Positions 1 to 64,000 of a stretch of 64,000 nt of DNA are shown in pieces. Position numbers and translations under genes: made by a program. Source of the stretch: Stigmatella aurantiaca (GTDB taxonomy: Bacteria > Myxococcota > Myxococcia > Myxococcales > Myxococcaceae). The notes beneath the pieces were generated by a model. The model saw only the letters and a list, made by a program, of their open reading frames with translations. It had not been told where the DNA came from and did not search any database. Location: contig NZ_FOAP01000001.1 of NCBI RefSeq assembly GCF_900109545.1, positions 806,001 through 870,000 on the forward strand, in the 5' to 3' direction. Within the stretch, counting starts at the first letter, position 1; each line of letters begins with the position of its first letter.

Positions 1-333
1 CACGTCCGCCCGGGACATCCGGCGCACGTTCAGCCCGAACGCGATGTTCTCGCGCACCGTCATGTGCTTGAAGAGCGCGTAGCTCTGGAAGACCACGCCG
101 ACGCCGCGCTTCTGCACGGGCAGCTCCGTGCAGTCCACGCCGTCGATGACGATCCGCCCCTCGTCCGGCGTCTCCAGGCCGGCGATGGCGCGCAGGATGG
201 TGGACTTGCCCGCGCCCGAGGGGCCCAGCAGCGTGGTGATGGCGCCCGCGGGGGCCTGGAAGGACACGTCCGAGACGGCGGGGGCGCCGCCGGCGGAGAA
301 CCGCTTGGTCAGCTTCTCGACGATGACGCTCAT
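1..333 (-). CDS. cysA: CysA, sulfate/thiosulfate ABC transporter ATP-binding subunit (N-terminal part, cut by window edge)
   Basis: Cytoplasmic ATPase that would power sulfate/thiosulfate uptake through CysT and CysW. Only the first 111 codons lie in the window. They show a Walker A motif (GPSGAGKST, about residues 36-44) and a Q-loop region (VFQSYALFKHMTVREN). The signature motif, Walker B and the C-terminal regulatory domain lie beyond base 1. The ATG at 333 overlaps the cysW stop by 4 bases (ATGA), so it is the last visible gene of the cys operon. Identity rests on the ABC motifs plus its place after cysP-T-W; the motifs alone would not separate it from other ABC ATPases. Confidence 0.93.
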   Translation of the reverse strand, partial: MSVIVEKLTKRFSAGGAPAVSDVSFQAPAGAITTLLGPSGAGKSTILRAIAGLETPDEGRIVIDGVDCTELPVQKRGVGVVFQSYALFKHMTVRENIAFGLNVRRMSRADV

Positions 334-1181
334 GGGGTGTGCGCCCTCCATTCGATGTACTTCTTGACGGCCAGCGTGACCAGGCCGAGCAACGTCAGCA
401 GCGAGGCGACCGCGAAGGCACCGACGAAGTCGTACTCGTTGTAGAGAATCTCCGCGTGGAGCGGCAGCGTGGTGGTCACCCCCCGCACGTGTCCGGAGAC
501 GACCGAGACGGCGCCGAACTCGCCCATCGCCCGGGCGTTGCAGAGGATGACGCCATACAGCACCCCCCACTTCACCTTGGGCAGGGTGATGGTGAAGAAG
601 GTCCTCCAGCCGCTCGCGCCCAGCGTGAGCGCGGCCTCCTCCTCGTCGCTGCCCTGGGCCTGCATCACCGGCAGCACCTCGCGCGCCACGAAGGGAAACG
701 TCACGAAGAGCGTGGCCAGCACGATGCCGGGCACCGCGAAGATGATGGAGATGCCGTGCTCCGCCAGCCACGGCCCCAGCCAGCCCTGCCGGCCAAACAG
801 CAGCACGAAGATGAGGCCCGCGATGACCGGGGAGACGCTGAAGGGCAGGTCAATCAACGTGATGAGCAAGTCCCTCCCCGGGAACCGGAAGCGGGCGATG
901 AGCCACGCGGAGGCCACGCCAAAGACGAGGTTGAGCGGCACGGCGATCAGCGCCGCGAGCACTGTCAGCCGGATGGCGGACCACGCCTCGGGTTCCTGGA
1001 GGGCCGCGAGGTAGGGGCCCGCGCCCTTCTGGAAGGCGTGGTGGAAGACGGCCACCAGCGGAACGACGAGGAACACGCCCAGGAAGAGCAGGGCGGTGCC
1101 GATGAGCGCCCAGCGCACCAGCGGCGAGCCGGTCCGGGCGTGCTCCTTCTGGCGGAGCAGGAGCAGGGAGGTGGACTGCAT
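330..1181 (-). CDS. cysW: CysW, sulfate ABC transporter permease subunit
   Basis: Inner-membrane permease (283 aa) that pairs with CysT to form the sulfate channel. The sequence has about six hydrophobic segments, the first at about residues 24-48. It has the EAA-type cytoplasmic loop that docks CysA (EEAALTLGAS followed by ITLP). Its length is usual for the family. The ATG at 1181 has a GGAG about 8 bases upstream and starts 11 bases after the cysT stop. Its 3' end overlaps cysA. CysT and CysW are paralogues; the assignment follows order and similarity of the EAA loops and ends. Confidence 0.93.
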   Translation of the reverse strand: MQSTSLLLLRQKEHARTGSPLVRWALIGTALLFLGVFLVVPLVAVFHHAFQKGAGPYLAALQEPEAWSAIRLTVLAALIAVPLNLVFGVASAWLIARFRFPGRDLLITLIDLPFSVSPVIAGLIFVLLFGRQGWLGPWLAEHGISIIFAVPGIVLATLFVTFPFVAREVLPVMQAQGSDEEEAALTLGASGWRTFFTITLPKVKWGVLYGVILCNARAMGEFGAVSVVSGHVRGVTTTLPLHAEILYNEYDFVGAFAVASLLTLLGLVTLAVKKYIEWRAHTP

Positions 1182-1192
1182 GCGGAGGACTC

Positions 1193-2029
1193 CTAGCTGG
1201 GCCGGGCCTCGAGCCGGCGGCGGCTCCAGCGCTGGAGCAGGTTGACGGCGAGCAGCAGGGCGAAGGACGCGGTGAGCATCACCACGGCGATGGCCGTGGC
1301 GCCCGCGTAGTCGTACTGCTCCAGCTGGGTGATGATGAGCAGCGGGGCGATCTCCGTGCGCATGGGCATGTTGCCGGAGATGAAGACGACGGAGCCGTAC
1401 TCGCCCAGCGCCCGCGCGAGCGCCAGGGTGAAGCCGCTGAGCAGGGCGGGCAGGATGGCCGGGAAGATGACGCGGGTGAAGGTCTCCCAGGGCGTGGCCC
1501 CCAGCGTGGCGGCGGCCTCCTCCACGTCCACGTCGATGTCCTCCAGGACAGGCTGCACGGTGCGTACCACGAAGGGCAGGCCGATGAAGGTGAGCGCCAC
1601 GGCGACCCCCACGGAGGTGAAGGCCACCTGGATGCCTGCGGCCTCCAGGTACCGTCCGTACCAGCCGTTGCTGGAGTAGAGCGCGGTCAGCGTCAGCCCC
1701 GCCACGGCCGTGGGCAGGGCGAAGGGCAGGTCCACCAGCGCGTCCACCAGCGACTTGCCCGGGAAGCGGTAGCGCACCAGCACCCAGGCCACCAGCAGGC
1801 CGAAGACGGCGTTGGTCACCGCCGCCACCAGCGAGGCGCCGAAGGTGAGCCGGTAGGCGGCCAGGGCGCGCGCCGAGCCCACCGTGGTCCAGAACTGGTC
1901 CCAGCTCAGGGTGAACGTCTTGAGGAAGAGGCTCGACAGGGGGACGATGACGAGCAGCCCCAGGTAGAACCAGGTCAGCCCCAGGGTCAGCCCGAAACCG
2001 GGCAGGATGCGTCGGGCGCGCCGGGCCAT
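1193..2029 (-). CDS. cysT: CysT (CysU), sulfate ABC transporter permease subunit
   Basis: Inner-membrane permease of the sulfate importer, 278 aa from the chosen start. It shows the EAA loop (EEAAATLGATPWETF), several hydrophobic helices and the FISGNMPM region typical of CysT. The frame stays open upstream to 2131, but that part runs inside cysP and is low-complexity Ser/Arg/Thr-rich. The ATG at 2029 has an AGGA ribosome site and lies 10 bases after the cysP stop, so it is preferred. Confidence 0.93.
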   Translation of the reverse strand: MARRARRILPGFGLTLGLTWFYLGLLVIVPLSSLFLKTFTLSWDQFWTTVGSARALAAYRLTFGASLVAAVTNAVFGLLVAWVLVRYRFPGKSLVDALVDLPFALPTAVAGLTLTALYSSNGWYGRYLEAAGIQVAFTSVGVAVALTFIGLPFVVRTVQPVLEDIDVDVEEAAATLGATPWETFTRVIFPAILPALLSGFTLALARALGEYGSVVFISGNMPMRTEIAPLLIITQLEQYDYAGATAIAVVMLTASFALLLAVNLLQRWSRRRLEARPS

Positions 2030-2039
2030 GGAGGCGTCC

Positions 2040-3089
2040 TTACTGGGCCTGGGGGGCGTAGATGCGGTCGAAGATGCCGCCATCGTCGAAGTGCGCCTGC
2101 TGCGCCTTGCGCCAGCCGCCGAACGCCTCATCGATGGTGAAGAGCTTCACGGCCGGGAAGTGGCTGGCGTGCTTGGCGGCGATGGCCTGGGAGCGGGGAC
2201 GGTAGTGGTGCTTGGCGGCGAGCTCCTGCCCCTCGTCGCTGTAGAGGTGCTGGAGGTAGGCCTCCGCCACGGCCCGCGTGCCGCGCTTGTCGGCGTTCTT
2301 GTCCACCACGGAGACGGGGGGCTCGGCGAGGATGCTCTCGGACGGGACGATGATCTCGAAGCGATCCTTGCCCACCTCCTCGGTGAGCAGCAGCGCCTCG
2401 TTCTCCCAGGCGAGCAGCACATCGCCCATGCCCCGCTCGGCGAAGGTGGTGGTGGCGCCGCGGGCGCCGGAGTCCAGCACGGGGACGTTGCGGAACAGGC
2501 GGGTGACGAAATCCTGGGCCTTGGCCTCGTCGCCGCCTGCCTGGCGCAGCGCATGGCCCCAGGCCGCCAGGTAGTTCCACCGCGCCCCGCCCGACGTCTT
2601 CGGATTGGGGGTGATGACCGAGACGCCCGGCTGAATCAGGTCTTCCCAGTCCCGGAGCCCCTTGGGGTTACCTTTGCGCACCACGAAGACGATGGTGGAG
2701 GTGTACGGCGCGCTGTTGTGCTCCAGCCGCGTCTGCCAGTTCGCGGGGATGAGGTCCGCCTTGTCGTGGAGCATGTCCACGTCGTAGGCGAGCGCCAGCG
2801 TGACGACGTCCGCCTCCAGCCCGTCGATGACGGCCCGCGCCTGTTTGCCGGAGCCGCCATGGGACTGCTTGACGGAGAGCTTCTTGCCGCTCTTGGCCTC
2901 CCACTGCTTCGCGAAGGCCGCGTTGAACTCCTCGTAGAACTCGCGCGTCGGATCGTACGAGACGTTGAGCAGCGTGACGGCCTCGGACTCCCCTCCGGAC
3001 CGGGAACAGCCCGGCAGCAGGGGCAGCAGCAGCAGGGCCGCCAGCAAAGGCAGGAAGAGCGAGCGCGGGGCGCGGACACCGGTGGACAT
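2040..3089 (-). CDS. cysP: CysP/Sbp, sulfate-binding lipoprotein of the ABC importer
   Basis: Extracytoplasmic solute-binding protein, 349 aa, that captures sulfate and/or thiosulfate for CysTWA. A hydrophobic N-terminus ends in a lipobox (LLPGC), so the mature protein should be lipid-anchored. This is common in myxobacteria but unlike the soluble periplasmic E. coli protein. Family signatures are [15 protein letters not shown] near the mature start and [21 protein letters not shown]. The frame is open far upstream inside cysI; the ATG at 3089 starts 2 bases after the cysI stop and gives the complete signal peptide. Sulfate versus thiosulfate preference cannot be read from the sequence. Confidence 0.94.
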
Positions 3090-3091
3090 AA

Positions 3092-4786
3092 TTACCTGGG
3101 GGGGGAGGAAGCGGCGGAAAAGGGAGCGACGTGGCCGGCGCGGAGGGTGAAGTCGCCGAAGCCCTCGCCGGGCTGGCGGTCGCGCGAATAGGCGGCGAAC
3201 AGGGGCTCCAGGGCTTCGAGCACCCCCGCCTCGTCGATGTTCTCGCGGTAGAGGTTGTTCAGGCGCTGCCCGCGGGTGTCGCCTCCGAGGTGGAGGTTGT
3301 AGCGGCCGGGCGCCTTGCCCACGAGGGCGATCTCGGCCAGGTACGGCCGGGCGCAGCCGTTTGGGCAGCCGGTGATGCGCAGGAGGATCTTCTCGTCCTG
3401 GAGGCCGTGGGCCGTCAGGCGCTCCTCCAAGAGGCCCACCACGCGCGGCAGGTAGCGCTCGGCCTCGGCCATGGCGAGGCCACACGTGGGCAGGGCCACG
3501 CACGCCAGCGCGTTGAGGCGCAGCGGGCTCGCGCGGCGGTAGCCCTCCAGCCCGTGGGCGGCCGCCAGGGCGTCGATGTCCTTGCGGGCCGCTGCGGGCA
3601 CCCCGGCGATGATGAGGTTCTGGTTCGGCGTCAGCCGGAAGTCGCCCTGGTGAATCTTGGCGATCTCCCGCAGGCCCGTCATCAACCTGGCGTCCGCGGT
3701 GTCCGCCACGCGGCCGCTCTCCAGGCGCAGCGTCAGGTGCCACCGCCCGTCGTGGCCTTCCAGCCAGCCGAAGCGGTCCCCGTTGTGGTCGAACGCGAAG
3801 GGCCGGGCGGGCTGGAGCGAGAAGCCCAGCCGGGATTCCAGCTCCGCGGTGAACCAGGCGATGCCCCGGTCCTGGATGGTGTACTTCAGGCGCGCGTGCT
3901 TGCGGTTGGTCCGGTCGCCGTAGTCGCGCTGGACCTTCACCACGTTCTCGGCCACGGCCAGGAGCTGCTCGGGCGTGATGAAGCCGATGACGTCCGCGAG
4001 GCGCGGGTAGGTGGCCGCATCGCCGTGCGTGGCCCCCATGCCGCCGCCCACGGCGACGTTGAAGCCCGCGAGCGCGCCGTTCTCCAGGATGGCGATGAAG
4101 CCCAGGTCCTGGGAGAAGACGTCCACGTCGTTGAGGGGCGGCACCACGACGGCGGCCTTGAACTTCCGGGGCAGGTACGTGGGGCCGTAGATGGGCTCCT
4201 CTTCGCCGCCCTCCACCTTCTCGCCGTTCAGCCAGATCTCGTAGTAGGCCCGCGTCTTCGGCAGCAGGTGCTCGGACAGGCGCGTGGTCCACTGGAACAC
4301 CGTCTCGTGGACCCGCGAGTCGGCCGGGTTGGGGTTGCACATCACGTTGCGGTTGACGTCTCCGCACGCCGCCAGCGTGTCGAGCAGCGCCGCGTGGATC
4401 TCCCCCATCACCGGCTTGAGGTCTCCTTTGATGATGCCGTGGAACTGGAACGCCTGGCGCGTGGTGAGCCGCAGCGTGCCGTTGGCGTGCTTCTGGGAGA
4501 TGGCATCCAGCGCCAGCCACTGCGCCGGGGTGCAGACGCCTCCGGGAAGGCGCGTGCGAATCATGAAGCTGTAGTCCGGCTCCAGCTTCTGGAGCCGCCG
4601 CTCCTCGCGGATGTCCCGGTCGTCCTGCTGGTAGCTGCCGTGGAACTTGATGAGGCTGGTGTCCGCCGGGGCGATGGCGCCCGTGACGGGATCCACCAGG
4701 CTCTCGGCCATGGTCCCGCGCAGCAACTGGCTGCGCGCCTTGATGTGTTCCACCTCGGAGAGGGGCTTGGGAGGGGTTTTGCTCAT
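3092..4786 (-). CDS. cysI: CysI, NADPH-sulfite reductase hemoprotein subunit
   Basis: Reduces sulfite to sulfide with six electrons from CysJ, using a coupled siroheme and [4Fe-4S] centre. The protein is 564 aa, the usual length. All four cluster cysteines are visible: Cys429 and Cys435 in CVALPTC, Cys474 and Cys478 in GCPNGC. The N-terminal half has the ferredoxin-like substrate region ([27 protein letters not shown]). The gene follows cysJ by 12 bases and precedes cysP by 2. Siroheme for it is made by two genes upstream in the same operon. Confidence 0.96.
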
Positions 4787-4798
4787 GGCAGGCTCAGG

Positions 4799-6658
4799 TC
4801 AGTAGATGTCGCGCTGGTAGCGCTGCTCTTCCCGCAGCGTCTGGAGCCAGGCCTCCGCGTCCTCGCGGCTGCGGCCCCCGTGGGTGGTGATGATGTCGAG
4901 CAGGGCGGCATGGACATCCGGCGCCATGCGTTGGGCCTCGCCGCACACGTACAGGTGGGCGCCTCCCTCCAGCCAGGCGTAGACGTCCTTGCCCGCCTCG
5001 CGCAGGCGCTGCTGGACGTAGATCTTCTCCGCCTGGTCCCGCGAGAAGGCCAGGGAGAGGCGGCTCAGCTCGCCCTTCTTCAACGCCTCCTGCCACTCCG
5101 TCTGGTAGAGGAACTGGCTGCGGAAGTGCTGCTCGCCGAAGAAGAGCCAGTTGCGGCCCTTGCCGCCCGTCTCCGCGCGCTCCTGGGTGAAGGCCCGGAA
5201 CGGGGCCACGCCCGTGCCCGGGCCAATCATGAGGATGTCCCGGTCCGTGTCCTTCGGGAGCCGGAACCGCTCGTTGTGCTCGACGAAGACCCGCGCCGTG
5301 CCCTCGCTGGTGCCGCGCGTGGCCAGGTAGGACGAGGCGGCGCCCTGGTGCGGCGTGCCGAAGGCGACGTAGTCCACCACGGCCACCGTCAGGTGGGCCT
5401 CCGCGCCCACCCGCTTCTGGCTGGAGGCAATCGAGTACATCCGCGGCGTCAGCCTGCGCAGCGCGCGGACCAGCTCCTGGGCGCTCCAGGCCGCGGGCCA
5501 GGCCCGCAGCACGTCGATGATCTGGTGGCTGGCCAGCAGCGCCCGGAACTTCTCCCCGCCGCCGGGGGCGAGGGTGGCCTGCAGGTCCGCGCTCCCCGAG
5601 AGCGCCGCGTGCTTCTCCAGGAACGGACGGCTCAGGCGCGTCAGCTCCAGCTCCGTCTCCAGCCACTGCTTCAGGGGCAGGGTGCGTCCGTCCCGGGCCA
5701 ACGGGGCCCCGCCGTCGAGCCGCAGCTCGGACAGGAAAGCCTCCACCAGCGCGGGCGGGTTGTGCGGCCAGATGCCAAGCGAGTCGCCCGGCTCGTAGCT
5801 CAGGCCCGAGTCGCCCAGGGACAGCTCGAGGTGGCGCACGTCCTTCAGGGCGCCCCGGCCGGTGATGCGCTGGTTGGCGAGCACCTCGGCGGTGTAGGGC
5901 GCGTCCCGGCCAAAGGCCGGGGCCACTGGCGTGCTCCGGGGCAGCATGACGACGGAGGCGGTTTCCTCGGGGACGAGCGCCTCCTTCGCCTTGGCCACGG
6001 CCTGATCGAGCCAGCCCGCCGCGACGGGCTCGAAGTCCACGTCGCAGTCGGCCCGGTCCACCCAGCGCTGGGCGCCGAGCTCCACCAGGCGCGCGTCGAG
6101 CGCGCGGCTCACCTCGCAGTATTTGGGATAGCTGGTGTCGCCCAGCCCCAGCACCGCGAAGCGGAGCTGCTCCAGCCGGGGGGCGCGCTTGCCCGTGAGG
6201 AAGTCCACGAAGCCACGGGCATCGTCCGGCGGATCCCCGTCGCCCTGGGTGCTGATGACGAGGTAGAGCAGGCGCTCCTTCTGGAGCTCCCGGACCGGGT
6301 ACGCCCCGGCGCGCAGGATGCGCGTCTTGAGCCCCGAGGCCTCCGCCTGGCGCTGGAGGCGCTCGGCCAGCAGGCGGCTGTTTCCCGTCTGCGTGCCGTA
6401 GACGATGGTGAGCACCGTGTCCGGCACGGCCTGGGGCGCGGGCGTGGGGACGGCGGTGGAGGCGGGGAGCGGCGAGCGGGCGGCGAGGCCCGCGATGTAG
6501 CCGCTCAGCCACTGGAGCGTCTGCGCATCGAGCCCGTCAATGGCCCGGTGCAACAGCGCGCTCCGCTCCTCTCCCAGCAGCGTGTTCACGAAAGGCGAGG
6601 CTCCAGAGGAAAGGGGGGGGGCCAGGCGGGTCACCCCGCTGTTCGAGGAGGTGCTCAT
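4799..6658 (-). CDS. cysJ: CysJ, NADPH-sulfite reductase flavoprotein subunit
   Basis: Passes electrons from NADPH through FAD and FMN to CysI; 619 aa. Domains in order: short N-terminal region, flavodoxin (about 78-215; TIVYGTQTGNSRLLAERL for FMN phosphate), an FAD-binding connector region (about 255-450; RMYSIASS), then an NADPH-binding Rossmann part (about 465-600; MIGPGTGVAPFRAF) ending in the aromatic REEQRYQRDIY. All expected cofactor motifs are intact. The ATG overlaps the cysN stop by 4 bases. Confidence 0.95.
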   Translation of the reverse strand: MSTSSNSGVTRLAPPLSSGASPFVNTLLGEERSALLHRAIDGLDAQTLQWLSGYIAGLAARSPLPASTAVPTPAPQAVPDTVLTIVYGTQTGNSRLLAERLQRQAEASGLKTRILRAGAYPVRELQKERLLYLVISTQGDGDPPDDARGFVDFLTGKRAPRLEQLRFAVLGLGDTSYPKYCEVSRALDARLVELGAQRWVDRADCDVDFEPVAAGWLDQAVAKAKEALVPEETASVVMLPRSTPVAPAFGRDAPYTAEVLANQRITGRGALKDVRHLELSLGDSGLSYEPGDSLGIWPHNPPALVEAFLSELRLDGGAPLARDGRTLPLKQWLETELELTRLSRPFLEKHAALSGSADLQATLAPGGGEKFRALLASHQIIDVLRAWPAAWSAQELVRALRRLTPRMYSIASSQKRVGAEAHLTVAVVDYVAFGTPHQGAASSYLATRGTSEGTARVFVEHNERFRLPKDTDRDILMIGPGTGVAPFRAFTQERAETGGKGRNWLFFGEQHFRSQFLYQTEWQEALKKGELSRLSLAFSRDQAEKIYVQQRLREAGKDVYAWLEGGAHLYVCGEAQRMAPDVHAALLDIITTHGGRSREDAEAWLQTLREEQRYQRDIY

Positions 6659-8370
6659 GGCTGGTGACGCTCCTGGGCCTTCAGCACCTGATCCACCCAG
6701 CCCTCCAGGCTGGCGGAAGGCGTCAGGGCGAAGCCATGGTCCCGCAGGGCGCGGTGCGCCTGGGGCGCGGTGGAGTGGAAGAGGACGAAGAGGCCCGTCT
6801 CGGCCAGGGCCAGGGCCACCTCGGTGTCACCCCGGACGACCGTGACGTGCCGGCCGAGATCGAACAGGCGGCGCTCCAACTGGAAGGCCTGCTCCTCGGC
6901 GTCCGGCGTCTCGGGCAGCAGGAAGACGCCGCCCGTCTGGCCCAGGCGCGCGTGCCGCTCCCCGGCCGTGACGAGCGAGCCCGCCTGGGCCCGGCCCGTG
7001 CGGGCCCCCGCCGGGCCCAGAATCATGCCGGCGGCGACGGTGTCGTGCGTGAGCGCATCGATGACGATGAAGGAGCCGGTGCGGCGGTTGTCCCGGTACG
7101 AGTCGCAGAGCAGCGGCCGCTTGCACACCAGGTGCACCTTGCCGATGTCGTTGAGGGACAGCGACTCGGCGGGGACCTCGGAGAGGTTCTCCAGGTCCAT
7201 GCGCCAGAGCACCTGCTCGATGGAGGTGGGTACCGTGCGCGTGGTGTGCTTCACCAGGTAGCGGCGGCTGCGGTCCAGCGGCTGCTCGCCAAACCACACC
7301 AGCATGGCCTCCAGCTGGTTCAGCACCGCGGGCGGCTGCTCCACGTGGGTGATGACGTCGCCCCGGCTGATGTCCACCTCGTCGGCGAGCCGCAGGGTGA
7401 CGGAGTGGGGGGCGCGCTGCTGCTCGTGAGAGCCCTCGAAGGTGTCGATGGCCGTTACCCGGGTGCGCCGCTGCGAGGGCAGCACCATCACCTCGTCGCC
7501 CACCCGCACCGAGCCGGAGGCAATCTGCCCGGCGAAGCCCCGGTAGTCCTGGTGGGGGCGCAGCACGTACTGCACGGGGAAGCGCAGCGGGGCCGCGTCC
7601 AGGTGGCGCTGGTGGGGCAGGGACTCCAGCCACGCGAGGAGCGTGCCCCCCTCGTGCCAGGGCGTCCGCGCGCTCAGCTGGGTGATGTTGTCCCCCTGGC
7701 GGGCGCTGACGGGAAAGAGGCGGATCTGCGTGAAGCCGAGCGGCCGGGCGAAGTCGGCCAGCTCGCGGCCGATGCGCTCGAACACGGCCCGGTCGAAGTC
7801 CACCATGTCCATCTTGTTCACCGCCACCGCCAGGTACGGAATGCCCAGCAGCGAGGCGATGTACGCGTGGCGCCGCGTCTGCGGCAGCACGCCCAGCCGC
7901 GCGTCCGCGAGGATGACGGCCGCGTCCGCCGTGGAGGCGCCGGTGGCCATGTTGCGCGTGTACTGGATGTGGCCCGGGGTGTCCGCGACGATGACCTTGC
8001 GGCGCGGCGTGGAGAAGTACCGGTACGCCACGTCGATGGTGATGCCCTGCTCGCGCTCGGCCTTCAGGCCGTCGGTGAAGAGCGAGAAGTCGAGCTCCTC
8101 GCCGGGAAGCTCGCCGTGGGCCGCGTTCTGGAGCCCCTTGGCCAGTGGGCCCGCCGTTCCTTCCAGGGCCGCGGCGCGCTTGGCGGTGGCCTTCCGGACG
8201 GCGGAGATCTGATCCTCGAAGAGGCCGTCGCACTCGTAGAGGAGCCGGCCGATGAGGGTGGACTTGCCGTCGTCGACGGAGCCCACGACGACCAGGCGCA
8301 GCAGCTCCTTGTCCGCGTGGGTGGCCAGGAACACCGACACGTCGGTGATGGGCTGGGGGGAGGTATTCAT
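6655..8370 (-). CDS. cysN: CysN, sulfate adenylyltransferase GTPase subunit with a degenerate APS-kinase tail
   Basis: With CysD it makes APS from sulfate and ATP, driven by GTP hydrolysis; 571 aa. The GTPase P-loop (VVGSVDDGKST, about 29-38), DTPGH and NKMD motifs are intact, followed by EF-Tu-like beta-barrel domains to about residue 465. The last ~100 residues resemble the start of an APS-kinase (CysC) domain as in CysNC fusions: QLERRLFDLGRHV, then RGD where DGD is expected, then ETGLFVLF. The kinase P-loop is gone, replaced by LLPETPDAEEQ, and most of the ~180-residue domain is missing. APS-kinase activity is therefore very unlikely. The start overlaps the cysD stop by one base (TAATG). 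Confidence 0.93.
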   Translation of the reverse strand: MNTSPQPITDVSVFLATHADKELLRLVVVGSVDDGKSTLIGRLLYECDGLFEDQISAVRKATAKRAAALEGTAGPLAKGLQNAAHGELPGEELDFSLFTDGLKAEREQGITIDVAYRYFSTPRRKVIVADTPGHIQYTRNMATGASTADAAVILADARLGVLPQTRRHAYIASLLGIPYLAVAVNKMDMVDFDRAVFERIGRELADFARPLGFTQIRLFPVSARQGDNITQLSARTPWHEGGTLLAWLESLPHQRHLDAAPLRFPVQYVLRPHQDYRGFAGQIASGSVRVGDEVMVLPSQRRTRVTAIDTFEGSHEQQRAPHSVTLRLADEVDISRGDVITHVEQPPAVLNQLEAMLVWFGEQPLDRSRRYLVKHTTRTVPTSIEQVLWRMDLENLSEVPAESLSLNDIGKVHLVCKRPLLCDSYRDNRRTGSFIVIDALTHDTVAAGMILGPAGARTGRAQAGSLVTAGERHARLGQTGGVFLLPETPDAEEQAFQLERRLFDLGRHVTVVRGDTEVALALAETGLFVLFHSTAPQAHRALRDHGFALTPSASLEGWVDQVLKAQERHQP

Positions 8371-9281
8371 TAGAAGTAGCCCTCGCGCTTCTTGAGCTCC
8401 ATCGAGCCCTCTTCGTCGTGGTCGATGAGCCGGCCCTGCCGCTCGGACTGGCGGGCATTGACCATTTCCAGGATGACGTCGCCGACCGTGGCGGCCGACG
8501 ACTCGATGGCGCCGCTGAGCGGATAGCAGCCCAGCGTGCGGAACCGCACCCGCTTCATCTGGGGCTTCTCTCCGGGCCGCAGCCGCATCCGCTCATCGTC
8601 GATCATGATGAGGTTGCCGCTGCGCTCCACCACCGGGCGCTCGGCGGCGAAGTAGAGCGGCACGACGGGGATCTTCTCCTGGAGGATGTAGTGCCACACG
8701 TCCAGCTCGGTCCAGTTGGACAGCGGGAAGACGCGCATGCTCTCCCCTGCGTCGATGCGGCCGTTGTAGAGGTTCCACAGCTCGGGCCGCTGACGGCGCG
8801 GATCCCACTGCCCGTGGCGGTCGCGGAAGGAGAAGACGCGCTCCTTGGCGCGGGACTTCTCCTCGTCCCGGCGCGCCCCGCCGAAGGCCGCGTCGAAGCC
8901 GTGCTGCGCGAGCGCCTCCAGCAGCGCCTGCGTCTTCATGGCGTGGGTGTACTTCTGGCTGCCGTGGTCGAACGGGTTGATGCCCGCGGCGAGCGCCTGG
9001 CGGTTCTGGTGCACGAGCAGCCGGAAGCCATGCTGCGCGGTGAACTGGTCCCGGAAGGTGTACATGTCCCGGAACTTCCACGTGGTGTCCACGTGGAGCA
9101 GCGGGAAGGGCAGGGGGGCCGGGTGGAAGGCCTTGCGCGCCAGGTGCAGGAGCACCTGCGAGTCCTTGCCGATGCTGTAGAGCATCACCGGGTTGGCGAA
9201 CTCCGCCACCGTCTCCCGGAGGATGTGGATGCTCTCGGCCTCCAGGACCGTGAGGTGGGACAGACGCGAGGACTCACTCAT
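8370..9281 (-). CDS. cysD: CysD, sulfate adenylyltransferase catalytic subunit
   Basis: Catalyses sulfate + ATP to APS + PPi together with CysN; 303 aa, usual length. It has the PP-loop ATPase motif ([11 protein letters not shown], about 35-45), the family segment [12 protein letters not shown], and [12 protein letters not shown]. The ATG at 9281 overlaps the end of the SUMT gene by 8 bases. An in-frame ATG 33 bases upstream would add only a basic stretch, so the shorter start, which gives the family-like [10 protein letters not shown], is chosen. It ends in the usual Tyr-Phe after KKREG. Confidence 0.95.
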
Positions 9282-10071
9282 GGCCGCCCTCCGCCACCTG
9301 CGCGAAGGCGCCATCCGCCGCCACGGGCCGCTGGGCCAGCGAGCGCAGCTGCGAGCGCAGGGAGACGACTTCCCCCACCACGAGCAGCGCCGGGGAGCCC
9401 ACGTCCGCCTCCCGCGCCTCCCGGGCGATGCCCGACAGGGGCGCCTCGATGACGCGCTGGTGCTCCCAGGTTCCCGCTTCCACCACCGCCGTGGGCGTGG
9501 TGGGCGCCCGTCCCGCGGACATCAGGGCATGGGTTGTCTCGTCCAATCGTCCTCCTGCCATGAAGAGCACCAAGGTCTCCGCCCGGGCCAGGTGCGCCCA
9601 GTCGGGGGCCCCCTCCGTGCGGTGCGCCGTGGCGAAGGTCACCGACCCGGACACCCCCCGGTGGGTGATGGGGATGGCCGCCGCGGCGGGAACGGCCGCC
9701 AGGCTGGAGACGCCCGGAACGACTTCGTAGGGAATGCCGGCCGCCTCGAGCGCAAGCGCTTCCTCGCCGCCGCGTCCGAAGACGAAGGGGTCTCCCCCCT
9801 TGAGCCGCACCACGCTGCGCCCCAGGCGGGCCTGGGCGATGAGCAGGGTGTGGATGTCCTCCTGCCGCACCGACTCGCCGCCGCCCTCCTTGCCCACATA
9901 GAGGATGCGGGCATGGGGCCGGGCGTGCTCCAGCACCGCCGGGTGCACCAGGCGGTCATGCACCACGGTGTCGGCGTCCGCCAGCAGGCGCGCCGCGCGA
10001 AGCGTCAGCAGCCCCGGGTCTCCGGGCCCCGCTCCGACGAGGTAGACACATCCTTTGGCACGCCGGCTCAT
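9274..10071 (-). CDS. cobA: Uroporphyrinogen-III C-methyltransferase (SUMT), siroheme branch
   Basis: Adds two SAM-derived methyl groups to uroporphyrinogen III to give precorrin-2, the first step to siroheme; 265 aa. Signatures: [17 protein letters not shown] near the N-terminus, [16 protein letters not shown], and the SAM-site segment [13 protein letters not shown]. It covers only the methyltransferase half of E. coli CysG; the dehydrogenase half is the gene just upstream, overlapping by 4 bases. Placement inside the cys operon shows it serves CysI rather than cobalamin, although precorrin-2 is shared by both pathways. Confidence 0.93.
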
Positions 10072-10715
10072 GTCTTCTCTCCCAAGGCCTTCAGCTCCTC
10101 ACGAATACGCGTCCACGCGGACCGGCGCTCTCCGCGCGCCAGGTGCCCGCCAATGTCATCGTCCACCAGCCGCTTCAGCAGCCGGCTCCGGCCCGCGCCC
10201 CGGGGCAGGTGCTCCCGGAAGTGGCCACTCAGCCGGGCGATCCACACGTGGTGGCGCCCGATGCCCTCCAGCAGTTGCCGCCGCAGCGCCCGCGCCAGCG
10301 CCGGGGCCATGCCCTGGGTGGAGACCGCCACGGTGATGGGCCCGCGCCGGCCCACGGAGGGCAGGGTGAAGTCACACAGGTCCGGCTCATCCGCGGCGTT
10401 CAGCAGGATGCCGCGCGCCCGCGTCTCCTCGGCCACCGCCACGCTCACCCGGCGGTCATCCGTGGCCACGAAGACGAGCGCCTGGCCGGCGGCGTCTCCG
10501 GGAGTATAGGCGCGCTCCAGCAGCTCCAGTCGGCCCTCGGCCGCCAGGCGCCGCAGGGCGTCCGTGGCCCCGGGGGCGATCATCCGCAGCCGGGCGCCCG
10601 CCTCCAGCAGTTGCAGGGCGCGGCCCTCGGCGATGAGGCCTGCACCGATGAGCAGCACGGGCTTGCCCCGCAGTTGCAGGCAGACGGGGTAATCAGCGAG
10701 GGACACAGAGGCCAT
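10068..10715 (-). CDS. Precorrin-2 dehydrogenase / sirohydrochlorin ferrochelatase (Met8/CysG N-terminal type)
   Basis: Oxidises precorrin-2 to sirohydrochlorin with NAD and probably inserts iron to give siroheme; 215 aa. It has a Rossmann dinucleotide site (LLIGAGLIAEGRALQLLEAG) and the conserved NAADEPDLCDFTLP, which holds the Asp-Pro-Asp region used by Met8/CysG. A helical C-terminal domain follows. Whether it does the chelation step as well as the oxidation is not certain, since SirC-type proteins lack it. It lies 18 bases after cysH and overlaps the SUMT gene. Confidence 0.88.
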   Translation of the reverse strand: MASVSLADYPVCLQLRGKPVLLIGAGLIAEGRALQLLEAGARLRMIAPGATDALRRLAAEGRLELLERAYTPGDAAGQALVFVATDDRRVSVAVAEETRARGILLNAADEPDLCDFTLPSVGRRGPITVAVSTQGMAPALARALRRQLLEGIGRHHVWIARLSGHFREHLPRGAGRSRLLKRLVDDDIGGHLARGERRSAWTRIREELKALGEKT

Positions 10716-10733
10716 GACGCTTCGTTCCGGGCC

Positions 10734-11447
10734 TCAGCGGCGCACGTGCAGGCCGCACTCGCGGTTGGCGGCGGACTCCCACCACCAGCGGCCGGCGCGC
10801 TCGTCCTCGTACGGCTTCACGGCCCGCGTGCACGGGGCGCAGCCAATGGAGGGATAGCCCCGGTCATGCAGGGCGTTGTACGGCACGCCGTTCTCCTGGA
10901 TGTAGCTCCACACCTGCCGGGCGCTCCAGGAGACCAGGGGGTTGAGCTTGAAGAGGCCGCCGTGGTCCATGTCCCGCTCGAGGGCCTCCACCCCCGTGCG
11001 GGTGACGGACTGCTCGCGGCGCAGCCCCGTCACCCACGCCTGCCGTCCCTGGAGCGCGCGCCCGAGCGGCTCCACCTTGCGGATGGCGCAGCACTGCTTG
11101 CGCGCCTCGATGCTCTGGCGGAAGGAGAAGTAGCCCTGGGTGGAGACGAGCGTCTCCACGCGCTCCCGGTCCGGGAAGAAGGTCTCCACGTCCAGCCCGT
11201 AGCGGTTGCGGAGCACCTCCATGACTTCGTACGTCTCGGGAGGCAGCCGGCCCGTGTCCAGGGTGAACAGGCGCACGCTGGGGGCGTGCTTGCGCGCCAA
11301 ATCAATGAGCGCCACGTCCTCCGCCCCGAAGCTCACCGCCATGGCCGCGTTCGCACCGAACCGGGCCTCGGTCCAGGAGAGGATCTGCTCGGCGGAGGCG
11401 GTTTTCAGCTCGGCGGAAGCGGCAAGGAACTCATCCTGGGACAACAT
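10734..11447 (-). CDS. cysH: CysH, assimilatory APS reductase ([4Fe-4S] type)
   Basis: Reduces adenylylsulfate to sulfite with thioredoxin or glutaredoxin. From the ATG at 11447 it is 237 aa, with TGGAG 6-7 bases upstream. It has the PP-loop-like SFGAEDVALIDL and the FTLDTGRLPPET segment. Two cysteine pairs, Cys119-Cys120 and Cys203-x2-Cys206, are the ligands that separate [4Fe-4S] APS reductases from PAPS reductases; Cys231 (ECGLH) is the catalytic thiol. The pathway here therefore goes APS to sulfite directly, matching the dead APS-kinase tail in CysN. It is the first gene of the cys operon. Confidence 0.94.
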   Translation of the reverse strand: MLSQDEFLAASAELKTASAEQILSWTEARFGANAAMAVSFGAEDVALIDLARKHAPSVRLFTLDTGRLPPETYEVMEVLRNRYGLDVETFFPDRERVETLVSTQGYFSFRQSIEARKQCCAIRKVEPLGRALQGRQAWVTGLRREQSVTRTGVEALERDMDHGGLFKLNPLVSWSARQVWSYIQENGVPYNALHDRGYPSIGCAPCTRAVKPYEDERAGRWWWESAANRECGLHVRR

Positions 11448-11600
11448 CGCGACTCCAAGAGGCGGAAAAACGGCGCGGCCCACCCCTCCTTTCGGAGCGG
11501 TGACTCACCTGCGTTCTCACCTGGGGTGAGCTTCGTTCGGAGGACCGGGACAACCCCTCGCACTCGTCCACGGCGAGGGGCAGAACGGGCAAAACTTGAC
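11448..11600 (-). promoter_or_regulatory. Structured leader of the cys operon (candidate attenuator or riboswitch)
   Basis: Between the predicted transcription start (about 11,600) and the cysH ATG lie about 150 bases with no gene. Read as RNA it can form three hairpins in a row: CCCCTCG pairs with CGAGGGG over a 13-base loop (11554-11580); CTCACC pairs with GGTGAG over CCA; and CTCC pairs with GGAG closed by a GAAA tetraloop. The octamer CAGGTGAG occurs twice, so the CTCACC arm has two possible partners, as in switch-type leaders. I do not recognise it as any known SAM, SAH or other sulfur riboswitch class. Confidence 0.4.
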
Positions 11601-11636
11601 TTCGCAAAGGCTAGCGGCGCGCCATCGCCAAGTCAA
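11596..11636 (-). promoter_or_regulatory. Sigma70-like promoter of the cys operon with an overlapping dyad
   Basis: On the minus strand a -35 TTGACT (11636-11631) is followed after 17 bases by a -10 TAGCCT (11613-11608). The -35 heptamer TTGACTT is repeated in inverted orientation at 11602-11596, next to the expected start point. Two 7-base arms therefore flank the promoter, a layout suited to a repressor or activator dimer or loop. No regulator gene lies beside it. The -10 match is weak (3 of 6). Confidence 0.45.
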
Positions 11637-11675
11637 CGGATGGTTGTCCAATAAAGCGGACGCCCCTCCCGGGTT

Positions 11676-11697
11676 GCCGGGCCGCTTGCCGCCCGGC
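11676..11697 (-). terminator. Terminator-like hairpin after the histidine kinase gene
   Basis: A perfect 7-bp stem (GCCGGGC with GCCCGGC) and an 8-base loop lie 17 bases past the kinase stop codon and before the cys promoter. No U-run follows, so intrinsic termination is doubtful; it may mark a Rho-dependent end. Confidence 0.4.
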
Positions 11698-11714
11698 CAG
11701 CGGCAGGGCGCCCC

Positions 11715-13409
11715 TCAGGAGAGGACGGCCTGAGACTCGCCGGAGTGGGCGTCGTCCATGACGGGCAGGAGGAGGGAGAACGTCGTGCCTTCACCCACCT
11801 GGCTCTGGACGTGAAGCTCACCGCCCAGCGCGGTGATGATGCTGTGGCAGACCGAGAGGCCCATCCCCGTGCCTTCCCCCACCGGCTTGGTGGTGAAGAA
11901 CGGCTCGAAGACGCGCGTCAGGTTCTCCTGCGGAATGCCACAGCCCGTGTCGCTCACCTCCACCCGCACGTGGCGGGAGCCACTCGGGCGCGCGTGGATG
12001 CGGATCTCGTTCGCGGCCTTGCCGCCCTGGCGGATGGCGTGCGCCGCGTTGATGAGCAGGTTGAGGAAGACCTGGCCCAGGCGGGTGGCGTTGCCCCGGA
12101 CGCGCGGCAGGCCGCCGTAGTCCTCCACCAGCCGGGCGTGATCCCTCAGCTCCCGCTCGGCCAGCTTGACCGCGCCGCGGACGACTTCGCCCAGGTCCAC
12201 CGGCTCCGTGTTCATGTCATCCGGGCGCGACAGGGTCCGGAGATCCTTCACGATGAGGCGCACCCGCTCGGCGCCCTCGCGCGCCGAGTTCAACGCATCC
12301 ATCAGCTCCAGCTTCTCCTCCGCGGAGGGCGCCGGGCGGCCGGGTTGCAGCTCCCGGGACAGGTAGTTGAGGTTGCTGAGCACGTAGGAGAGTGGGTTGT
12401 TGATTTCATGGCCCACGCCGGCGGCGAGCCGCCCCATGGAGGCCATCCGGTCGGCGAAGATGAGCCGGGACTGCGCCTCCTCGAGCTGCCGCAGGCTGTC
12501 GCGCAGCTGGGTGTTGGCCTGCTCCAGCTGCGCCGTGCGGGTGTGTACCGTCTGCTCCAGCAGCGCGTTGTAGTGGCGGAAGTGCCGCTCGGTGGCCTCG
12601 GCCTCGGCCTTCATCAGCCGCTGCTTCTCCTCCAGCGTCTTTCCCAGCTCGGAGGCCATCTGGTTGAACGCATGGGCCAGCGTTCCCAGCTCGTCCTTCG
12701 GGTTCTCGGGGAGCTTGACCTCGAAGTTCCCCTCACCGATGCGGCGCGCCGCCTGCATCAGGGCCTTCAAGGACCGGTTCATCGGCACCAGGATGATGAG
12801 CACCAGCCCCAGCAGCAGGGCGCAGGAGATGGCGGGCAGGAGGATCGCCAGCCAGGCCTGCTTCTTCAGCCGGATCTGCGCCCGGTTCAGGTGCTCGATG
12901 CGCTCCTGGTACTCCGCTTCCTGCGCGGCCGTGATGAGCTGGCCGACATTGTTCTCGAACTCCTCGAACAGCCGCCACTCGGTGGTGAGGGGGCTCGTCT
13001 CGAGGGGCAGCGCGCGGACGCGCGCCTCGGCCTCGGTGGTCCAGCTGCGCAGGGCCGCGAGCAACGTCTGGGTGTGCGCCCATTCATCTTCCTGCTCGTC
13101 AGGGCTCAGCGCCTCTTCCGCGGCCGTGGTGTGCTGGAGCAGGGCCTCCTCGCGGGCGATGAGCGCCATCATCTCGAGCTGGAGTGGCTGGGTGCTGGTC
13201 CCCCGGTCCCGGGCGCGCAGCAAGCCGCGCAGGTACTGCTCCGAGGCCAGGTGCAGGCGCGCGAGGCTCTCGTTCTGCCCCTGGATGAGCATCAGCCGGT
13301 CGCGCGAGTGCTGGCTGCGCTGCGTGGCGAGCAGGAGCGTCAGTCCCATGAGGAGCACCAGCCCCGTGGTCAATCCCACGATCAGGAGCACCTTCCAGCG
13401 GACTGTCAT
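11715..13409 (-). CDS. Membrane sensor histidine kinase (HAMP-HisKA-HATPase)
   Basis: 564-aa two-component sensor in the inner membrane. An N-terminal transmembrane helix (about 7-26) is followed by a mainly helical extracytoplasmic domain (about 27-185), a second helix (about 190-213), a HAMP linker (about 214-268), a coiled-coil stretch, then HisKA with the phospho-acceptor His334 (GVGHEINNPLS). A HATPase domain with N-box (NLLINAAHAI), DTGCGIP and GTGMGLSVCHSI ends the protein. The sensor part has no recognisable ligand domain. It is an orphan, with no response regulator nearby. It runs in the same direction as the cys operon but is separated from it by a hairpin and a promoter, so a link to sulfur control is unproven. 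Confidence 0.9.
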   Translation of the reverse strand: MTVRWKVLLIVGLTTGLVLLMGLTLLLATQRSQHSRDRLMLIQGQNESLARLHLASEQYLRGLLRARDRGTSTQPLQLEMMALIAREEALLQHTTAAEEALSPDEQEDEWAHTQTLLAALRSWTTEAEARVRALPLETSPLTTEWRLFEEFENNVGQLITAAQEAEYQERIEHLNRAQIRLKKQAWLAILLPAISCALLLGLVLIILVPMNRSLKALMQAARRIGEGNFEVKLPENPKDELGTLAHAFNQMASELGKTLEEKQRLMKAEAEATERHFRHYNALLEQTVHTRTAQLEQANTQLRDSLRQLEEAQSRLIFADRMASMGRLAAGVGHEINNPLSYVLSNLNYLSRELQPGRPAPSAEEKLELMDALNSAREGAERVRLIVKDLRTLSRPDDMNTEPVDLGEVVRGAVKLAERELRDHARLVEDYGGLPRVRGNATRLGQVFLNLLINAAHAIRQGGKAANEIRIHARPSGSRHVRVEVSDTGCGIPQENLTRVFEPFFTTKPVGEGTGMGLSVCHSIITALGGELHVQSQVGEGTTFSLLLPVMDDAHSGESQAVLS

Positions 13410-13498
13410 GGCTCTCCTGGACCCTTGAGCACACGCCGGAGCACCCGCGCTTCACGGCGGCGCCCGGCAGTATGTTTCAGGTCCAGGAGATGTTTCCA

Positions 13499-13777
13499 CT
13501 AAAGGCTGGGCTGATCACCCGAGCGTTCGAGCAGCGCGTCGAGCTGTCCCATGCTCTCAAGCTTCAGGAGATCCTCGTAGCCACCGATGTGGCGGCCCGC
13601 GATGAAGATCTGCGGCACCGTCGTCCGCCCGTCCGACACGGCGATCATCTCGTCCCGCTTCGAGGGGGCCAGATCAATGGCGATCTCCTCGTAGGGGACG
13701 CCTTTTTCGTCGAGCAGCTGCTTGGCCTTCTTCGAGAAAGGGCAGGTGGATTTGGTGTAGAGCGTGATGGGGACCAT
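13499..13777 (-). CDS. Glutaredoxin with a CPFS (single-cysteine) active site
   Basis: Small thiol-disulfide oxidoreductase, 92 aa, one thioredoxin-fold domain. The active site is TCPFSKK with Cys12; the second cysteine of the usual CPYC is Ser15. The cis-Pro segment TVPQIFI and the glutathione-binding GGYEDLLKL are present. A missing resolving cysteine suggests monothiol deglutathionylation or iron-sulfur handling rather than classical dithiol reduction, though it lacks the CGFS motif of the true monothiol class. The frame is open upstream to 13966; the ATG at 13777 matches the start of the glutaredoxin fold. Confidence 0.88.
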   Translation of the reverse strand: MVPITLYTKSTCPFSKKAKQLLDEKGVPYEEIAIDLAPSKRDEMIAVSDGRTTVPQIFIAGRHIGGYEDLLKLESMGQLDALLERSGDQPSL

Positions 13778-13888
13778 GCCCCGCAGGGTAAGCACGGCGG
13801 GTTTCACGGGAAGCCGTACCCCCGGCCGATGGGGCCCGGCGTGCGCCGCCCGGCTGCCACTCCGCGTCCGGCTGGCGCCGTGTATCAC

Positions 13889-13910
13889 CGTGAAAAACTG
13901 CTGTTTCACG
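13889..13910. promoter_or_regulatory. Operator-like inverted repeat upstream of the GH13 gene
   Basis: CGTGAAA and TTTCACG form 7-base arms around an 8-base spacer, between the divergent glutaredoxin and GH13 genes. A third, imperfect copy of the same word (GCGTGGAAAC) lies about 11 bases further right. The size and position fit a dimeric transcription-factor site, perhaps a sugar-responsive regulator of the GH13 gene, but no such regulator is adjacent. Confidence 0.35.
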
Positions 13911-13998
13911 CAATTTCCTCGCGTGGAAACGCAACTTCCGCAGGTGAGATACGAAGATACGTGCACCGCACATCATCGTACATGCCGCGGAGTTGCCC

Positions 13999-16900
13999 AT
14001 GACTGACACGAAAATCAACCGGCCTGTGCTGAACCCTGTGGTGGCTCCCGCTCCGGCCAAGGCTCCTGCCTCCTCCAATACCGTGGGGGCCACCAAGAGC
14101 CCCGCGGCCCGCACCGCCCTGTCCAAGGATGGGTTCGAGTCCGTGGCCCGTCCGGGCGCCCGGGGCGCGGATGCCTTCGAGACGCTGGGGCGGGGCGGAG
14201 GCCAGGCCGGCGTGGCGGGCCTTCACGCCGTGCTCCCGCTGGCGGCCTCCTCCGCGACGGTGGCCGCGCCCGTGAAGCGCTCCATCACCTTCACCTATGA
14301 CGCGGGGCCGCACAGCCCGCTCACGGACGTGAAGCTCAAGGGGAGCTGGGATGCCCGCGGGCGCCACAGCGGCCAGTGGGAGGGGGCGGCCGTCCCCATG
14401 CGCTCGCTGGGCAACGGCAAGTGGGAGGCCACGGTGGAGCTTCAGGACGATGGCCTGCCCCGCAACTGGGAGTGGGGCGTCACCGCGGATGGCCCCTCCG
14501 GCGATGACCAGTGGGCGGTGATGGGCGAGGGCAACCTCAAGCTGGACCTGTCCAAGCCCGCGGCCACCTATACCCCGGTCACGTCCCACCTGATGGGCGC
14601 GCAGCGGCGGGGGGAGAACCTGTCCTTCCGGTTCTGGGCCCCGGACGCGCGCGGAGTCCACGCCAAGGTGACGGACCCCGAGGGCAACGTGCAGCGCATC
14701 CCCCTGTCGCGCCAGGAGGGGGGCGACTGGGCCACGGACGTCCCGGGCGGGTGGAAGGCCCTGGAGGGCCAGTCCTACGTCTATGAGGTGGTGGACTCCA
14801 CGGGGGCCACCAGCGAGCGGCCGGACCCCTATGCCCGGCAGATGATGGGCGAGCAGCGCGGCGTGGACCGGCTCTACCTGGATCCGGTGAAGGGCCGCGA
14901 GGAGAACCGCTACTTCCCCGGCGCCACCGAGCTGATGCGCTTCACCATCGACGACGAGGCCGATGCCGAGAGCGCCTACCTCGTCCTCAAGGATGAGAGT
15001 GGCCAGCCGCTGTCCGCGGACGCGCTGCGCGCGCGGCTGGGCGAGTTCGACACCTCGCTCGTGGACACGCTCCACGGCGGGGCCTTCAACGACTTCTGGT
15101 CGAAGAACGTCGAGGCGGACGGCCGCATCCGGATGACGAACGAGGGCGGCGCCTGGGTGTCGCTCGTCAACAACCCGGAGAAGCTCGCGGGCCTGCGCTA
15201 CGAGTTCCAGGTCTTCGAGAAGGACGGTCAGGGCGGGCTGCGGCTGCGCGACGACGCCAACGGGGACGGGGCCTACAGCGCCGCGGAGCGCCGGGCCTCG
15301 CCGCACAATGATCCCTGGAGCGACCTGCTCACCCCGGGCAGTGGCGTGTCCTTCCGCGGCTCGGTCATCACAGACCCCTCGGGCTTCCAGTTCAAGCACG
15401 ACCAGGCGCCGCGCGAGAAGGATCCGGCCAAGTGGGTGGTGTACCAGCTCCACGTGGGCAGCTTCCTGGGGGACGCGAAGAACTCGGACCGCTCCACCCT
15501 GGAGGACCTGCTGGGCAAGCTGGACTACTTCAAGGAGCTGGGCGTCAACACGCTGGAGCTGTTGCCCACCAACGAGGTGGAGGGCAGCCGCAACTGGGGC
15601 TACCTGGGCGTCAACAGCCTGGCCACCGAGAGCTCGTTCGGGTTCGAGGACGAGCGCGGCCGGTGGGTCAGCGGCACCGAGGCGCTCCAGCGCTTCATCG
15701 ACGAGGCGCACGGCAAGGGGCTCAACGTCATCTCGGACGTCGTCTACAACCACGTGCACGGGGACCACAACGGCATGTGGAACCTGGGCGGCCCCGAGAA
15801 CCCCTTCTTCAACTGGTCGAAGGAGCCGGGCCAGTTCGAGCAGCGGGACACGCCCTGGGGCGCGGTGCCCGCCTACCACAACCCCAAGGTGAAGCAGTTC
15901 TTCGTGGACCACGCGGTGCAGCAGATCGCCGAGCTGAAGTTCGACGGCCTGCGCTTCGACTTCACCGAGCCCATCAAGGGCGTGGGCGGCAAGGACGGCT
16001 GGGAGATGCTCCGGGAGATCAACCGCCAGGTGCACTTCATCAACCCCCACACGTGGACGGTGGCCGAGCAGTTCGACTACGACCCGTCCATCTCCCGGCC
16101 CGCGCAGGCGGACGGCACGGGGGGCGGCTTCGACGCGCAGTGGTACACCGAGTACCAGCACCGGCTCGTCAACGACAACAGCAAGCCCGGCCTCATCCAG
16201 GCGGCCTCGCGCGGCATGCGCACGGACATGGATGCGTTCGTGAACCTGCTGACGGCACCCCGGGGCCTGGACGCGTGGAAGAAGGCGCTCACCATCATCT
16301 CCAACCACGACGAGGTGGGAAACGCCCAGCGCACCCTGAACACGGCCGAGGGCGCGCACCCCACGGACTTCCCGGATCAGTGGTCGCGCAACGCCGCGCG
16401 CTTCGCGGCGGGCATCGGCTTCGCCTCGCCGGGCATTCCCATGTTCTTCCAGGGGGATGAGTCGGGCGCGCAGAACGACTTCCGCTGGGGCAACCCCTCC
16501 ACCTGGGACAGCGGCTGGGGCTGGGAGCAGCTGGGCAAGGACTGGAACTGGGAGCAGGTGACGTTCAACGACGGGCAGAAGGCCACCTACGAGCGGCTCT
16601 TCGCGATGGCCCCGGAAGCCCGCGCGCGCGATGCCGCCTACCAGGGGCTGGGCGCCACGGACCGGCAGGTGTTCGCGCACCTGGCGGGCCTCGCGCCGGA
16701 GCAGCGCACCGAGGCCATGCTGGACATCACCCGCAAGCAGCAGTTCGCGTTCTACCGGGACGCCATCGCGCTGCGTCACGCCAGCCCGGCCTTCCGCGCC
16801 GATGCCGAGGTGAAGGGCGTCTACACGCACAACGACGACTCGGTGATGGCCTTCTCCCGCAAGTCCGGCAACGAGGAGTACCTCGTCATCGGCAGCCTCA

Positions 16901-17085
16901 ACCGCCAGAACCTGGAGGGCTACCGGCTGCCGCTGCCCCCCGGCAACTGGCAGGAAGTGTTGAACAGCGATGCCGGCGCGTACGGCGGCCACGGCATGGG
17001 CAACTCCGGCGCCACGCTCAGCGGCGGCGCCCAGGCGAAGCTCAACCTGCCGGCCGCGGGCTACGTGGTGTTGAAGCGCGTCTAG
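13999..17085 (+). CDS. GH13-family glucan-active enzyme (branching-enzyme/isoamylase-like) with two N-terminal beta domains
   Basis: 1028 aa, acting on alpha-glucan. Domains: a disordered Ala/Pro-rich N-terminus without signal peptide (1-90); a starch-binding-like beta domain (about 92-180); a CBM48-like domain (about 195-290, with ERPDPYARQM); an insertion (about 310-470) holding an EF-hand-like loop (DDANGDGAYSAAE); then the GH13 barrel. Catalytic residues are visible: Asp580 in DVVYNHV, nucleophile Asp654 in GLRFDF, acid/base Glu690 in TVAEQF, Asp771 in SNHDEV. A C-terminal beta domain ends it. The ATG at 13999 has GGAG six bases upstream. Branching, debranching or hydrolytic activity cannot be decided. 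The N-terminus holds SKDGFES, echoed in the protein encoded at 31156-31872. Confidence 0.85.
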   Translation: MTDTKINRPVLNPVVAPAPAKAPASSNTVGATKSPAARTALSKDGFESVARPGARGADAFETLGRGGGQAGVAGLHAVLPLAASSATVAAPVKRSITFTYDAGPHSPLTDVKLKGSWDARGRHSGQWEGAAVPMRSLGNGKWEATVELQDDGLPRNWEWGVTADGPSGDDQWAVMGEGNLKLDLSKPAATYTPVTSHLMGAQRRGENLSFRFWAPDARGVHAKVTDPEGNVQRIPLSRQEGGDWATDVPGGWKALEGQSYVYEVVDSTGATSERPDPYARQMMGEQRGVDRLYLDPVKGREENRYFPGATELMRFTIDDEADAESAYLVLKDESGQPLSADALRARLGEFDTSLVDTLHGGAFNDFWSKNVEADGRIRMTNEGGAWVSLVNNPEKLAGLRYEFQVFEKDGQGGLRLRDDANGDGAYSAAERRASPHNDPWSDLLTPGSGVSFRGSVITDPSGFQFKHDQAPREKDPAKWVVYQLHVGSFLGDAKNSDRSTLEDLLGKLDYFKELGVNTLELLPTNEVEGSRNWGYLGVNSLATESSFGFEDERGRWVSGTEALQRFIDEAHGKGLNVISDVVYNHVHGDHNGMWNLGGPENPFFNWSKEPGQFEQRDTPWGAVPAYHNPKVKQFFVDHAVQQIAELKFDGLRFDFTEPIKGVGGKDGWEMLREINRQVHFINPHTWTVAEQFDYDPSISRPAQADGTGGGFDAQWYTEYQHRLVNDNSKPGLIQAASRGMRTDMDAFVNLLTAPRGLDAWKKALTIISNHDEVGNAQRTLNTAEGAHPTDFPDQWSRNAARFAAGIGFASPGIPMFFQGDESGAQNDFRWGNPSTWDSGWGWEQLGKDWNWEQVTFNDGQKATYERLFAMAPEARARDAAYQGLGATDRQVFAHLAGLAPEQRTEAMLDITRKQQFAFYRDAIALRHASPAFRADAEVKGVYTHNDDSVMAFSRKSGNEEYLVIGSLNRQNLEGYRLPLPPGNWQEVLNSDAGAYGGHGMGNSGATLSGGAQAKLNLPAAGYVVLKRV

Positions 17086-17166
17086 CCCCGGTGCCGCGGC
17101 CCGGGTACCCCGTACCCCACCGGAGAGGATTTTTCCTTTTTTGCGGGGATTCGGTTAAGTAGGGGG

Positions 17167-17186
17167 CGCCCGGAAACATCCGGGCG
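17167..17186 (+). terminator. Hairpin between the GH13 gene and the hybrid kinase
   Basis: A perfect 7-bp stem (CGCCCGG with CCGGGCG) and a 6-base loop lie 81 bases past the GH13 stop. There is no U-run, so it could be a Rho-assisted end or part of the kinase leader. The rest of this 174-base gap shows a T-rich patch but no clear promoter. Confidence 0.35.
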
Positions 17187-17259
17187 TTCACCCTGGCCTG
17201 CCCAAGGTGTATTTGGAAAGGGTTTGACCGTTGCGCGGCACCATGGGGGGGGCACCCTG

Positions 17260-19536
17260 ATGGATCAGTGGGCTCTTCGCTTCTTCGAGTCGTCAGCCGG
17301 GATGCTCGCCGTGCTGCACCCGGACGGAAGGATTCTCCAGGCCAACGCCGCCTGGACAGGGGTGGTGGGGTGGACCCCCGGCGCCCTGAAGGCCGGGAGC
17401 TACCAGCGCTTCGCGCACCCGGAGGATCTCCCCGCCGTGGAGGCGCAGCTGGGGGGGCTCTCCGGCGCGCAGGGGGCCGTGAGCCTGTGCTTCCGCTGGC
17501 GGTGCCAGGACGGCGCCTGGGTGCGGCTGTCCTGGAGCGTGGTGTCCTCCGGGGACGAGGAGGGGCTGCTGTTCTGCACGGTGAAGCCCCCGGCCGCCAC
17601 GGTCTCCAAGGAGGAGGTCGGCTCCTGGAGCTTCAGTGACAACCTGCCGTTCGGGCTGTACCTGATGGAGTCCCACTCGGAGCGGATCCTCTACGCCAAC
17701 CACCGGTTCTGCCAGCTGGCGGGCATCGAGAAGGTGGAGGCGCTCATCCGCCAGGGCTCGCTCTCCCACGCGCAGTTGCTCGAGCACCACCTCCCGGCGC
17801 CCATCGCGGAGGCCTTCTTCCAGGCGCGGGCAGGCACGTACACGCCGCCGCCGGTCGCGCTGGAGGAGCGCGAGGTGCGGCTGCCCAACGGCAGGCTGCT
17901 GCGAAGGCTCTCGACGCCCATGGCCACGGCCGGGGGCGAGCTGTCCTACGCGCTGTACCTGTTCGAGGACATCACCGAGCGCCGCCGCACCGAGGATGCG
18001 CTGCAGCGCTCGGAGCTGAACTTCCAGAAGCTCATCGAGGGCATGCCGGACGGCATCTTCGTGCACCGGGACCGGCGCTTCATCTACGTCAACAACGCGC
18101 TGCGCCGGGCGCTCGGCTACGAGCACGCGAAGGAGCTCCTCGGCAAGCCCATCTGGAGCATCGTCCACCCGGATGATCTCGGCACCGTGAGGGATCGCGT
18201 CCACTCGGTGGCCAACCGCCGGGAGATCGCCCCGCTGCATGAGATCCGCTACCTGCGGCGCGATGGCTCCTGGTACGACGCCGAGAGCACGGGCATGCCC
18301 ATCGAGTTCGATGGCAAGGAAGCGGTGGTGGTGATCGCCCGCGACATCACCGAGCGCAAGCGGATGCAGGCGCAGCTGCTGCAAACTGACCGGATGGCGC
18401 TGGTGGGCACGCTGGCCGCCGGCGTGGGCCACGAGATCAACAACCCGCTCTCCTACGTGCTCGCCAACCTCAACCTGGCGCTGGAGGGGCTGCGGGGCTT
18501 CACCCACACGTGTGGCTGCGCCCTCGAGCCGGGGCAGGCCGCGAACCTCCAGGAACTGGAGGAACTGCTCGTGGAGGCGCAGGAGGGGGCCAACCGGGTG
18601 CGCAACATCGTGCGCGACCTCAAGAGCTTCTCCCGGCAGGACGCGGAGCGCAGGACCGAGGTGAACATCCAGGAGTCCATCGACTTCTCCATCAAGATGG
18701 CCGCCGCGGAGCTGCGCCACCGCGCCCACCTCATCCGCAAGTACGAGCCCGTGCCGCCCGTCCACGCGGACACCTCACGCCTGGGGCAGGTCTTCCTCAA
18801 CCTGCTCATGAACGCGGCCCAGGCCATTCCCGAGGGCAGCTCCGCCCGTAACCACATCACCGTCTGGGTCCGCCCCGGGCCCCCGGGCCAGGTGGCCGTG
18901 GACGTGAGCGACACCGGGGCGGGCATCTCCCCGGAGGTGCGCGACCGCATCTTCGATCCGTTCTTCACCACCAAGCCCGCGGGGGTGGGCACGGGGCTGG
19001 GGCTCTCCATCTGCCACGGCATCATCCGCAGCCTGGGCGGGGACATCTCCGTGCGCAGCGAGCTGGGCAAGGGCACCACCTTCACCCTGCTGCTGCCGGA
19101 GGCCTCCGGCGCCTGTGCCCCCACGCTGCCCCCCCCCTTGCCCGCACGCCGCGCGGGCCACAGCGGCCGGATCCTGGTCATCGACGATGAGCCGTCGGTG
19201 GGCCGCTCGCTCTCACGGCTCATCGGCTCCCAGCATCAGGTGACGGTGGTGGAGAGCGGGCGCGAGGGCATCGCGAAGCTGTCCTCCTCCGAATCCTTCG
19301 ATGTCATCCTCTGCGATCTGATGATGCCGGACATCACCGGGATGGAGGTGTACGAGCAGATCTGCGAAGCCAAGCCCGAGCTGGCCGGGCGCTTCATCTT
19401 CATCACCGGGGGCTCTTTCACGCCGCGCTCGCGCCAGTTCCTGGAGGCGGTGCCGGAGCAGTGGATCGAAAAGCCCTTCGACGCACAGCAACTCCACCTC
19501 TTCATCGAGAAGGCCCTGAGCGGTCACTATGCTTGA
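17260..19536 (+). CDS. Hybrid PAS sensor histidine kinase with C-terminal receiver domain
   Basis: Cytosolic two-component sensor, 758 aa, no transmembrane segment. Three PAS-type domains (about 8-105, 120-245, 255-375, the last followed by DITERKR), HisKA with phospho-acceptor His391 (GVGHEINNPLS), HATPase (NLLMNAAQAI, DTGAGI, GTGLGLSICHGI), then a receiver (about 640-758) with the phospho-acceptor Asp686 in CDLMMPD and conserved Lys in EKPF. An in-frame TTG exists at 17224, but the ATG at 17260 follows a G-run at good distance. Its 3' end overlaps the next gene by 8 bases, so kinase and amidohydrolase are co-translated. Signal and output partner are unknown. Confidence 0.9.
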   Translation: MDQWALRFFESSAGMLAVLHPDGRILQANAAWTGVVGWTPGALKAGSYQRFAHPEDLPAVEAQLGGLSGAQGAVSLCFRWRCQDGAWVRLSWSVVSSGDEEGLLFCTVKPPAATVSKEEVGSWSFSDNLPFGLYLMESHSERILYANHRFCQLAGIEKVEALIRQGSLSHAQLLEHHLPAPIAEAFFQARAGTYTPPPVALEEREVRLPNGRLLRRLSTPMATAGGELSYALYLFEDITERRRTEDALQRSELNFQKLIEGMPDGIFVHRDRRFIYVNNALRRALGYEHAKELLGKPIWSIVHPDDLGTVRDRVHSVANRREIAPLHEIRYLRRDGSWYDAESTGMPIEFDGKEAVVVIARDITERKRMQAQLLQTDRMALVGTLAAGVGHEINNPLSYVLANLNLALEGLRGFTHTCGCALEPGQAANLQELEELLVEAQEGANRVRNIVRDLKSFSRQDAERRTEVNIQESIDFSIKMAAAELRHRAHLIRKYEPVPPVHADTSRLGQVFLNLLMNAAQAIPEGSSARNHITVWVRPGPPGQVAVDVSDTGAGISPEVRDRIFDPFFTTKPAGVGTGLGLSICHGIIRSLGGDISVRSELGKGTTFTLLLPEASGACAPTLPPPLPARRAGHSGRILVIDDEPSVGRSLSRLIGSQHQVTVVESGREGIAKLSSSESFDVILCDLMMPDITGMEVYEQICEAKPELAGRFIFITGGSFTPRSRQFLEAVPEQWIEKPFDAQQLHLFIEKALSGHYA

Positions 19537-20608
19537 CGGTCACTTTGTCATTGATGCGGTCACCCACGCCTACAACCTGCATCCGTCCAACTACCGCGCG
19601 GGGCGGTACGCCGAGTCGCTGGCCCAGCTCATCTTCGGGCTGCACAGCACCTTCTCGGATGGGGCGTACCAGATTCCGGAGAAGGAGCGCTTCCTCAAGA
19701 ACTGGTCCGTCCACGAGCTGGCGCACATGCTCTTCGCCGAGAGCTGCATTGATCTCGCCGTCTACCATGTGCTGCCGCTCCAGACGCTCTACCACGACGG
19801 GCTGTGCTCGTATGAGAAGGCGCGGATCATCAAGCGGCGCTACCCGGACCGCTTCCTGCTCTACGCGGGCGTGGACCCCTTGCGCGGCACGGCGGCCCTG
19901 GAGGAGCTGGAGCAGCAGGTGGAGGCGCTCCAGCCCAGCGGACTGAAGCTCTACCCGGCCGCGTGGCTGGGCGAGTCCTTCCGGCACACCGGCTGGCGCA
20001 TGGACGATGCGCGCATCGCCTTTCCGCTGTTCGAGCGGGCGCTCAAGCTGGGCGTCAAGAACATCGCGGTCCACAAGGGGCTGCCCATGGGCGCGGTGCC
20101 CATCGAGGCCTACAAGGTGGACGACATCGGCGGGGCGGCGGATGCCTTCCCCGGGCTGAACTTCGAGATCGTCCACGGTGGCATGGCGTTCCTCGACGAG
20201 ACGGGGATGCAGCTGTCGCTGTTCCCCAACGTGTACGTGAACCTGGAGGTGACCGGGGCGCTCATCGTGAAGCGCGAGCGCTGGTTCGCCGAGGCGCTGG
20301 CCGCGCTGCTGAAGTGGGCGGGCCCCTCGCGCATCATGTGGGGTTCGGGCGCGGTGTTCTGCCACCCGCAGCCGGCGCTTCACAAGTTCTGGCACCACTT
20401 CCAGCTGCCGGAGGACCTGGTGAGCGTGGCGGGCATGCAGCTCACGCCGGAGATCAAGCGGATGATCCTCTGCGACAACTACGCGCGCTACGCGGGCATC
20501 GACATCCAGGCCCACCAGGCCCGCCTCGCCAACGATTCCTTCTCCCAGCTTCGCGCCGGGAAGCTGGCCGCGCCCTACAGCTTCCAGGGGGATGGCCATG
20601 ACGATTGA
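19529..20608 (+). CDS. Amidohydrolase-2 family metal-dependent hydrolase
   Basis: 359-aa TIM-barrel protein of the amidohydrolase superfamily (Amidohydro_2 type). It begins DGHFVIDAVTHAYN, where the usual HxH is replaced by THA. It keeps KLYPA, the VHKG strand, IVHGGMAF and a late MWGSGAVF where the catalytic Asp would sit as DxP. With HxH and the final Asp altered, normal metal-dependent hydrolysis is uncertain. Overlap with the upstream kinase and the downstream MIP18-type gene means one transcript. From memory, similar amidohydrolase plus MIP18 pairs occur in binuclear-iron monooxygenase operons; no monooxygenase is present here. Confidence 0.82.
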   Translation: MLDGHFVIDAVTHAYNLHPSNYRAGRYAESLAQLIFGLHSTFSDGAYQIPEKERFLKNWSVHELAHMLFAESCIDLAVYHVLPLQTLYHDGLCSYEKARIIKRRYPDRFLLYAGVDPLRGTAALEELEQQVEALQPSGLKLYPAAWLGESFRHTGWRMDDARIAFPLFERALKLGVKNIAVHKGLPMGAVPIEAYKVDDIGGAADAFPGLNFEIVHGGMAFLDETGMQLSLFPNVYVNLEVTGALIVKRERWFAEALAALLKWAGPSRIMWGSGAVFCHPQPALHKFWHHFQLPEDLVSVAGMQLTPEIKRMILCDNYARYAGIDIQAHQARLANDSFSQLRAGKLAAPYSFQGDGHDD

Positions 20609-20960
20609 GGGGGAGCTGCTGGGACGGATTGGCTCCATTCCGGATCCGTGCAGCCTCGCCACGGGCGTGCCGGTGAGCATCCAGGAGATGGGGCTCATTC
20701 AGGGACTGGAGTACGCGGGGGGGCAGGTGACGGTGCGCATGCAGATCACCTCGCCCATGTGCATGATGGCCGCCTACTTCATGCGCGAGATTGAACAGCG
20801 CCTGGCCTCCCACGCGGACGTCCAGTCCGTGCAGGTGGTGTTCGACACGGCGCTGAACTGGACGCCCGAGGACATCGCCCCCGAGGCGCGTCAGCGGCTG
20901 CTGGAGCGGCGCATCCAGACGATTGGCGGGCGGATGTTGCCCCGGCCCGCGGCCAGGTGA
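20598..20960 (+). CDS. MIP18/DUF59-like metal-sulfur cluster assembly protein
   Basis: 120-aa single-domain protein of the PaaD/SufT/MIP18 kind, a family linked to iron-sulfur or metal-centre maturation. Features are DPCSLATGVPVSIQEMGL near the N-terminus, matching the DPE-type opening of the family, and the motif SPMCMMA, matching the TxxxC segment. The ATG at 20598 has a run of G at the right distance; another ATG six bases earlier is too close to it. It overlaps the amidohydrolase end. The pair probably matures or acts with a metal enzyme encoded elsewhere. Confidence 0.75.
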   Translation: MTIEGELLGRIGSIPDPCSLATGVPVSIQEMGLIQGLEYAGGQVTVRMQITSPMCMMAAYFMREIEQRLASHADVQSVQVVFDTALNWTPEDIAPEARQRLLERRIQTIGGRMLPRPAAR

Positions 20961-20970
20961 GCCGGGCCCC

Positions 20971-22473
20971 TCACGGGGCGTGGAGCACGCTCGTGAGGGC
21001 CTCGGCCACCGCGTAGTCCACCAGCGAGTTCAGCCGGAAGGGGGAGCGGGTGAGGTCCACGCCCGGCGTGCGCATCGCGCCAATGCGCACCGCATAGGCC
21101 TCTCCCGGCTGGAGCACGCCGGGGGGAATGCGCACCTGGCGCTGGGCGGTGAGCAGCGTGGCCACCGTCTCCGTGCGCGTGAAGGCCGGCTCGTCCGGCG
21201 TCTTGTAGAGCCGGAAGACGCGCACGTCGTACACGTCCGCAGTGCCCACCGTGGGCGCCTCCCAGGTGAGCAGCGGCGTCCGAGAGGGGAGGTCCTGCTC
21301 CTGCTGTGCGTTCCGGCCCTCCACCTGGAGGCGCGTGGGCGGGGACAGGCGGGCCTCCACGGGCCGGGAGGTGAAGGCCTGGAGCTCGGCCTGGTCCACC
21401 AGCGAGGCCCCCACCGTGCCCGTCGTGCCGCGCAGCCGCAGGGGCAGCTGGTAGCGGTGGACGACGTTGGCCACCACCCCCCAGGTGGCGGGGTAGGGGT
21501 CGCCGTATTCCACGGTGGCCGTCACGTCCTGGCTGGCCGCGAGGATGCTGCCGGAGAGCAGCTCCCCGGCGTAGCCCACCACGCCCTGGGCCACCCCGCC
21601 CGGCGCGGGCGCCAGGATGAGGGTGTGCCGCACGGAGGAGGTGTCCAGGGGCACCGCCAGCGGGTGCACCGCGGCCCGGTGCGCCTCGAAGCTCGCGCGC
21701 CTCCAGTCCACCGTGGCTGCCTTCCTCGCCACGGGCTGGAAGGTGCCCGCCAGCGGGGTGGCCGGGCCGCTCGTCTGGAACGTCGTCTGGGCGAGGGACA
21801 GCGCCCGGGTGATGCTGCGGTAGTTCAGCTCCCCGGCCGTGCTGGGCTGGCTTTGCAGCAGGTAGAGGCGGTCTCCTCGCGTCTCATCCAGCACCTCCTG
21901 GCGGCCGAAGGAGGAGCGGTAGAGGCCCGCCAGGCCCGTGAGCTGGGTGCTGCCCGGGGCGGGCTCGGTCTCCAGGAAAATCCGGCCCGCGGCCCCCGCG
22001 TTGGGGGCCACCAGCTCGAAGACGGTCTGGGCCTCCAGGGGCGTCAGCCCGTCCACGCTCAGCGTCACGGGCAGACCCGCCGTCACGGTGACGACGCCCT
22101 CGCGCCCGAGGATGTACTCGTCGAGATCCAACTGCCGGTGCACGGTGACGACGTACGTGGCCGAGCCGCGCTTCAGGTAGTAGGGGGCCTCGGGCGGCAC
22201 GTGGTCGAACCGGAAGGTGCCCTCGCCCGTGGAGACGACGGGCCGGGTCTCGAAGGTGTCCCCGGTGGGCACGAGTACCGACAGCGAGTCGATGACGCCC
22301 GTGGTGTCCCGGGCACGCGCATCGCCGCCCTCCAGCCGCCGGGTGATGGAGCGCTGCCCCGTCACACGGTCCTGCGCCTCGCCCGGAGGCGGCGCGGAGG
22401 GCCCCTCGTCCCCGCACGAGAGGGCCAGCGCCCCCACCGGCAGGAGCAGGGTGGTGAGGCGGCGGACAGACAT
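20971..22473 (-). CDS. Putative lipoprotein of unknown function
   Basis: About 500 aa from the ATG at 22473, which gives a compact signal peptide and lipobox (ALALSC) followed by a short Pro-rich linker. ATGs at 22500 and 22539 are also in frame. The mature part is beta-rich and repetitive in style, with FRFDHVPPEAPYYLK resembling a carboxypeptidase-regulatory-like or Ig-like fold, and a fibronectin-III-like end (LLTWEAPTVGTADVYDVRVFRL). Expected at the outer membrane or surface. It faces the adjacent DUF4032 gene divergently. I do not recognise a family. Confidence 0.75.
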   Translation of the reverse strand: MSVRRLTTLLLPVGALALSCGDEGPSAPPPGEAQDRVTGQRSITRRLEGGDARARDTTGVIDSLSVLVPTGDTFETRPVVSTGEGTFRFDHVPPEAPYYLKRGSATYVVTVHRQLDLDEYILGREGVVTVTAGLPVTLSVDGLTPLEAQTVFELVAPNAGAAGRIFLETEPAPGSTQLTGLAGLYRSSFGRQEVLDETRGDRLYLLQSQPSTAGELNYRSITRALSLAQTTFQTSGPATPLAGTFQPVARKAATVDWRRASFEAHRAAVHPLAVPLDTSSVRHTLILAPAPGGVAQGVVGYAGELLSGSILAASQDVTATVEYGDPYPATWGVVANVVHRYQLPLRLRGTTGTVGASLVDQAELQAFTSRPVEARLSPPTRLQVEGRNAQQEQDLPSRTPLLTWEAPTVGTADVYDVRVFRLYKTPDEPAFTRTETVATLLTAQRQVRIPPGVLQPGEAYAVRIGAMRTPGVDLTRSPFRLNSLVDYAVAEALTSVLHAP

Positions 22474-22597
22474 CCAGGCGCGAGGAAAGGGCAGGGGCAT
22501 GGGGGCACGCACGGGGCTGGATCCTAGCCTCCTGGGCATCCCGTGGACTTGCGGATTATGATTTCCGCTGGACCGCCGCTCGTCTCAAGGAAGCGCC

Positions 22598-23938
22598 ATG
22601 CCACCGACCGGGCTCACCTCCATCCAGATCCGCCAGGGGCATCCCGACTTTCTGGATCTGCCCTGGCACCTGCCCCTCGCCGAGTGGGAGGGCCACAGCT
22701 CCCGGCTCGTCCAGGTGCCGCGCGGCCTGTCCCGCCACGAGGTGCTCTTCGTCAGCTACGGCAGGGCCATCTACGCCCTCAAGGAGCTGCCGCCTCGCCT
22801 GGGCCAGCGGGAATACGAGGCCCTGCGGGGGCTGGAGGAGCGGGAGCTGCCCTCGGTGCGGGCCGTGGGGCTGGTCCGGGCGCGCACCTCGGAGGAGGTT
22901 GGAGGGGAGGAGAGCAGCGTGCTCATCACCCTCTTCCTGGAGGGCTCCCTGCCGTACCGGACCCTGTTCATGAACCAGGGCCTGGAGCGCTACCGCGAGC
23001 GGCTGCTGGATGCGATGGCCAGCCTGCTCGTCCGCCTGCACCTGGGCGGCTTCTACTGGGGGGACTGCTCGCTCTCCAACACGCTCTTCCGCCGGGACGC
23101 GGGGGAGCTCCAGGCCTATGCGGTGGACGCCGAGACGTCCGAGATTCACGAGAAGCTCTCGGATGGGCAGCGCCAGCAGGACCTGCTCATCATGGAGGAG
23201 AACGTCGCCGGCGGGCTGGCGGACCTGGCCGCGGTGGTGCAACTGCCCCGGGCGCTGGACGTGTACGAGACGGGGACGCACATCCGCAAGCGCTACGAGC
23301 GGCTCTGGGAGGAGATCAACAAGGAGATCCCCGTGGCGAAGAACGAGAGCTACCGCATTCACGAGCGCATCCGCGCCCTGAATGATCTCGGCTTCTCCGT
23401 GGGCGAGGTGGACCTGGTGGCCCAGCCGGGGGTGAGCGACCACCTGCGCATGCGGACCATCATCACGGACCGCAACTACCACCGCCACCAGCTCCACAAC
23501 CTCACCGGCATCGTCGCCGAGGAGCGCCAGGCCACGCTGCTGCTCAACGAGCTCCAGGAGCTGCGCGCCACGCTCACGCGCGAGCTCAACCGCAGCATCC
23601 CCCTGAGCACCGCCGCCTTCCGCTGGCTGGAGGAGCGCTTCCACCCCACCATCCAGCAGCTCCAGCCCGTCGTCGGCACCACCGAAGTCTCCGAGGTGTA
23701 CTGCCAGGTGTTGGAGCACAAATGGTTTCTGTCCGAGAGGGAGAAGAAGGATGTGGGCCTCCAGCGGGCCATCGTGGACTACATGGAGCTGCGCAAGCGC
23801 CAGAAGGATCTCACGATGAACATGCTGCTGCTCGGGGGGCCGGCCTCTCCCTCGCTTCCCCGCGCGGAGCCCGCACCCGCGCAGGCGCCGATTAGGGCGG
23901 GCGATGGCCGCCAGGAGCCCCCAGGTGGAGGGGCCTAG
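22598..23938 (+). CDS. DUF4032-type kinase-like protein
   Basis: 446-aa cytosolic protein. The N-terminal half (about 40-250) looks like a lipopolysaccharide-kinase/WaaP-like fold: YALKELPPR has the ATP lysine, HLGGFYWGDCSLSNTLF is a catalytic loop (Asp then Asn), and AYAVDAET stands for the metal-binding DFG-like strand. The C-terminal half is helical and charged, matching the DUF4032 arrangement as I remember it, and ends in a Pro/Ala-rich tail. Substrate unknown; intact kinase residues suggest phosphotransfer. Transcribed alone. Confidence 0.75.
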   Translation: MPPTGLTSIQIRQGHPDFLDLPWHLPLAEWEGHSSRLVQVPRGLSRHEVLFVSYGRAIYALKELPPRLGQREYEALRGLEERELPSVRAVGLVRARTSEEVGGEESSVLITLFLEGSLPYRTLFMNQGLERYRERLLDAMASLLVRLHLGGFYWGDCSLSNTLFRRDAGELQAYAVDAETSEIHEKLSDGQRQQDLLIMEENVAGGLADLAAVVQLPRALDVYETGTHIRKRYERLWEEINKEIPVAKNESYRIHERIRALNDLGFSVGEVDLVAQPGVSDHLRMRTIITDRNYHRHQLHNLTGIVAEERQATLLLNELQELRATLTRELNRSIPLSTAAFRWLEERFHPTIQQLQPVVGTTEVSEVYCQVLEHKWFLSEREKKDVGLQRAIVDYMELRKRQKDLTMNMLLLGGPASPSLPRAEPAPAQAPIRAGDGRQEPPGGGA

Positions 23939-23982
23939 CGAAGGCGTCGACAGCTCTCCCCCAGGCCATTAGCTTGTCCGGC

Positions 23983-24294
23983 ATGTCGACCATCCGGTCA
24001 TCGCTGTTCGAGCCGTTGGCGGTGGAAGTCCACATCCGCCAGGAGAAGGCCTCGTCGCTGCGGCGCACGGGGGACAAGCTGGACAAGCTCATCGCGGAGC
24101 TGGTGCAGGTGGAGTCCGAGCTGCGCACGCTCAGCGGCCCCTCCCGGGCGGCCCGGGTGCAGCTGTATGGGCAGATGCGGGCGGACGCGGAGTACCAGCG
24201 CTGGTGCCTCGTGGTGCAGCGCGAGGCCATGGGCCTGTGGAACCACGCCGAGGTGGAGTTGATGTACCCCATCCCCCCGGCGGTGAAGCCGTAG
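23983..24294 (+). CDS. Hypothetical protein
   Basis: 103-aa charged, mostly helical protein, no signal or membrane segment. A helix-rich core (about 15-60) with a heptad-like pattern (LDKLIAELVQVESELRTL) suggests coiled-coil pairing. No family recognised. The ATG at 23983 has no clear ribosome site; a TTG nine bases earlier is the alternative. It ends 3 bases before the convergent DUF423 gene. Confidence 0.55.
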   Translation: MSTIRSSLFEPLAVEVHIRQEKASSLRRTGDKLDKLIAELVQVESELRTLSGPSRAARVQLYGQMRADAEYQRWCLVVQREAMGLWNHAEVELMYPIPPAVKP

Positions 24295-24297
24295 CCC

Positions 24298-24669
24298 TTA
24301 CCCCGCCTGGCGCCAGGCCCCGAGCGCCAGCAGCACCCACCCCACCAGGAAGCCCACGCCGCCCAGGGGGGTGATGGCGCCCAGCGCCCGGACGCCCGAG
24401 AGCGCCAGCGCGTACAGGCTGCCCGAGAAGAGGACGATTCCCACCTGCATGGCCCAGCCTGCCCCCGAGAGCAGGCCGGAGGGCCGGTCCTGGGCCACGA
24501 GCCCCACGGCGAGCAGCCCGAGCGCGTGGTACATGTGGTAGCGCGCCCCGGTCTCGAAGATGGTCAGCAGATCCTGGGAGAGCCGGGCCTTCAGGGCATG
24601 GGCGCCGAAGGCCCCCGCCGCCACGGACAGAAACGCGTTGGCCGCCCCCAGAACAATCCACATCCGCAT
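24298..24669 (-). CDS. DUF423 (YgdD-type) small membrane protein
   Basis: 123-aa inner-membrane protein with four hydrophobic helices. Family features are AGAFGAHALK in the first helix, YHMYHALGLL in the second, and the glycine-rich LGAITPLGGVGFLVGW at the end. Function unknown in the family. The ATG at 24669 follows an AAAGG; an upstream ATG at 24690 would add seven hydrophilic residues. It is divergent from the SET gene, 70 bases apart. Confidence 0.88.
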   Translation of the reverse strand: MRMWIVLGAANAFLSVAAGAFGAHALKARLSQDLLTIFETGARYHMYHALGLLAVGLVAQDRPSGLLSGAGWAMQVGIVLFSGSLYALALSGVRALGAITPLGGVGFLVGWVLLALGAWRQAG

Positions 24670-24739
24670 CGTCGAGCGCCTTTCATCCAAGGTTCGAGTT
24701 GCGGCACGCTACACCGCCTGCCATCAGGCGTCTCCTCAC

Positions 24740-25384
24740 ATGACCGACTCCACCCCGAAGAAGAAGCGAAGCTCCTCCAAGACCGCCGGTGCCGGGAGTC
24801 CTCCTCCCTTCGAGCTGCGCGACTCGCCCATCCAGGGCCGGGGCGCGTTCGCCACCCGGCGCATCCGCAAGGGCGCGCGCATCACCGAGTACCTGGGCGA
24901 GCACATCTCCCAGGAAGAGGCGGATGCGCGCTACGACGACGAGGCGATGGACCGCCACCACACCTTCCTCTTCAACCTGGATGACGACACGGTGGTGGAC
25001 GGGGCGGTGAACGGCAACGACGCGCGCTACATCAACCACAGCTGCGATCCCAACTGCCAGGCGTTCGTCGAAGAGGACCGCATCTTCATCTACGCCCTGC
25101 GCGACATCGCCGCGGACGAGGAGCTCTGTTACGACTACGCCTACGAGCGCACCGAGGGCATGGACGAGGAGTCGGAGTCGCTGTACGTCTGCCGCTGTGG
25201 CGCGAAGACGTGCCGGGGCACCATCCTGGCCCCGCCCAAGCCGCCCGAGAAGCCCCGGGCGGTGAAGAAGGCCGCCAAGCGCACCCAGAAGCGCAAGGCG
25301 AAGGAGCCCTCCCCCCGTGGGCCCAAGAGCCCCCGCAGCCGGCGCACCCCGGGCAAGGGCGCCGGGGGCCGCAAGCGGGCGTAG
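24740..25384 (+). CDS. SET-domain protein methyltransferase with a basic Lys/Pro/Arg tail
   Basis: 214 aa; predicted SAM-dependent protein-lysine methyltransferase. The SET core (about 25-155) shows RGAFATRRIRKGARITEYLG, the SAM-pocket NHSCDPN and the catalytic ELCYDYAY. A post-SET zinc-type CxCx4C (CRCGAKTC) follows. The last 50 residues are Lys/Arg/Pro/Ala-rich, like histone H1 or bacterial histone-like tails, and could bind DNA or be methylated itself. The ATG at 24740 lacks a strong ribosome site; the frame runs upstream over the opposite gene, which is unlikely. Bacterial SET proteins are best known from chlamydiae; targets here are unknown. Confidence 0.87.
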   Translation: MTDSTPKKKRSSSKTAGAGSPPPFELRDSPIQGRGAFATRRIRKGARITEYLGEHISQEEADARYDDEAMDRHHTFLFNLDDDTVVDGAVNGNDARYINHSCDPNCQAFVEEDRIFIYALRDIAADEELCYDYAYERTEGMDEESESLYVCRCGAKTCRGTILAPPKPPEKPRAVKKAAKRTQKRKAKEPSPRGPKSPRSRRTPGKGAGGRKRA

Positions 25385-25396
25385 CGCGGCCCGCGG

Positions 25397-26608
25397 CTAC
25401 TCGTACCGGAGCGACTCGATCGGCGTGAGGTTCGCCGCACGCCGGGCGGGCCAGATGCCGAAGAACACGCCCACGCCCCCCGAGAAGGCGAAGGCCAGCA
25501 CCACGGACTCGGGGGCCACGGCCGTGTCCCACCCGGCAAGCTGCTTGAGCGCGTAGGAGCCACCCACGCCCAGCAGCAGCCCCAGCGCTCCGCCCGCGAG
25601 GCACAGCACCAGCGACTCGATGAGGAACTGGAACAGGATGTCGTTGGGCCGGGCGCCCAGCGCCTTGCGCAGGCCAATCTCGCGCGTCCGCTCCGTCACC
25701 GACACGAGCATGATGTTCATGATGCCGATGCCCCCCACCAGCAGGGAGATGGCCGCGATGCCCGCGAGGAGCAGGGTGAACGTCTTCGTCGTCTCCTGGA
25801 TGGTGCTTAGCAGCGAGGCCTGATCCCGGATGTTGAAGTCGGCGTCCTGGCCGGGGCGGATGCGGTGCTCGCGGCGGAGCACCTGGTCGATCTCCGCCAT
25901 GGCCTCGCTCATCTGCCCCTCGCTCGCGGCCTGCACGGCGATGGAGCGCACGCGGTTGGTGCCCAGCACGCGCAGCTGCGCGGTGGACAGGGGGATGTAG
26001 AGGCTCTCGTCCGGGTTGGAGAAGCCCTGGGAGCCCTTCTCCTTCAACACGCCGATGACTTCGAAGGGCACGCCACCGATGCGAATCGTCTGCCCGATGA
26101 GCGAGGTGGAGGAGACGCCGCCGAGCTGCCCGCCGACCAGGGCGCCCAGCACCGCCACCCGGCGCCGCCCCTTGTCCTCCTGCTCCGTGAAGAGCCGCCC
26201 GCTCTCCAACTGGTTGTTGTTCACCGTGAAGTAGGTGGGCCACGAGCCCAGGATGGACAGGTTGGCGTTGCTAGCGCCGGACTGGACCTGGATGCGCCCC
26301 TCCAGCTCCGGCGAGACGGCCACGATGGCCCGGGGGTTGGCCCGCAGCGCCTCGGCGTCCTCCACCGAGAGCATGGCCTGGCCGCGCCCCAGGCCGCCGG
26401 CGAACGACTGTCCGGGACGCACGGTGAGCACGTTGGCCCCGAGCGTGCCCAGCCGGGCCTGGACCGAGCGCTGGGCCCCTTCGCCCAGCGCCACCATGGT
26501 GATGACCGCCGCGATGCCGATGACCACCCCCAGCATGGTCAGCAGGGAGCGCAGCTTGTTGGCGATGACCGCGTCGATGGCGACGAGGAGGATCTCCAGG
26601 ATCAGCAT
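25397..26608 (-). CDS. MacB-type ABC transporter permease (FtsX fold)
   Basis: 403-aa inner-membrane protein of a tripartite exporter. The N-terminal transmembrane helix (about 17-40, LRSLLTMLGVVIGIAAVI) is followed by a large periplasmic domain (about 45-280), then three helices with the FtsX segment ERTREIGLRKALGARPNDI. It ends in ESLRYE. Unlike E. coli MacB the ATPase is a separate gene, two genes upstream in the operon. The start at 26608 lies 7 bases after the adaptor stop; the frame is open further up but overlaps that gene. Confidence 0.92.
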   Translation of the reverse strand: MLILEILLVAIDAVIANKLRSLLTMLGVVIGIAAVITMVALGEGAQRSVQARLGTLGANVLTVRPGQSFAGGLGRGQAMLSVEDAEALRANPRAIVAVSPELEGRIQVQSGASNANLSILGSWPTYFTVNNNQLESGRLFTEQEDKGRRRVAVLGALVGGQLGGVSSTSLIGQTIRIGGVPFEVIGVLKEKGSQGFSNPDESLYIPLSTAQLRVLGTNRVRSIAVQAASEGQMSEAMAEIDQVLRREHRIRPGQDADFNIRDQASLLSTIQETTKTFTLLLAGIAAISLLVGGIGIMNIMLVSVTERTREIGLRKALGARPNDILFQFLIESLVLCLAGGALGLLLGVGGSYALKQLAGWDTAVAPESVVLAFAFSGGVGVFFGIWPARRAANLTPIESLRYE

Positions 26609-26615
26609 GGCGTGT

Positions 26616-28025
26616 TCACCTCGGTCCGCCGCCGCGCGCACCACCGCCGCCCGCGCCCGGAATCACCCCGCCGGCCCGTTGCCGGAACCGGTCCAGGTCC
26701 TTCTGTTGCTGCTGCTGCATCTGGGCCGCGGAGACCTGGAGCACCTGCTCGCCTCCCTCCAGGCCGCTGACCACCTCCGTGTACTCCCAGTCGCTCAGGC
26801 CCAGGGTGACGCGCCGGGCGCGCAGCCCCCCGGGCTCCTGGAGGAAGACGACGCCGAAGCGCGTGTCCCCCGTTCCCCGCTGCCGTCCACCGCCCCGGCC
26901 CGCGGGGGCCGTGCCGCCGTCTGCCGCGCTGCCTTCCGCCGGGCTCCCACCCATCGCCAGGTTCTCACCCGGCGTGCCCCCATCCGGGCCCGCGTCCGCG
27001 TCCGGAGGAGGGGACTCGCCGCGGGGACGGCCGCCCTGGAGCTCCGCGCGCACCGCCGCCGGGTCCAGGCCCAGCAGGGTGGCCGTGGCCGCCGCCTGCC
27101 GCCCCTCCACCACGGAGGTGGTGGGCACGGTCACGACGTTGCGGCGGCTGGAGATCTCGATGGCCACCTCGGCGTTCATGCCGGGCTTGAGCAGCCCCTC
27201 GGGGTTCTTCAGGCGGATGAGCACCGGGAACAGGGTGACGTTCTGCTCCACCACCGCCTGCGGCTCGACCTTCACCACGTTGCCCGAGAAGGTGCGGCCC
27301 GGATAGGCCTCCAGCGTCACCCGGGCGGTCTGGTTGGGGTAGATCTTCCCGATGTCCGTCTCGTCGATCTTCGCGCGCACCTGCATCTCCGACAGGTCCG
27401 CCATGGTGAAGAGCGTCGTGCCGCCGGACACGTTGGAGGTCGCCGAGGCGATGATCTGCCCGGGCTCCACGCTGCGCGACAGGATGGTGCCGCCGATGGG
27501 GGCGCGGATCGTCACGTCCTGCCGGCGCTCCCGGGCCAGTTGCAGGTTCGTCTGGGTGCGGACCTGGGTGGCGCGCGCGGTGGCCGCCGAGTTGATCGCC
27601 GCCTCGTACTCCTGCTGGGTGACGACGCCCGAGGCGCGCAGGGCCTCCATCCGCTCCCGCTGGGCCGTCACGGTGGACAGCGCCACCCGGGCGGACTCCA
27701 GGTCCGCCTCGGCCTGCGTCAGGGCGTTCTGCACGTCGCGGGGGTCGATCTCGGCGAGGAGCGTGCCTTGCTCCGCGCGCTGGCCCGTCTCGAAGAGGAC
27801 GCGGAGCACCTCGCCGGAGGCCTTGGACTTCACCTCCACCACGCGGATGGGCTCCAGGAGCCCGGAGGCCTCGGCGACCACCTCCAGGTTCCGGCGCTCG
27901 GCCACCGTGGTGGGCAGGGTGCTGCCCGGGGCGGGCTTGGGCGAGCGGCTCCGCACGAAGTACACGCCCGCGCCCACCAGGGCGAGCACCGCAACGGCAA
28001 GGATGACCTTCTTCAACGCGCTCAC
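26616..28025 (-). CDS. MacA/HlyD-type periplasmic adaptor protein
   Basis: 469 aa, linking the ABC permease to the outer-membrane TolC-type channel. An N-terminal anchor helix (about 5-24) precedes a lipoyl/barrel-sandwich part, an alpha-hairpin (about 105-185; [16 protein letters not shown]) and beta-barrel domains. An unusual Pro/Gly/Ala/Asp-rich insert (about 315-375) sits before the membrane-proximal domain, and the end is Gln- and Gly/Arg-rich. The start is GTG, overlapping the ATPase stop (GTGA). Confidence 0.9.
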
Positions 28026-28762
28026 TGCGTCCTCCGGTTGTCCCGTTCGATGACGCCATCCTTCAGATAGAGGATGCGCTTGGCGTGTTCCGCGATGTCC
28101 GGCTCGTGGGTGACCAGCATGAGGGTCTGCCCCTGGGTGTGCAGCTCTCCGAAGAGGGCCATGATCTCTTCTCCCGTCTTGCTGTCGAGCGCGCCCGTGG
28201 GCTCGTCCGCCAGCAGCAAGGCCGGCTGGGTGACCAGGGCACGGGCAATGGCCACGCGCTGGCGCTGGCCACCGGACAGCTCGTTGGGGCGGTGGTCCTT
28301 GCGGGCCCCCAGGCCCACCCGGTCCAGCATCATCGCGGCGCGCTCGCGCCGGATGCGCTTCTTCACGCCCGAGTACACGAGCGGCAGCGCCACGTTGTCC
28401 AGCGCGCTGGCGCGCGGCAGCAGGTTGAAGCTCTGGAAGACAAAGCCGATCTCCCGGTTGCGGATCCGCGCCAGCTGGGACTCGTCCATGCCGGCCACCG
28501 GCTGGCCGTTGAGCCAGTACTGGCCTCCGCTGGGGATGTCGAGGCAGCCGATGAGGTTCATGAAGGTGGACTTGCCCGAGCCAGACGGGCCCATGACGGC
28601 CACATATTCATTGCGCCGGATTTCCAGGCTCACCCCCCGCAGGGCGTGCACCGTCTCCGAGCCCACCCGGTAGTTCTTGCTCAGGGCCTCCACCCGGATG
28701 ACCACGTCCTCCAGGGGCCGTCCGCCCGAGGGGGGCGCGTTCGCCGTGTCCGGGGCGCTCAC
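28022..28762 (-). CDS. MacB/LolD-type ABC transporter ATP-binding protein
   Basis: 246-aa ATPase of the exporter. Walker [11 protein letters not shown]-loop [18 protein letters not shown], signature [15 protein letters not shown], Walker [13 protein letters not shown] and the switch His in [14 protein letters not shown] are all intact. A GTG start overlaps the tolC-like stop by 4 bases. Adjacent genes provide the adaptor and permease, so the complex is complete. The substrate (macrolide, lipopeptide, lipoprotein or secondary metabolite) cannot be told. Confidence 0.93.
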
Positions 28763-30111
28763 AGCTTCCTCCCGGCGATGGACTCGAGCTCCGCGCGGGA
28801 CTGCTGGTAGTCGAAGCGCAGGCCCACGAGGTTGTTCTGGGCCTCGATGAGGGCCGTCTGCGAGGTGAGCAGCTCCAGGATGGTGGTGGCCCCCAGGCGG
28901 TAGCGCTCCTGCTGGACGCGCAGGTCCTCCTGGGCCACCTCCACCGCCTGCCGGGACAGCACGACGCGCTCCTCGGCGAGCTGGAGCTGGTTCAGCACGC
29001 GCTCGGTCTCGGTCCGCACCGCGTGCTGGGCATCCGCGAGCTGGGACTGGGCCACCTCCGCCTGCGTCCGCGCGCGCACCTTGCCCTCGTCCCGCACGAA
29101 GCCATCGAAGATGGGGTAGGAGAGGCCCAGCCGCACGGACCAGCTCGTCCGGCCCCCGGTGATCGCGATGTCCTCGTTGAACCAGTTGTAGCCCGCGGAC
29201 AGGCCCACCGAGGGCAGGTACTGGGCCTTCGCCGAGCGGATGCCCGCCTCCGCGGAGGCGACGGCGGCCTCCGCGGAGCGCACCGCGGGGGCCTTCGCCA
29301 GCAGGACGTTGACCAGCTCCTCGCGCGAGAGGGTGAGCGGCACGGGCTGGATGGGGGTGTCCGTGGAGGGGGCCACGGGCTGCTCCAGCCCCGTGAGCCG
29401 GCCCAGGTTCAGGGCCGCCGCGAAGCGCTGACTCTCCTGTTGAAGCAGGGTGCCGCGCGCGGTGTTGAGCTCGAGCTGGGCCCGGAGGACATCGGAGCGG
29501 GTCGCCGAGCCGACCGCCAGCCGGCGCTCGGCGGCGGTGATGCCCTGCTGGGCCAGCTCGATGCGCGAGCGCGTCACCGCCATCAATTCATCGGCGCGCA
29601 GGGCCTCGAAGAAGGCGCTCTGGACGGAGAGCGACACGCTGAAGCGCTGGGTGGTGAGCTGGGCCTCCGCGGACTGGAACTCCGCCTGGGCCTGCTGCCG
29701 CGCGGCGCTGCGCCGGCCGCCGGTGAACACGTCCCACGAGGCCGAGAGCCCCGCGCTGTAGGAGTCATTGGAGCCCGAGACGATGGTGCCCGTGTCGGGG
29801 TTGAGGCGATCGCTGCTGGAGAGCGTGCCGTTGGCGGTCGCGGACAGGCTGGGCAGGTAGGCGCCGAAGGCGCTCCGCTCGGAGGCCCGGGCGTTGCGGA
29901 TGGAGCCCGCCGCCTGGACCATCTGCGGGTTCTGCTTGAGCGCCCGCTCGATCGCCTCCTCCAGCGTCATGCGGACCCAGGCGGGCTCGGCGGGTGCCGG
30001 CGCCTGCGCCTGTGGCTGTGCCCAGCCAGTCCCTGGGAGCGCCAGGACGAGAAACCCCAAGGCCAGAAGCGTCAGTCCGCAGCGATGTCGCCAGGTGCGT
30101 GAAGAGGGCAT
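28759..30111 (-). CDS. TolC-family outer-membrane efflux protein
   Basis: 450-aa outer-membrane channel, first gene of the export operon. The signal peptide ends near residue 31 (GWAQPQA). Two homologous OEP repeats are visible (about 45-240 and 250-445), rich in Ala/Gln/Glu helices ([40 protein letters not shown] at the end is typical of the second repeat). Order tolC, ATPase, adaptor, permease with overlapping stops and starts shows a single machine. Confidence 0.92.
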
Positions 30112-30217
30112 GTCCGATCCGGGGTTGCAGGTACCACAGGAGCAGAACCCCGCTGAGGCCGAAAGATTAAGTCTCCCCCTGCAGAAACCCGGGGCCGCCG
30201 TGATTTATGGTGGCACC

Positions 30218-31162
30218 ATGGATGACCTTCTGCGCTTCCTGCTCACCGCCCCGCTGCCCACGGCGCCTCTGGAATCCGTGGAGGACTGGTGGCCCCGGCA
30301 CCACGGCATCGCCGCGCGCTTCCCCGTGGCGGTGGACATGGCGTTCGCGGGGGGCTTCCTGTCGGACCGGCTCGCGTTCGCCTTTGCCTCGGGCTACCAG
30401 GCAGCCCTCCGGGCCTTGTGGCCCGAGCTCCCGGCGGATTGCCGCGCGGCGCTCTGCGCCACGGAGGCGGGCGGGGGCCACCCGGCGGCGATTCAGACGC
30501 GCCTGGTGCCGGGCGAGGGGGGCGGGCCAGGGCGCCTGACGGGGGAGAAGCTGTTCGTCACCCTGGGCACCGCGGCGGACGTGCTCCTCGTGGTGGCCAG
30601 CGAGGGCCAGGATGCGCAGGGCCGCAACCGGCTACGGGTGGTGAAGGTGGACGCGCGGCGCGAGGGCGTTCAGTTCCAGGCCCTGCCACCGCTGCCCTTC
30701 GCCCCCGAGCTGCCCCACGCGGCGGTCCAGCTGGCGTCCGTGGCGGTGCTCCCCGGCGAGGTGTTGCCCGGCGATGGCTACGTGAACTACCTCAAGCCCT
30801 TCCGCACGGTGGAGGACTGCCACGTCCAGGCCGCCTTGCTCGGGTGGCTGCTCCAGGTGGCCCGCCGCGCGGACTGGCCCGGGCCCGTGCGGGACGAGGT
30901 GCTCGCCGTCGCCGTGGCGCTCCGGGCGCTGGCCCTGGAGGACCCCGCCTCCGAGGCCGTGCACGTGGCGCTCGGCGGGGTGCTCGACCTGAACCATCGG
31001 CTCCTGGACGGACTGGAGCGCTGGTGGCCCTCCGTGGACCCCGCCACCCGCGAGCGCTGGGAGCGGGACCGGAAGCTGCTCACCCTCGCGGGCAAGGCCC
31101 GCGCGAAGCGGCGCGAGGTGGCCCAGCAACGGCTCCGGGGCGGGGGAGGGGAGGCTCAGTAG
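30218..31162 (+). CDS. Acyl-CoA-dehydrogenase-like protein, short form
   Basis: 314 aa. The segment GGGHPAAIQTRLVPG then LTGEKLFVTLGTAADVLLVVA resembles the middle beta domain of acyl-CoA dehydrogenases, where substrate meets FAD. The length is below the usual 380-400; the N-terminal helical domain looks shortened and I cannot find the catalytic Glu with confidence, so it may be a non-dehydrogenating relative. The ATG at 30218 is preceded by GGTGG. Its end overlaps the convergent gene at 31156 by 7 bases. Confidence 0.65.
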   Translation: MDDLLRFLLTAPLPTAPLESVEDWWPRHHGIAARFPVAVDMAFAGGFLSDRLAFAFASGYQAALRALWPELPADCRAALCATEAGGGHPAAIQTRLVPGEGGGPGRLTGEKLFVTLGTAADVLLVVASEGQDAQGRNRLRVVKVDARREGVQFQALPPLPFAPELPHAAVQLASVAVLPGEVLPGDGYVNYLKPFRTVEDCHVQAALLGWLLQVARRADWPGPVRDEVLAVAVALRALALEDPASEAVHVALGGVLDLNHRLLDGLERWWPSVDPATRERWERDRKLLTLAGKARAKRREVAQQRLRGGGGEAQ

Positions 31163-31872
31163 CGCCCGCCGCCCACCGCGCTCACGATGGCCGACAGGAT
31201 GCGGTTCTCCACGCCCCACACGGCCTTGTTCATGCCCTTGATGCCCGCGCCGCGCAGGTAGTCCGTGAAGTCGTGCAGCGCCGTGGAGCGCTGCATGCCG
31301 GCGCCCTCCGCCGCGTACAGCAGCGGGGTGCCGGGCGCGCCCGTGAGGCCCAGGTCCGGGCACACCTCGGAGAGCTGCTTCGGATCCAATCCCGTGGCCG
31401 AGGCGAGCATCGCCACGGTGAACTTGTGCACGTCCAGCTCCCGGGCGTTGGGCACCTTCTTCAGCACCTTGGCGCGATCCTCGGGGCTGGTGGCCAGCTG
31501 CTCCAGCTTCACCTGGGTGATGGCGAGCAGCTGCTCGTTCGACACGTGCTTGTTGTCCAGGATGGCCCGGGTGAAGAGGCTCTCGATGGTGTCGCCCTTG
31601 AGCTGGATGCCCGCGGCGTCCGAGCCGCGCATGCGCGAAATCATCCCCGCGATGGCCTTGCCCACCGGGGTGTCCGGCCCGCCGCGCCAGGCGCCCGGGA
31701 TGGGCTTGGCCGCCGCGGCCTGGGCCACCGGCGCCTCGAAGCTGCTGCGCTGCACCTGCGCCACCGTGTTGGCGGCCTTCACGGAGGGGGCAGCCGCCGG
31801 GGCGCGGGCCTCGGCGCGCGGCGCGCTCGTGGGGGACGGAAACGCGGACGGGCGGCGGCCAATGGGCTCCAT
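31156..31872 (-). CDS. Uncharacterised protein with an Ala/Pro-rich signal-less N-terminus
   Basis: 238 aa. The first 70 residues are disordered and rich in Ala/Pro/Ser, with the word QRSSFEAP, comparable to SKDGFES in the same place of the GH13 protein at 13999. The rest (about 75-238) is helical, with no family I recognise. It has no Sec signal. The ATG at 31872 has a clear GAGGAG six bases upstream. Divergent from the oxygenase-like gene, 82 bases apart. Confidence 0.7.
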   Translation of the reverse strand: MEPIGRRPSAFPSPTSAPRAEARAPAAAPSVKAANTVAQVQRSSFEAPVAQAAAAKPIPGAWRGGPDTPVGKAIAGMISRMRGSDAAGIQLKGDTIESLFTRAILDNKHVSNEQLLAITQVKLEQLATSPEDRAKVLKKVPNARELDVHKFTVAMLASATGLDPKQLSEVCPDLGLTGAPGTPLLYAAEGAGMQRSTALHDFTDYLRGAGIKGMNKAVWGVENRILSAIVSAVGGGRY

Positions 31873-31954
31873 GAATGGCTCCTCGGGGGCGGGCCCTCCC
31901 CGGAAATGGGAAGAGACACTCGGAGCATTATCTGACAGTCTCCCTGAAAGTTGC

Positions 31955-32728
31955 ATGCCCGCCTTTCCCTCCGAATTCGCTGATCTGCTCACCCCCCGGG
32001 GGCTCCGGATTCTCAAAGGACGAGACGCCGAGGCCTGTGGCGCGCTGCTCCAGGTGCCGCCCCGGCGCTTCCTCTCGCTCACGGACGTCATCCAGGTGAA
32101 GAAGGCGGTGGCGTGCCGCGCCGCGCTGGAGGCGGCGCTCCAGGACTCGCTCGTGGAGATGGAGGACCCCATTCCCCCGGAGAGCATCCTGGGCATGACG
32201 GAGAACTACGCGGAGCTCTTGCCCAAGACGGTGCGCGTGCGCACCGCGCTGCTGGAGAGCCGCCGCTCCCGGTCCTGGCGCGCCGCCGAGCAGGTGGGGC
32301 TCACCACCATGCTCCGCTCGGAGAGCTTCGCCGCCTTCGCCGCCGCGGTGAGCGGCCGCGCGCTGCGGCGCAAGTGGGGCATCCAGGTGCTGTGCTACGG
32401 GCCCGGGGACTACTCGGGGCCCCACAATGACCACCACCCGGAGGACCTGGAGGCCCGGGATGGGTACGTGGACATGCACATCTCCCTGGCCACCCCGGCC
32501 GTGGCGCACCAGTGGCTCGTCTACGCCCAGGGGGGGCACTTCACCCAGATGGTCCCGGTGAACACCGTGGGCGGGGTGACGGTGTACCGGCTGCCGTTCT
32601 GGCACTACACCACGCCGCTGATGGCCCGCCCGGGGCAGGCCGAGGCCGCCCGGCGCTGGGTGCTGCTCGGCACCTTCCTGGATGCGCCCCGGGCGCCTGC
32701 CCGCGCGAAGACACTGGGACGGCCCTGA
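31955..32728 (+). CDS. 2OG-Fe(II) oxygenase-like protein
   Basis: 257 aa. The centre has YGPGDYSGPHNDHHPED, whose His-x-Asp fits the iron-binding motif of 2-oxoglutarate oxygenases, and a later PFWHYTTPL can supply the distal His; an Arg follows at EAARRWVLL. About 120 N-terminal residues are helical and unknown. This fits a jelly-roll hydroxylase with unknown substrate, but similarity is only at motif level. The ATG at 31955 is the first after the divergent promoter region. Confidence 0.6.
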   Translation: MPAFPSEFADLLTPRGLRILKGRDAEACGALLQVPPRRFLSLTDVIQVKKAVACRAALEAALQDSLVEMEDPIPPESILGMTENYAELLPKTVRVRTALLESRRSRSWRAAEQVGLTTMLRSESFAAFAAAVSGRALRRKWGIQVLCYGPGDYSGPHNDHHPEDLEARDGYVDMHISLATPAVAHQWLVYAQGGHFTQMVPVNTVGGVTVYRLPFWHYTTPLMARPGQAEAARRWVLLGTFLDAPRAPARAKTLGRP

Positions 32729-32750
32729 AGCGGTGCTAGCCTGGGGCGCG

Positions 32751-34061
32751 ATGAGTTCGACCGACGCCGGCATCACCGCCCAGGATCTCCTCTCCTATAT
32801 CGATGCTTCCCCCACGCCGTACCACGCGGTGCGCGAGACGGCCCGCCGCCTCGCGCAGCAGGGCTACCGCGCGCTCGACGAGGGCGAGCCGTGGACGCTC
32901 CAGCCCGGGGACCGGGTGTTCGTCATCCGCGGGGGCACGAGCATCGCCGCGTTCCACCTGGGCACCCAGCCCGTGGACCGCGCCGGGTTCCGGCTGGTGG
33001 GCTCGCACACGGACTCGCCCAACCTGCGCCTCAAGCCCAACGCGGCCGTGGCGCGCAATGGCTACCACCAGCTCGGCGTGGAGGTGTACGGCGGCGTGCT
33101 GCTGAGCACCTGGATGGACCGGGACCTGTCCCTGGCCGGGCGGGTGCTCCTGCACGCGGGGGGCAAGCCCCAGCCGCACCTGGTGGACTTCCGCAGGCCG
33201 CTGCTGCGCGTGCCCAACCTGGCCATCCACCTCAACCGGACCGTCAACAGCGAGGGGCTCAAGCTCAACGCCCAGGAGCACTTGGTGCCGGTGCTCGGCC
33301 TGGAGCGCCACGGCCCCGCGGAGCTGCGCGCCCTGCTCGTGGCGGAGCTGGCGCGCGCGAGCGTGCGCGCGGAGGTGGGAGACATCCTCGGCTATGATTT
33401 GTGTCTCTACGATACACAGCCCTCGACGCGCTCCGGGGCCCAGGGCGAGTTCGTCCACGCGCCGCGCCTGGACAACCTGGCGAGTTGTTATTCGGGGCTC
33501 TCCGCGCTGCTCGCCATGAACGGGGCCGCCGAGGCCACCTGCGGCATCGTCCTGTATGACCACGAGGAGGTGGGCAGCCGCAGCGCCCAGGGCGCCGACG
33601 GCTCCTTCCTGCGCGACTGCCTGCAGCGGCTCGTGCTGGGGCTCGGCGATGGCCGTCCGGATGCCATCCACCGCGCCATCCACCATTCCTACCTGGTGTC
33701 CTCGGACATGGCGCACGCGGTGCACCCCAACTACGCCTCGATGCACGAGCCGAAGCACCAGCCGCTCATGGGCGGCGGGCCCGTCATCAAGTCCAACGTG
33801 AACCAGTCCTACGCCACGGACGGTGAATCGTGGGCGTACTTCGCGGCGCTGTGCCGGGACGCGGGCGTGGCCGCGCAGCACTTCGTCACGCGCACGGACC
33901 TGGGGTGCGGCAGCACCATCGGGCCCATCACCGCCTCGGCGCTGGGCATGCGCACGGTGGACGTGGGCAGCCCCATGTTGTCCATGCACTCCATCCGCGA
34001 GATGGCTGCGGCCTCGGATATCGCGGACATGATTCGCGTGCTCTCGCGCCTCTTTTCCTGA
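32751..34061 (+). CDS. M18-family aspartyl-type metalloaminopeptidase
   Basis: 436-aa cytosolic zinc exopeptidase removing N-terminal, preferably acidic or neutral, residues. Metal and catalytic motifs: SHTDSPNLRLKP, PRLDNLASCY, DHEEVGSRSAQGA, SSDMAHAVHPNY and a C-terminal GCGSTIGPI with the last zinc His at MHSIRE. Length is typical. The frame is open before the ATG at 32751, but that part overlaps the preceding gene. It starts 22 bases after that gene, so the two may be co-transcribed. Confidence 0.94.
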   Translation: MSSTDAGITAQDLLSYIDASPTPYHAVRETARRLAQQGYRALDEGEPWTLQPGDRVFVIRGGTSIAAFHLGTQPVDRAGFRLVGSHTDSPNLRLKPNAAVARNGYHQLGVEVYGGVLLSTWMDRDLSLAGRVLLHAGGKPQPHLVDFRRPLLRVPNLAIHLNRTVNSEGLKLNAQEHLVPVLGLERHGPAELRALLVAELARASVRAEVGDILGYDLCLYDTQPSTRSGAQGEFVHAPRLDNLASCYSGLSALLAMNGAAEATCGIVLYDHEEVGSRSAQGADGSFLRDCLQRLVLGLGDGRPDAIHRAIHHSYLVSSDMAHAVHPNYASMHEPKHQPLMGGGPVIKSNVNQSYATDGESWAYFAALCRDAGVAAQHFVTRTDLGCGSTIGPITASALGMRTVDVGSPMLSMHSIREMAAASDIADMIRVLSRLFS

Positions 34062-34066
34062 GCGAG

Positions 34067-34081
34067 TCCCGACAATCGGGA
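34067..34081 (+). terminator. Short hairpin after the aminopeptidase gene
   Basis: Stem TCCCGA/TCGGGA with a CAA loop, six bases past the stop codon. No U-run follows. A second hairpin (CGGCGTG/CACGCCG, loop AAATG) lies at 34108-34126. Together they probably close the aminopeptidase transcript. Confidence 0.35.
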
Positions 34082-34130
34082 GAGACCTCTCAGGTCAGAT
34101 TCAGGAGCGGCGTGAAATGCACGCCGCGAG

Positions 34131-34160
34131 TTGACGGAACAATCACGTCACGTTCACAAT
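34131..34160 (+). promoter_or_regulatory. Sigma70-like promoter of the Cys-rich lipoprotein gene
   Basis: TTGACG (34131-34136) and CACAAT (34155-34160) are spaced by 18 bases, 40 bases before the GTG start. Both boxes match only moderately, but the region is free of genes and directly upstream. Confidence 0.35.
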
Positions 34161-34199
34161 GTGTTTGGTTCCAGACAATTCACCATCCAGGAGTCCGGC

Positions 34200-34592
34200 G
34201 TGAGAGCAGGAGTACTGACTGCAAGTCTGTTGGCGGTGTTGTGCCTTGGGAGCGGGTGTTCCTCCAGCACGTGCGAGTCGGTGTGCGAGGACGCCAACGC
34301 GTGTGAAGTGAACGAGCGGCCCGCGGACGTCGAGTGCACTCCGTACTGCGAGGACGTCGAGGCCTTCCAGGCGCGCGCGGTGCAGGCGGGGCAGGAGGAC
34401 TGCAACGGGCTCTTCGAGGCGCACCTGGACTGCTGGGAGAGCAACGCCTCTCAGATTTGCAGCAAGGAGTTCACGGGGTGCACCGAGGCGGCCACGGCCT
34501 GGCGCAACTGCATGGGGACGTATTGCAAGACCGACGCGGGCAAGACCGACGTGAACTGCTCCGGCGGGAATACCCGGCTGCTGCCGTTCTAG
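34200..34592 (+). CDS. Cysteine-rich lipoprotein of unknown function
   Basis: 130 aa from a GTG start that has GGAG six bases upstream. A signal peptide ends in a lipobox (LGSGC), and 12 further cysteines follow in about 100 residues, enough for six disulfides, arranged as C-x3-C pairs (CESVCEDANAC, CTPYC). This suggests a small disulfide-knotted outer-membrane or surface protein. An ATG at 34131 would bury the signal peptide and is rejected. It lies 56 bases before the TonB-dependent receptor and may share its transcript; a role in ligand capture is only a guess. Confidence 0.75.
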   Translation: MRAGVLTASLLAVLCLGSGCSSSTCESVCEDANACEVNERPADVECTPYCEDVEAFQARAVQAGQEDCNGLFEAHLDCWESNASQICSKEFTGCTEAATAWRNCMGTYCKTDAGKTDVNCSGGNTRLLPF

Positions 34593-34648
34593 GCCCTCCC
34601 CCGTTTCCAACCCCTTTCTCCGACTTCACCCCGTAGGGAAACGTTCAG

Positions 34649-37600
34649 ATGCCATCCACCCCCAGAAACACCGCCCTGGTCCTGGCCGTGCTCGTCAACG
34701 GCTCCGCAGGAATCGCCGCCGCGCAGGAGGCCACGCCGCCGGCGCCCGCCGCCGCGCAGGCGCCCGCCACCGCTCCGGCCCCGGCCAACGTGCCCCAGGA
34801 GCCGCCTCCGGCTCCTTCGCCCACGCAGGCCGCGCCGGGCCCCGCGCCCACGGCCCTTCCGCCTTCGGATGCCCCCGTGGCCCCGGCGGCCCCGGCGGCT
34901 CCAGCGGCGCCGGCCGCCCCCGCGGCGCGTCCTTCGCGCCCCGCGGCCCCGCCGCCCGCCGCCGAGGAGCCGCCCCCCGAGGAGTACGTGGAGGAGATCG
35001 TCGTCACCGGCTCGCGCATCCCGCGCAAGGAGCTGACCACGGCGGCCCCCGTCACGGTGCTCGACAAGGCGCAGATCGAAGCGACGGGCCGCACCACCAT
35101 CGCGGAGATTCTCCAGAACCTCCCCGAGCAGTCCAACGCCATCAACACCCAGTACAACAACGGCGGTGACGGCTCCTCGCGCGTGAACCTGCGCGGCATC
35201 GGCTCCTCGCGCACCCTGGTGCTCCTCAACGGGCGCCGCCACGTGGCGGGCGGCACCGGCGCGAACTCCTCGGTGGACCTGAACGCCATCCCCACGGTGG
35301 CCATCCAGCGCATCGAGGTCCTCAAGGACGGTGGCTCGGCGGTCTACGGCTCGGACGCCATCGGCGGCGTGGTGAACATCATCACCCGGCAGGACTACTC
35401 CGGCACCGAGCTGCGCGCCTTCACCGGCGTGTCGGGCAAGGGCGACGGCCTGCTCTATGACTTGAGCCTCACGACGGGTCAGAGCACCGAGCGCGGCAAC
35501 ATCCTGTTCTCCGCGGGCTACTACACGCAGAAGGATGTGTTCGCCGGGGACCGCGACTACAGCCTGTATGACCGGGCGTACAACTTCAACAACCGGCGCA
35601 TCACCACCTCGGGCAGCACGACGACGCCCCAGGGCGCCATCATCGAGGACTCGCGCGACACGGGCGCGGGCAACGAGGCCTGGGAGCGGCTGATCTCCAG
35701 CGGCTCGGGCGCGTACTTCCGCGGCGAGAACGGGTGGCGGGACTTCGACACCTCGGGCGTCACGGACGCGGGCGGAGACCTGTTCAACTACCAGCCGGAC
35801 AACTACCTGGTGACGCCCTCGGAGCGTGCCCACGTGTACGCCAACGGCGGCCTGCGCCTGGGGGGGCAGACGCGCGCCTTCTTCGAGGCCACGTACGTCA
35901 ACCGCCAGTCGAGCCAGCAGCTCGCCTCCGAGCCGCTCAACACGGTGGGCGAGGGCGTCGTCGTCTCCGCGGACAACGTCTACAACCCGTTCAACCGCGA
36001 CTTCAACGACGTGCGCCGGCGCCTGAACGAGTTCGGCACCCGCGGCTACGAGCAGGACATCAACACCTTCCGCGTCGTCACCGGCCTGCAGGGCAAGCTG
36101 CCCGAGGGGCTGGGCATCCTGACGGGTTGGGGCTGGGAGGCCTCCTTCAACCACGGCCGCACCACGGGCGTGGAACTCAAGGAAGGCAACCTGCGCCTGA
36201 GCCGGCTGCAGTCCGCCCTGGGCCCGAGCTTCATCGATCCCGCCACGGGCGCCGCGGTGTGCGGCACCGCGGATGCGCCCATCGACGGGTGCGTGCCGCT
36301 GAACCTGTTCGGCGGTGAGGGCACCATCACCCCGGAGATGCGCGACTACCTGAGCTACCGGGGCACCCGGCGCGGCAACACTCAGCAGACGGTGCTCGCG
36401 GCGAACGTGGGCGGTGAGCTGTTCCGCCTGTTCCCGTCGGCGCGCGCCCTGGGACTCGCCGTGGGCTACGAGCACCGCCGCGAGGCCGGCTCCAACATCC
36501 CGGATCCGCTGACCAACTCGGGCGACACCACGGGCAACAAGGTCGCCGCCACCGAGGGCAGCTACTACATCAACGAGGGCTACGCGGAGCTGTCGATTCC
36601 GGTGCTCGGCGGGACGAACCCCGAGACGGGCGATGCCTTCGACATCTGGGAAGTGTCCGGCGCGGCGCGGGCCTTCAACTACAACACGTTCGGTTCCGGG
36701 GCGACCTACAAGATCGGCACCCGCGTGACCCCCATCCCCGACATCACCCTGCGCTCCACGTACTCCACGGCCTTCCGCGCGCCGGCGGTGAACGAGCTCT
36801 ACCTGGGCAGCACCGACAGCTTTGATGACGTGGTGGACCCTTGCTCGGAGCGTGCGCCGGGCACGGAGATCGACCGCCGCTGCACCGCGGCCGGCGTGCC
36901 GGCGGACTTCGAGGATGCCCGCTCGCAGCAGCGTGCCGTCGTGGGCGGTAACCGGGACCTGGAGCCCGAGACGGCGAAGATCCTCACGGTGGGCGCGGTG
37001 TTCCAGCCCCGCTGGGTGAAGGACGTGACGGCCACGGTGGACTACTACCTGGTGGATGTGGAAGACGCGATCCAGTCAGTGGGCACCAGCGTCATCCTGA
37101 ACAACTGCTACACGAACGGCACGTACTGCGACCGCATCGTCCGTCTGCCGGGCGGCCTCATCGACACCATCTCGAACCCCCTGTCCAACGTGGGTGGCAA
37201 CACCACCTCCGGCATCGACATCTCGCTGCGCTACCAGCCGCAGACGCCGTACGGCCGCTTCGGCTTCGGCATCGACGCGACGTACCTGGCGAAGTTCGAG
37301 CAGGAGCTGTCGGACGGCACCATCATCGACGGCAAGAACAACTACGACCTGGAGCAGGTGCTGCCCAACTGGAAGGCCAACTTCGGCGTGAACTGGGCGC
37401 TGGACCCCATCTCCGCGGGCGTCAACGTCCGCTGGCTCAACGGCTACAAGGAGTGCCAGGCCAACGCGTGTGACGTGGACGAGGGCGCCCCCACGCCGCT
37501 GTCGCGTAACGTGTCCTCCTACTACACGGTGGACCTCAACGCCGCGTACACGTGGATGACGGGCGTGGGCAACACCACCGCGCAGCTCGGTGTGAACAAC

Positions 37601-37717
37601 GTCCTCAACCGCGCCCCGCCGCGCCTGTACGCCGGCTTCCTCGCGGACTCGGACGCCTCCACGTACGACTACATGGGCCGCTACTTCTACGCCCGCCTGT
37701 CGCACGAGTTCTACTGA
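34649..37717 (+). CDS. TonB-dependent outer-membrane receptor with a long Pro/Ala linker
   Basis: 1022 aa. Signal peptide to about residue 25 (AAAQ), then about 85 residues of Pro/Ala repeats before a TonB box-like EEIVVTGSRI. The plug domain follows (about 120-245; TVLDKAQIEATGRTTIAEIL, RIEVLKDGGSAVYGSDAIGGVVNIIT), then a 22-strand barrel ending RLSHEFY with terminal aromatic. The IVVTGSRI type is common in receptors for oligosaccharides, peptides and other organic ligands; no siderophore genes are near. The Pro/Ala stretch could span the periplasm toward TonB. Confidence 0.92.
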   Translation: MPSTPRNTALVLAVLVNGSAGIAAAQEATPPAPAAAQAPATAPAPANVPQEPPPAPSPTQAAPGPAPTALPPSDAPVAPAAPAAPAAPAAPAARPSRPAAPPPAAEEPPPEEYVEEIVVTGSRIPRKELTTAAPVTVLDKAQIEATGRTTIAEILQNLPEQSNAINTQYNNGGDGSSRVNLRGIGSSRTLVLLNGRRHVAGGTGANSSVDLNAIPTVAIQRIEVLKDGGSAVYGSDAIGGVVNIITRQDYSGTELRAFTGVSGKGDGLLYDLSLTTGQSTERGNILFSAGYYTQKDVFAGDRDYSLYDRAYNFNNRRITTSGSTTTPQGAIIEDSRDTGAGNEAWERLISSGSGAYFRGENGWRDFDTSGVTDAGGDLFNYQPDNYLVTPSERAHVYANGGLRLGGQTRAFFEATYVNRQSSQQLASEPLNTVGEGVVVSADNVYNPFNRDFNDVRRRLNEFGTRGYEQDINTFRVVTGLQGKLPEGLGILTGWGWEASFNHGRTTGVELKEGNLRLSRLQSALGPSFIDPATGAAVCGTADAPIDGCVPLNLFGGEGTITPEMRDYLSYRGTRRGNTQQTVLAANVGGELFRLFPSARALGLAVGYEHRREAGSNIPDPLTNSGDTTGNKVAATEGSYYINEGYAELSIPVLGGTNPETGDAFDIWEVSGAARAFNYNTFGSGATYKIGTRVTPIPDITLRSTYSTAFRAPAVNELYLGSTDSFDDVVDPCSERAPGTEIDRRCTAAGVPADFEDARSQQRAVVGGNRDLEPETAKILTVGAVFQPRWVKDVTATVDYYLVDVEDAIQSVGTSVILNNCYTNGTYCDRIVRLPGGLIDTISNPLSNVGGNTTSGIDISLRYQPQTPYGRFGFGIDATYLAKFEQELSDGTIIDGKNNYDLEQVLPNWKANFGVNWALDPISAGVNVRWLNGYKECQANACDVDEGAPTPLSRNVSSYYTVDLNAAYTWMTGVGNTTAQLGVNNVLNRAPPRLYAGFLADSDASTYDYMGRYFYARLSHEFY

Positions 37718-37740
37718 GTCTCAGAAGGTCTGAAACACCC

Positions 37741-37779
37741 GGGGGCCGTCACGGATGCCGTGGCGGCCCCCGCCGTTTT
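37741..37779 (+). terminator. Strong intrinsic terminator after the TonB-dependent receptor
   Basis: A 14-bp stem with one G-U pair and an ATG loop (37741-37771; arms GGGGGCCG and CGGCCCCC at the base) is followed within four bases by TTTT. It sits 23 bases past the receptor stop and is the clearest Rho-independent terminator in the window. It isolates the receptor from uvrA. Confidence 0.75.
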
Positions 37780-37883
37780 GCGGGCCCGGGGGCGGCCGGC
37801 CAGGCGGGCCCTGCTCACGGCTGAATCCAACCTGATGGATATGCTTGGCGAGGGCCAATCCGGCCGTTAAGGAAGCGGCCCCC

Positions 37884-40800
37884 ATGCATAAAACGCACCT
37901 CGTCGGCGCCCGCACCCACAACCTCCAGTCGCTCTCGGTGGACTTCGCCGAGGGGGAGTTCGTCTGCATCACCGGCGTCTCCGGCGCGGGCAAGTCCAGC
38001 CTGGCGTTGGACACGTTGTATGCGGAAGGGCAGCGGCGCTTCGTCGAGAGCTTCAGCCCGTATGCCCGCCAGTTCCTCGAGCGGCTGGAGCGGCCGCCCA
38101 TGGAGCTGCTGGAGCCCGTGGCGGCCGGGGTGGCGGTGGACCGGCGCGCGCCGGTGAAGAGCTCCCGCTCCACGGTGGCCACCCTGGCGGACGTGGAGGC
38201 GTACCTGTCGGCCCTCTTCACCCGCGAGGCCCTGCCGGTGTGCCCGGACTGCGGCGTGGAGGCGGTGCGGACCGATGCGCGGGCCGCCGCCCAGGCGCTC
38301 ATCGCCGCCCACCCGGAGGCCCCCGTGCTGCTCGCCTGGCCGGTGCGCATCGCGGGCACCGCCGAGTACTTGGATGTCCGCGCCCACCTGCTCAAGGAGG
38401 GCTACCACCGGCTGGTGGTGCAGGGCGAGGTGCGGGAGCTGGAGACGCTGCGGCCGGCCGAGGCCACGGACTCGGCGGGCGTGGCGCACGTGCTGGCGGA
38501 CCGGGTGAAGCTCTCCGGCGCGCAGCTCTCGCGCGTCACCCAGGCCCTGGAGGATGCGTGGGCCCGGAGCGAGGGCGAGGCCGTGGCGTTCCTGCCCGGG
38601 GGGGCTACCCAGCGCCTTCGCCGGGGGCTCGTGTGTCCGAAGTGCGCGCGGGAGTTCGAGCCCGCCCGGCCCGGCCTCTTCAGCTACCAGTCCCCCACGG
38701 GCGCCTGTGCCACCTGCCGGGGCTTCGGGCGCACCATCGGTATCGACTGGGACAAGGTCATCCCCAACCCCGCGCTCAGCCTCGCGCAGGGAGCCATCCG
38801 CCCCTGGTCGGGCAAGACGTCCGAGTGGGAGCGCGGCATGCTCCTGCGCTACGCGCAGCAGAAGGGCATCCCGCTGGACCGGCCCTGGGCCCAGCTCACC
38901 CCCGTGCAGCGCGAGTACGTGTTGCAGGGCGAGGGGGATTACCAGGGCGGGCGCGTGTACCCGGGCGTGCGCGCGTGGTTCCGGTGGATGGAGAGCCGCA
39001 CGTACAAGATGCACGTGCGCGTGCTGCTGTCGCGCTACCGGGCCTACTCCCTGTGTGAGACGTGCCACGGGGCGCGGCTGAACGCGCAGGCCCGCGCCTA
39101 CCGGGTGGGCGGGTTGGACCTGTCCGCCTGGCACCGGCTGGAGCTGTCCGATGCGTGCGAGCGCCTGGAGGCCCTGCGCACCACCACCGGCCAGGGCGAG
39201 CTGGCGCGGCGGGAGCTGGCGAACCGCCTGCGCTACCTGCTGCGCGTGGGGCTGGGCTACCTCACGCTGGACCGGCCCGCGCGCACGCTCTCGGGTGGGG
39301 AGGCGCAGCGCGTGTCCCTCACGGCCGCGCTGGGCACCTCGCTCACCGGGGCCCTCTTCGTGCTGGATGAGCCCACCGTGGGCCTGCACCCCAGCGACGT
39401 GGTGCCCCTCACCGAGGCCATGGCGGAGCTGGCCGACCGGGGCAACGTCACCCTCGTGATTGAACAGGATGCCCACGTCATCCGCTCCGCGCACCGCGTG
39501 CTGGAGCTGGGTCCCGGGGCGGGGCGTCACGGTGGGCAGCTGTGTTTCGATGGGACGCCGGAGGCGCTCGCCCAGCGCGCGGACCTGCCCACCGGGCAGT
39601 TGCTCGCGGGCACGCATGCGGTGCCCCGGACCCCCCGGGCGCGCACGGCGGAGCTGCGCGTGCGCGGGGCCAAGAGCCACAACCTCCAGGGGCTCTCCGT
39701 GAGTGTGCCGCTCGGGGTGCTGTGCACCATCACCGGCCCCAGCGGCTCCGGGAAGAGCACGCTGATGGACGAGGTGCTCTACCGGCACCTGGCGCGCGGG
39801 CTGGGGGAGAAGGACGTGGAGGCCCCCGGTGAGGTGGAGGCGCTGGAGGGCGCCGAGGCCGTGCAGTCCATCACCTTCGTGGACCAGTCGCCGCTGGGGC
39901 GCACCTCGCGCGGCAATGCCGCCACCTACACCAAGGCGTGGGACCGGCTGCGCGAGCGCTTCGCCGCCGAGCCCGACGCGGAGGTGCGGGGGCTGACCTC
40001 CGCCCACTTCTCCTTCAACGTGGACAAGGGCCGCTGCGAGGCGTGCTCGGGCGAGGGCTACGAGACGGTCGAGATGCAGTTCCTGGCCGATGTGGCCCTG
40101 CGCTGCCCCGTCTGCCGGGGCCGCCGCTTCAAGGAGGAGGTGCTGGCCGTCCAGCACCAGGGCTTCAGCGTGGCGCAGGTGCTGGAGCTGACGGTGGACG
40201 AGGTGCTCAAGCACTTCGGGACTGACACCGTGCTGCGGCGCACCCTGGGGCCCGTGGCGCAGCTCGGCCTGGGGTACCTGTCGCTGGGCCAGCCGCTCTC
40301 CACGCTGTCCGGGGGCGAGGCCCAGCGGCTGAAGCTCGCCCGCGCCCTGGCGGGGGACACCGAGGGCGCGCTCTTCCTCATCGATGAGCCCAGCGCGGGC
40401 CTGCACGAGACGGATGTCCGCCACGTGCTCGCCGCCCTGCATGCGCTCGTGGAGAAGGGGGCCAGCGTCATCGTCGTGGACCATGACCTGTCCGTCATGC
40501 GCGGCTCGGATTGGATCATCGACCTGGGGCCGGGCGGGGGGCGGCATGGCGGCCGGTTGGTGGCCGAGGGCACTCCCGAGCAGGTGGCCCGGGCCCAGGG
40601 CCGGACCGCGGAGGCGCTGCGGGCCCCCGCGGCCGTGTCCCGCCGTCCGGTGAAGCGCCGGGGCCCGGGCACGGCGGCCCCCGCCATCGAGGTAGAGCAC
40701 GCGCGCGAGCACAACCTCCAGAATGTCTCCTGCCGGATTCCGCTGGGGAAGATGACCGTCGTCACCGGGCCAAGCGGCTCGGGCAAGAGCTCGCTGGCGT

Positions 40801-43184
40801 TCGACGTGGTGTTCGCCGAGGGCCAGCGCCGCTTCCTGGAGACGCTCACGCCGTACGCGCGGCAGTTCCTGCCCACCATGCCCCGGCCGGATGTGGAGCG
40901 CATCAGCAGCATTCCGCCCACGGTGGCGCTGGAGCAGCGCACCTCCCGGGCCGGGGCCACGAGCACCGTGGCCACCGTCACCGAGGTGGCCCACTACCTG
41001 CGCCTGCTGTTCGCCAAGCTGGGCCAGCCGCACTGCCCGAACGACGACGCGCCCATCGCCTCCACCACCCCGGACGCGCTCTATGCGCAGCTGTCCGCGA
41101 TGAAGGGGGATGGCACGGTGCTCTCCCCGGCGGTTCGCGCGCGCAAGGGCACGTACCTGGATCTCTTCAATGCCGCGTCCCGCGCGGGCATCCCCACCGC
41201 CATCGTGGATGGCGAGGTGGCCGCCACGGACAGCCCGCCCCGGCTGGCCAAGACGCGCGAGCACGACATCGATCTCGTCATGTACGAGGGCAAGCTCGCG
41301 AAGCTGCCCCGGCCCGTGTTCGACCGGGCGCTGAGCTGGGGGCAGGGGGCCCTGAAGGTTCGCGGCGGCAAGGGCGAGACGCTGCTGTCCACCGAGCGCA
41401 CGTGCCCCCGGTGTGGCACGGCGGTGCCGGAGCTGGATCCACGCTGGTTCTCCTTCAACACAAAGCAGGGCCGGTGCGAGGTGTGCGAGGGCACGGGCGT
41501 GGAGGGCGGCTCCGAGGCCATCGCGGAGGGGCGGACCTCGCCGTGCCGGACGTGCCAGGGCTCGCGGCTGGCGCCGGTGCCTCGCGCGGTGCGGCTGGAG
41601 GGGGCGCGCTACCACGAGGTGGTGGATGTGTCCGTCACCGCCGCGCTGGCCCGGGTGCAGGGCTGGAAGTTCCGGGGGGACCGGGCGCTCATTGGCGAGC
41701 CCTCGCGGCAGGAGCTGGTACGCCGGTTGGAGTTCCTGGAGCGGGTGGGGCTGGGCTACCTCTCCCTGGACCGGGCCGCCGCGACGCTGTCGGGCGGGGA
41801 GATGCAGCGGTTGCGGCTGTCCGCGCAGCTGGGGGCGGGGCTGACGGGTGCACTGTATGTGCTGGATGAGCCCACCATTGGCTTGCACCCCCGGGATACG
41901 CATCGGCTGCTGGCCAACCTGCGGGCGCTGGTGGACACCGGCTCGACGGTGCTGGTGGTGGAGCACGACACGGACACGATCCGTGCGGCGGACCACCTAC
42001 TCGACCTGGGCCCCACGGGGGGACGGGGCGGTGGGCGCATTCTCGCGGAGGGGCCTCCGGAGGAGGTGCTCCAGCGCGAGGACTCGCCCACGGCCCAGGC
42101 GCTCCAGGCGTCCCAGGTCCGTCCGCCCTCGGGTCGCGGTGCCCCGGAGCGGTGGTTGGAGTTGAAGGGGGCCCGGGCGCACAACCTGAAGCGCGTGGAC
42201 CTGCGGCTGCCGGTGGGACGGCTCAACGTGGTGTCGGGCGTGTCGGGCTCGGGCAAGAGCACCCTCATCCGCCAAGTGCTCTACCCGGCGATGCGAGAGG
42301 CGCTCGAGCTGGTGGGAGCGAAGCCGGGGCCGTTCGAGGCGCTCCGGGGCGTGGAGGCGTTCTCGCGGGTCATGGCAGTGGACCAGTCTCCGATTGGACG
42401 CACGCCCCGCTCGGTGCCGGCGACGTTCCTGGGCATTTGGGACGAGCTGCGCCGGACCTTCGCGGCCACCCCGGAGGCGAAGGTGCGCGGCTTCGGTCCC
42501 ACGCGCTTCTCCTTCAACTCGGCCTCGGGCGGACGGTGCACGGCCTGCGAGGGGCAGGGCGCCATCTCCCATGAGATGTCGTTCCTCCCGGACGTGGTGA
42601 CGCCGTGTGAGGCGTGCGGCGGGGCTCGGTTCGACGCGGCCACGCTGGAGGTGCGCTACCACGGCCTCACCATCGGCGAGGTGCTGCGCCTGTCCGCGGA
42701 CGAGGCGAAGGAGGTGTTCCGGGCGCTACCGAAGGTGGCCGCGCCGCTGGAGTGCCTCTCGGACCTCGGGGTGGGGTACCTGCAACTGGGGCAGGGCTCC
42801 AACACGCTCTCGGGCGGAGAGGCTCAGCGGCTGAAGCTTGCGGCGGAGCTGACGGCCACCGCGCGCCATGAGCCCACGCTGTACGTGCTGGACGAGCCGA
42901 CCACGGGACTGCACCTGGGCGACGTGGAGAGGCTCATCACGTTCCTGGGGCGGCTGGTGGACCGGGGGGACACGCTCGTTGTGATTGAGCATCACCCGTC
43001 GGTCATCGCCGCGGCGGACCACGTAGTGGAGTTGGGGCCCGAGGGTGGCGAGGCCGGAGGACGCATCGTGGCGGAGGGCACTCCGCGTGAGGTGGCCAAG
43101 GCGAAGACAGCCACTGGACGGGTGCTCAAGGCGCTGTTCTCCGGAACGGAGGAGCGAGTCACCAAGGTGAACCGGACGCGCTGA
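37884..43184 (+). CDS. uvrA: Double-length UvrA (excinuclease ABC subunit A, tandem fusion with four ATPase modules)
   Basis: 1766 aa, about twice a normal UvrA. Four ABC modules each have a Walker A lysine: Lys37, Lys624, Lys968 and Lys1458. Each also has a UvrA-type signature (LSGGEAQR or LSGGEMQR) and a Walker B (LDEPT or IDEPS). The order is UvrA unit 1 (about 1-940) and unit 2 (about 945-1766). Zinc-type cysteine pairs are present in most modules (CATC, CETC, CEACSG, CPVC, CEVC, CRTC, CTACEG, CEAC). At the start of module 3 the expected CPxC is CPND, so one zinc site is lost. UvrA binds damaged DNA and loads UvrB as a dimer; here one chain could act as a pre-formed dimer. The ATG at 37884 has GGAAG upstream. 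No uvrB or uvrC is near. Confidence 0.92.
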   Translation: MHKTHLVGARTHNLQSLSVDFAEGEFVCITGVSGAGKSSLALDTLYAEGQRRFVESFSPYARQFLERLERPPMELLEPVAAGVAVDRRAPVKSSRSTVATLADVEAYLSALFTREALPVCPDCGVEAVRTDARAAAQALIAAHPEAPVLLAWPVRIAGTAEYLDVRAHLLKEGYHRLVVQGEVRELETLRPAEATDSAGVAHVLADRVKLSGAQLSRVTQALEDAWARSEGEAVAFLPGGATQRLRRGLVCPKCAREFEPARPGLFSYQSPTGACATCRGFGRTIGIDWDKVIPNPALSLAQGAIRPWSGKTSEWERGMLLRYAQQKGIPLDRPWAQLTPVQREYVLQGEGDYQGGRVYPGVRAWFRWMESRTYKMHVRVLLSRYRAYSLCETCHGARLNAQARAYRVGGLDLSAWHRLELSDACERLEALRTTTGQGELARRELANRLRYLLRVGLGYLTLDRPARTLSGGEAQRVSLTAALGTSLTGALFVLDEPTVGLHPSDVVPLTEAMAELADRGNVTLVIEQDAHVIRSAHRVLELGPGAGRHGGQLCFDGTPEALAQRADLPTGQLLAGTHAVPRTPRARTAELRVRGAKSHNLQGLSVSVPLGVLCTITGPSGSGKSTLMDEVLYRHLARGLGEKDVEAPGEVEALEGAEAVQSITFVDQSPLGRTSRGNAATYTKAWDRLRERFAAEPDAEVRGLTSAHFSFNVDKGRCEACSGEGYETVEMQFLADVALRCPVCRGRRFKEEVLAVQHQGFSVAQVLELTVDEVLKHFGTDTVLRRTLGPVAQLGLGYLSLGQPLSTLSGGEAQRLKLARALAGDTEGALFLIDEPSAGLHETDVRHVLAALHALVEKGASVIVVDHDLSVMRGSDWIIDLGPGGGRHGGRLVAEGTPEQVARAQGRTAEALRAPAAVSRRPVKRRGPGTAAPAIEVEHAREHNLQNVSCRIPLGKMTVVTGPSGSGKSSLAFDVVFAEGQRRFLETLTPYARQFLPTMPRPDVERISSIPPTVALEQRTSRAGATSTVATVTEVAHYLRLLFAKLGQPHCPNDDAPIASTTPDALYAQLSAMKGDGTVLSPAVRARKGTYLDLFNAASRAGIPTAIVDGEVAATDSPPRLAKTREHDIDLVMYEGKLAKLPRPVFDRALSWGQGALKVRGGKGETLLSTERTCPRCGTAVPELDPRWFSFNTKQGRCEVCEGTGVEGGSEAIAEGRTSPCRTCQGSRLAPVPRAVRLEGARYHEVVDVSVTAALARVQGWKFRGDRALIGEPSRQELVRRLEFLERVGLGYLSLDRAAATLSGGEMQRLRLSAQLGAGLTGALYVLDEPTIGLHPRDTHRLLANLRALVDTGSTVLVVEHDTDTIRAADHLLDLGPTGGRGGGRILAEGPPEEVLQREDSPTAQALQASQVRPPSGRGAPERWLELKGARAHNLKRVDLRLPVGRLNVVSGVSGSGKSTLIRQVLYPAMREALELVGAKPGPFEALRGVEAFSRVMAVDQSPIGRTPRSVPATFLGIWDELRRTFAATPEAKVRGFGPTRFSFNSASGGRCTACEGQGAISHEMSFLPDVVTPCEACGGARFDAATLEVRYHGLTIGEVLRLSADEAKEVFRALPKVAAPLECLSDLGVGYLQLGQGSNTLSGGEAQRLKLAAELTATARHEPTLYVLDEPTTGLHLGDVERLITFLGRLVDRGDTLVVIEHHPSVIAAADHVVELGPEGGEAGGRIVAEGTPREVAKAKTATGRVLKALFSGTEERVTKVNRTR

Positions 43185-43221
43185 ACTTCTGCTATCGGGA
43201 CAGCCGCCTTATGCCTGAAAG

Positions 43222-43241
43222 GAAGTGCTGGCTAGCACTTC
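43222..43241 (+). terminator. Terminator-like hairpin after uvrA
   Basis: A perfect 8-bp stem, GAAGTGCT with AGCACTTC, loop GGCT, starts 38 bases past the uvrA stop. No U-run follows on either strand. Likely the end of the uvrA transcript, perhaps Rho-assisted. Confidence 0.45.
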
Positions 43242-43353
43242 GCGGTCACGTCCTTCGACCGCCGAACGGGATTTCTCTCGGGGAATGCCTCTTGTGTCTG
43301 CATACGTCCGGCTGATTAGGTCCCCGCGTTCCTAAGTTGACTGCCTCGATTGT

Positions 43354-43399
43354 TTCCACAATGGGTCGGAGGAAGGCGCACCTCCGTCCCATTGTGGAA
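43354..43399. repeat. 46-base near-perfect inverted repeat
   Basis: Outer arms TTCCACAATGGG and CCCATTGTGGAA pair over 12 bp. After one T-T mismatch the inner arms CGGAGG and CCTCCG pair over 6 bp, leaving an 8-base loop. It lies alone between uvrA and the island genes. It could be a dispersed palindromic repeat, a mini-element end pair, a structured RNA or a recombination site. No target duplication was recognised. Confidence 0.6.
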
Positions 43400-43550
43400 T
43401 GCACCCGAGTACAGAGCAGTAGCCTGGTTCTGCCGTTCTTGAGCGTGGACCCTCGAAGTACCTACGGAATTGGAGAGCAGGCTCGCCTCGGTATGGGGCA
43501 TGAGCCACCTACTTGGCAACTCGTAGGCTCTCGTAGGATATTGTCAAGGC

Positions 43551-44414
43551 ATGGCCAATATACGCACGATTGACCTCCTCCTCCTCGATAACATCTTCGA
43601 CATGGGCAGCGGCTACGTGCTGAATTTCTCTGACCGGACGATGGCGCAGTTCTTTGCCGAGCAGTTGAATATCGATATAGATGCGCCGGTTTACCAAAAA
43701 GAGGGCACATCTAAGGCCAAGCGGCTCCGATGTTTCCTCAAGACGGTGGACGCGCCAACAGCCGTACGAACGCTCAACGCTTTATGGGAGTATCGAGAGG
43801 CGCTTCGACAGAATGCGCAACGAGAAGAAATCGTTGCTAACGCGCACGGGCGTCTGCTCGAAATCATCAACCGCCTTCAGGGCAGGCCGAGTCATGTGCA
43901 AGCGCCTGCCGCTCCTGCTTTTAATCGTGCGAAGGCAGCACAACTTCGGGCGGAACTGATAGCTCTCGGCAATTTGCCTCCACATCCGAGGGGCTATGCC
44001 TTCGAGAAGTTCCTCAAGGATCTATTCGACTCTTACGGTCTTGCGGCGCGAGAGGCCTTCAGGCTTCGAGGTGAGCAGATCGACGGTAGTTTCTTGCTCG
44101 GGACTGAGACCTATCTACTTGAAGCTAAGTGGCACGGTGCGCCAATCGGCAACGGAGAATTACACGCCTTCCACGGCAAGGTGGAACAGAAGGCTGCTTG
44201 GACTCGAGGCTTGTTCATCAGTCAAAGCAGCTTCACCGAAGATGGCCTGCACGCATTTGGACGCAGCAAACGCATCATCTGTATGGATGGACTCGACCTC
44301 TATGACGCTCTTACTCGCGAACTGCCTATAAACAATGTGCTAGAGAGAAAGGTGCGTCATGCTGGCGAAACGGGCGAGCCATTCGCTCGGGTCCGAGATC
44401 TATTTCCCAGCTAG
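43551..44414 (+). CDS. Mrr-type restriction-endonuclease-fold protein, probable defence nuclease
   Basis: 287 aa. The C-terminal half (about 145-285) has the PD-(D/E)xK nuclease set: Glu152 in GYAFEKFLKDLF, Asp178 in EQIDGS, Glu191 and Lys193 in LLEAKWH, then a late Gln/Lys helix (EQKAAWTRGLFIS). This is the Mrr_cat layout. The N-terminal ~110 residues (DNIFDMGSGYVLNFSDRTMAQFF, TSKAKRLRCFLKT) form a separate module that I recall at the front of other bacterial defence-type proteins but cannot name. GC is well below the flanks. The start lies ten bases after a weak -10 with little leader, so it may be nearly leaderless. No methylase or specificity partner is adjacent. Confidence 0.8.
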   Translation: MANIRTIDLLLLDNIFDMGSGYVLNFSDRTMAQFFAEQLNIDIDAPVYQKEGTSKAKRLRCFLKTVDAPTAVRTLNALWEYREALRQNAQREEIVANAHGRLLEIINRLQGRPSHVQAPAAPAFNRAKAAQLRAELIALGNLPPHPRGYAFEKFLKDLFDSYGLAAREAFRLRGEQIDGSFLLGTETYLLEAKWHGAPIGNGELHAFHGKVEQKAAWTRGLFISQSSFTEDGLHAFGRSKRIICMDGLDLYDALTRELPINNVLERKVRHAGETGEPFARVRDLFPS

Positions 44415-44572
44415 TCCTACCCAATCAGTTCCTTCAACATGCCAGTGGCTAATTCCTCGTCAGGAGCCCTGGGAGGACTGGAGGTCCCTGATGACGTTTC
44501 TTCTCGTCGGGAAGAACTGCCATATGACTGGTAGTACTGAAGGGAATGATAAAGTAGAAGCCTTCCTATATC
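44415..44572. other. Gap between the convergent nuclease and TIR genes
   Basis: 158 AT-richer bases between two converging stop codons. No gene, strong hairpin or repeat was recognised. Confidence 0.4.
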
Positions 44573-45355
44573 CTATAAAGGAGGGACCGGAATAATAATT
44601 GCCGGATTGCCCTCGCTGCCTACAATGATGTGCGGAGGAAATGGGAGGCGCATGCTAATAAACGCGCTCACCCCATTTCCAACAGGCCCTCGTGCCCCAA
44701 CGAACCATAGCTTGTTATCGGAAGAGAGGCCTTCAACTGGAAGGACAAGCATGCCTCCAACTGGAGGATGACCATTTGCTCCCTCCATGAACCCAACGAT
44801 GGACGGCCGAAATGTACTGGGGACACCAACTCGCCATGAGACAAGCGTCCCAAAACGTGGCCGGACCTCAAGCATATTTTTGGCACCACTGACATGCCAT
44901 CGTAGTGAATAGGGGGCAAGGTTCCGGGTAGTTTCACGGGGTGCTCGGTTTTCGAGCGTGGCGATTACCTTCTCGACCCAGTCAGGATCCGACAATGAAG
45001 CCCCAAGTCTGATTCTAAGGCTTGGTGGAAGGTCCCTGAATTCAGCGCCATGAACGAGAGCTAGGAGCGGGAATTCTTCCCCGCGAGTATCCAGTGCTCT
45101 TCCCAAGGCAAGAAAGTATTCCTCAAGGCAAGCTTTACTTTTCAAGCTATTAGGCGTGACAAGAAAAGCCCAGCCATCAATCGAGTCGCTGGAAAGTTGT
45201 TCGCCAATCTGTTCCCACAAGCGCTTGCCTGGAGTTAAGGCAACTCGGTCGTACACTACGCCAACGCCTGCCTGCTTAAGTTGCTGGACAACGAAGTCGA
45301 AGTCTCCATCTGCGTTGTCCACCCATGCATAAGTTAGGAAAATTCGTTTGGGCAT
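44573..45355 (-). CDS. TIR-domain protein, probable defence effector
   Basis: 260 aa. The N-terminal TIR domain (about 3-135) starts RIFLTYAWVDN (box 1), has VVYDRVALTPGKRLWEQI (BB-loop region) and FLVTPNSLKSKACLEEYFLALGRAL, where Glu78 or Glu79 is placed like the catalytic Glu of TIR NAD hydrolases. The last ~110 residues form a beta-rich domain of unknown type that may sense a ligand or oligomerise. TIR proteins of this kind often deplete NAD during phage attack. The ATG at 45355 has a GGGGGAA site. Low GC; convergent with the nuclease gene rather than in an operon with it. Confidence 0.8.
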   Translation of the reverse strand: MPKRIFLTYAWVDNADGDFDFVVQQLKQAGVGVVYDRVALTPGKRLWEQIGEQLSSDSIDGWAFLVTPNSLKSKACLEEYFLALGRALDTRGEEFPLLALVHGAEFRDLPPSLRIRLGASLSDPDWVEKVIATLENRAPRETTRNLAPYSLRWHVSGAKNMLEVRPRFGTLVSWRVGVPSTFRPSIVGFMEGANGHPPVGGMLVLPVEGLSSDNKLWFVGARGPVGNGVSAFISMRLPFPPHIIVGSEGNPAIIIPVPPL

Positions 45356-45438
45356 TTTGTGTTCCCCCTTATGGACAGCAAATCGCCGGGGTCAATTCAG
45401 GGTTGCGCTAACTGCAGTGCCGTTTGCCTTGGCTATCA

Positions 45439-45810
45439 CTAATCATCGGCCATGTCGTCTAGTTGCCCTTGGGCTGTTTCGCGGTAGTAGGGTACCACTT
45501 CGACGGCGAGCACGTCGCGCATCTCTTGGCGTGCTCGCTCGAAATCTCCTGCGTCTTGGTATCGGTACATCCGATGGACGGCGTCCATCAGTCTGTTTGA
45601 GCCTTCTGTAATGCGGCGAGCACACTCGCGCAGAAGTGCGAGTGTGCTTGTGTCGTTACAGAGGGCAACTTCAGCGCCGGAGATGGCTACCTCCTGGGCC
45701 GTCCGTAGGAGAAGCGCGCGGACTTCCTCTGTGAGGACCAAGGGGGCTCCTTCACGGAGAACGCGGCGCGACAAATCCCGAATCTCGTCCCAATTGGGGC
45801 GGGTGTGCAT
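45439..45810 (-). CDS. Small cytosolic protein, candidate immunity partner of the upstream lipoprotein
   Basis: 123-aa acidic helical protein without signal or membrane segment; no family recognised. Its ATG directly follows the stop codon of the upstream lipoprotein gene (TAG then ATG), so the two are translationally coupled. In myxobacterial Sit toxin loci a lipoprotein toxin gene is followed by a small cytosolic immunity gene; this arrangement fits but is not proof. GC is lower than the island flanks. The 83-base gap to the TIR gene shows nothing clear. Confidence 0.6.
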   Translation of the reverse strand: MHTRPNWDEIRDLSRRVLREGAPLVLTEEVRALLLRTAQEVAISGAEVALCNDTSTLALLRECARRITEGSNRLMDAVHRMYRYQDAGDFERARQEMRDVLAVEVVPYYRETAQGQLDDMADD

Positions 45811-46230
45811 CTAGCGTTTCCTCCTTTTCGGGCCGCACATATCGACGGGCCATTCGTGCTGGCCCTCACAGCGGCGAAAGCAGGCGTAGCAAGGGCCGTC
45901 AAGCCTGCCATCCTGGCAGTCTCCATACAGTCGAATGCATCGCCGTTTCCACTCGGGGAGAGAGGCATTGTGTGAGTCGTCCCATTCTTTTGGGTCGCTC
46001 AAGTCTGTTTCAGTAATGACGGCGGCAGTGGTGGCTGCGGCTCCGGCTGCAAGAATGGCAGTGGCTTCAGCTGTGGTGAGGCCACATGCGGCGGGGTTAC
46101 CAGGGTGAGCCTCAATACAGCACGTCTCGCTGTCCATACATGTGCCAGCAGCGGTGGCGCAGCTCATGGAGAGAACTGCCACCAGAACCACCCAGCGGAG
46201 CCAGAGTGATACGTGGGTCACGGTTTCCAT
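45811..46230 (-). CDS. Lipoprotein with a Cys-rich C-terminal domain, candidate SitA-like toxin
   Basis: 139 aa. A type-II signal peptide ends in a lipobox (VLSMSC, Cys24). The mature part has a short Cys-rich start, an Ala/Thr hydrophobic stretch (about 55-72) and a compact C-terminal domain with CIRLYGDC, CYACFRRCEGQHEWP and a final CGPKRRKR. I recall such W/C-rich GQH-WP ends in myxobacterial lipoprotein families, and the pairing with a coupled small cytosolic gene resembles SitA/SitI toxins transferred by outer-membrane exchange. A toxic activity is inferred only. It starts six bases after the amidase stop but has lower GC. Confidence 0.6.
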   Translation of the reverse strand: METVTHVSLWLRWVVLVAVLSMSCATAAGTCMDSETCCIEAHPGNPAACGLTTAEATAILAAGAAATTAAVITETDLSDPKEWDDSHNASLPEWKRRCIRLYGDCQDGRLDGPCYACFRRCEGQHEWPVDMCGPKRRKR

Positions 46231-46236
46231 GCCACG

Positions 46237-48051
46237 TTAGAACCCAGTGGGGCGCTCTTCGGAAACTCCAGAGGCGCGCTCTAGGGCGAGGCCTACCCGG
46301 CCGAGGGTGCCCTCGTCGAAGAGCCGGCCAATGAGGGTCACGCCGTGGGGCATGCGCCGCTTGGGCGAGAAGGGGACCGCGGGCTTCTTGGGATCCGGTG
46401 CCCAGTCGCTCCGCACCCGGTCGATTTCGATGAAGCCCGTGCGCAGCGTGAGCGAGGGGTGTCCCGTGTGGTTGGTGATGGTGAGGATGTCGTCGCGCAG
46501 CGAGGGCACCAGGAGCACGTCCACCTCTGACATCACCCGCGCCATCTCCACGGCCACTTTGCGCCGCAGCCGGTCCGCCTGGACTATGTCCACCGCTGAC
46601 AGGAAGCGCGCCTGACGGAAGAGGTTGGGCCAGGCGTCGGGCACTTGCATGGCCAGGGTGTCCACGCCGTGGCTGAGCGTCAGATCCTCGAAGGCCGCCC
46701 CCGCCTCGGCGAAGAGGATGGCGTGGAGCGAGGTGTAGGGCCAGTCGGGCAGCTTCACCTCCACCGGCTTCAGTCCCTGCTGCTTCAGCGTTTCGAGCGC
46801 CGCCCGGTCCACGTCCGTGGCGGGGCTCTGCTCCATCCACGCCGGCACGTAGCCCACGCGCAGCCCCTTCACGCCCGCCGTGGCGTCGAAGTCGAGCTTG
46901 CTGGGGATGCTCGCCACGTCGCCCGCGTCCGGACCGGAGAGCGCCGCGAGCACCAGCAGCGAGTCCTCCACGCTCCGCGTCATGGGCCCCAGCTTGTCGA
47001 GGGACCAGCTCAGCGTCATGGCCCCCGTGCGCGGCACGCGCCCGTACGTGGGCCGCAGCCCGGTGATGCCGCAGCGCATGGACGGGGAGATGATGCTGCC
47101 CCCCGTCTCGCTGCCCAGGGAGAACCCCACGCAGCCCGCCGCCGTGGCCGCCCCCGGGCCCGCGCTGCTGCCGGAGGAGCCCTCCTCCAGGAACCACGGG
47201 TTCTTCGTCTGGCCCCCGAACCAGATGTCATTCAGGGCCAGCGCCCCCAGGCTCAGCTTGGCGACGAGCACCGCGCCCGCCTGGTGCAGCCGTGCGACGG
47301 AGGTGGCGTCCGTGTCCGGCACCCGGTTCCGGAAGGGCTCGGCGCCGTACGTGGTCGCGATGCCCGCCGTGTCGACCAGGTCCTTCGCCCCCCAGGGGAT
47401 GCCGTGCAGCGGGCCCCGGTACTTGCCCGCGGCGAGCTCCGCGTCCGCCCGGCGCGCCTGCTGGAGCGCCAGCTCGGGCGTCAGCGTAATCACGCACTTG
47501 AGCTGCGGATCAAATCGCTTCAGCCGCTCCAGGTAGATGGCCGTGAGCCGCTCCGAGCTCAGCGCCCGGGACTCAATCCAGCGCGCGAGCTTCGTCACCG
47601 GGGCGAAGGCGATGTCCTCGTCCTTGCTGGGAAGCGGCCCGGCCGTGCCCTTGCTCCGCACGAAGCGGTTGCGCGCGGGGCCCACCTTGAGACCCGGGAG
47701 CACCGGGTTCCACACCGAGGCGGGCGCCAGCGTGTCCTCGAGCGCCACCTGGCGCGGGCCCGTGCGCCGCTCCAGGAGCGGCGCCATCGACGTGCTCCAG
47801 TTCTCCGCCGCCTGGGCGCGCTCCTTCGAGGCGTACTGGACCTGGACGAGCTTCTCCGCCTCCGCGAAGGTGGCCGCGCTCACCGCGGGGCCCGCGGAGG
47901 GCAGGGTGCCAAACGTGGGCGGCGAGCCGGGCGGGGACGCGGCCGGGGTGCCCGCATCGGCGGGCGCCGCTTCCACGGCGCTGCTCGCGGAGACGGCTCC
48001 GGCGAGCCCCAGGGCGGTGTGGGTCAGGAATTCTCTGCGCGAGCGGGACAT
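46237..48051 (-). CDS. Tat-exported amidase-signature family hydrolase
   Basis: 604 aa. The N-terminus has a twin-arginine signal (SRREFL, then a hydrophobic stretch to about 28), so it is exported folded. A linker of about 110 residues precedes the amidase-signature domain (about 150-600). The Ser-Ser-Lys machinery is visible: PWGAKDLVDTAG supplies the Lys and GSSGSSAGPGAA with GSETGGSI the serines. Such enzymes hydrolyse amides or peptide amides; GatA itself is cytosolic, so this is not GatA. The signature region is intact. Its stop lies next to the island's lipoprotein gene, marking the island border. Confidence 0.88.
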   Translation of the reverse strand: MSRSRREFLTHTALGLAGAVSASSAVEAAPADAGTPAASPPGSPPTFGTLPSAGPAVSAATFAEAEKLVQVQYASKERAQAAENWSTSMAPLLERRTGPRQVALEDTLAPASVWNPVLPGLKVGPARNRFVRSKGTAGPLPSKDEDIAFAPVTKLARWIESRALSSERLTAIYLERLKRFDPQLKCVITLTPELALQQARRADAELAAGKYRGPLHGIPWGAKDLVDTAGIATTYGAEPFRNRVPDTDATSVARLHQAGAVLVAKLSLGALALNDIWFGGQTKNPWFLEEGSSGSSAGPGAATAAGCVGFSLGSETGGSIISPSMRCGITGLRPTYGRVPRTGAMTLSWSLDKLGPMTRSVEDSLLVLAALSGPDAGDVASIPSKLDFDATAGVKGLRVGYVPAWMEQSPATDVDRAALETLKQQGLKPVEVKLPDWPYTSLHAILFAEAGAAFEDLTLSHGVDTLAMQVPDAWPNLFRQARFLSAVDIVQADRLRRKVAVEMARVMSEVDVLLVPSLRDDILTITNHTGHPSLTLRTGFIEIDRVRSDWAPDPKKPAVPFSPKRRMPHGVTLIGRLFDEGTLGRVGLALERASGVSEERPTGF

Positions 48052-48111
48052 GGATGGCCCTCCAGGAAAGAGGGCCCCGAGTTTGCCACTTCCCGGGCAG
48101 GGCGGCTTGGC

Positions 48112-48624
48112 TCAGCCCCGGCTGTCGGAGTCCCGGTCATCCCGGGGCTTGTCGTCCCTCTGCCGCCGCTCGTGGAACTTGTGCTTGAATTTCATGGCCT
48201 TCCGGTCGAAGCGCGCCAGGAAGAGGGCCAGCTGGGCCTTCTTCTGCTGCGGAAGGTCCTGCGCGAGCGCCTGGTACAGCTCCCGGTCCAGCGCGGCCAG
48301 CTGGGCCCGCGCGTCGAAGGCGCGCTGCGCCGCCTGGTCCACCTGCGACTGCGCCGCGCCGTCGCCCTTCGCCGCGCGGTGCAGCAGCTTCGCCGAGTCG
48401 CGCACCTGCTCGTGCAGGGGGCGGCGGCGCTCGTCGAACTGGCGCATGATGCCGTCCATCTTCAGGGCTTGGGCGGAGTCCAGCTCCAGCTCCGCGGAGA
48501 GCTCCACCAGCCGCGCCACGCGCAGCTGCCGCTCCATGTCCTCTCGCCGGTCGCCCGGTGCCGCGAACGCCCCCAGGGGGAGCAGGGCCACCGCCAACAC
48601 GGCCACTCGAATCCGTTTCATCAT
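48112..48624 (-). CDS. Spy/CpxP-like periplasmic protein
   Basis: 170 aa from the ATG at 48624, which has a GGAG seven bases upstream; it overlaps nothing but follows the anti-sigma stop by 14 bases. The signal peptide ends at AFA. The mature part is nearly all helix, with paired segments (LSAELELDSAQALKMDGIM; LPQQKKAQLALFLARFD) like the LTxxQ repeats of Spy/CpxP stress chaperones or heavy-metal-resistance sensors. The tail is charged (Asp/Arg). Likely an envelope-stress target of the linked sigma factor. Confidence 0.75.
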   Translation of the reverse strand: MMKRIRVAVLAVALLPLGAFAAPGDRREDMERQLRVARLVELSAELELDSAQALKMDGIMRQFDERRRPLHEQVRDSAKLLHRAAKGDGAAQSQVDQAAQRAFDARAQLAALDRELYQALAQDLPQQKKAQLALFLARFDRKAMKFKHKFHERRQRDDKPRDDRDSDSRG

Positions 48625-48638
48625 GGCGTCTCTCCTCA

Positions 48639-49163
48639 TCAAGGAAGGAACAGCAAGTCGTCCGAGGCCAGGTCCACGTCACCGTCCAGCTCTGTCCACC
48701 CGCCCTCGTCCTCGCCCCCGTTCAGCTCCAGCTCATCTTGCAGCGGATCCGCGGAGGCCCACTGCTCGAAGACCGTCTCCGTGTCCGTGGCGGCCAGCCC
48801 CACGGTGGACAGCTGCTCGGTGCGGGAAGGGTCCTCTCCCGGCAGCGTCACCGTGAGCACCAGCATCACCGCGGCCGCCAGCGCCAGCAGTGCCCCGCCG
48901 TTGCGCAGCCGCACGGCCTGCTTCACCTGCTCGCGCCGCCAGCGGCTCACCACCTGCCGGGGCAGGGCCTCCTGCCGGGCCTCCTCCAGCGGGGTGGGCG
49001 GCGGCAGGGCCACCTGGCCCAGCACCCCCGTGAGCTGCCGCGCCTCGTGCTGGCAGCCCGCGCACGTGGCCAGGTGGGCGTGCACCTGGGCCTGCTCCGC
49101 GGGCTCCAGCGCCCCCGAGGCGTGCAACGTCAGCAGCACTTCGTAATCCGGGCAGGGCTTCAT
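48639..49163 (-). CDS. Anti-sigma factor with zinc-finger (zf-HC2) domain
   Basis: 174 aa. The N-terminal ~45 residues hold an anti-sigma zinc motif, HLATCAGC (His-x3-Cys-x2-Cys), used to bind the partner ECF sigma factor. A single transmembrane helix (about 90-108) places the acidic C-terminal part outside the cytoplasm. It overlaps the sigma gene by 4 bases, the classic arrangement of a sigma/anti-sigma pair. Confidence 0.88.
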   Translation of the reverse strand: MKPCPDYEVLLTLHASGALEPAEQAQVHAHLATCAGCQHEARQLTGVLGQVALPPPTPLEEARQEALPRQVVSRWRREQVKQAVRLRNGGALLALAAAVMLVLTVTLPGEDPSRTEQLSTVGLAATDTETVFEQWASADPLQDELELNGGEDEGGWTELDGDVDLASDDLLFLP

Positions 49164-49798
49164 TCGCGGGTCTCCTCAGGCGCGCCTGCCACCTCGGCCT
49201 TCAGCCGTTTGACGGCGTGGTGGAACTGCACCTTGGCATTGTTCTCGGTGATGCCGAGCGTCTCGGCGATGTCCTTGAAGGGCAGCCCGGCGTCCACCCG
49301 CAGGGTGAGCACCTCGCGCTGACGGCGGGGCAGGGCGAGCACCGCGGCCTGGACGTGGCGTGCCTGCTCGGCCCGCTCCAGCGCCTCCTGCGCGGACTCG
49401 TGCGGGTCCACCGCCGCGTTCTCCACCTCCGTCAGCACGGCGGGCCGCCACCGGTTGCCCTGGCGGGCGTGGTTCTTGGCGAGGTTGAGGGCGATGCGCA
49501 CCAGCCAGGCGCGGAACGGGGTGGGGCTGCTCCAGTTCCAACGGCCAAACACGCGTTTCGAGGACTCCAGCGCCCGCAGGAAGGCTTGCTGGGCCAGGTC
49601 CGCCGCGTCCTCCGGCCGGGGCGCGAAGCGCCGCACGAGCGAGAAGACGAGCTTGCGGTGGCGCTCCACCAGCGTGGCGAAGGCCGCCTCGTCGCCGTCC
49701 AGGAAGGCCTGGCACAGCGCTTCGTCCGAGGGGGCCTGGGCTGACGCCAACGTCAGCCGTGCCCGTCCGGCGGTTTCTTCGGGGTCCGAGACCGTCAC
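49160..49798 (-). CDS. ECF-type RNA polymerase sigma factor
   Basis: 212 aa with region 2 (about 45-115; DAADLAQQAFLRALES) and region 4 (about 145-205; ALPRRQREVLTLRVDAGLPFKDIAETLGITENNAKVQFHHAVKRLK). No region 3, as usual for ECF factors. It starts with GTG at 49798. It heads a three-gene operon with its membrane anti-sigma and a Spy-like protein, so envelope stress is the likely signal. Probably autoregulated, but no promoter motif was identified in the 173 bases upstream. Confidence 0.92.
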   Translation of the reverse strand: MTVSDPEETAGRARLTLASAQAPSDEALCQAFLDGDEAAFATLVERHRKLVFSLVRRFAPRPEDAADLAQQAFLRALESSKRVFGRWNWSSPTPFRAWLVRIALNLAKNHARQGNRWRPAVLTEVENAAVDPHESAQEALERAEQARHVQAAVLALPRRQREVLTLRVDAGLPFKDIAETLGITENNAKVQFHHAVKRLKAEVAGAPEETRE

Positions 49799-49971
49799 GG
49801 CAAGCTGAACCCCCCGGGCGCCGAAAGGTTACAGCCCTTTTTCGCGGATTTCCGCTGCCCTGGCAGGCAAGTTGCACGGTGGCGATGGATGTGGGTACAT
49901 GGAGTTGCCGGGTATTCTCGGCCGCTGACAGAATGGGCTGTTGCTTCTCGTCCGTCCGAGGGTTCCGAGAC

Positions 49972-50556
49972 ATGCCGACGGCAGACCCCACGTCCAGTGC
50001 CCGTATCAAGGGGACGGTGCTCATCTCCCGGCTCAACATGGTGCGCCAGCACGGGGGCCCCGCGCGGTTGGAGGAAGTCCTGCGGCGGTTGCCGCCCGCG
50101 GACCAGGCCACCCTGCGCAAGATGATCCTCCCCATCAACTGGTACCCGCTGGAGCTCAACCTGCGGTTGGACGATGCCATCGCCGATGTGCTGTCGCCCG
50201 ATGACCGCACGCGGGCCTTCGTGGACATGGGCCGCGCCTCGGCGGACGAGAACCTGCGCGGCGCCCAGCATGTCTTCGTCCGCCAGGGTGAGCCGCACTT
50301 CCTCTTGAGCCAGGCGCCGCAGATCTACCGCTTCTATTACGCGGTGGGCTCGCGCTCCTATGAGCGCTCGGGCCCCAAGTCCGCCATCCTGCGCACCGTC
50401 GGCGCGGAGCGCGTGAGCGACGCGGACTGCCTCACCATCGTCGGCTGGCACCAGCGCGCCATCGAGCTGTCCGGGGGCCGCGCCGTGCGGGTGATCCACC
50501 CCAAGTGCGTGGCGTGGGGGGCTCCCCACTGTGAGTACCATTGTCAGTGGGAGTAG
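49972..50556 (+). CDS. TIGR02265/DUF2378-type protein (myxobacterial family)
   Basis: 194 aa from the ATG at 49972. Features match the myxobacterial DUF2378 family as I remember it: IKGTVLISRLNMVRQHGG near the start, a central helical part, RGAQHVFVRQG, YYAVGSRSYERSG and a C-terminal Cys/Trp-rich CVAWGAPHCEYHCQW resembling V4R-type small-molecule-binding domains. No biochemical function is established. The frame is open upstream to 49759, but those codons overlap the sigma gene's region. It ends 15 bases before the YcaO gene and may be part of that operon. Confidence 0.75.
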   Translation: MPTADPTSSARIKGTVLISRLNMVRQHGGPARLEEVLRRLPPADQATLRKMILPINWYPLELNLRLDDAIADVLSPDDRTRAFVDMGRASADENLRGAQHVFVRQGEPHFLLSQAPQIYRFYYAVGSRSYERSGPKSAILRTVGAERVSDADCLTIVGWHQRAIELSGGRAVRVIHPKCVAWGAPHCEYHCQWE

Positions 50557-50571
50557 CGGGCCTGGGGGCCC

Positions 50572-51789
50572 ATGTGGGGCACCCCCTTGGCGGCGGCGGA
50601 TTTCGGGTTAAGGTTGGGTGCCGTGCTTCCTACCAAGCAAGTCGTCGTCTCCCCGGGGTTTCAAGCGCGTCTGGCCCAGGCCATGGGCGTCAGCCGGGTG
50701 GCCCGTATCACCGGGCTGGATCGCACCGGCGTGGAAGTGGCCTGTGCCGTGCGGCCCGGGGGCCATGTGCTCCAGGTCTGCAATGGCAAGGGGCTGAGTG
50801 CCGAGGAGGCCTCGCTGGGGGCCCTGTTCGAGACCGCGGAGCTGTGGGCCGCGGAGAACGTGCCCCCCGGCCGCCTCGTCTGGGGCTCTCGCAACGAGCT
50901 GGATGGCCGGCTGGGCGCCTTCTGGAGCGCCACCGCCCTGGGCTCCGCGGGCACCCTGGTGGTCCCCCGCCTGTGGTCGGATTCCGTGCGGTGCGCGTGG
51001 CGCCAGGCCCAGGAGCTGCACTCGGGGCGCACCGTGTGGGTGCCCGCCCAGGGGGTGTACTGCCCTCCCTCGGGCACGGTGGAGCTGGGGCCGGTGAGCG
51101 TCACGTGGACGAGCAACGGCTCGGGGGCCCACCCGGAGCCGCGCAAGGCCCAGCTCCACGCGCTGCTGGAGGCCACCGAAAGGGATCAGCTCGCGCGCGC
51201 GCTGCCCGGCGGGTGGACGGAGGAGAGCGTGCGGCGGCGGATGCTGCGCACGCCGGGGCTCGAGCAGAAGGCCCCCCACACGGCGGCCCTGGCCCAGGCC
51301 CTGCGGGAGCGGGGCTTTGGCGTGTACCTCTTCGATGCCACCCCGTACGCGCGCACGCCCGGGGCGGTGGGGCTGCCCGTGGCCGCCGCGGTGCTGGTGG
51401 ACCTGGAGGAGGGGCCGGTGCCGCTCACCGCCGGGTACGCGTGCGCGCTGGGGCGTGACACCGCGCTGTTGCGCGCGCTGCTGGAGGCGGCCCAGTCCCG
51501 CCTCACGGACATTCATGGCGCGCGCGAGGATGTGGCCGCCACGGACCGCACGGCCGCGCGGGCCTTCGCGGAGGCGTGTGCCTCGGTGCGCGCCAAGCGC
51601 CAGGCCTCGGACCTGCCGGACTTCTCCCGGGACGCGGGCGCTCCCACGCGGGGGCTGCGGCGCGTGCTGGATCAACTGCGGCGCGCGGGCTTCACCCAGG
51701 TGGCCGCCGTGCCGCTCGATGCGCCCGTGCCCGGACTGCACGTCCAGCGGGTGGTGGTGCCGGGCATGCGCATCTCGGAGCTTCTATGA
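50572..51789 (+). CDS. YcaO-family ATP-dependent cyclodehydratase/thioamidation enzyme
   Basis: 405 aa. YcaO proteins activate peptide backbone amides with ATP; paired with TfuA they install thioamides. ATP-site elements are visible: GLSAEEASLGALFETAELWAA (about 77-97), LHALLEATERDQLA with the Glu-Arg-Asp, and AAQSRLTDIHGARED with Gln and Arg. The protein is a stand-alone YcaO, without the C- or D-protein fusion of azoline systems. The ATG at 50572 is used; a GTG at 50623 (giving VLPTKQVVV) is a fair alternative. It overlaps tfuA (ATGA). Confidence 0.88.
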   Translation: MWGTPLAAADFGLRLGAVLPTKQVVVSPGFQARLAQAMGVSRVARITGLDRTGVEVACAVRPGGHVLQVCNGKGLSAEEASLGALFETAELWAAENVPPGRLVWGSRNELDGRLGAFWSATALGSAGTLVVPRLWSDSVRCAWRQAQELHSGRTVWVPAQGVYCPPSGTVELGPVSVTWTSNGSGAHPEPRKAQLHALLEATERDQLARALPGGWTEESVRRRMLRTPGLEQKAPHTAALAQALRERGFGVYLFDATPYARTPGAVGLPVAAAVLVDLEEGPVPLTAGYACALGRDTALLRALLEAAQSRLTDIHGAREDVAATDRTAARAFAEACASVRAKRQASDLPDFSRDAGAPTRGLRRVLDQLRRAGFTQVAAVPLDAPVPGLHVQRVVVPGMRISELL

Positions 51790-52958
51790 AACGCCGTCCA
51801 GAGGATCTCGTCGTCTTCCTCGGCCCCTCGCTGCCCGCGAGCGAGGCGCGAAAGCGGGTGCCCTGCCACGTGTTGCCCCCGGCCCGTCAGGGGGACGTGT
51901 GGCGGGCGCTCTCGCTGCGTCCCCGGGTGATTGCGCTGGTGGACGGGGTGTTCGAGGCCCAGCCCTCCGTGTGGCACCACGAGCTGCTGGCCGCGCTGGA
52001 GGCGGGGGTGGCCGTCTTCGGCGGCGCGAGCATGGGGGCCCTGCGGGCCGTGGAGCTGGCCCCGCACGGCATGGTGGGCGTGGGCCGCATCTTCGAGTGG
52101 TACCGGGACGGGGTGGTGGAGGACGACGCCGAGGTGGCGCTGCTGCACGCCGACGCGGAGCACGGCTACCGGCCCCTCACCGTTCCACTCGTGAACGTGC
52201 GGCACGTGGCGGCCAAGGCCCGCGAGGCCAAGGTGCTCAACCTGGCGCAGGCGCGCGCGCTGGTGAAGGCCGCCGCGGGCCTCTTCTACCAGGAGCGCAC
52301 CTGGAAGCGGGTGCTCAGCTCCGTGCGGCCCGCCTGGACGTCGGCCACGCGCGGTGGCTGGGAGGGGTGGTGGGCCCGGGGCGTGGAGGACCTGAAGCAG
52401 CTGGATGCGCTGGAGTGCCTCCGGGCCGCGGCGGCCTTCACCGGCATGCCCGTGCGCTCCGTGGGACCCCGGCACCCGATGCGGCTGGCGCCCTCGTCGC
52501 TGGTGCGGCGCCGGCAGTTGGCCGATGGCGTGTCGGTGGTGAAGGGGCAGGCGGTACCCGCCTCCCAGGTGCTGGCGGCGCTCCAGCGCGCGCCGGACAG
52601 CACGGAGCTGGCGGAGGCGGGGTTGCGCCGGGCGCTGCTGGCCGGGTGGGCCCGCTCGCTGGGCTTCACCCCCCACGAGGACGAGGTGCGGGCCGCGGAG
52701 GCCGAGTGGTGGCGCCGCCACCCGGTGCCCGCCTCGGCCCGGGCGGCGTTCCTGGTGGAGTGTGGCCTGGAGGGGCAGGGGTTGCGGCGGCTGTGCGAGG
52801 AGCGGGCCCTGGAGCGGCTGGTGCTCACCTATGCCTCGCGCCTGTTGCCGGATGGGCCCTCGTGGCAGGAGGCGCTGGCCTCCGAGGCGCGGCTGCAGGG
52901 GCGCTGGAGCCAGGCCGCGCGCGAGGTGGGGCGCCCGGGCCGCCGCCGCGCCCGGTGA
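51786..52958 (+). CDS. tfuA: TfuA-domain protein, YcaO partner
   Basis: 390 aa. The TfuA core lies at about 1-200: VVFLGPSLPASEAR at the start, PRVIALVDGVFEAQPSVWHHELLAALEAGV, then FGGASMGALRAVEL, the family signature, and RIFEWYRDGVVEDDAEVAL. In known systems TfuA is thought to provide sulfide for YcaO thioamidation. The remaining ~190 residues are helical and not found in the shortest TfuA proteins. Translational overlap with ycaO shows a working pair. Confidence 0.88.
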   Translation: MKRRPEDLVVFLGPSLPASEARKRVPCHVLPPARQGDVWRALSLRPRVIALVDGVFEAQPSVWHHELLAALEAGVAVFGGASMGALRAVELAPHGMVGVGRIFEWYRDGVVEDDAEVALLHADAEHGYRPLTVPLVNVRHVAAKAREAKVLNLAQARALVKAAAGLFYQERTWKRVLSSVRPAWTSATRGGWEGWWARGVEDLKQLDALECLRAAAAFTGMPVRSVGPRHPMRLAPSSLVRRRQLADGVSVVKGQAVPASQVLAALQRAPDSTELAEAGLRRALLAGWARSLGFTPHEDEVRAAEAEWWRRHPVPASARAAFLVECGLEGQGLRRLCEERALERLVLTYASRLLPDGPSWQEALASEARLQGRWSQAAREVGRPGRRRAR

Positions 52959-52961
52959 GGC

Positions 52962-52979
52962 GCCGGGCTTCGCCCCGGC
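52962..52979. terminator. Hairpin between converging tfuA and Omp85-type genes
   Basis: A 6-bp stem GCCGGG/CCCGGC with a CTTCGC loop fills the 21-base gap between two converging stops. Symmetric placement suggests a two-way transcription end, though no U-run is present. Confidence 0.4.
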
Positions 52980-54377
52980 TCAGAAGAGGTGGCCGAAGTC
53001 GAGGTAGAAGCCGCTCGTGGATTCGCTCAGGCCCACGCCGTAGTCGGCGCGGATGACGAACTCGCGGTTCCAGGCGATGCGCAGGCCCCCGCCGGCGGAC
53101 GTCTTCAGCCCGCCGCCCTCCTGGAAGTCCAAGTTCCTCCACACGCGCCCGGAGTCCACGAAGCCCACCAGGGTGAGGCCGAACTGCTGGCCGAAGAGCC
53201 CTCCGGAGAGCGCCGTCCAGCGCAGCTCCCCGTTGAGCAGCAGCTTCGCCGGGCCCTGGAAGCGCCGCAGCAGGAGGCCGCGCGCCGAGTAGACGCCGCC
53301 CAGGCCGTCCTTGCCCTCCAGGCCGCCGAAGAAGGGCAGCAGGGTGAGCGGGACTTCGCCCCCCAGCACATCGGCCAGCACCCGCGCGCCGGCCACCAGC
53401 CGCCGGGAGCCCGGGAGCACCGGCAGGTAGAAGCGCGCGTGCAGCGTGGCGCCCCAGTAGTCGAACTGGCTGCCCAGGGGGCCCGCCCCGCCGCGCACGG
53501 ACAGCTCGTGGAACATGCCCGAGCTGGGGGAGGCCTCGACGTCCCGGGTGTCGTACTGGAGGCCGGCGAGCACCTCCGAGGTGCGGGCGGGGATGCTGCG
53601 GGGCACCCCCTCCTCGAAGCCTTCGAGCACCCCGGCCTTCGCGTCCTCCATGAGCTTCGAGTCCCCGCTCTGGCCCAGGTCGTCCGCGGAGTAGCGGGGC
53701 ACGACGCGGTCCGGGCGGAACCGGTAGCCCAGGAAGAGGTTCCAGGAGCGCGCCACCGCCCGGCGCAGGTTGAGGCGCAGGCGCGGCAGGCTCTTCAAGT
53801 CGTAGGTGTAGTAGCGCAGGCCCCGGAAGTCCGGGTTGCCCGGGCACACGTCGGGGTTGTCCTCCAGCGCGTCCCGGTCCTCGCAGGTGGCGTACTCGCG
53901 GATGCGCTCGGCGGTGTTCCCCAGCCCGTAGTACGGGGCGAACCGGGCCCGGGTGTAGGCGGCCTCCACGCCCACCCGCCAGGGGCTGCCCAGGAAGCGG
54001 GGCGCATCGAAGATGAGCTGATGGGAGGCCACCTGCCGCGTCGTCTGCAGGAACTGCGCGAGCAGCGAGTAGCGGAAGGGCTCGTGGGTGCCATCCGCCC
54101 GGTCCACCAGCATCACCAGGGCCCCGTACCCGAAGCCCTCGTCGGTGTTGAAGTTGAGGATGGGCAGGCCCTGCAAGTCCCAGCCGGTGCGGCGCGGGGG
54201 CGTGTCCGAGGGCTCCACGCGGGACTCGGATGTCGCCGGGGGCGTCTCCACGGGCGCGTCCGGAGGCGCCTGGTGGGCCTGGGCCGCCGGGGCGCGGAGC
54301 ACCAGGCAGAGCGTGAGCGTGAGCAGGAGGGGGCTTCCGGGGGCGCGGTGCGGGACTTGGAGGGGGTTCCAGCGCAT
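52980..54377 (-). CDS. Omp85/BamA-type outer-membrane barrel without POTRA domains
   Basis: 465 aa. Signal peptide to about residue 34 (AQAH), a short Pro-rich linker of about 30 residues, then straight into a 16-strand-type barrel of the surface-antigen family (QGLPILNFNTDEGFGYGALV; LQYDTRDVEASPSSGMFHEL; the loop-6-like GGVYSARG). It ends in a strand finishing with Phe. No POTRA repeats fit before the barrel, so it is not the BamA core; it could be an accessory or substrate-specific barrel. Convergent with tfuA. Confidence 0.82.
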   Translation of the reverse strand: MRWNPLQVPHRAPGSPLLLTLTLCLVLRAPAAQAHQAPPDAPVETPPATSESRVEPSDTPPRRTGWDLQGLPILNFNTDEGFGYGALVMLVDRADGTHEPFRYSLLAQFLQTTRQVASHQLIFDAPRFLGSPWRVGVEAAYTRARFAPYYGLGNTAERIREYATCEDRDALEDNPDVCPGNPDFRGLRYYTYDLKSLPRLRLNLRRAVARSWNLFLGYRFRPDRVVPRYSADDLGQSGDSKLMEDAKAGVLEGFEEGVPRSIPARTSEVLAGLQYDTRDVEASPSSGMFHELSVRGGAGPLGSQFDYWGATLHARFYLPVLPGSRRLVAGARVLADVLGGEVPLTLLPFFGGLEGKDGLGGVYSARGLLLRRFQGPAKLLLNGELRWTALSGGLFGQQFGLTLVGFVDSGRVWRNLDFQEGGGLKTSAGGGLRIAWNREFVIRADYGVGLSESTSGFYLDFGHLF

Positions 54378-54524
54378 GGAGGCTCGGTTGCTTGGAGAGG
54401 GCCACGCTACGACGGGGACTCCTCGGGACGCCAGGGGGGGAGGTGCGGCGCCCGAGGGGTCGTGGCTAACCTGTCAGGTAGACCGGAAACGGCGCAACCT
54501 GTGAGGGCAGGAGGAGGCTTGGAC

Positions 54525-55268
54525 ATGGACACCCCCGAGGAAACCCCCGTGGACAGCCCTGGGACGCCCCAGGCGCTCTCCCCCCGCGAGAAAGCCCTTC
54601 TCGTGCACGAGCGCCTGTGCGTCACGTACGGGTGCCCCATCGCCTTCTTCCACGAGCTGGACCCGCTGAGCGAGCTGGTGTCCGCGTTGCTGTCACACCG
54701 CACGCGCAACGCGGACTCGGGCCGGGCCTTCCGCCAGCTCCGGGCGCGCCTCGCCACCTGGGAGGCCGTGCGGGATGCGCCCTGTGCCGAGGTGCAGGAG
54801 GCCATCGCCCCCGTCACCTGGCCCGAGCAGAAGGCCCCGCGCCTGCAGCTCATCCTGCGGGAAATCACTGCCCGGCGGGACGGGGACATGGCGCTGGATT
54901 TCCTGGGGGAGCTGTCCGTGCCCCAGGCGCGCGCGTGGTTGGAGTGCCTGCCGGGGGTGGGGCCCAAGACGAGCGCGGCGGTGCTTCTCTTCAGCCGCCT
55001 GCGAAAGCCCGCCATGCCCGTGGACAGCCACCACTACCGCGTGGCGGTCCGCCTGGGGTTGCTCTCGCCCCGCATCCCCGTGGGCCCCTCTCACGCCCTG
55101 CTGGCCGCGCTGCTGCCCCAGGACTGGGGGGCTCAGCAGGTCTATGACCACCATGAGGTGCTGATGCTGCACGGCCAGCGGTGTTGCTTTCATCAATCGC
55201 CCGCCTGTCAGCGCTGTCCCGTTTTGGATCTGTGCCCTCATGGACAGGCGCGGCTCGGACGGCGGTGA
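54525..55268 (+). CDS. nth: Endonuclease III-type DNA glycosylase/AP lyase
   Basis: 247 aa base-excision repair enzyme removing oxidised pyrimidines. The helix-hairpin-helix LPGVGPKTSAAVLL has the catalytic Lys, and PVDSHHYRV holds the catalytic Asp, so it should be a bifunctional glycosylase and lyase. The [4Fe-4S] loop is complete: Cys-x6-Cys-x2-Cys-x5-Cys ending PVLDLC. The first 25 residues are an extra Pro/Thr-rich piece. The ATG at 54525 has GGAGG upstream. Cluster and catalytic residues are intact. Confidence 0.9.
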   Translation: MDTPEETPVDSPGTPQALSPREKALLVHERLCVTYGCPIAFFHELDPLSELVSALLSHRTRNADSGRAFRQLRARLATWEAVRDAPCAEVQEAIAPVTWPEQKAPRLQLILREITARRDGDMALDFLGELSVPQARAWLECLPGVGPKTSAAVLLFSRLRKPAMPVDSHHYRVAVRLGLLSPRIPVGPSHALLAALLPQDWGAQQVYDHHEVLMLHGQRCCFHQSPACQRCPVLDLCPHGQARLGRR

Positions 55269-55351
55269 GGGATGGACAGAGCGCCGGTTCCCGGGGCAGT
55301 CCGGCTTGCATGGGAGCCTTCCGGTGATTAACCGCAGAAGGCGAGCCAACC

Positions 55352-55591
55352 ATGAGCCGGATCTCTCAGGACGATGTGGGACGGTGTGACTTCATCGATG
55401 TGCTCGAGGAGGCCGTGACGCGGGGCCGTCCCGTGGCCGTCCAGCTCCGGGAGGGGGAGACCTTCATTGACCAGCTCCTGGATGTGCTGACCGAGAACGG
55501 GGATGAGTTCGCCGTGTTCCGGCAGCATGACCGGGTGTCGATTGGGCAGATCTCCGCCGTTTCCCGCCCGGAGCCCGTCCGCGCGCCTTGA
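55352..55591 (+). CDS. Small Rof-like (Sm-fold) protein
   Basis: 79 aa. The order CDFIDVLEEAVTRG, VAVQLREGETFIDQLLDVLTENGDEFAVF, VSIGQISAVS resembles Rof/YaeO, a small beta-barrel protein that binds and inhibits transcription terminator Rho. Similarity is at pattern level only. A lone gene with GCGAGCC upstream rather than a strong ribosome site. Could also be another small Sm-like RNA-binding protein. Confidence 0.5.
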   Translation: MSRISQDDVGRCDFIDVLEEAVTRGRPVAVQLREGETFIDQLLDVLTENGDEFAVFRQHDRVSIGQISAVSRPEPVRAP

Positions 55592-55624
55592 GCCGGGCCC
55601 GTGCGGGTGTAGGGTGCGAGGCGG

Positions 55625-56383
55625 ATGAGCATTGAACCTTCTGCCGAGGCGCCGCGCTGCCATCACGCCGACGCGCGCGAGCCCGAGGGCTACCGGGCCG
55701 CGCTCGGGGAGTCCCGCGCCCACCTGCTGCTGACGGATCCGCCGTACTGTCTGCTCACCCGGAGGCGCAAGGGCGGAGACGAGAGGGAGCCCCGGGCCCA
55801 CAAGAAGATCGACCGCAACCCCATCGTCCGCTTCGAGACCGTGCGGGACTATCGCGTCTTCACCGAAGCGTGGATGACCCGGGCCGTCTCCTGGCTCACC
55901 CCCGAGGCGCGGCTGGTCATCTGGACGAACCTCCTGGGCAAGGAGCCCATCACCACCGTGGCCCGGCAGCTCGGCTACACGCACTTCCTGGGGGAGTACG
56001 TCTGGGGCAAGCGCACCACGGACAAGAACGCCAACGAGCAGCTCCTGCGCGTCTACGAGGTGGCGCTCGTCTTCTCCCGCACGCCGCTGCCCCCGCCGGG
56101 CCCGGGGGACGCCCCGGCCGTCTGGGCGGTGGTGGGGGGCTATGACGATGACGCCGAGGCCGAGCGCTGGGGCAACCATCCCCACCACAAGCCCTTCTCG
56201 GTGCTCGAGCCGCTGGTGAGGGCCTACAGCCGGCCGGGGGAGACCGTGTTGGATCCGTTCGCGGGCAGCGGCTCCACGCCCGCCGCGGCGCTGCGGCTGG
56301 AGCGCCGGGCCGCGTGCATGGAGATTGAACCCGAGTGGGCCGCGCGCGTCACGAACCGTCTGCGCGAGGGCCGCCCCGGGTAG
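55625..56383 (+). CDS. Orphan DNA (amino)methyltransferase, N4/N6 type
   Basis: 252 aa. Motif IV is LLLTDPPY (residues 38-41 DPPY) and motif I is DPFAGSGS near residue 215. Motif IV precedes motif I, the beta-group order. DPPY favours N6-adenine methylation. An NAALR-like AAALRLERR follows. No target domain is obvious and no restriction gene is adjacent, so it looks like an orphan, possibly regulatory, methylase. Its 3' end overlaps the convergent thiE by 35 bases. Confidence 0.88.
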   Translation: MSIEPSAEAPRCHHADAREPEGYRAALGESRAHLLLTDPPYCLLTRRRKGGDEREPRAHKKIDRNPIVRFETVRDYRVFTEAWMTRAVSWLTPEARLVIWTNLLGKEPITTVARQLGYTHFLGEYVWGKRTTDKNANEQLLRVYEVALVFSRTPLPPPGPGDAPAVWAVVGGYDDDAEAERWGNHPHHKPFSVLEPLVRAYSRPGETVLDPFAGSGSTPAAALRLERRAACMEIEPEWAARVTNRLREGRPG

Positions 56384-57008
56384 CGCCCGTCTCCGCCAGG
56401 GCGTGCTTCACCTCCCGCAGCAGCTCGCGGGCGGCGGCGGCCGGGTCGGGCGCATCGAGGACGGAGGAGATGACCGACACGCCACACGCCCCCGCGCGGA
56501 TGAGGGGCGTCACGCGGCCAGGCCCGATGCCCCCGATGCCCACCACGGGGCCGGGGAAGGCCTGGCAGATGCGCGCGAGGGCCTCCACGCCCTGCGGCGC
56601 CCCCGCGTCCTCCTTGCTGGCGGTGGCGTAGATGGGCCCGACGCCCACGTAGTCCGCGCCCGCGGAAAACGGGAGCTCCTCCAGCGTCGCGCAGCTCGCG
56701 CCGATGAGGGCCTGAGGGCCCCAGAGCCTGCGGGCCTCGGCGGGGGGCAGGTCGCTCTGGCCCAGGTGCACGCCGTCAGCCCCGGCGGCCATCGCCAGGT
56801 CCAACCGGTCGTTGACGAAGAAGAGCGCCCCCGCCTGGCGGCACTGTTCGCGCAGGCGCCGGGCCTGGCGCAGCTGCTGGCCCAGGGGCAGGTGCTTCTC
56901 CCGGTACTGGAGGCTGCCGACGCCCGCGGCGAGCACGCGGTCCACGACGCCCTCGGGCGTGGAGCCGCTGACGATGACGTAAACGGAGAGCCGTTCCCTC
57001 AGGTCCAT
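56349..57008 (-). CDS. thiE: ThiE, thiamine-phosphate synthase
   Basis: Joins HMP pyrophosphate and thiazole phosphate to thiamine phosphate; 219 aa TIM barrel. Motifs: LQYREK, FVNDRLDLAMAAGADGVHLGQSDLP, GASCATLEE, DYVGVGPIYATASK, GIGGIGPG. Its start lies 4 bases past the thiM stop, so the two are one operon. The last ~12 residues overlap the methyltransferase gene on the other strand. Together with ThiM this supports thiamine salvage from thiazole. Confidence 0.94.
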   Translation of the reverse strand: MDLRERLSVYVIVSGSTPEGVVDRVLAAGVGSLQYREKHLPLGQQLRQARRLREQCRQAGALFFVNDRLDLAMAAGADGVHLGQSDLPPAEARRLWGPQALIGASCATLEELPFSAGADYVGVGPIYATASKEDAGAPQGVEALARICQAFPGPVVGIGGIGPGRVTPLIRAGACGVSVISSVLDAPDPAAAARELLREVKHALAETGATRGGPRADGS

Positions 57009-57012
57009 CGTG

Positions 57013-57816
57013 TCATTCGCCCGCGCGCAGCCGCGCTTGAAGCTGCCCGGCGCTCAGGTGGTGGAGCGCGTCCAGGAAGTGCATGGGCAGGGTGCCCGGG
57101 CCGTGGCCCTGCTCGGCCCCCAGCTCGCCGGCAATGCCCATGACCGCCATGGCGTGGGCGGCGGCGTGCAGCGCGGACGGGTTGCAGGCGGCGAAGGCGC
57201 CGGTGAGCGCCGAGGCCGCGCACCCCATGGCCGTCACCCGCGTCATCAGCGGGGTGCCGTTGCTCACGCGCAGCTCCTGGTCTCCCTGGAGAATCAGGTC
57301 CGTGGCCCCGCTCACGGAGACTACGCACCCGTAGCGCTTGGACAGCGCCCGGGCCGTCTCGTAGGCCTGTGAGGAGGTGGCCGAGCTGTCCACCCCGCGC
57401 GTCTTCTGCGCATCGGAGCCCAGGGCGATGATCTCCGAGGCGTTGCCCCGGATGATGCGCGGCGGCACGGCCTCGATGAGCTCCCGCGCCGTCCCGGTGC
57501 GCAGCTGCGAGGCGCCCACGCCCACCGGATCCAACACGATGGGCACGTTGCGCCGGGCCGCCTCCGCCATCGCCTCGCGCATGCCCTGAATCCACGCCGG
57601 GCTGAGCGTGCCGATGTTGATGACGAGCGCCTGGGAGATGCCGACGATTTCCCGGACCTCCTCGGCCGTGTGCGCCATGACGGGCGAGGCGCCGAGGGCG
57701 AGCAGGGCGTTGGCCGTGAACTCCATGGCCACGTAGTTGGTGATGTTGTGGACCAGGGGGCTCTGCTGACGGATGGCCTGGACATCCTTCCAGATGGCAT
57801 CAGCGGTCAGGGTCAC
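57013..57816 (-). CDS. thiM: ThiM, hydroxyethylthiazole kinase
   Basis: Phosphorylates hydroxyethylthiazole for thiamine salvage; 267 aa ribokinase-like fold. Signatures: PLVHNITNYVAMEFTANALLALGASPVM, VLDPVGVGAS, IRGNASEI, and the anion-hole region VTAMGCAASALTGAF with the active-site Cys. It starts 16 bases after the oxygenase-like gene and is probably on its transcript. No TPP-riboswitch fits in that short gap. Confidence 0.94.
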   Translation of the reverse strand: MTLTADAIWKDVQAIRQQSPLVHNITNYVAMEFTANALLALGASPVMAHTAEEVREIVGISQALVINIGTLSPAWIQGMREAMAEAARRNVPIVLDPVGVGASQLRTGTARELIEAVPPRIIRGNASEIIALGSDAQKTRGVDSSATSSQAYETARALSKRYGCVVSVSGATDLILQGDQELRVSNGTPLMTRVTAMGCAASALTGAFAACNPSALHAAAHAMAVMGIAGELGAEQGHGPGTLPMHFLDALHHLSAGQLQARLRAGE

Positions 57817-57831
57817 GGGTGTCTCCTCCGG

Positions 57832-58470
57832 TTACACGCCCAGTGCGCGGTAGAAGCCCGTCTCCGCCCAGGTGGGCACGCCCGTGGGGCGGTGGCTCCA
57901 CCAGTTGAGCGGAATGGTGCGCCGCTGCCGGGTGCGTCCTGGCAAACGTCCATCGGGGATTTGGTTGTTCGCGTCAAGCACCCCGTGGGTGACCGTGCCG
58001 TCGAACAGGACGAAGCGGTTGGGGCGCGGGGCCACCAACGTCAAATCGCTCAAGTCTTTGGGGGCGAGCGAGGGGTTGTCCGGCTCGGGCGGCTGGCGGG
58101 TGAGGGCCAGCGCCCCGCCCCGGACCCGGTTGAGGAAGAACACCGAGGAGAGCCGCGGGTGCACCAGCCTCCCGGTGCTCAAGGCCAGCCGCTCGTCCCG
58201 GTCCTGGTGGAAGTCCACCCGCACATCCGTGGTGTGCATGCGCGACAGCCACCACTCCACCCCCGCGATGCGCCGCCGGCCCACCACGGCCGGGCGCAGG
58301 GCGAGAATCACTTCCTCGACGACGTTGGCTGGAGGGCCGAAGCCGTACCAGAACGTCGTCTGGTAGGTGGTGCGCAGGCGCTCGGTGCCCAGCGCCCCCA
58401 CGCGCTTGAGCAGACGGCGGAAGAGGGGCCCCGGCAGGGCGCCATCGGTGAGCTGGACGAGGGAATCCAC
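57832..58470 (-). CDS. 2OG-Fe(II) oxygenase-like protein in the thi operon
   Basis: 212 aa. A prolyl-hydroxylase-like metal site is readable: VDFHQDRDE (His-x-Asp), then VTHGVLD (distal His) and RRTIPLNWW (2-oxoglutarate Arg). The N-terminal ~75 residues are helical. It leads the thiM-thiE operon by close spacing, so it may act on a thiamine precursor or simply share the promoter. Substrate unknown. It shares the iron-motif logic, but no clear sequence similarity, with the protein encoded at 31955. Confidence 0.7.
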   Translation of the reverse strand: MDSLVQLTDGALPGPLFRRLLKRVGALGTERLRTTYQTTFWYGFGPPANVVEEVILALRPAVVGRRRIAGVEWWLSRMHTTDVRVDFHQDRDERLALSTGRLVHPRLSSVFFLNRVRGGALALTRQPPEPDNPSLAPKDLSDLTLVAPRPNRFVLFDGTVTHGVLDANNQIPDGRLPGRTRQRRTIPLNWWSHRPTGVPTWAETGFYRALGV

Positions 58471-58499
58471 GGTGGAGGGCAGCTTCCGCTGAACGGGAA

Positions 58500-58556
58500 G
58501 GTAGGCGCTACCCCCTTTCGCCGGTAGGCTGCCCCCTTCGTGGCCCGTGGGCCACG
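58500..58556. promoter_or_regulatory. Two dyads between the divergent oxygenase/thi and symporter genes
   Basis: GGTAG-GCG-CTACC at 58500-58512 and an 18-base palindrome CGTGGCCC-GT-GGGCCACG at 58539-58556, in the 114-base divergent region. Both look like dimeric regulator sites. The second lies 29 bases before the symporter ATG. Confidence 0.35.
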
Positions 58557-58584
58557 CTCTTCAGCGAGGCGCGAGAAACCCCGG

Positions 58585-59862
58585 ATGAAAGCACATCAGA
58601 AGATGCTCGTGGGCATTGCGGCCGGCACGGCGGCGGGCCTGCTGGCCAACCAGCTGGCGGGGGACACCGAGGCGCTGAAATGGGTGGTGGCGAACCTCAC
58701 CATGCCCCTGGGGCGCATCTTCATCCGCCTGCTGCTCATGCTGGTGGTGCCGCTGCTGTTCTCCGCGCTGGTGATGGGCGTGTGCGAGCTGGACCTGAAA
58801 CAGCTGGGCCGCCTGGGCGTCCGCACCCTCGGCTACACCGTGGTGTTCTCCGCCATCGCCGTGGCGCTGGGCCTCGTCCTGGTCAACGTCATCCGCCCGG
58901 GGGAGGGCTTCAACCTGGAGGCCCTCCAGGCCGCGGAGAAGAACCCCCTGTCCCTCAAGGCCGCGCCCCCGCCCACCAGCGGCTCGCCGGTGGGCTTTCT
59001 CGTGGCCATGGTGCCCGACAACCCCCTGCGCGCCGCCGCGGATGGGGACATGATCGGCCTCATCGTCTTCTCGCTCCTGTTCGGCGCGGGGCTCGCGGTG
59101 ACGCAGACCCCAGGCGCGCGGCGGCTGCGCGAGACGGTGCAGGGGCTCTATGACGTGATGATGCGGCTCATCGACGGGGTGCTGCGGCTGGCGCCCTTTG
59201 GCGTGGCCGCGCTGCTCTTCTCGGTGACGGCGGACCTGGGGGTGGGCATCCTCAAGAACATCGCCGCGTATGTGTTCGTGGTGGTGCTGGGGCTGGGGCT
59301 GCACCTGTTCGGCGTGTACTCGCTGGCGGTGCGCTTCCTGGGCAAGCGCAACCCGCTCACGTTCTTCCGTGACGTGCGCCTGGCCATGGTGACGGCCTTC
59401 TCCACCGCGTCCTCCAACGCTACGCTGCCCACCGCGCTCAAGGTGGCCGAGGAGAACCTCAAGCTGCCCAACCACGTGTCGCGCTTCGTGCTCACCGCCG
59501 GCTCGGCCATGAACCAGAACGGCACCGCGCTCTTCGAGGGCATCACCGTGCTCTTCATCGCCCAGGTGTACGGGGTGCCCCTGAGCCTGAGCGACCAGAT
59601 GGTCATCATGTTCATCTGCGTGCTGGCGGGCATTGGCACCGCGGGCGTCCCTGCGGGCTCCCTGCCCGTCATCATGATGATCCTCGGGATGTTCAAGATT
59701 CCCGTGGAGGGCATTGGCCTCATCCTCGGCGTGGACCGCTTCCTGGACATGTGCCGCACCACGCTCAACGTCACCGGGGACCTGGCCGCCGCGGTGTACG
59801 TTGCCCGGGGCGAGTCCGCCTCGGAGCCTCCGCCCGGCGCGCCTGCTCAGCAGCCCGGGTAA
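58585..59862 (+). CDS. DAACS-family dicarboxylate/amino-acid:cation symporter
   Basis: 425 aa inner-membrane secondary transporter of the GltP/DctA fold with about eight helices and two re-entrant hairpins. Signatures: the serine-rich hairpin TAFSTASSNATLPTA, GSAMNQNGTALFEG (NMDGT-like substrate and cation site), IGTAGVPAGS and DRFLDMCRTTLNVTGD. Glutamate, aspartate or C4-dicarboxylate uptake with H+ or Na+ is expected. The ATG at 58585 matches the family start; earlier codons are basic and unlikely. Confidence 0.93.
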   Translation: MKAHQKMLVGIAAGTAAGLLANQLAGDTEALKWVVANLTMPLGRIFIRLLLMLVVPLLFSALVMGVCELDLKQLGRLGVRTLGYTVVFSAIAVALGLVLVNVIRPGEGFNLEALQAAEKNPLSLKAAPPPTSGSPVGFLVAMVPDNPLRAAADGDMIGLIVFSLLFGAGLAVTQTPGARRLRETVQGLYDVMMRLIDGVLRLAPFGVAALLFSVTADLGVGILKNIAAYVFVVVLGLGLHLFGVYSLAVRFLGKRNPLTFFRDVRLAMVTAFSTASSNATLPTALKVAEENLKLPNHVSRFVLTAGSAMNQNGTALFEGITVLFIAQVYGVPLSLSDQMVIMFICVLAGIGTAGVPAGSLPVIMMILGMFKIPVEGIGLILGVDRFLDMCRTTLNVTGDLAAAVYVARGESASEPPPGAPAQQPG

Positions 59863-59976
59863 CAGGGCGAGTGTCCGCTGTTCGCCCCTTTGGGGCTTGA
59901 GGCTCGTGCGCGCCGGGGGCGGCTGATAAGAGCCCTCCCGCGCAGGCCCACTCGCAGTCCAGGACCGGGGAGCACC

Positions 59977-60462
59977 ATGAAAGTTGGCAAGGATCGAATC
60001 GTTGCCTTGGAATACAAGCTGCACCTCGGAGACGGGGAAGTCATTGACGAGAGCGAGCCCGGCCAGCCGCTCTCGTATCTGCACGGCGGCGGACAGATTG
60101 TTCCCGGCCTGGAGGGTGCCCTGGAGGGCATGGGCGTCGGAGACGCCAAGAAGGTCGTCGTGAGCCCCGCGGAGGGCTATGGCGAGCACGAGAGCGCCGG
60201 GCTCCAGGAAGTGCCCCGCTCCATGTTCCCCCCCGATGCCGAGCTGCGCCCGGGCGTGCGCCTGGCGGCCCAGACGGACGGGGGCGAGGTCATCCCCATC
60301 GGCATCCGCGAGGTGAAGGGCGAGACGGTGCTGGTGGACCTCAACCACCCGCTGGCGGGAAAGACCCTGCACTTCGATGTCACCGTGCGGGATGTCCGCG
60401 CGGCCACCGAGGAGGAGCTCTCCCACGGCCACGCGCACGGCCCGGACGGGCACGAGCACTGA
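59977..60462 (+). CDS. SlyD-like FKBP peptidyl-prolyl isomerase
   Basis: 161 aa cytosolic folding helper. The FKBP part opens DGEVIDESEPGQPLSYLHGGGQIVPGLEGALEGM; the inserted-flap chaperone domain spans about 70-120 (GYGEHESAGLQEVPRSMF); NHPLAGKTLHFDVTV closes the fold. A His-rich tail (HGHAHGPDGHEH) could bind nickel, as in SlyD. The frame is open upstream to 59890, but the ATG at 59977 begins the conserved domain. Confidence 0.92.
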   Translation: MKVGKDRIVALEYKLHLGDGEVIDESEPGQPLSYLHGGGQIVPGLEGALEGMGVGDAKKVVVSPAEGYGEHESAGLQEVPRSMFPPDAELRPGVRLAAQTDGGEVIPIGIREVKGETVLVDLNHPLAGKTLHFDVTVRDVRAATEEELSHGHAHGPDGHEH

Positions 60463-60526
60463 GTGTCCCGGGGGGGGGCCAGGGCCCTCGTTCTGAGGGA
60501 GCCCTTGCACTATCGTTGCGGCCCCC

Positions 60527-62440
60527 ATGAGCCACCCCGCCTCGACGCCGTCCGCTCCCCCCGAGTCCCTTCCTCCCGCCCCAGCGGCCTCGCCGGACGC
60601 GGGACAGGACCCCGAGCGGTACTGGCTGGAGCATGTCTACAAGGGGGGCTCGCGCCAACTCACCGTGCGCGCCGTCATCGCCGGCATGCTCATCGGCATG
60701 GTGATGTGTCTGTCCAACCTGTACGTCATCCTCAAGACGGGTTGGAGCATGGGCGTCACCATCACCGCCTGCATCCTGGCGTTCGCCGTCTTCAGCGGGC
60801 TCAAGGGCCTGGGCCTGTTCAAGAAGGAGTTCTCCCCGCTGGAGAACAACGCCATGGGCTCGGTGGCCTCCGCCGCGGGCTACATGACGGGGGGCGGCAA
60901 CATGGCCGCCGTGCCCGCGCTGCTCCTGCTCACCGGCACGCTGCCCAGCGCGGGGTGGCTGGTGGTGTGGTTCGCCGTCATCTCCGCGCTGGGCGTCTTC
61001 GCCGCCATCCCCATCAAGCGCCAGCTCGTCAACATCGAGGCGCTGCCGTTTCCCACCGGCACGGCCACCGCGGCGACCATCAACGCGCTCCATGGGCACG
61101 GGCAGGAGGCGCGCAGCAAGGCGTGGCTCTTGGGCGGGGCGGGGCTCCTGGGGGCCTTCGTGGCGATGCTGCGCGAGCTGCGCAGCGTGTGGCTGAGCAC
61201 CCATGCGCCCTCGTGGCTGCAGCCGCCGCTGATTCCCTCCAAGCTGAGCGTGCCGTTCCTGTCCATCCGGGGACGGCCCGCCGGGGACTGGGGGCTGTCC
61301 TTTGATTTGAGCCTGCTGCTCATTGGCGCCGGGGCGCTGATGAGCTGGAAGACGGGCTGGTCCCTGCTGCTGGGGGCCATTCTCACCTATGGCTTCCTGG
61401 CGCCCGCGATGGTGGACCAGGGCTACATCGCCGAGGTGAGCTTCAAGGCCATCAACACGTGGACGCTCTGGACGGGCGCGGCCCTGCTCGTGTCCTCCGG
61501 GGTGCTGTCCTTCGCGTTCCAGTGGCGCAGCGTGGCGCGCTCCTTCAAGGCCCTGTCCGGGCTGTTCGGCAAGAAGGACGAGGGCGCGGCGGCGGATCCG
61601 CTGGCGGGGATTGAGTGTCCGCCCGCATGGTTCCCCCTGGGCTTCGCCGTGCTGGGGCCCGTGGCCGTGGGGCTGATGGCGTACCTGTTCCAGATTCCCG
61701 TGTGGGCCGGCGTGCTGGCGCTTCCGCTGGCGGTGGTGATGGGCGTGATTGCCGCGCGGGTGACGGGCGAGACGGACACCACGCCCACCAAGGCCCTGGG
61801 GCCGGTGACGCAGCTCGTTTACGGAGGCCTGGCGCCGGGCAATGTCGCGGCCAACGTGATGAGCGCCAACGCCACGGGCGGGGTGGGGCTGCATGCGGCG
61901 GACCTGCTGACGGACCTCAAGTCCGGGTGGCTGCTGGGGGCCAATCCCCGGCAGCAGTTCATCGGCCAGCTGTTCGGCGTGGTGGCGGGGGCCGCCATCG
62001 TGGTGCCGGTGTTCAATCTGCTGGTGCCGGATGCCTCGGTGCTGGGCTCGGAGGACTTCCCGGCACCTGGCGTGCTGGTGTGGGCGGGCGTGTCGAAGAT
62101 GCTGTCGGTGGGGTTGCAGGCGCTGCACCCGAGCGCCCGCGTGGGGGCGCTGTGCGGCGCGTTGCTGGGGGTGGCGCTGGTGCTGCTGGACCGGTGGGCG
62201 CCCAAGGCGGCCAAGCCCTACATTCCTTCACCGTCTGGGTTTGGGTTGGCCATCGTGCTGCCGGGCTCCAGCTCCATCAGCTTCTTCATCGGGGCGGCCA
62301 TCGCCGAGGTGCTGCGGCGGCGCAAGCCGAAGCTGGCCGAGGCGGCGGTGATGCCCGTGGGCTCGGGCTTCATCGCGGGGGAGAGCTTAATGGGCATCGC
62401 GCTCGTGATGCTCAAGGCCTTCAAGTACATGCCCAAGTAG
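60527..62440 (+). CDS. OPT-family oligopeptide transporter
   Basis: 637 aa with about 14-16 membrane helices. Family features: the N-terminal [10 protein letters not shown]-like [50 protein letters not shown], and late [12 protein letters not shown]. The transporters carry oligopeptides or metal-chelating peptides with protons. It belongs to the prokaryotic OPT branch. Convergent with the next gene, six bases apart. Confidence 0.93.
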
Positions 62441-62446
62441 CTGCGT

Positions 62447-63361
62447 TCAGATTCCCATCGTCCAATCCCAATAACGCGGTTGGCACGAGAAAGGCCCATC
62501 CTCCCTGCTGCGACTGCAATGATAACCCTCGCCACATGCGTCAGGAGGGCCGTGGGGGGCGCAAGCCGGGAGGCAGTGCCAACCGTCGCAGACCTTTCCG
62601 TCGCTGCAGGGTGATAAGCCTTCGCCACACTTCTCGACACACTCCATCCATACCTCCCCAGGGTGGGGCGGCTCCCGGGCCACGTCGCATTCACGGCCAT
62701 CGGGGCAAGGCGTTTGTAGGCAATTGGGGCCATGGATTCGCGCGCACACCGAGGCGCCTTCCCCGAGAGAGATGCAGTGTTGCCCTGCTGGGCACTGCCG
62801 CCTTTCACAGGTAGGTAGGCACAAGGGATGGGGAAGGGTGTCCGCGCAGAAGAAGTTTTCTGGGCAGTTCCTGGGGCCGTCCAGGCGGCAGGGCCGGGCA
62901 CACCAACCGTGATCACGGCCACCGCACAGCAGTCCTGCTTCGCAAGCGTTCTCTTTGTTTCGCGGGAGCTCGACGCAGCCTTCCCCCTCCTTCCGTGGAC
63001 CAATGGGGACGCAGACGCGCACCTGCGGCCCATTTCCCTGGGTGGCAAGGCTCTGGCAGACCTCACCCTCTCGGCATTGCTCATTCGTCAAGCACTGGCT
63101 GTCAGTGCAGGTCGAACGTGGATAGCGGGCGTCGAACAAGCAGCCCAAGGGCGGCTCACATGCCGCTTCTGGCCCGCAGTACTGGCCGTACGTGACCAAG
63201 CGCATGCGCTGCTCGTGGGTGAGCATGGGGCTGATGCGCCCCCCTGGAGGGGCCTCCGCGAACACCTCTGGGTGCAGGAGCGCCCACAACAGTAGCAAGG
63301 GCAGGGGCAGCAGCAGGCCTGCACAGACAGCCACGGCTTTGGGCCCATTCATCCTGCGCAT
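62447..63361 (-). CDS. Cysteine-rich exported protein
   Basis: 304 aa. An N-terminal hydrophobic stretch (about 8-35) is a signal peptide or anchor. The mature part has more than 30 cysteines in repeating units such as C-x4-C-x5-C (CLTNEQCREGEVC, CPENFFCADTLPHPLCLPTC, CPAGQHC), like EGF- or Dickkopf-type disulfide domains often seen on myxobacterial surfaces. GC is lower than in the OPT gene. The ATG at 63361 has GAGGAG six bases upstream. Function unknown. Confidence 0.72.
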   Translation of the reverse strand: MRRMNGPKAVAVCAGLLLPLPLLLLWALLHPEVFAEAPPGGRISPMLTHEQRMRLVTYGQYCGPEAACEPPLGCLFDARYPRSTCTDSQCLTNEQCREGEVCQSLATQGNGPQVRVCVPIGPRKEGEGCVELPRNKENACEAGLLCGGRDHGWCARPCRLDGPRNCPENFFCADTLPHPLCLPTCERRQCPAGQHCISLGEGASVCARIHGPNCLQTPCPDGRECDVAREPPHPGEVWMECVEKCGEGLSPCSDGKVCDGWHCLPACAPHGPPDACGEGYHCSRSREDGPFSCQPRYWDWTMGI

Positions 63362-63404
63362 TTACGGCTCCTCGCGCCGAGCATGAAGGTCCTACTTTGT
63401 GGCG

Positions 63405-64000
63405 ATGGACTATGGGACATTGTGTCACGTGAGCCAAGAGCAAGCCAAGAAGGCTAGGGAGCAGGGGCACCTTGAGCGATTTCTTTCCCTTCAGGGCATC
63501 AGGCCCAAATCGACGAGGCCAGGCGATCCTTTAGACTTCGTTCTCGACCTCGGAGGTCGGCTCGTAGGTGTGGAGTTGGTTGATGTAGACGATCAGGCCC
63601 AGCGTAAGAACAATGCGATGGCTAATCAGTATATTGTTCGAGAGATTGAAAAGGCTCTTCGCGAGAAGAAATACGTTCTTCATCTACAGTTGATCTGGAA
63701 GGCAGGTCTCACCCGTTTCGCAAGAGGCAAAGGCAGGGTCGGGGTGTTTCTCGACAAACTCATGGCAGTGATCGATGATGTCGCCCCTTCCTTGGGTGAC
63801 GATGCCTTTGTTCTCAAGAACGACGAGAAAGACCAGCGGCTTCGCAATTGCGACTTGGCCGAATTGTCTACCTTGGTGCTTGAAAAGGTGAACTACCTCA
63901 CCGAGTCTAAAGTGGATTCAATACCAGTGGCACTGGGGCAAGGAGCGCCTCCGATACAGGCAATTCTTCGAAAGAAGGAAGCCAAGTTGCCCGAATACAG
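63405..64000 (+). CDS. Nuclease-like protein (PD-(D/E)xK-type motif), cut by window edge
   Basis: At least 198 codons without a stop, running off the right edge. The ATG at 63405 or a GTG at 63429 can start it. The residues GDPLDFVLDLGGRLVGVELVDV have the spacing of an Asp (D44) and a Glu (E57) of restriction-fold nucleases, after a helix (KKAREQGHLERFLSL). The usual Lys of ExK is Val-Asp here, so activity is uncertain. GC is clearly lower than in the housekeeping genes, suggesting transfer. It starts 43 bases from the divergent Cys-rich gene. It may belong to a defence or polymorphic locus beyond 64,000. Confidence 0.6.
   Translation, partial: MDYGTLCHVSQEQAKKAREQGHLERFLSLQGIRPKSTRPGDPLDFVLDLGGRLVGVELVDVDDQAQRKNNAMANQYIVREIEKALREKKYVLHLQLIWKAGLTRFARGKGRVGVFLDKLMAVIDDVAPSLGDDAFVLKNDEKDQRLRNCDLAELSTLVLEKVNYLTESKVDSIPVALGQGAPPIQAILRKKEAKLPEY

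Follow-up and report, generated by a model that had tools for sequence, protein, structure and literature searches.

Transcription initiation at the cysH operon of the window, the 64,000-nucleotide stretch of Stigmatella aurantiaca DNA analysed here, is probably under the control of a SutR-like XRE-cupin protein that acts at two adjacent boxes, with a leader that is no riboswitch (we put this reading at about 0.72). Computational analysis revealed a conserved box before the operon, a regulon of further boxes, homology of the candidate regulator to E. coli SutR and co-occurrence of regulator and box across genomes. The original prediction had described a dyad-flanked promoter followed by a switch-like leader. 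The promoter region is real and probably an important control point; the control region is most likely another case of the SutR kind, and the mechanism first proposed is not the best one.

The minus-strand leader at 11448-11636 precedes eleven co-directional sulfate-assimilation and sulfate-uptake genes, with cysH as the first. Nine of these genes scored above the NCBIfam cut-off (cysH, the N-terminal part of cysG, uroporphyrinogen-III methyltransferase, cysD, cysN, cysJ, cysI, cysT and cysW), and the remaining two were named by eye: a frame for a sulfate-binding protein and, truncated at the window edge, a cysA-like frame. Pfam showed no family in several of the window frames scanned. The leader is single-copy in its genome. 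The control region contains the following elements:

10734..11447, minus strand: cysH, first of eleven co-directional sulfur genes extending to the left edge of the window
11608..11613, minus strand: -10 hexamer TAGCCT, 17-nt spacing
11631..11636, minus strand: -35 hexamer TTGACT
11627..11640, minus strand: box 2, TCCGTTGACTTGGC, a weak tandem copy that lies 20 bp downstream of box 1 and covers the -35 hexamer
11647..11660, minus strand: SutR-type box 1, TCCGCTTTATTGGA, identical in 4/4 clade leaders

Leader-like DNA was detected in four of 98 near genomes, the window's own included (G000, G001, G004, G005). Individual alignments with the window leader showed 93% identity in the aligned part for G001, 70% for G004 and 68% for G005, and these four leaders, which fall into two close pairs, give the clade comparison little power for covariation. 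Both promoter hexamers and their spacing are kept in all four, in line with the TTGACT/TAGCCT promoter predicted earlier, and its role as entry point to the eleven-gene operon fits the evidence. A generic promoter scan of the leader called no site; the transcription start is predicted near 11601 on the minus strand. A histidine kinase gene (HAMP, HisKA, HATPase_c; 11715-13409, minus strand) lies directly upstream. Since it shares the strand of the operon and 54 nt separate its end from box 1, read-through from it into the operon is possible.

Control had been ascribed to the interval 11448-11636. The conserved regulatory sequence lies mostly outside this interval, at 11640-11660, and looks like a protein-binding site. 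Box 1 is the window's only match to TCCGYTWTAWYGGA at no more than one mismatch, with 0.04 expected in 64 kb. Box 2 agrees with six of eight box positions in the window, against a scan mean of 4.4, and its scores across the window's clade (6, 6, 6 and 5 of 8, against scan means of 4.4-4.8) are barely above background. Among the 17 box-bearing cysH leaders of the family, the best second box stands exactly 20 bp further on in 14, mostly with 7/8 positions; in two it stands at 27 bp, and in one none was noteworthy. Because the window's copy is weak, its position is the main argument for box 2.

A search of the window's genome with TCCGYTWTAWYGGA at no more than one mismatch gave 14 strand-wise matches at 11 places, compared to 4 for the reversed control. 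Five of these places precede cysH, a Porin_O_P-like gene (two places), a SATase_N gene and the XRE-cupin gene itself, so that the sulfur genes and the regulator gene share the box. The SATase_N gene is serine-acetyltransferase-like (cysE-like) and is followed by a cysK-like frame. The other six places were given no sulfur role, and some of them will be chance matches, as the reversed control also has matches in this genome. The exact box TCCGYTATARYGGA was searched in 51 other genomes, with a match of the reversed control in one. In these genomes, exact boxes precede cysE-like, cysH, sulfate-binding-protein and porin-like genes and, in single cases, a carbonic-anhydrase-like gene and an ABC-ATPase gene; these gene names were read by eye, save for those tested with Pfam. 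Four boxes in relatives (L124, L136, L138, L153) adjoin genes without evident sulfur role.

The candidate regulator is encoded in the window's genome at G000:C2:176196-176930, and a search for this XRE-cupin protein at E 1e-40 or better was positive in 43 of the 92 family genomes. Its frame has a box 160-186 nt upstream in G000 (with one mismatch), G002, G006, G020 and G115. Among genomes scored for both, the exact box occurs in 20 of 25 with the regulator, compared to one of 25 without it (Fisher p 4e-8, relatedness uncorrected); this count omits G000, where the box was defined, and G073, where the regulator was unscored. Five of the 25 regulator-bearing genomes are thus without an exact box. 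G132 is the one genome with an exact box (G132:C368:71789-71802) in which no XRE-cupin regulator was detected. Second regulator-like matches occur in some genomes.

Alignment of the XRE-cupin protein with E. coli SutR showed 34% identity over 182 aa (E 2e-38), and both proteins contain the Pfam domains HTH_3 and Cupin_2; the window's genome thus encodes a homolog of SutR. The gap between ydcO and sutR in E. coli contains the core CGTTATARCG twice, as CGTTATAGCG and CGTTATAACG. This core has three strand-wise matches in 8 kb of E. coli sequence, where 0.03 are expected, and the ydcO-sutR stretch is present in 5,362 of the 5,426 E. coli genomes searched. The consensus of the box before the operon, CGYTATARCG, agrees with the E. 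coli core, and the window's own copy, CGCTTTATTGG, departs from that consensus at several positions. The published YdcN (SutR) motif is palindromic (PMC8464067). That SutR regulates sulfur utilization genes of E. coli is stated in the title of Yamamoto 2015, as cited in PMC8464067. The E. coli system and the candidate have in common the two domains, a palindromic CGTTATARCG core before the regulator's own gene and, going by that title, sulfur genes as targets. They differ in that the boxes described here precede a sulfate-assimilation operon and a cysE-like gene, occur outside the phylum of E. coli and often form pairs at 20 bp.

A regulator of the Rrf2/CymR type was also considered and set aside, because the genome's one Rrf2 match above cut-off has neighbours that, by eye, look like a suf-type Fe-S cluster.

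From these data we infer binding of the protein to the boxes, a role for the window's box 2, repression as opposed to activation, and the kind of signal. The SutR-like protein would bind box 1 and the weaker box 2, 20 bp away over the -35 hexamer, and two dimers on one face of the helix could keep RNA polymerase off the promoter. Most likely the protein would repress when reduced sulfur is plentiful, with its cupin domain presumably sensing a sulfur metabolite. Repression is suggested by the position of box 2 (11627-11640), which covers the -35 hexamer. Activation from box 1, which is centred near -52 of the predicted start, is also possible; the annotation of the E. coli protein is that of a dual regulator. 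The leader RNA itself would be no riboswitch and would carry at most traces of a cysteine attenuator.

The leader also contains the RNA and DNA elements from which the original prediction had derived its switch, together with a short open frame:

11596..11611, minus strand: downstream arm of the proposed dyad, not conserved (pairs kept in the dyad: 6/16 in G004, 5/16 in G005)
11580-11573/11561-11554, minus strand: hairpin 1, with 8, 7, 4 and 4 of 8 pairs in G000, G001, G004 and G005
11530-11525/11521-11516, minus strand: hairpin 2, with 6, 5, 2 and 2 of 6 pairs in the same order
11502-11494/11489-11481, minus strand: GAAA hairpin, with 8, 8, 7 and 7 of 9 pairs in the same order
11517..11597, minus strand: frame that may be left over from a Cys leader peptide; the ATG of G001 is AAG here, followed by FCPFCPSPWTSARGCPGPPNEAHPR and TGA

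SAM riboswitches and other sulfur-related riboswitches are placed in leaders before sulfur genes, and the window leader resembles them in this placement. It differs from them in that an Rfam scan gave no family at gathering score; at E up to 10, four sub-threshold matches to unrelated families were obtained (E 0.5-1.8). A new RNA switch, working through competing pairings of 11581-11575, the GAAA hairpin and the 3' arm of that hairpin, is in our estimate improbable. The three hairpins are all present where they had been predicted. The GAAA hairpin is largely kept in the clade, its pairs being retained by one-sided changes to G-U and its loops differing from GAAA; hairpins 1 and 2 are not kept in G004 and G005. 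There, the dyad and these two hairpins pair below the 62% reached by random pairs of alignment columns. Covariation in homologous leaders, the check on a metabolite switch, accordingly failed for the dyad and for hairpins 1 and 2 in this set of four leaders in two close pairs.

The proposal of two partners for one arm held as far as pairing is concerned: GCCCCTC at 11581-11575 can pair with GAGGGGT at 11488-11482 in all four leaders. The arms are invariant, however, and a helix of this length is unremarkable, since it was reached in 52 of 300 column shuffles and in 98 of 300 shuffles in blocks of three. In favour of an RNA switch, the number of shared helices is high: the four leaders have 16 of at least 5 bp in common, a number reached in one of 300 column shuffles and in five of 300 block shuffles. 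Against it, the leader folds with an ordinary energy (z -0.76, equalled or bettered by 47 of 200 shuffles). The stretch CCCGTTCTGCCCCTCGC at 11573-11589 (minus strand) is invariant in all four clade leaders, although its hairpin 1 is not kept.

The second alternative is ribosome-mediated cysteine attenuation, in which slow translation of a Cys-containing leader peptide would prevent termination before cysH. It is suggested by the relatives, many of which seem to control the same genes by cysteine-rich leader peptides instead of the box. Leaders were collected from 50 of the 51 cysH-bearing family genomes (96 searched); the cysH start was set by script and is doubtful in some leaders (e.g. L079, L098), which shifts positions. 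In 32 of the 50 leaders, 4 to 7 Cys occur within a 12-codon open stretch, each matched by no more than 4.5% of 200 shuffles, and a terminator was scored in 26 of these 32. Five leaders without Cys cluster (L065, L066, L069, L074, L076) have one as well. Examples of Cys-dense frames are DRCCCRGCCRACIRC in L088, ACCRCCACPPPSGC in L073 and RCCCCACA in the soil genomes L009 and L010, which are outside the 50-leader set. Two Cys-rich short frames in series were seen before cysH in L068, L072, L073 and other relatives; in some (L072, L077) terminator-like hairpins stand behind both frames, which may represent tandem cysteine attenuators.

Folding of the relatives' leaders gave a mixed picture. When the nascent RNA ends in the terminator loop, pairing between the sequence after the Cys codons and the 5' arm of the terminator has a mean probability of 0.80 in 27 leaders (this test omits seven of the 34 non-redundant segments), compared to 0.26 with the upstream part shuffled and 0.71 in the ribosome-free state. 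In the stalled-ribosome state, 24 of the 27 leaders reach a pairing probability of 0.5. At equilibrium the terminator is favoured: with the ribosome on the Cys codons, the antiterminator beats it in only three of 28 scorable leaders, four further leaders having no scorable segment. The antiterminator of alignment A1 (22 leaders) is paired in 92.9% of cells and its terminator in 99.2%, both far above slid versions, and a third helix pairs in 77% of cells, a weak signal; these helix counts leave out a proposed protector hairpin. No two-sided changes and hence no covariation were found in the antiterminator and terminator helices of A1, which omits 12 of the 34 non-redundant segments (L008, L009, L010, L023, L065, L066, L067, L069, L071, L080, L089, L104). 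An Rfam scan of eight relatives' loci with Cys-rich leaders gave no match. Attenuation is nevertheless likely in these relatives, judging mainly from the peptides that their sequences would encode.

Leaders of the trp and his type are the classical amino-acid attenuators. The relatives' leaders resemble them in that the sequence following the Cys codons is able to pair with the 5' arm of the terminator, and differ in the use of cysteine and in the lack of covariation; the likeness is not demonstrable in the window. In mycobacteria, a cysteine-responsive attenuator has been reported (Canestrari 2020, cited by PMC9031893 and by PMC13236596). The polycysteine leaderless short ORFs of mycobacteria share with the window's relatives the Cys-rich short frames before sulfur genes. 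Several of the relatives' frames may likewise be leaderless, by their position after the -10 hexamer. The relatives belong to a different phylum and have a T-run hairpin together with a complementary segment, features that are again not demonstrable in the window.

For the window leader itself, cysteine attenuation is an unlikely explanation, and it appears absent or decayed. The open frame reads FCPFCP...GCP, and G001 has an ATG ahead of it. The window has AAG in place of the start codon, and its Cys cluster (3 Cys in 12) is not significant, being matched by 0.255 of 200 shuffles. A T run lies 10 nt behind the GAAA hairpin; no terminator before cysH was scored in any of the four clade leaders, the window's included. 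The frame shows no codon-position bias, with differences from G004 of 14, 10 and 15 by position, and it has an early stop in G005. A riboswitch or a working attenuator in the window leader is unlikely, as judged from just four sequences.

The inverted TTGACTT arms that had been described as bracketing the promoter exist (11636-11621 and 11611-11596, 13/16 complementary, 9 nt apart), and a 13/16 inverted repeat with no more than 30 nt between its arms was reached in five of 300 dinucleotide shuffles, which is mildly unusual for a feature looked at post hoc. That they form the operator of a dimeric repressor is very improbable, since G004 (6/16) and G005 (5/16) keep far fewer pairs than G000 (14) and G001 (13, of which 12 are Watson-Crick) and still have both promoter hexamers, and the upstream arm overlaps the -35 hexamer and box 2.

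Initiation control by the SutR-like protein at the two boxes therefore remains our preferred reading for the window, and across the family it stands next to the Cys-rich leaders. With a loose box pattern defined for this analysis, 17 of the 50 family cysH leaders have a box and 32 have a Cys cluster; two have both (L080, L089) and three neither (L075, which lies at a contig end, L108 and L109). The regulator is kept in five genomes with Cys-rich cysH leaders (G115, G120, G122, G128, G133), and the exchange therefore concerns the cysH promoter and not the whole regulon. Outside the family, 13 loci were inspected. A box-like TCCGTTATATTGGA precedes cysH in G076 (L178), and a short frame with three Cys, MFGAIQKCVCCRPGASQRRVRAHA, precedes it in G080 (L175), so both control systems may be old. 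At L173 in G078, cysH is directly preceded by a frame that, on inspection by eye, resembles an Rrf2-type regulator. Group g26 gave no cysH match in any of the 16 genomes listed.

The apparent swap between box and Cys leader is the more interesting and unusual part of the result. Tentatively, and with slightly less than even confidence, we read it as one family with two interchangeable systems, tandem SutR boxes over the promoter in some genera and Cys attenuators (sometimes two in series) in others, with two genomes having both. The window leader would then be the decaying remnant of an attenuator after a switch to the protein, and the relatives' leaders would be the first cysteine-sensing attenuators described in the phylum. 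Among the matches listed in the openly licensed literature, none reported a cysteine attenuator or a SutR regulon in myxobacteria.

For this group of bacteria, named candidates for the regulator, the operator and the regulon of cysteine synthesis take the place of a vague riboswitch lead. SutR, so far a factor of E. coli that has received little study, would become a likely master switch of sulfate assimilation elsewhere. That boxes and Cys-rich frames nearly exclude each other in close relatives would make replacement between transcription-factor control and attenuation directly testable.
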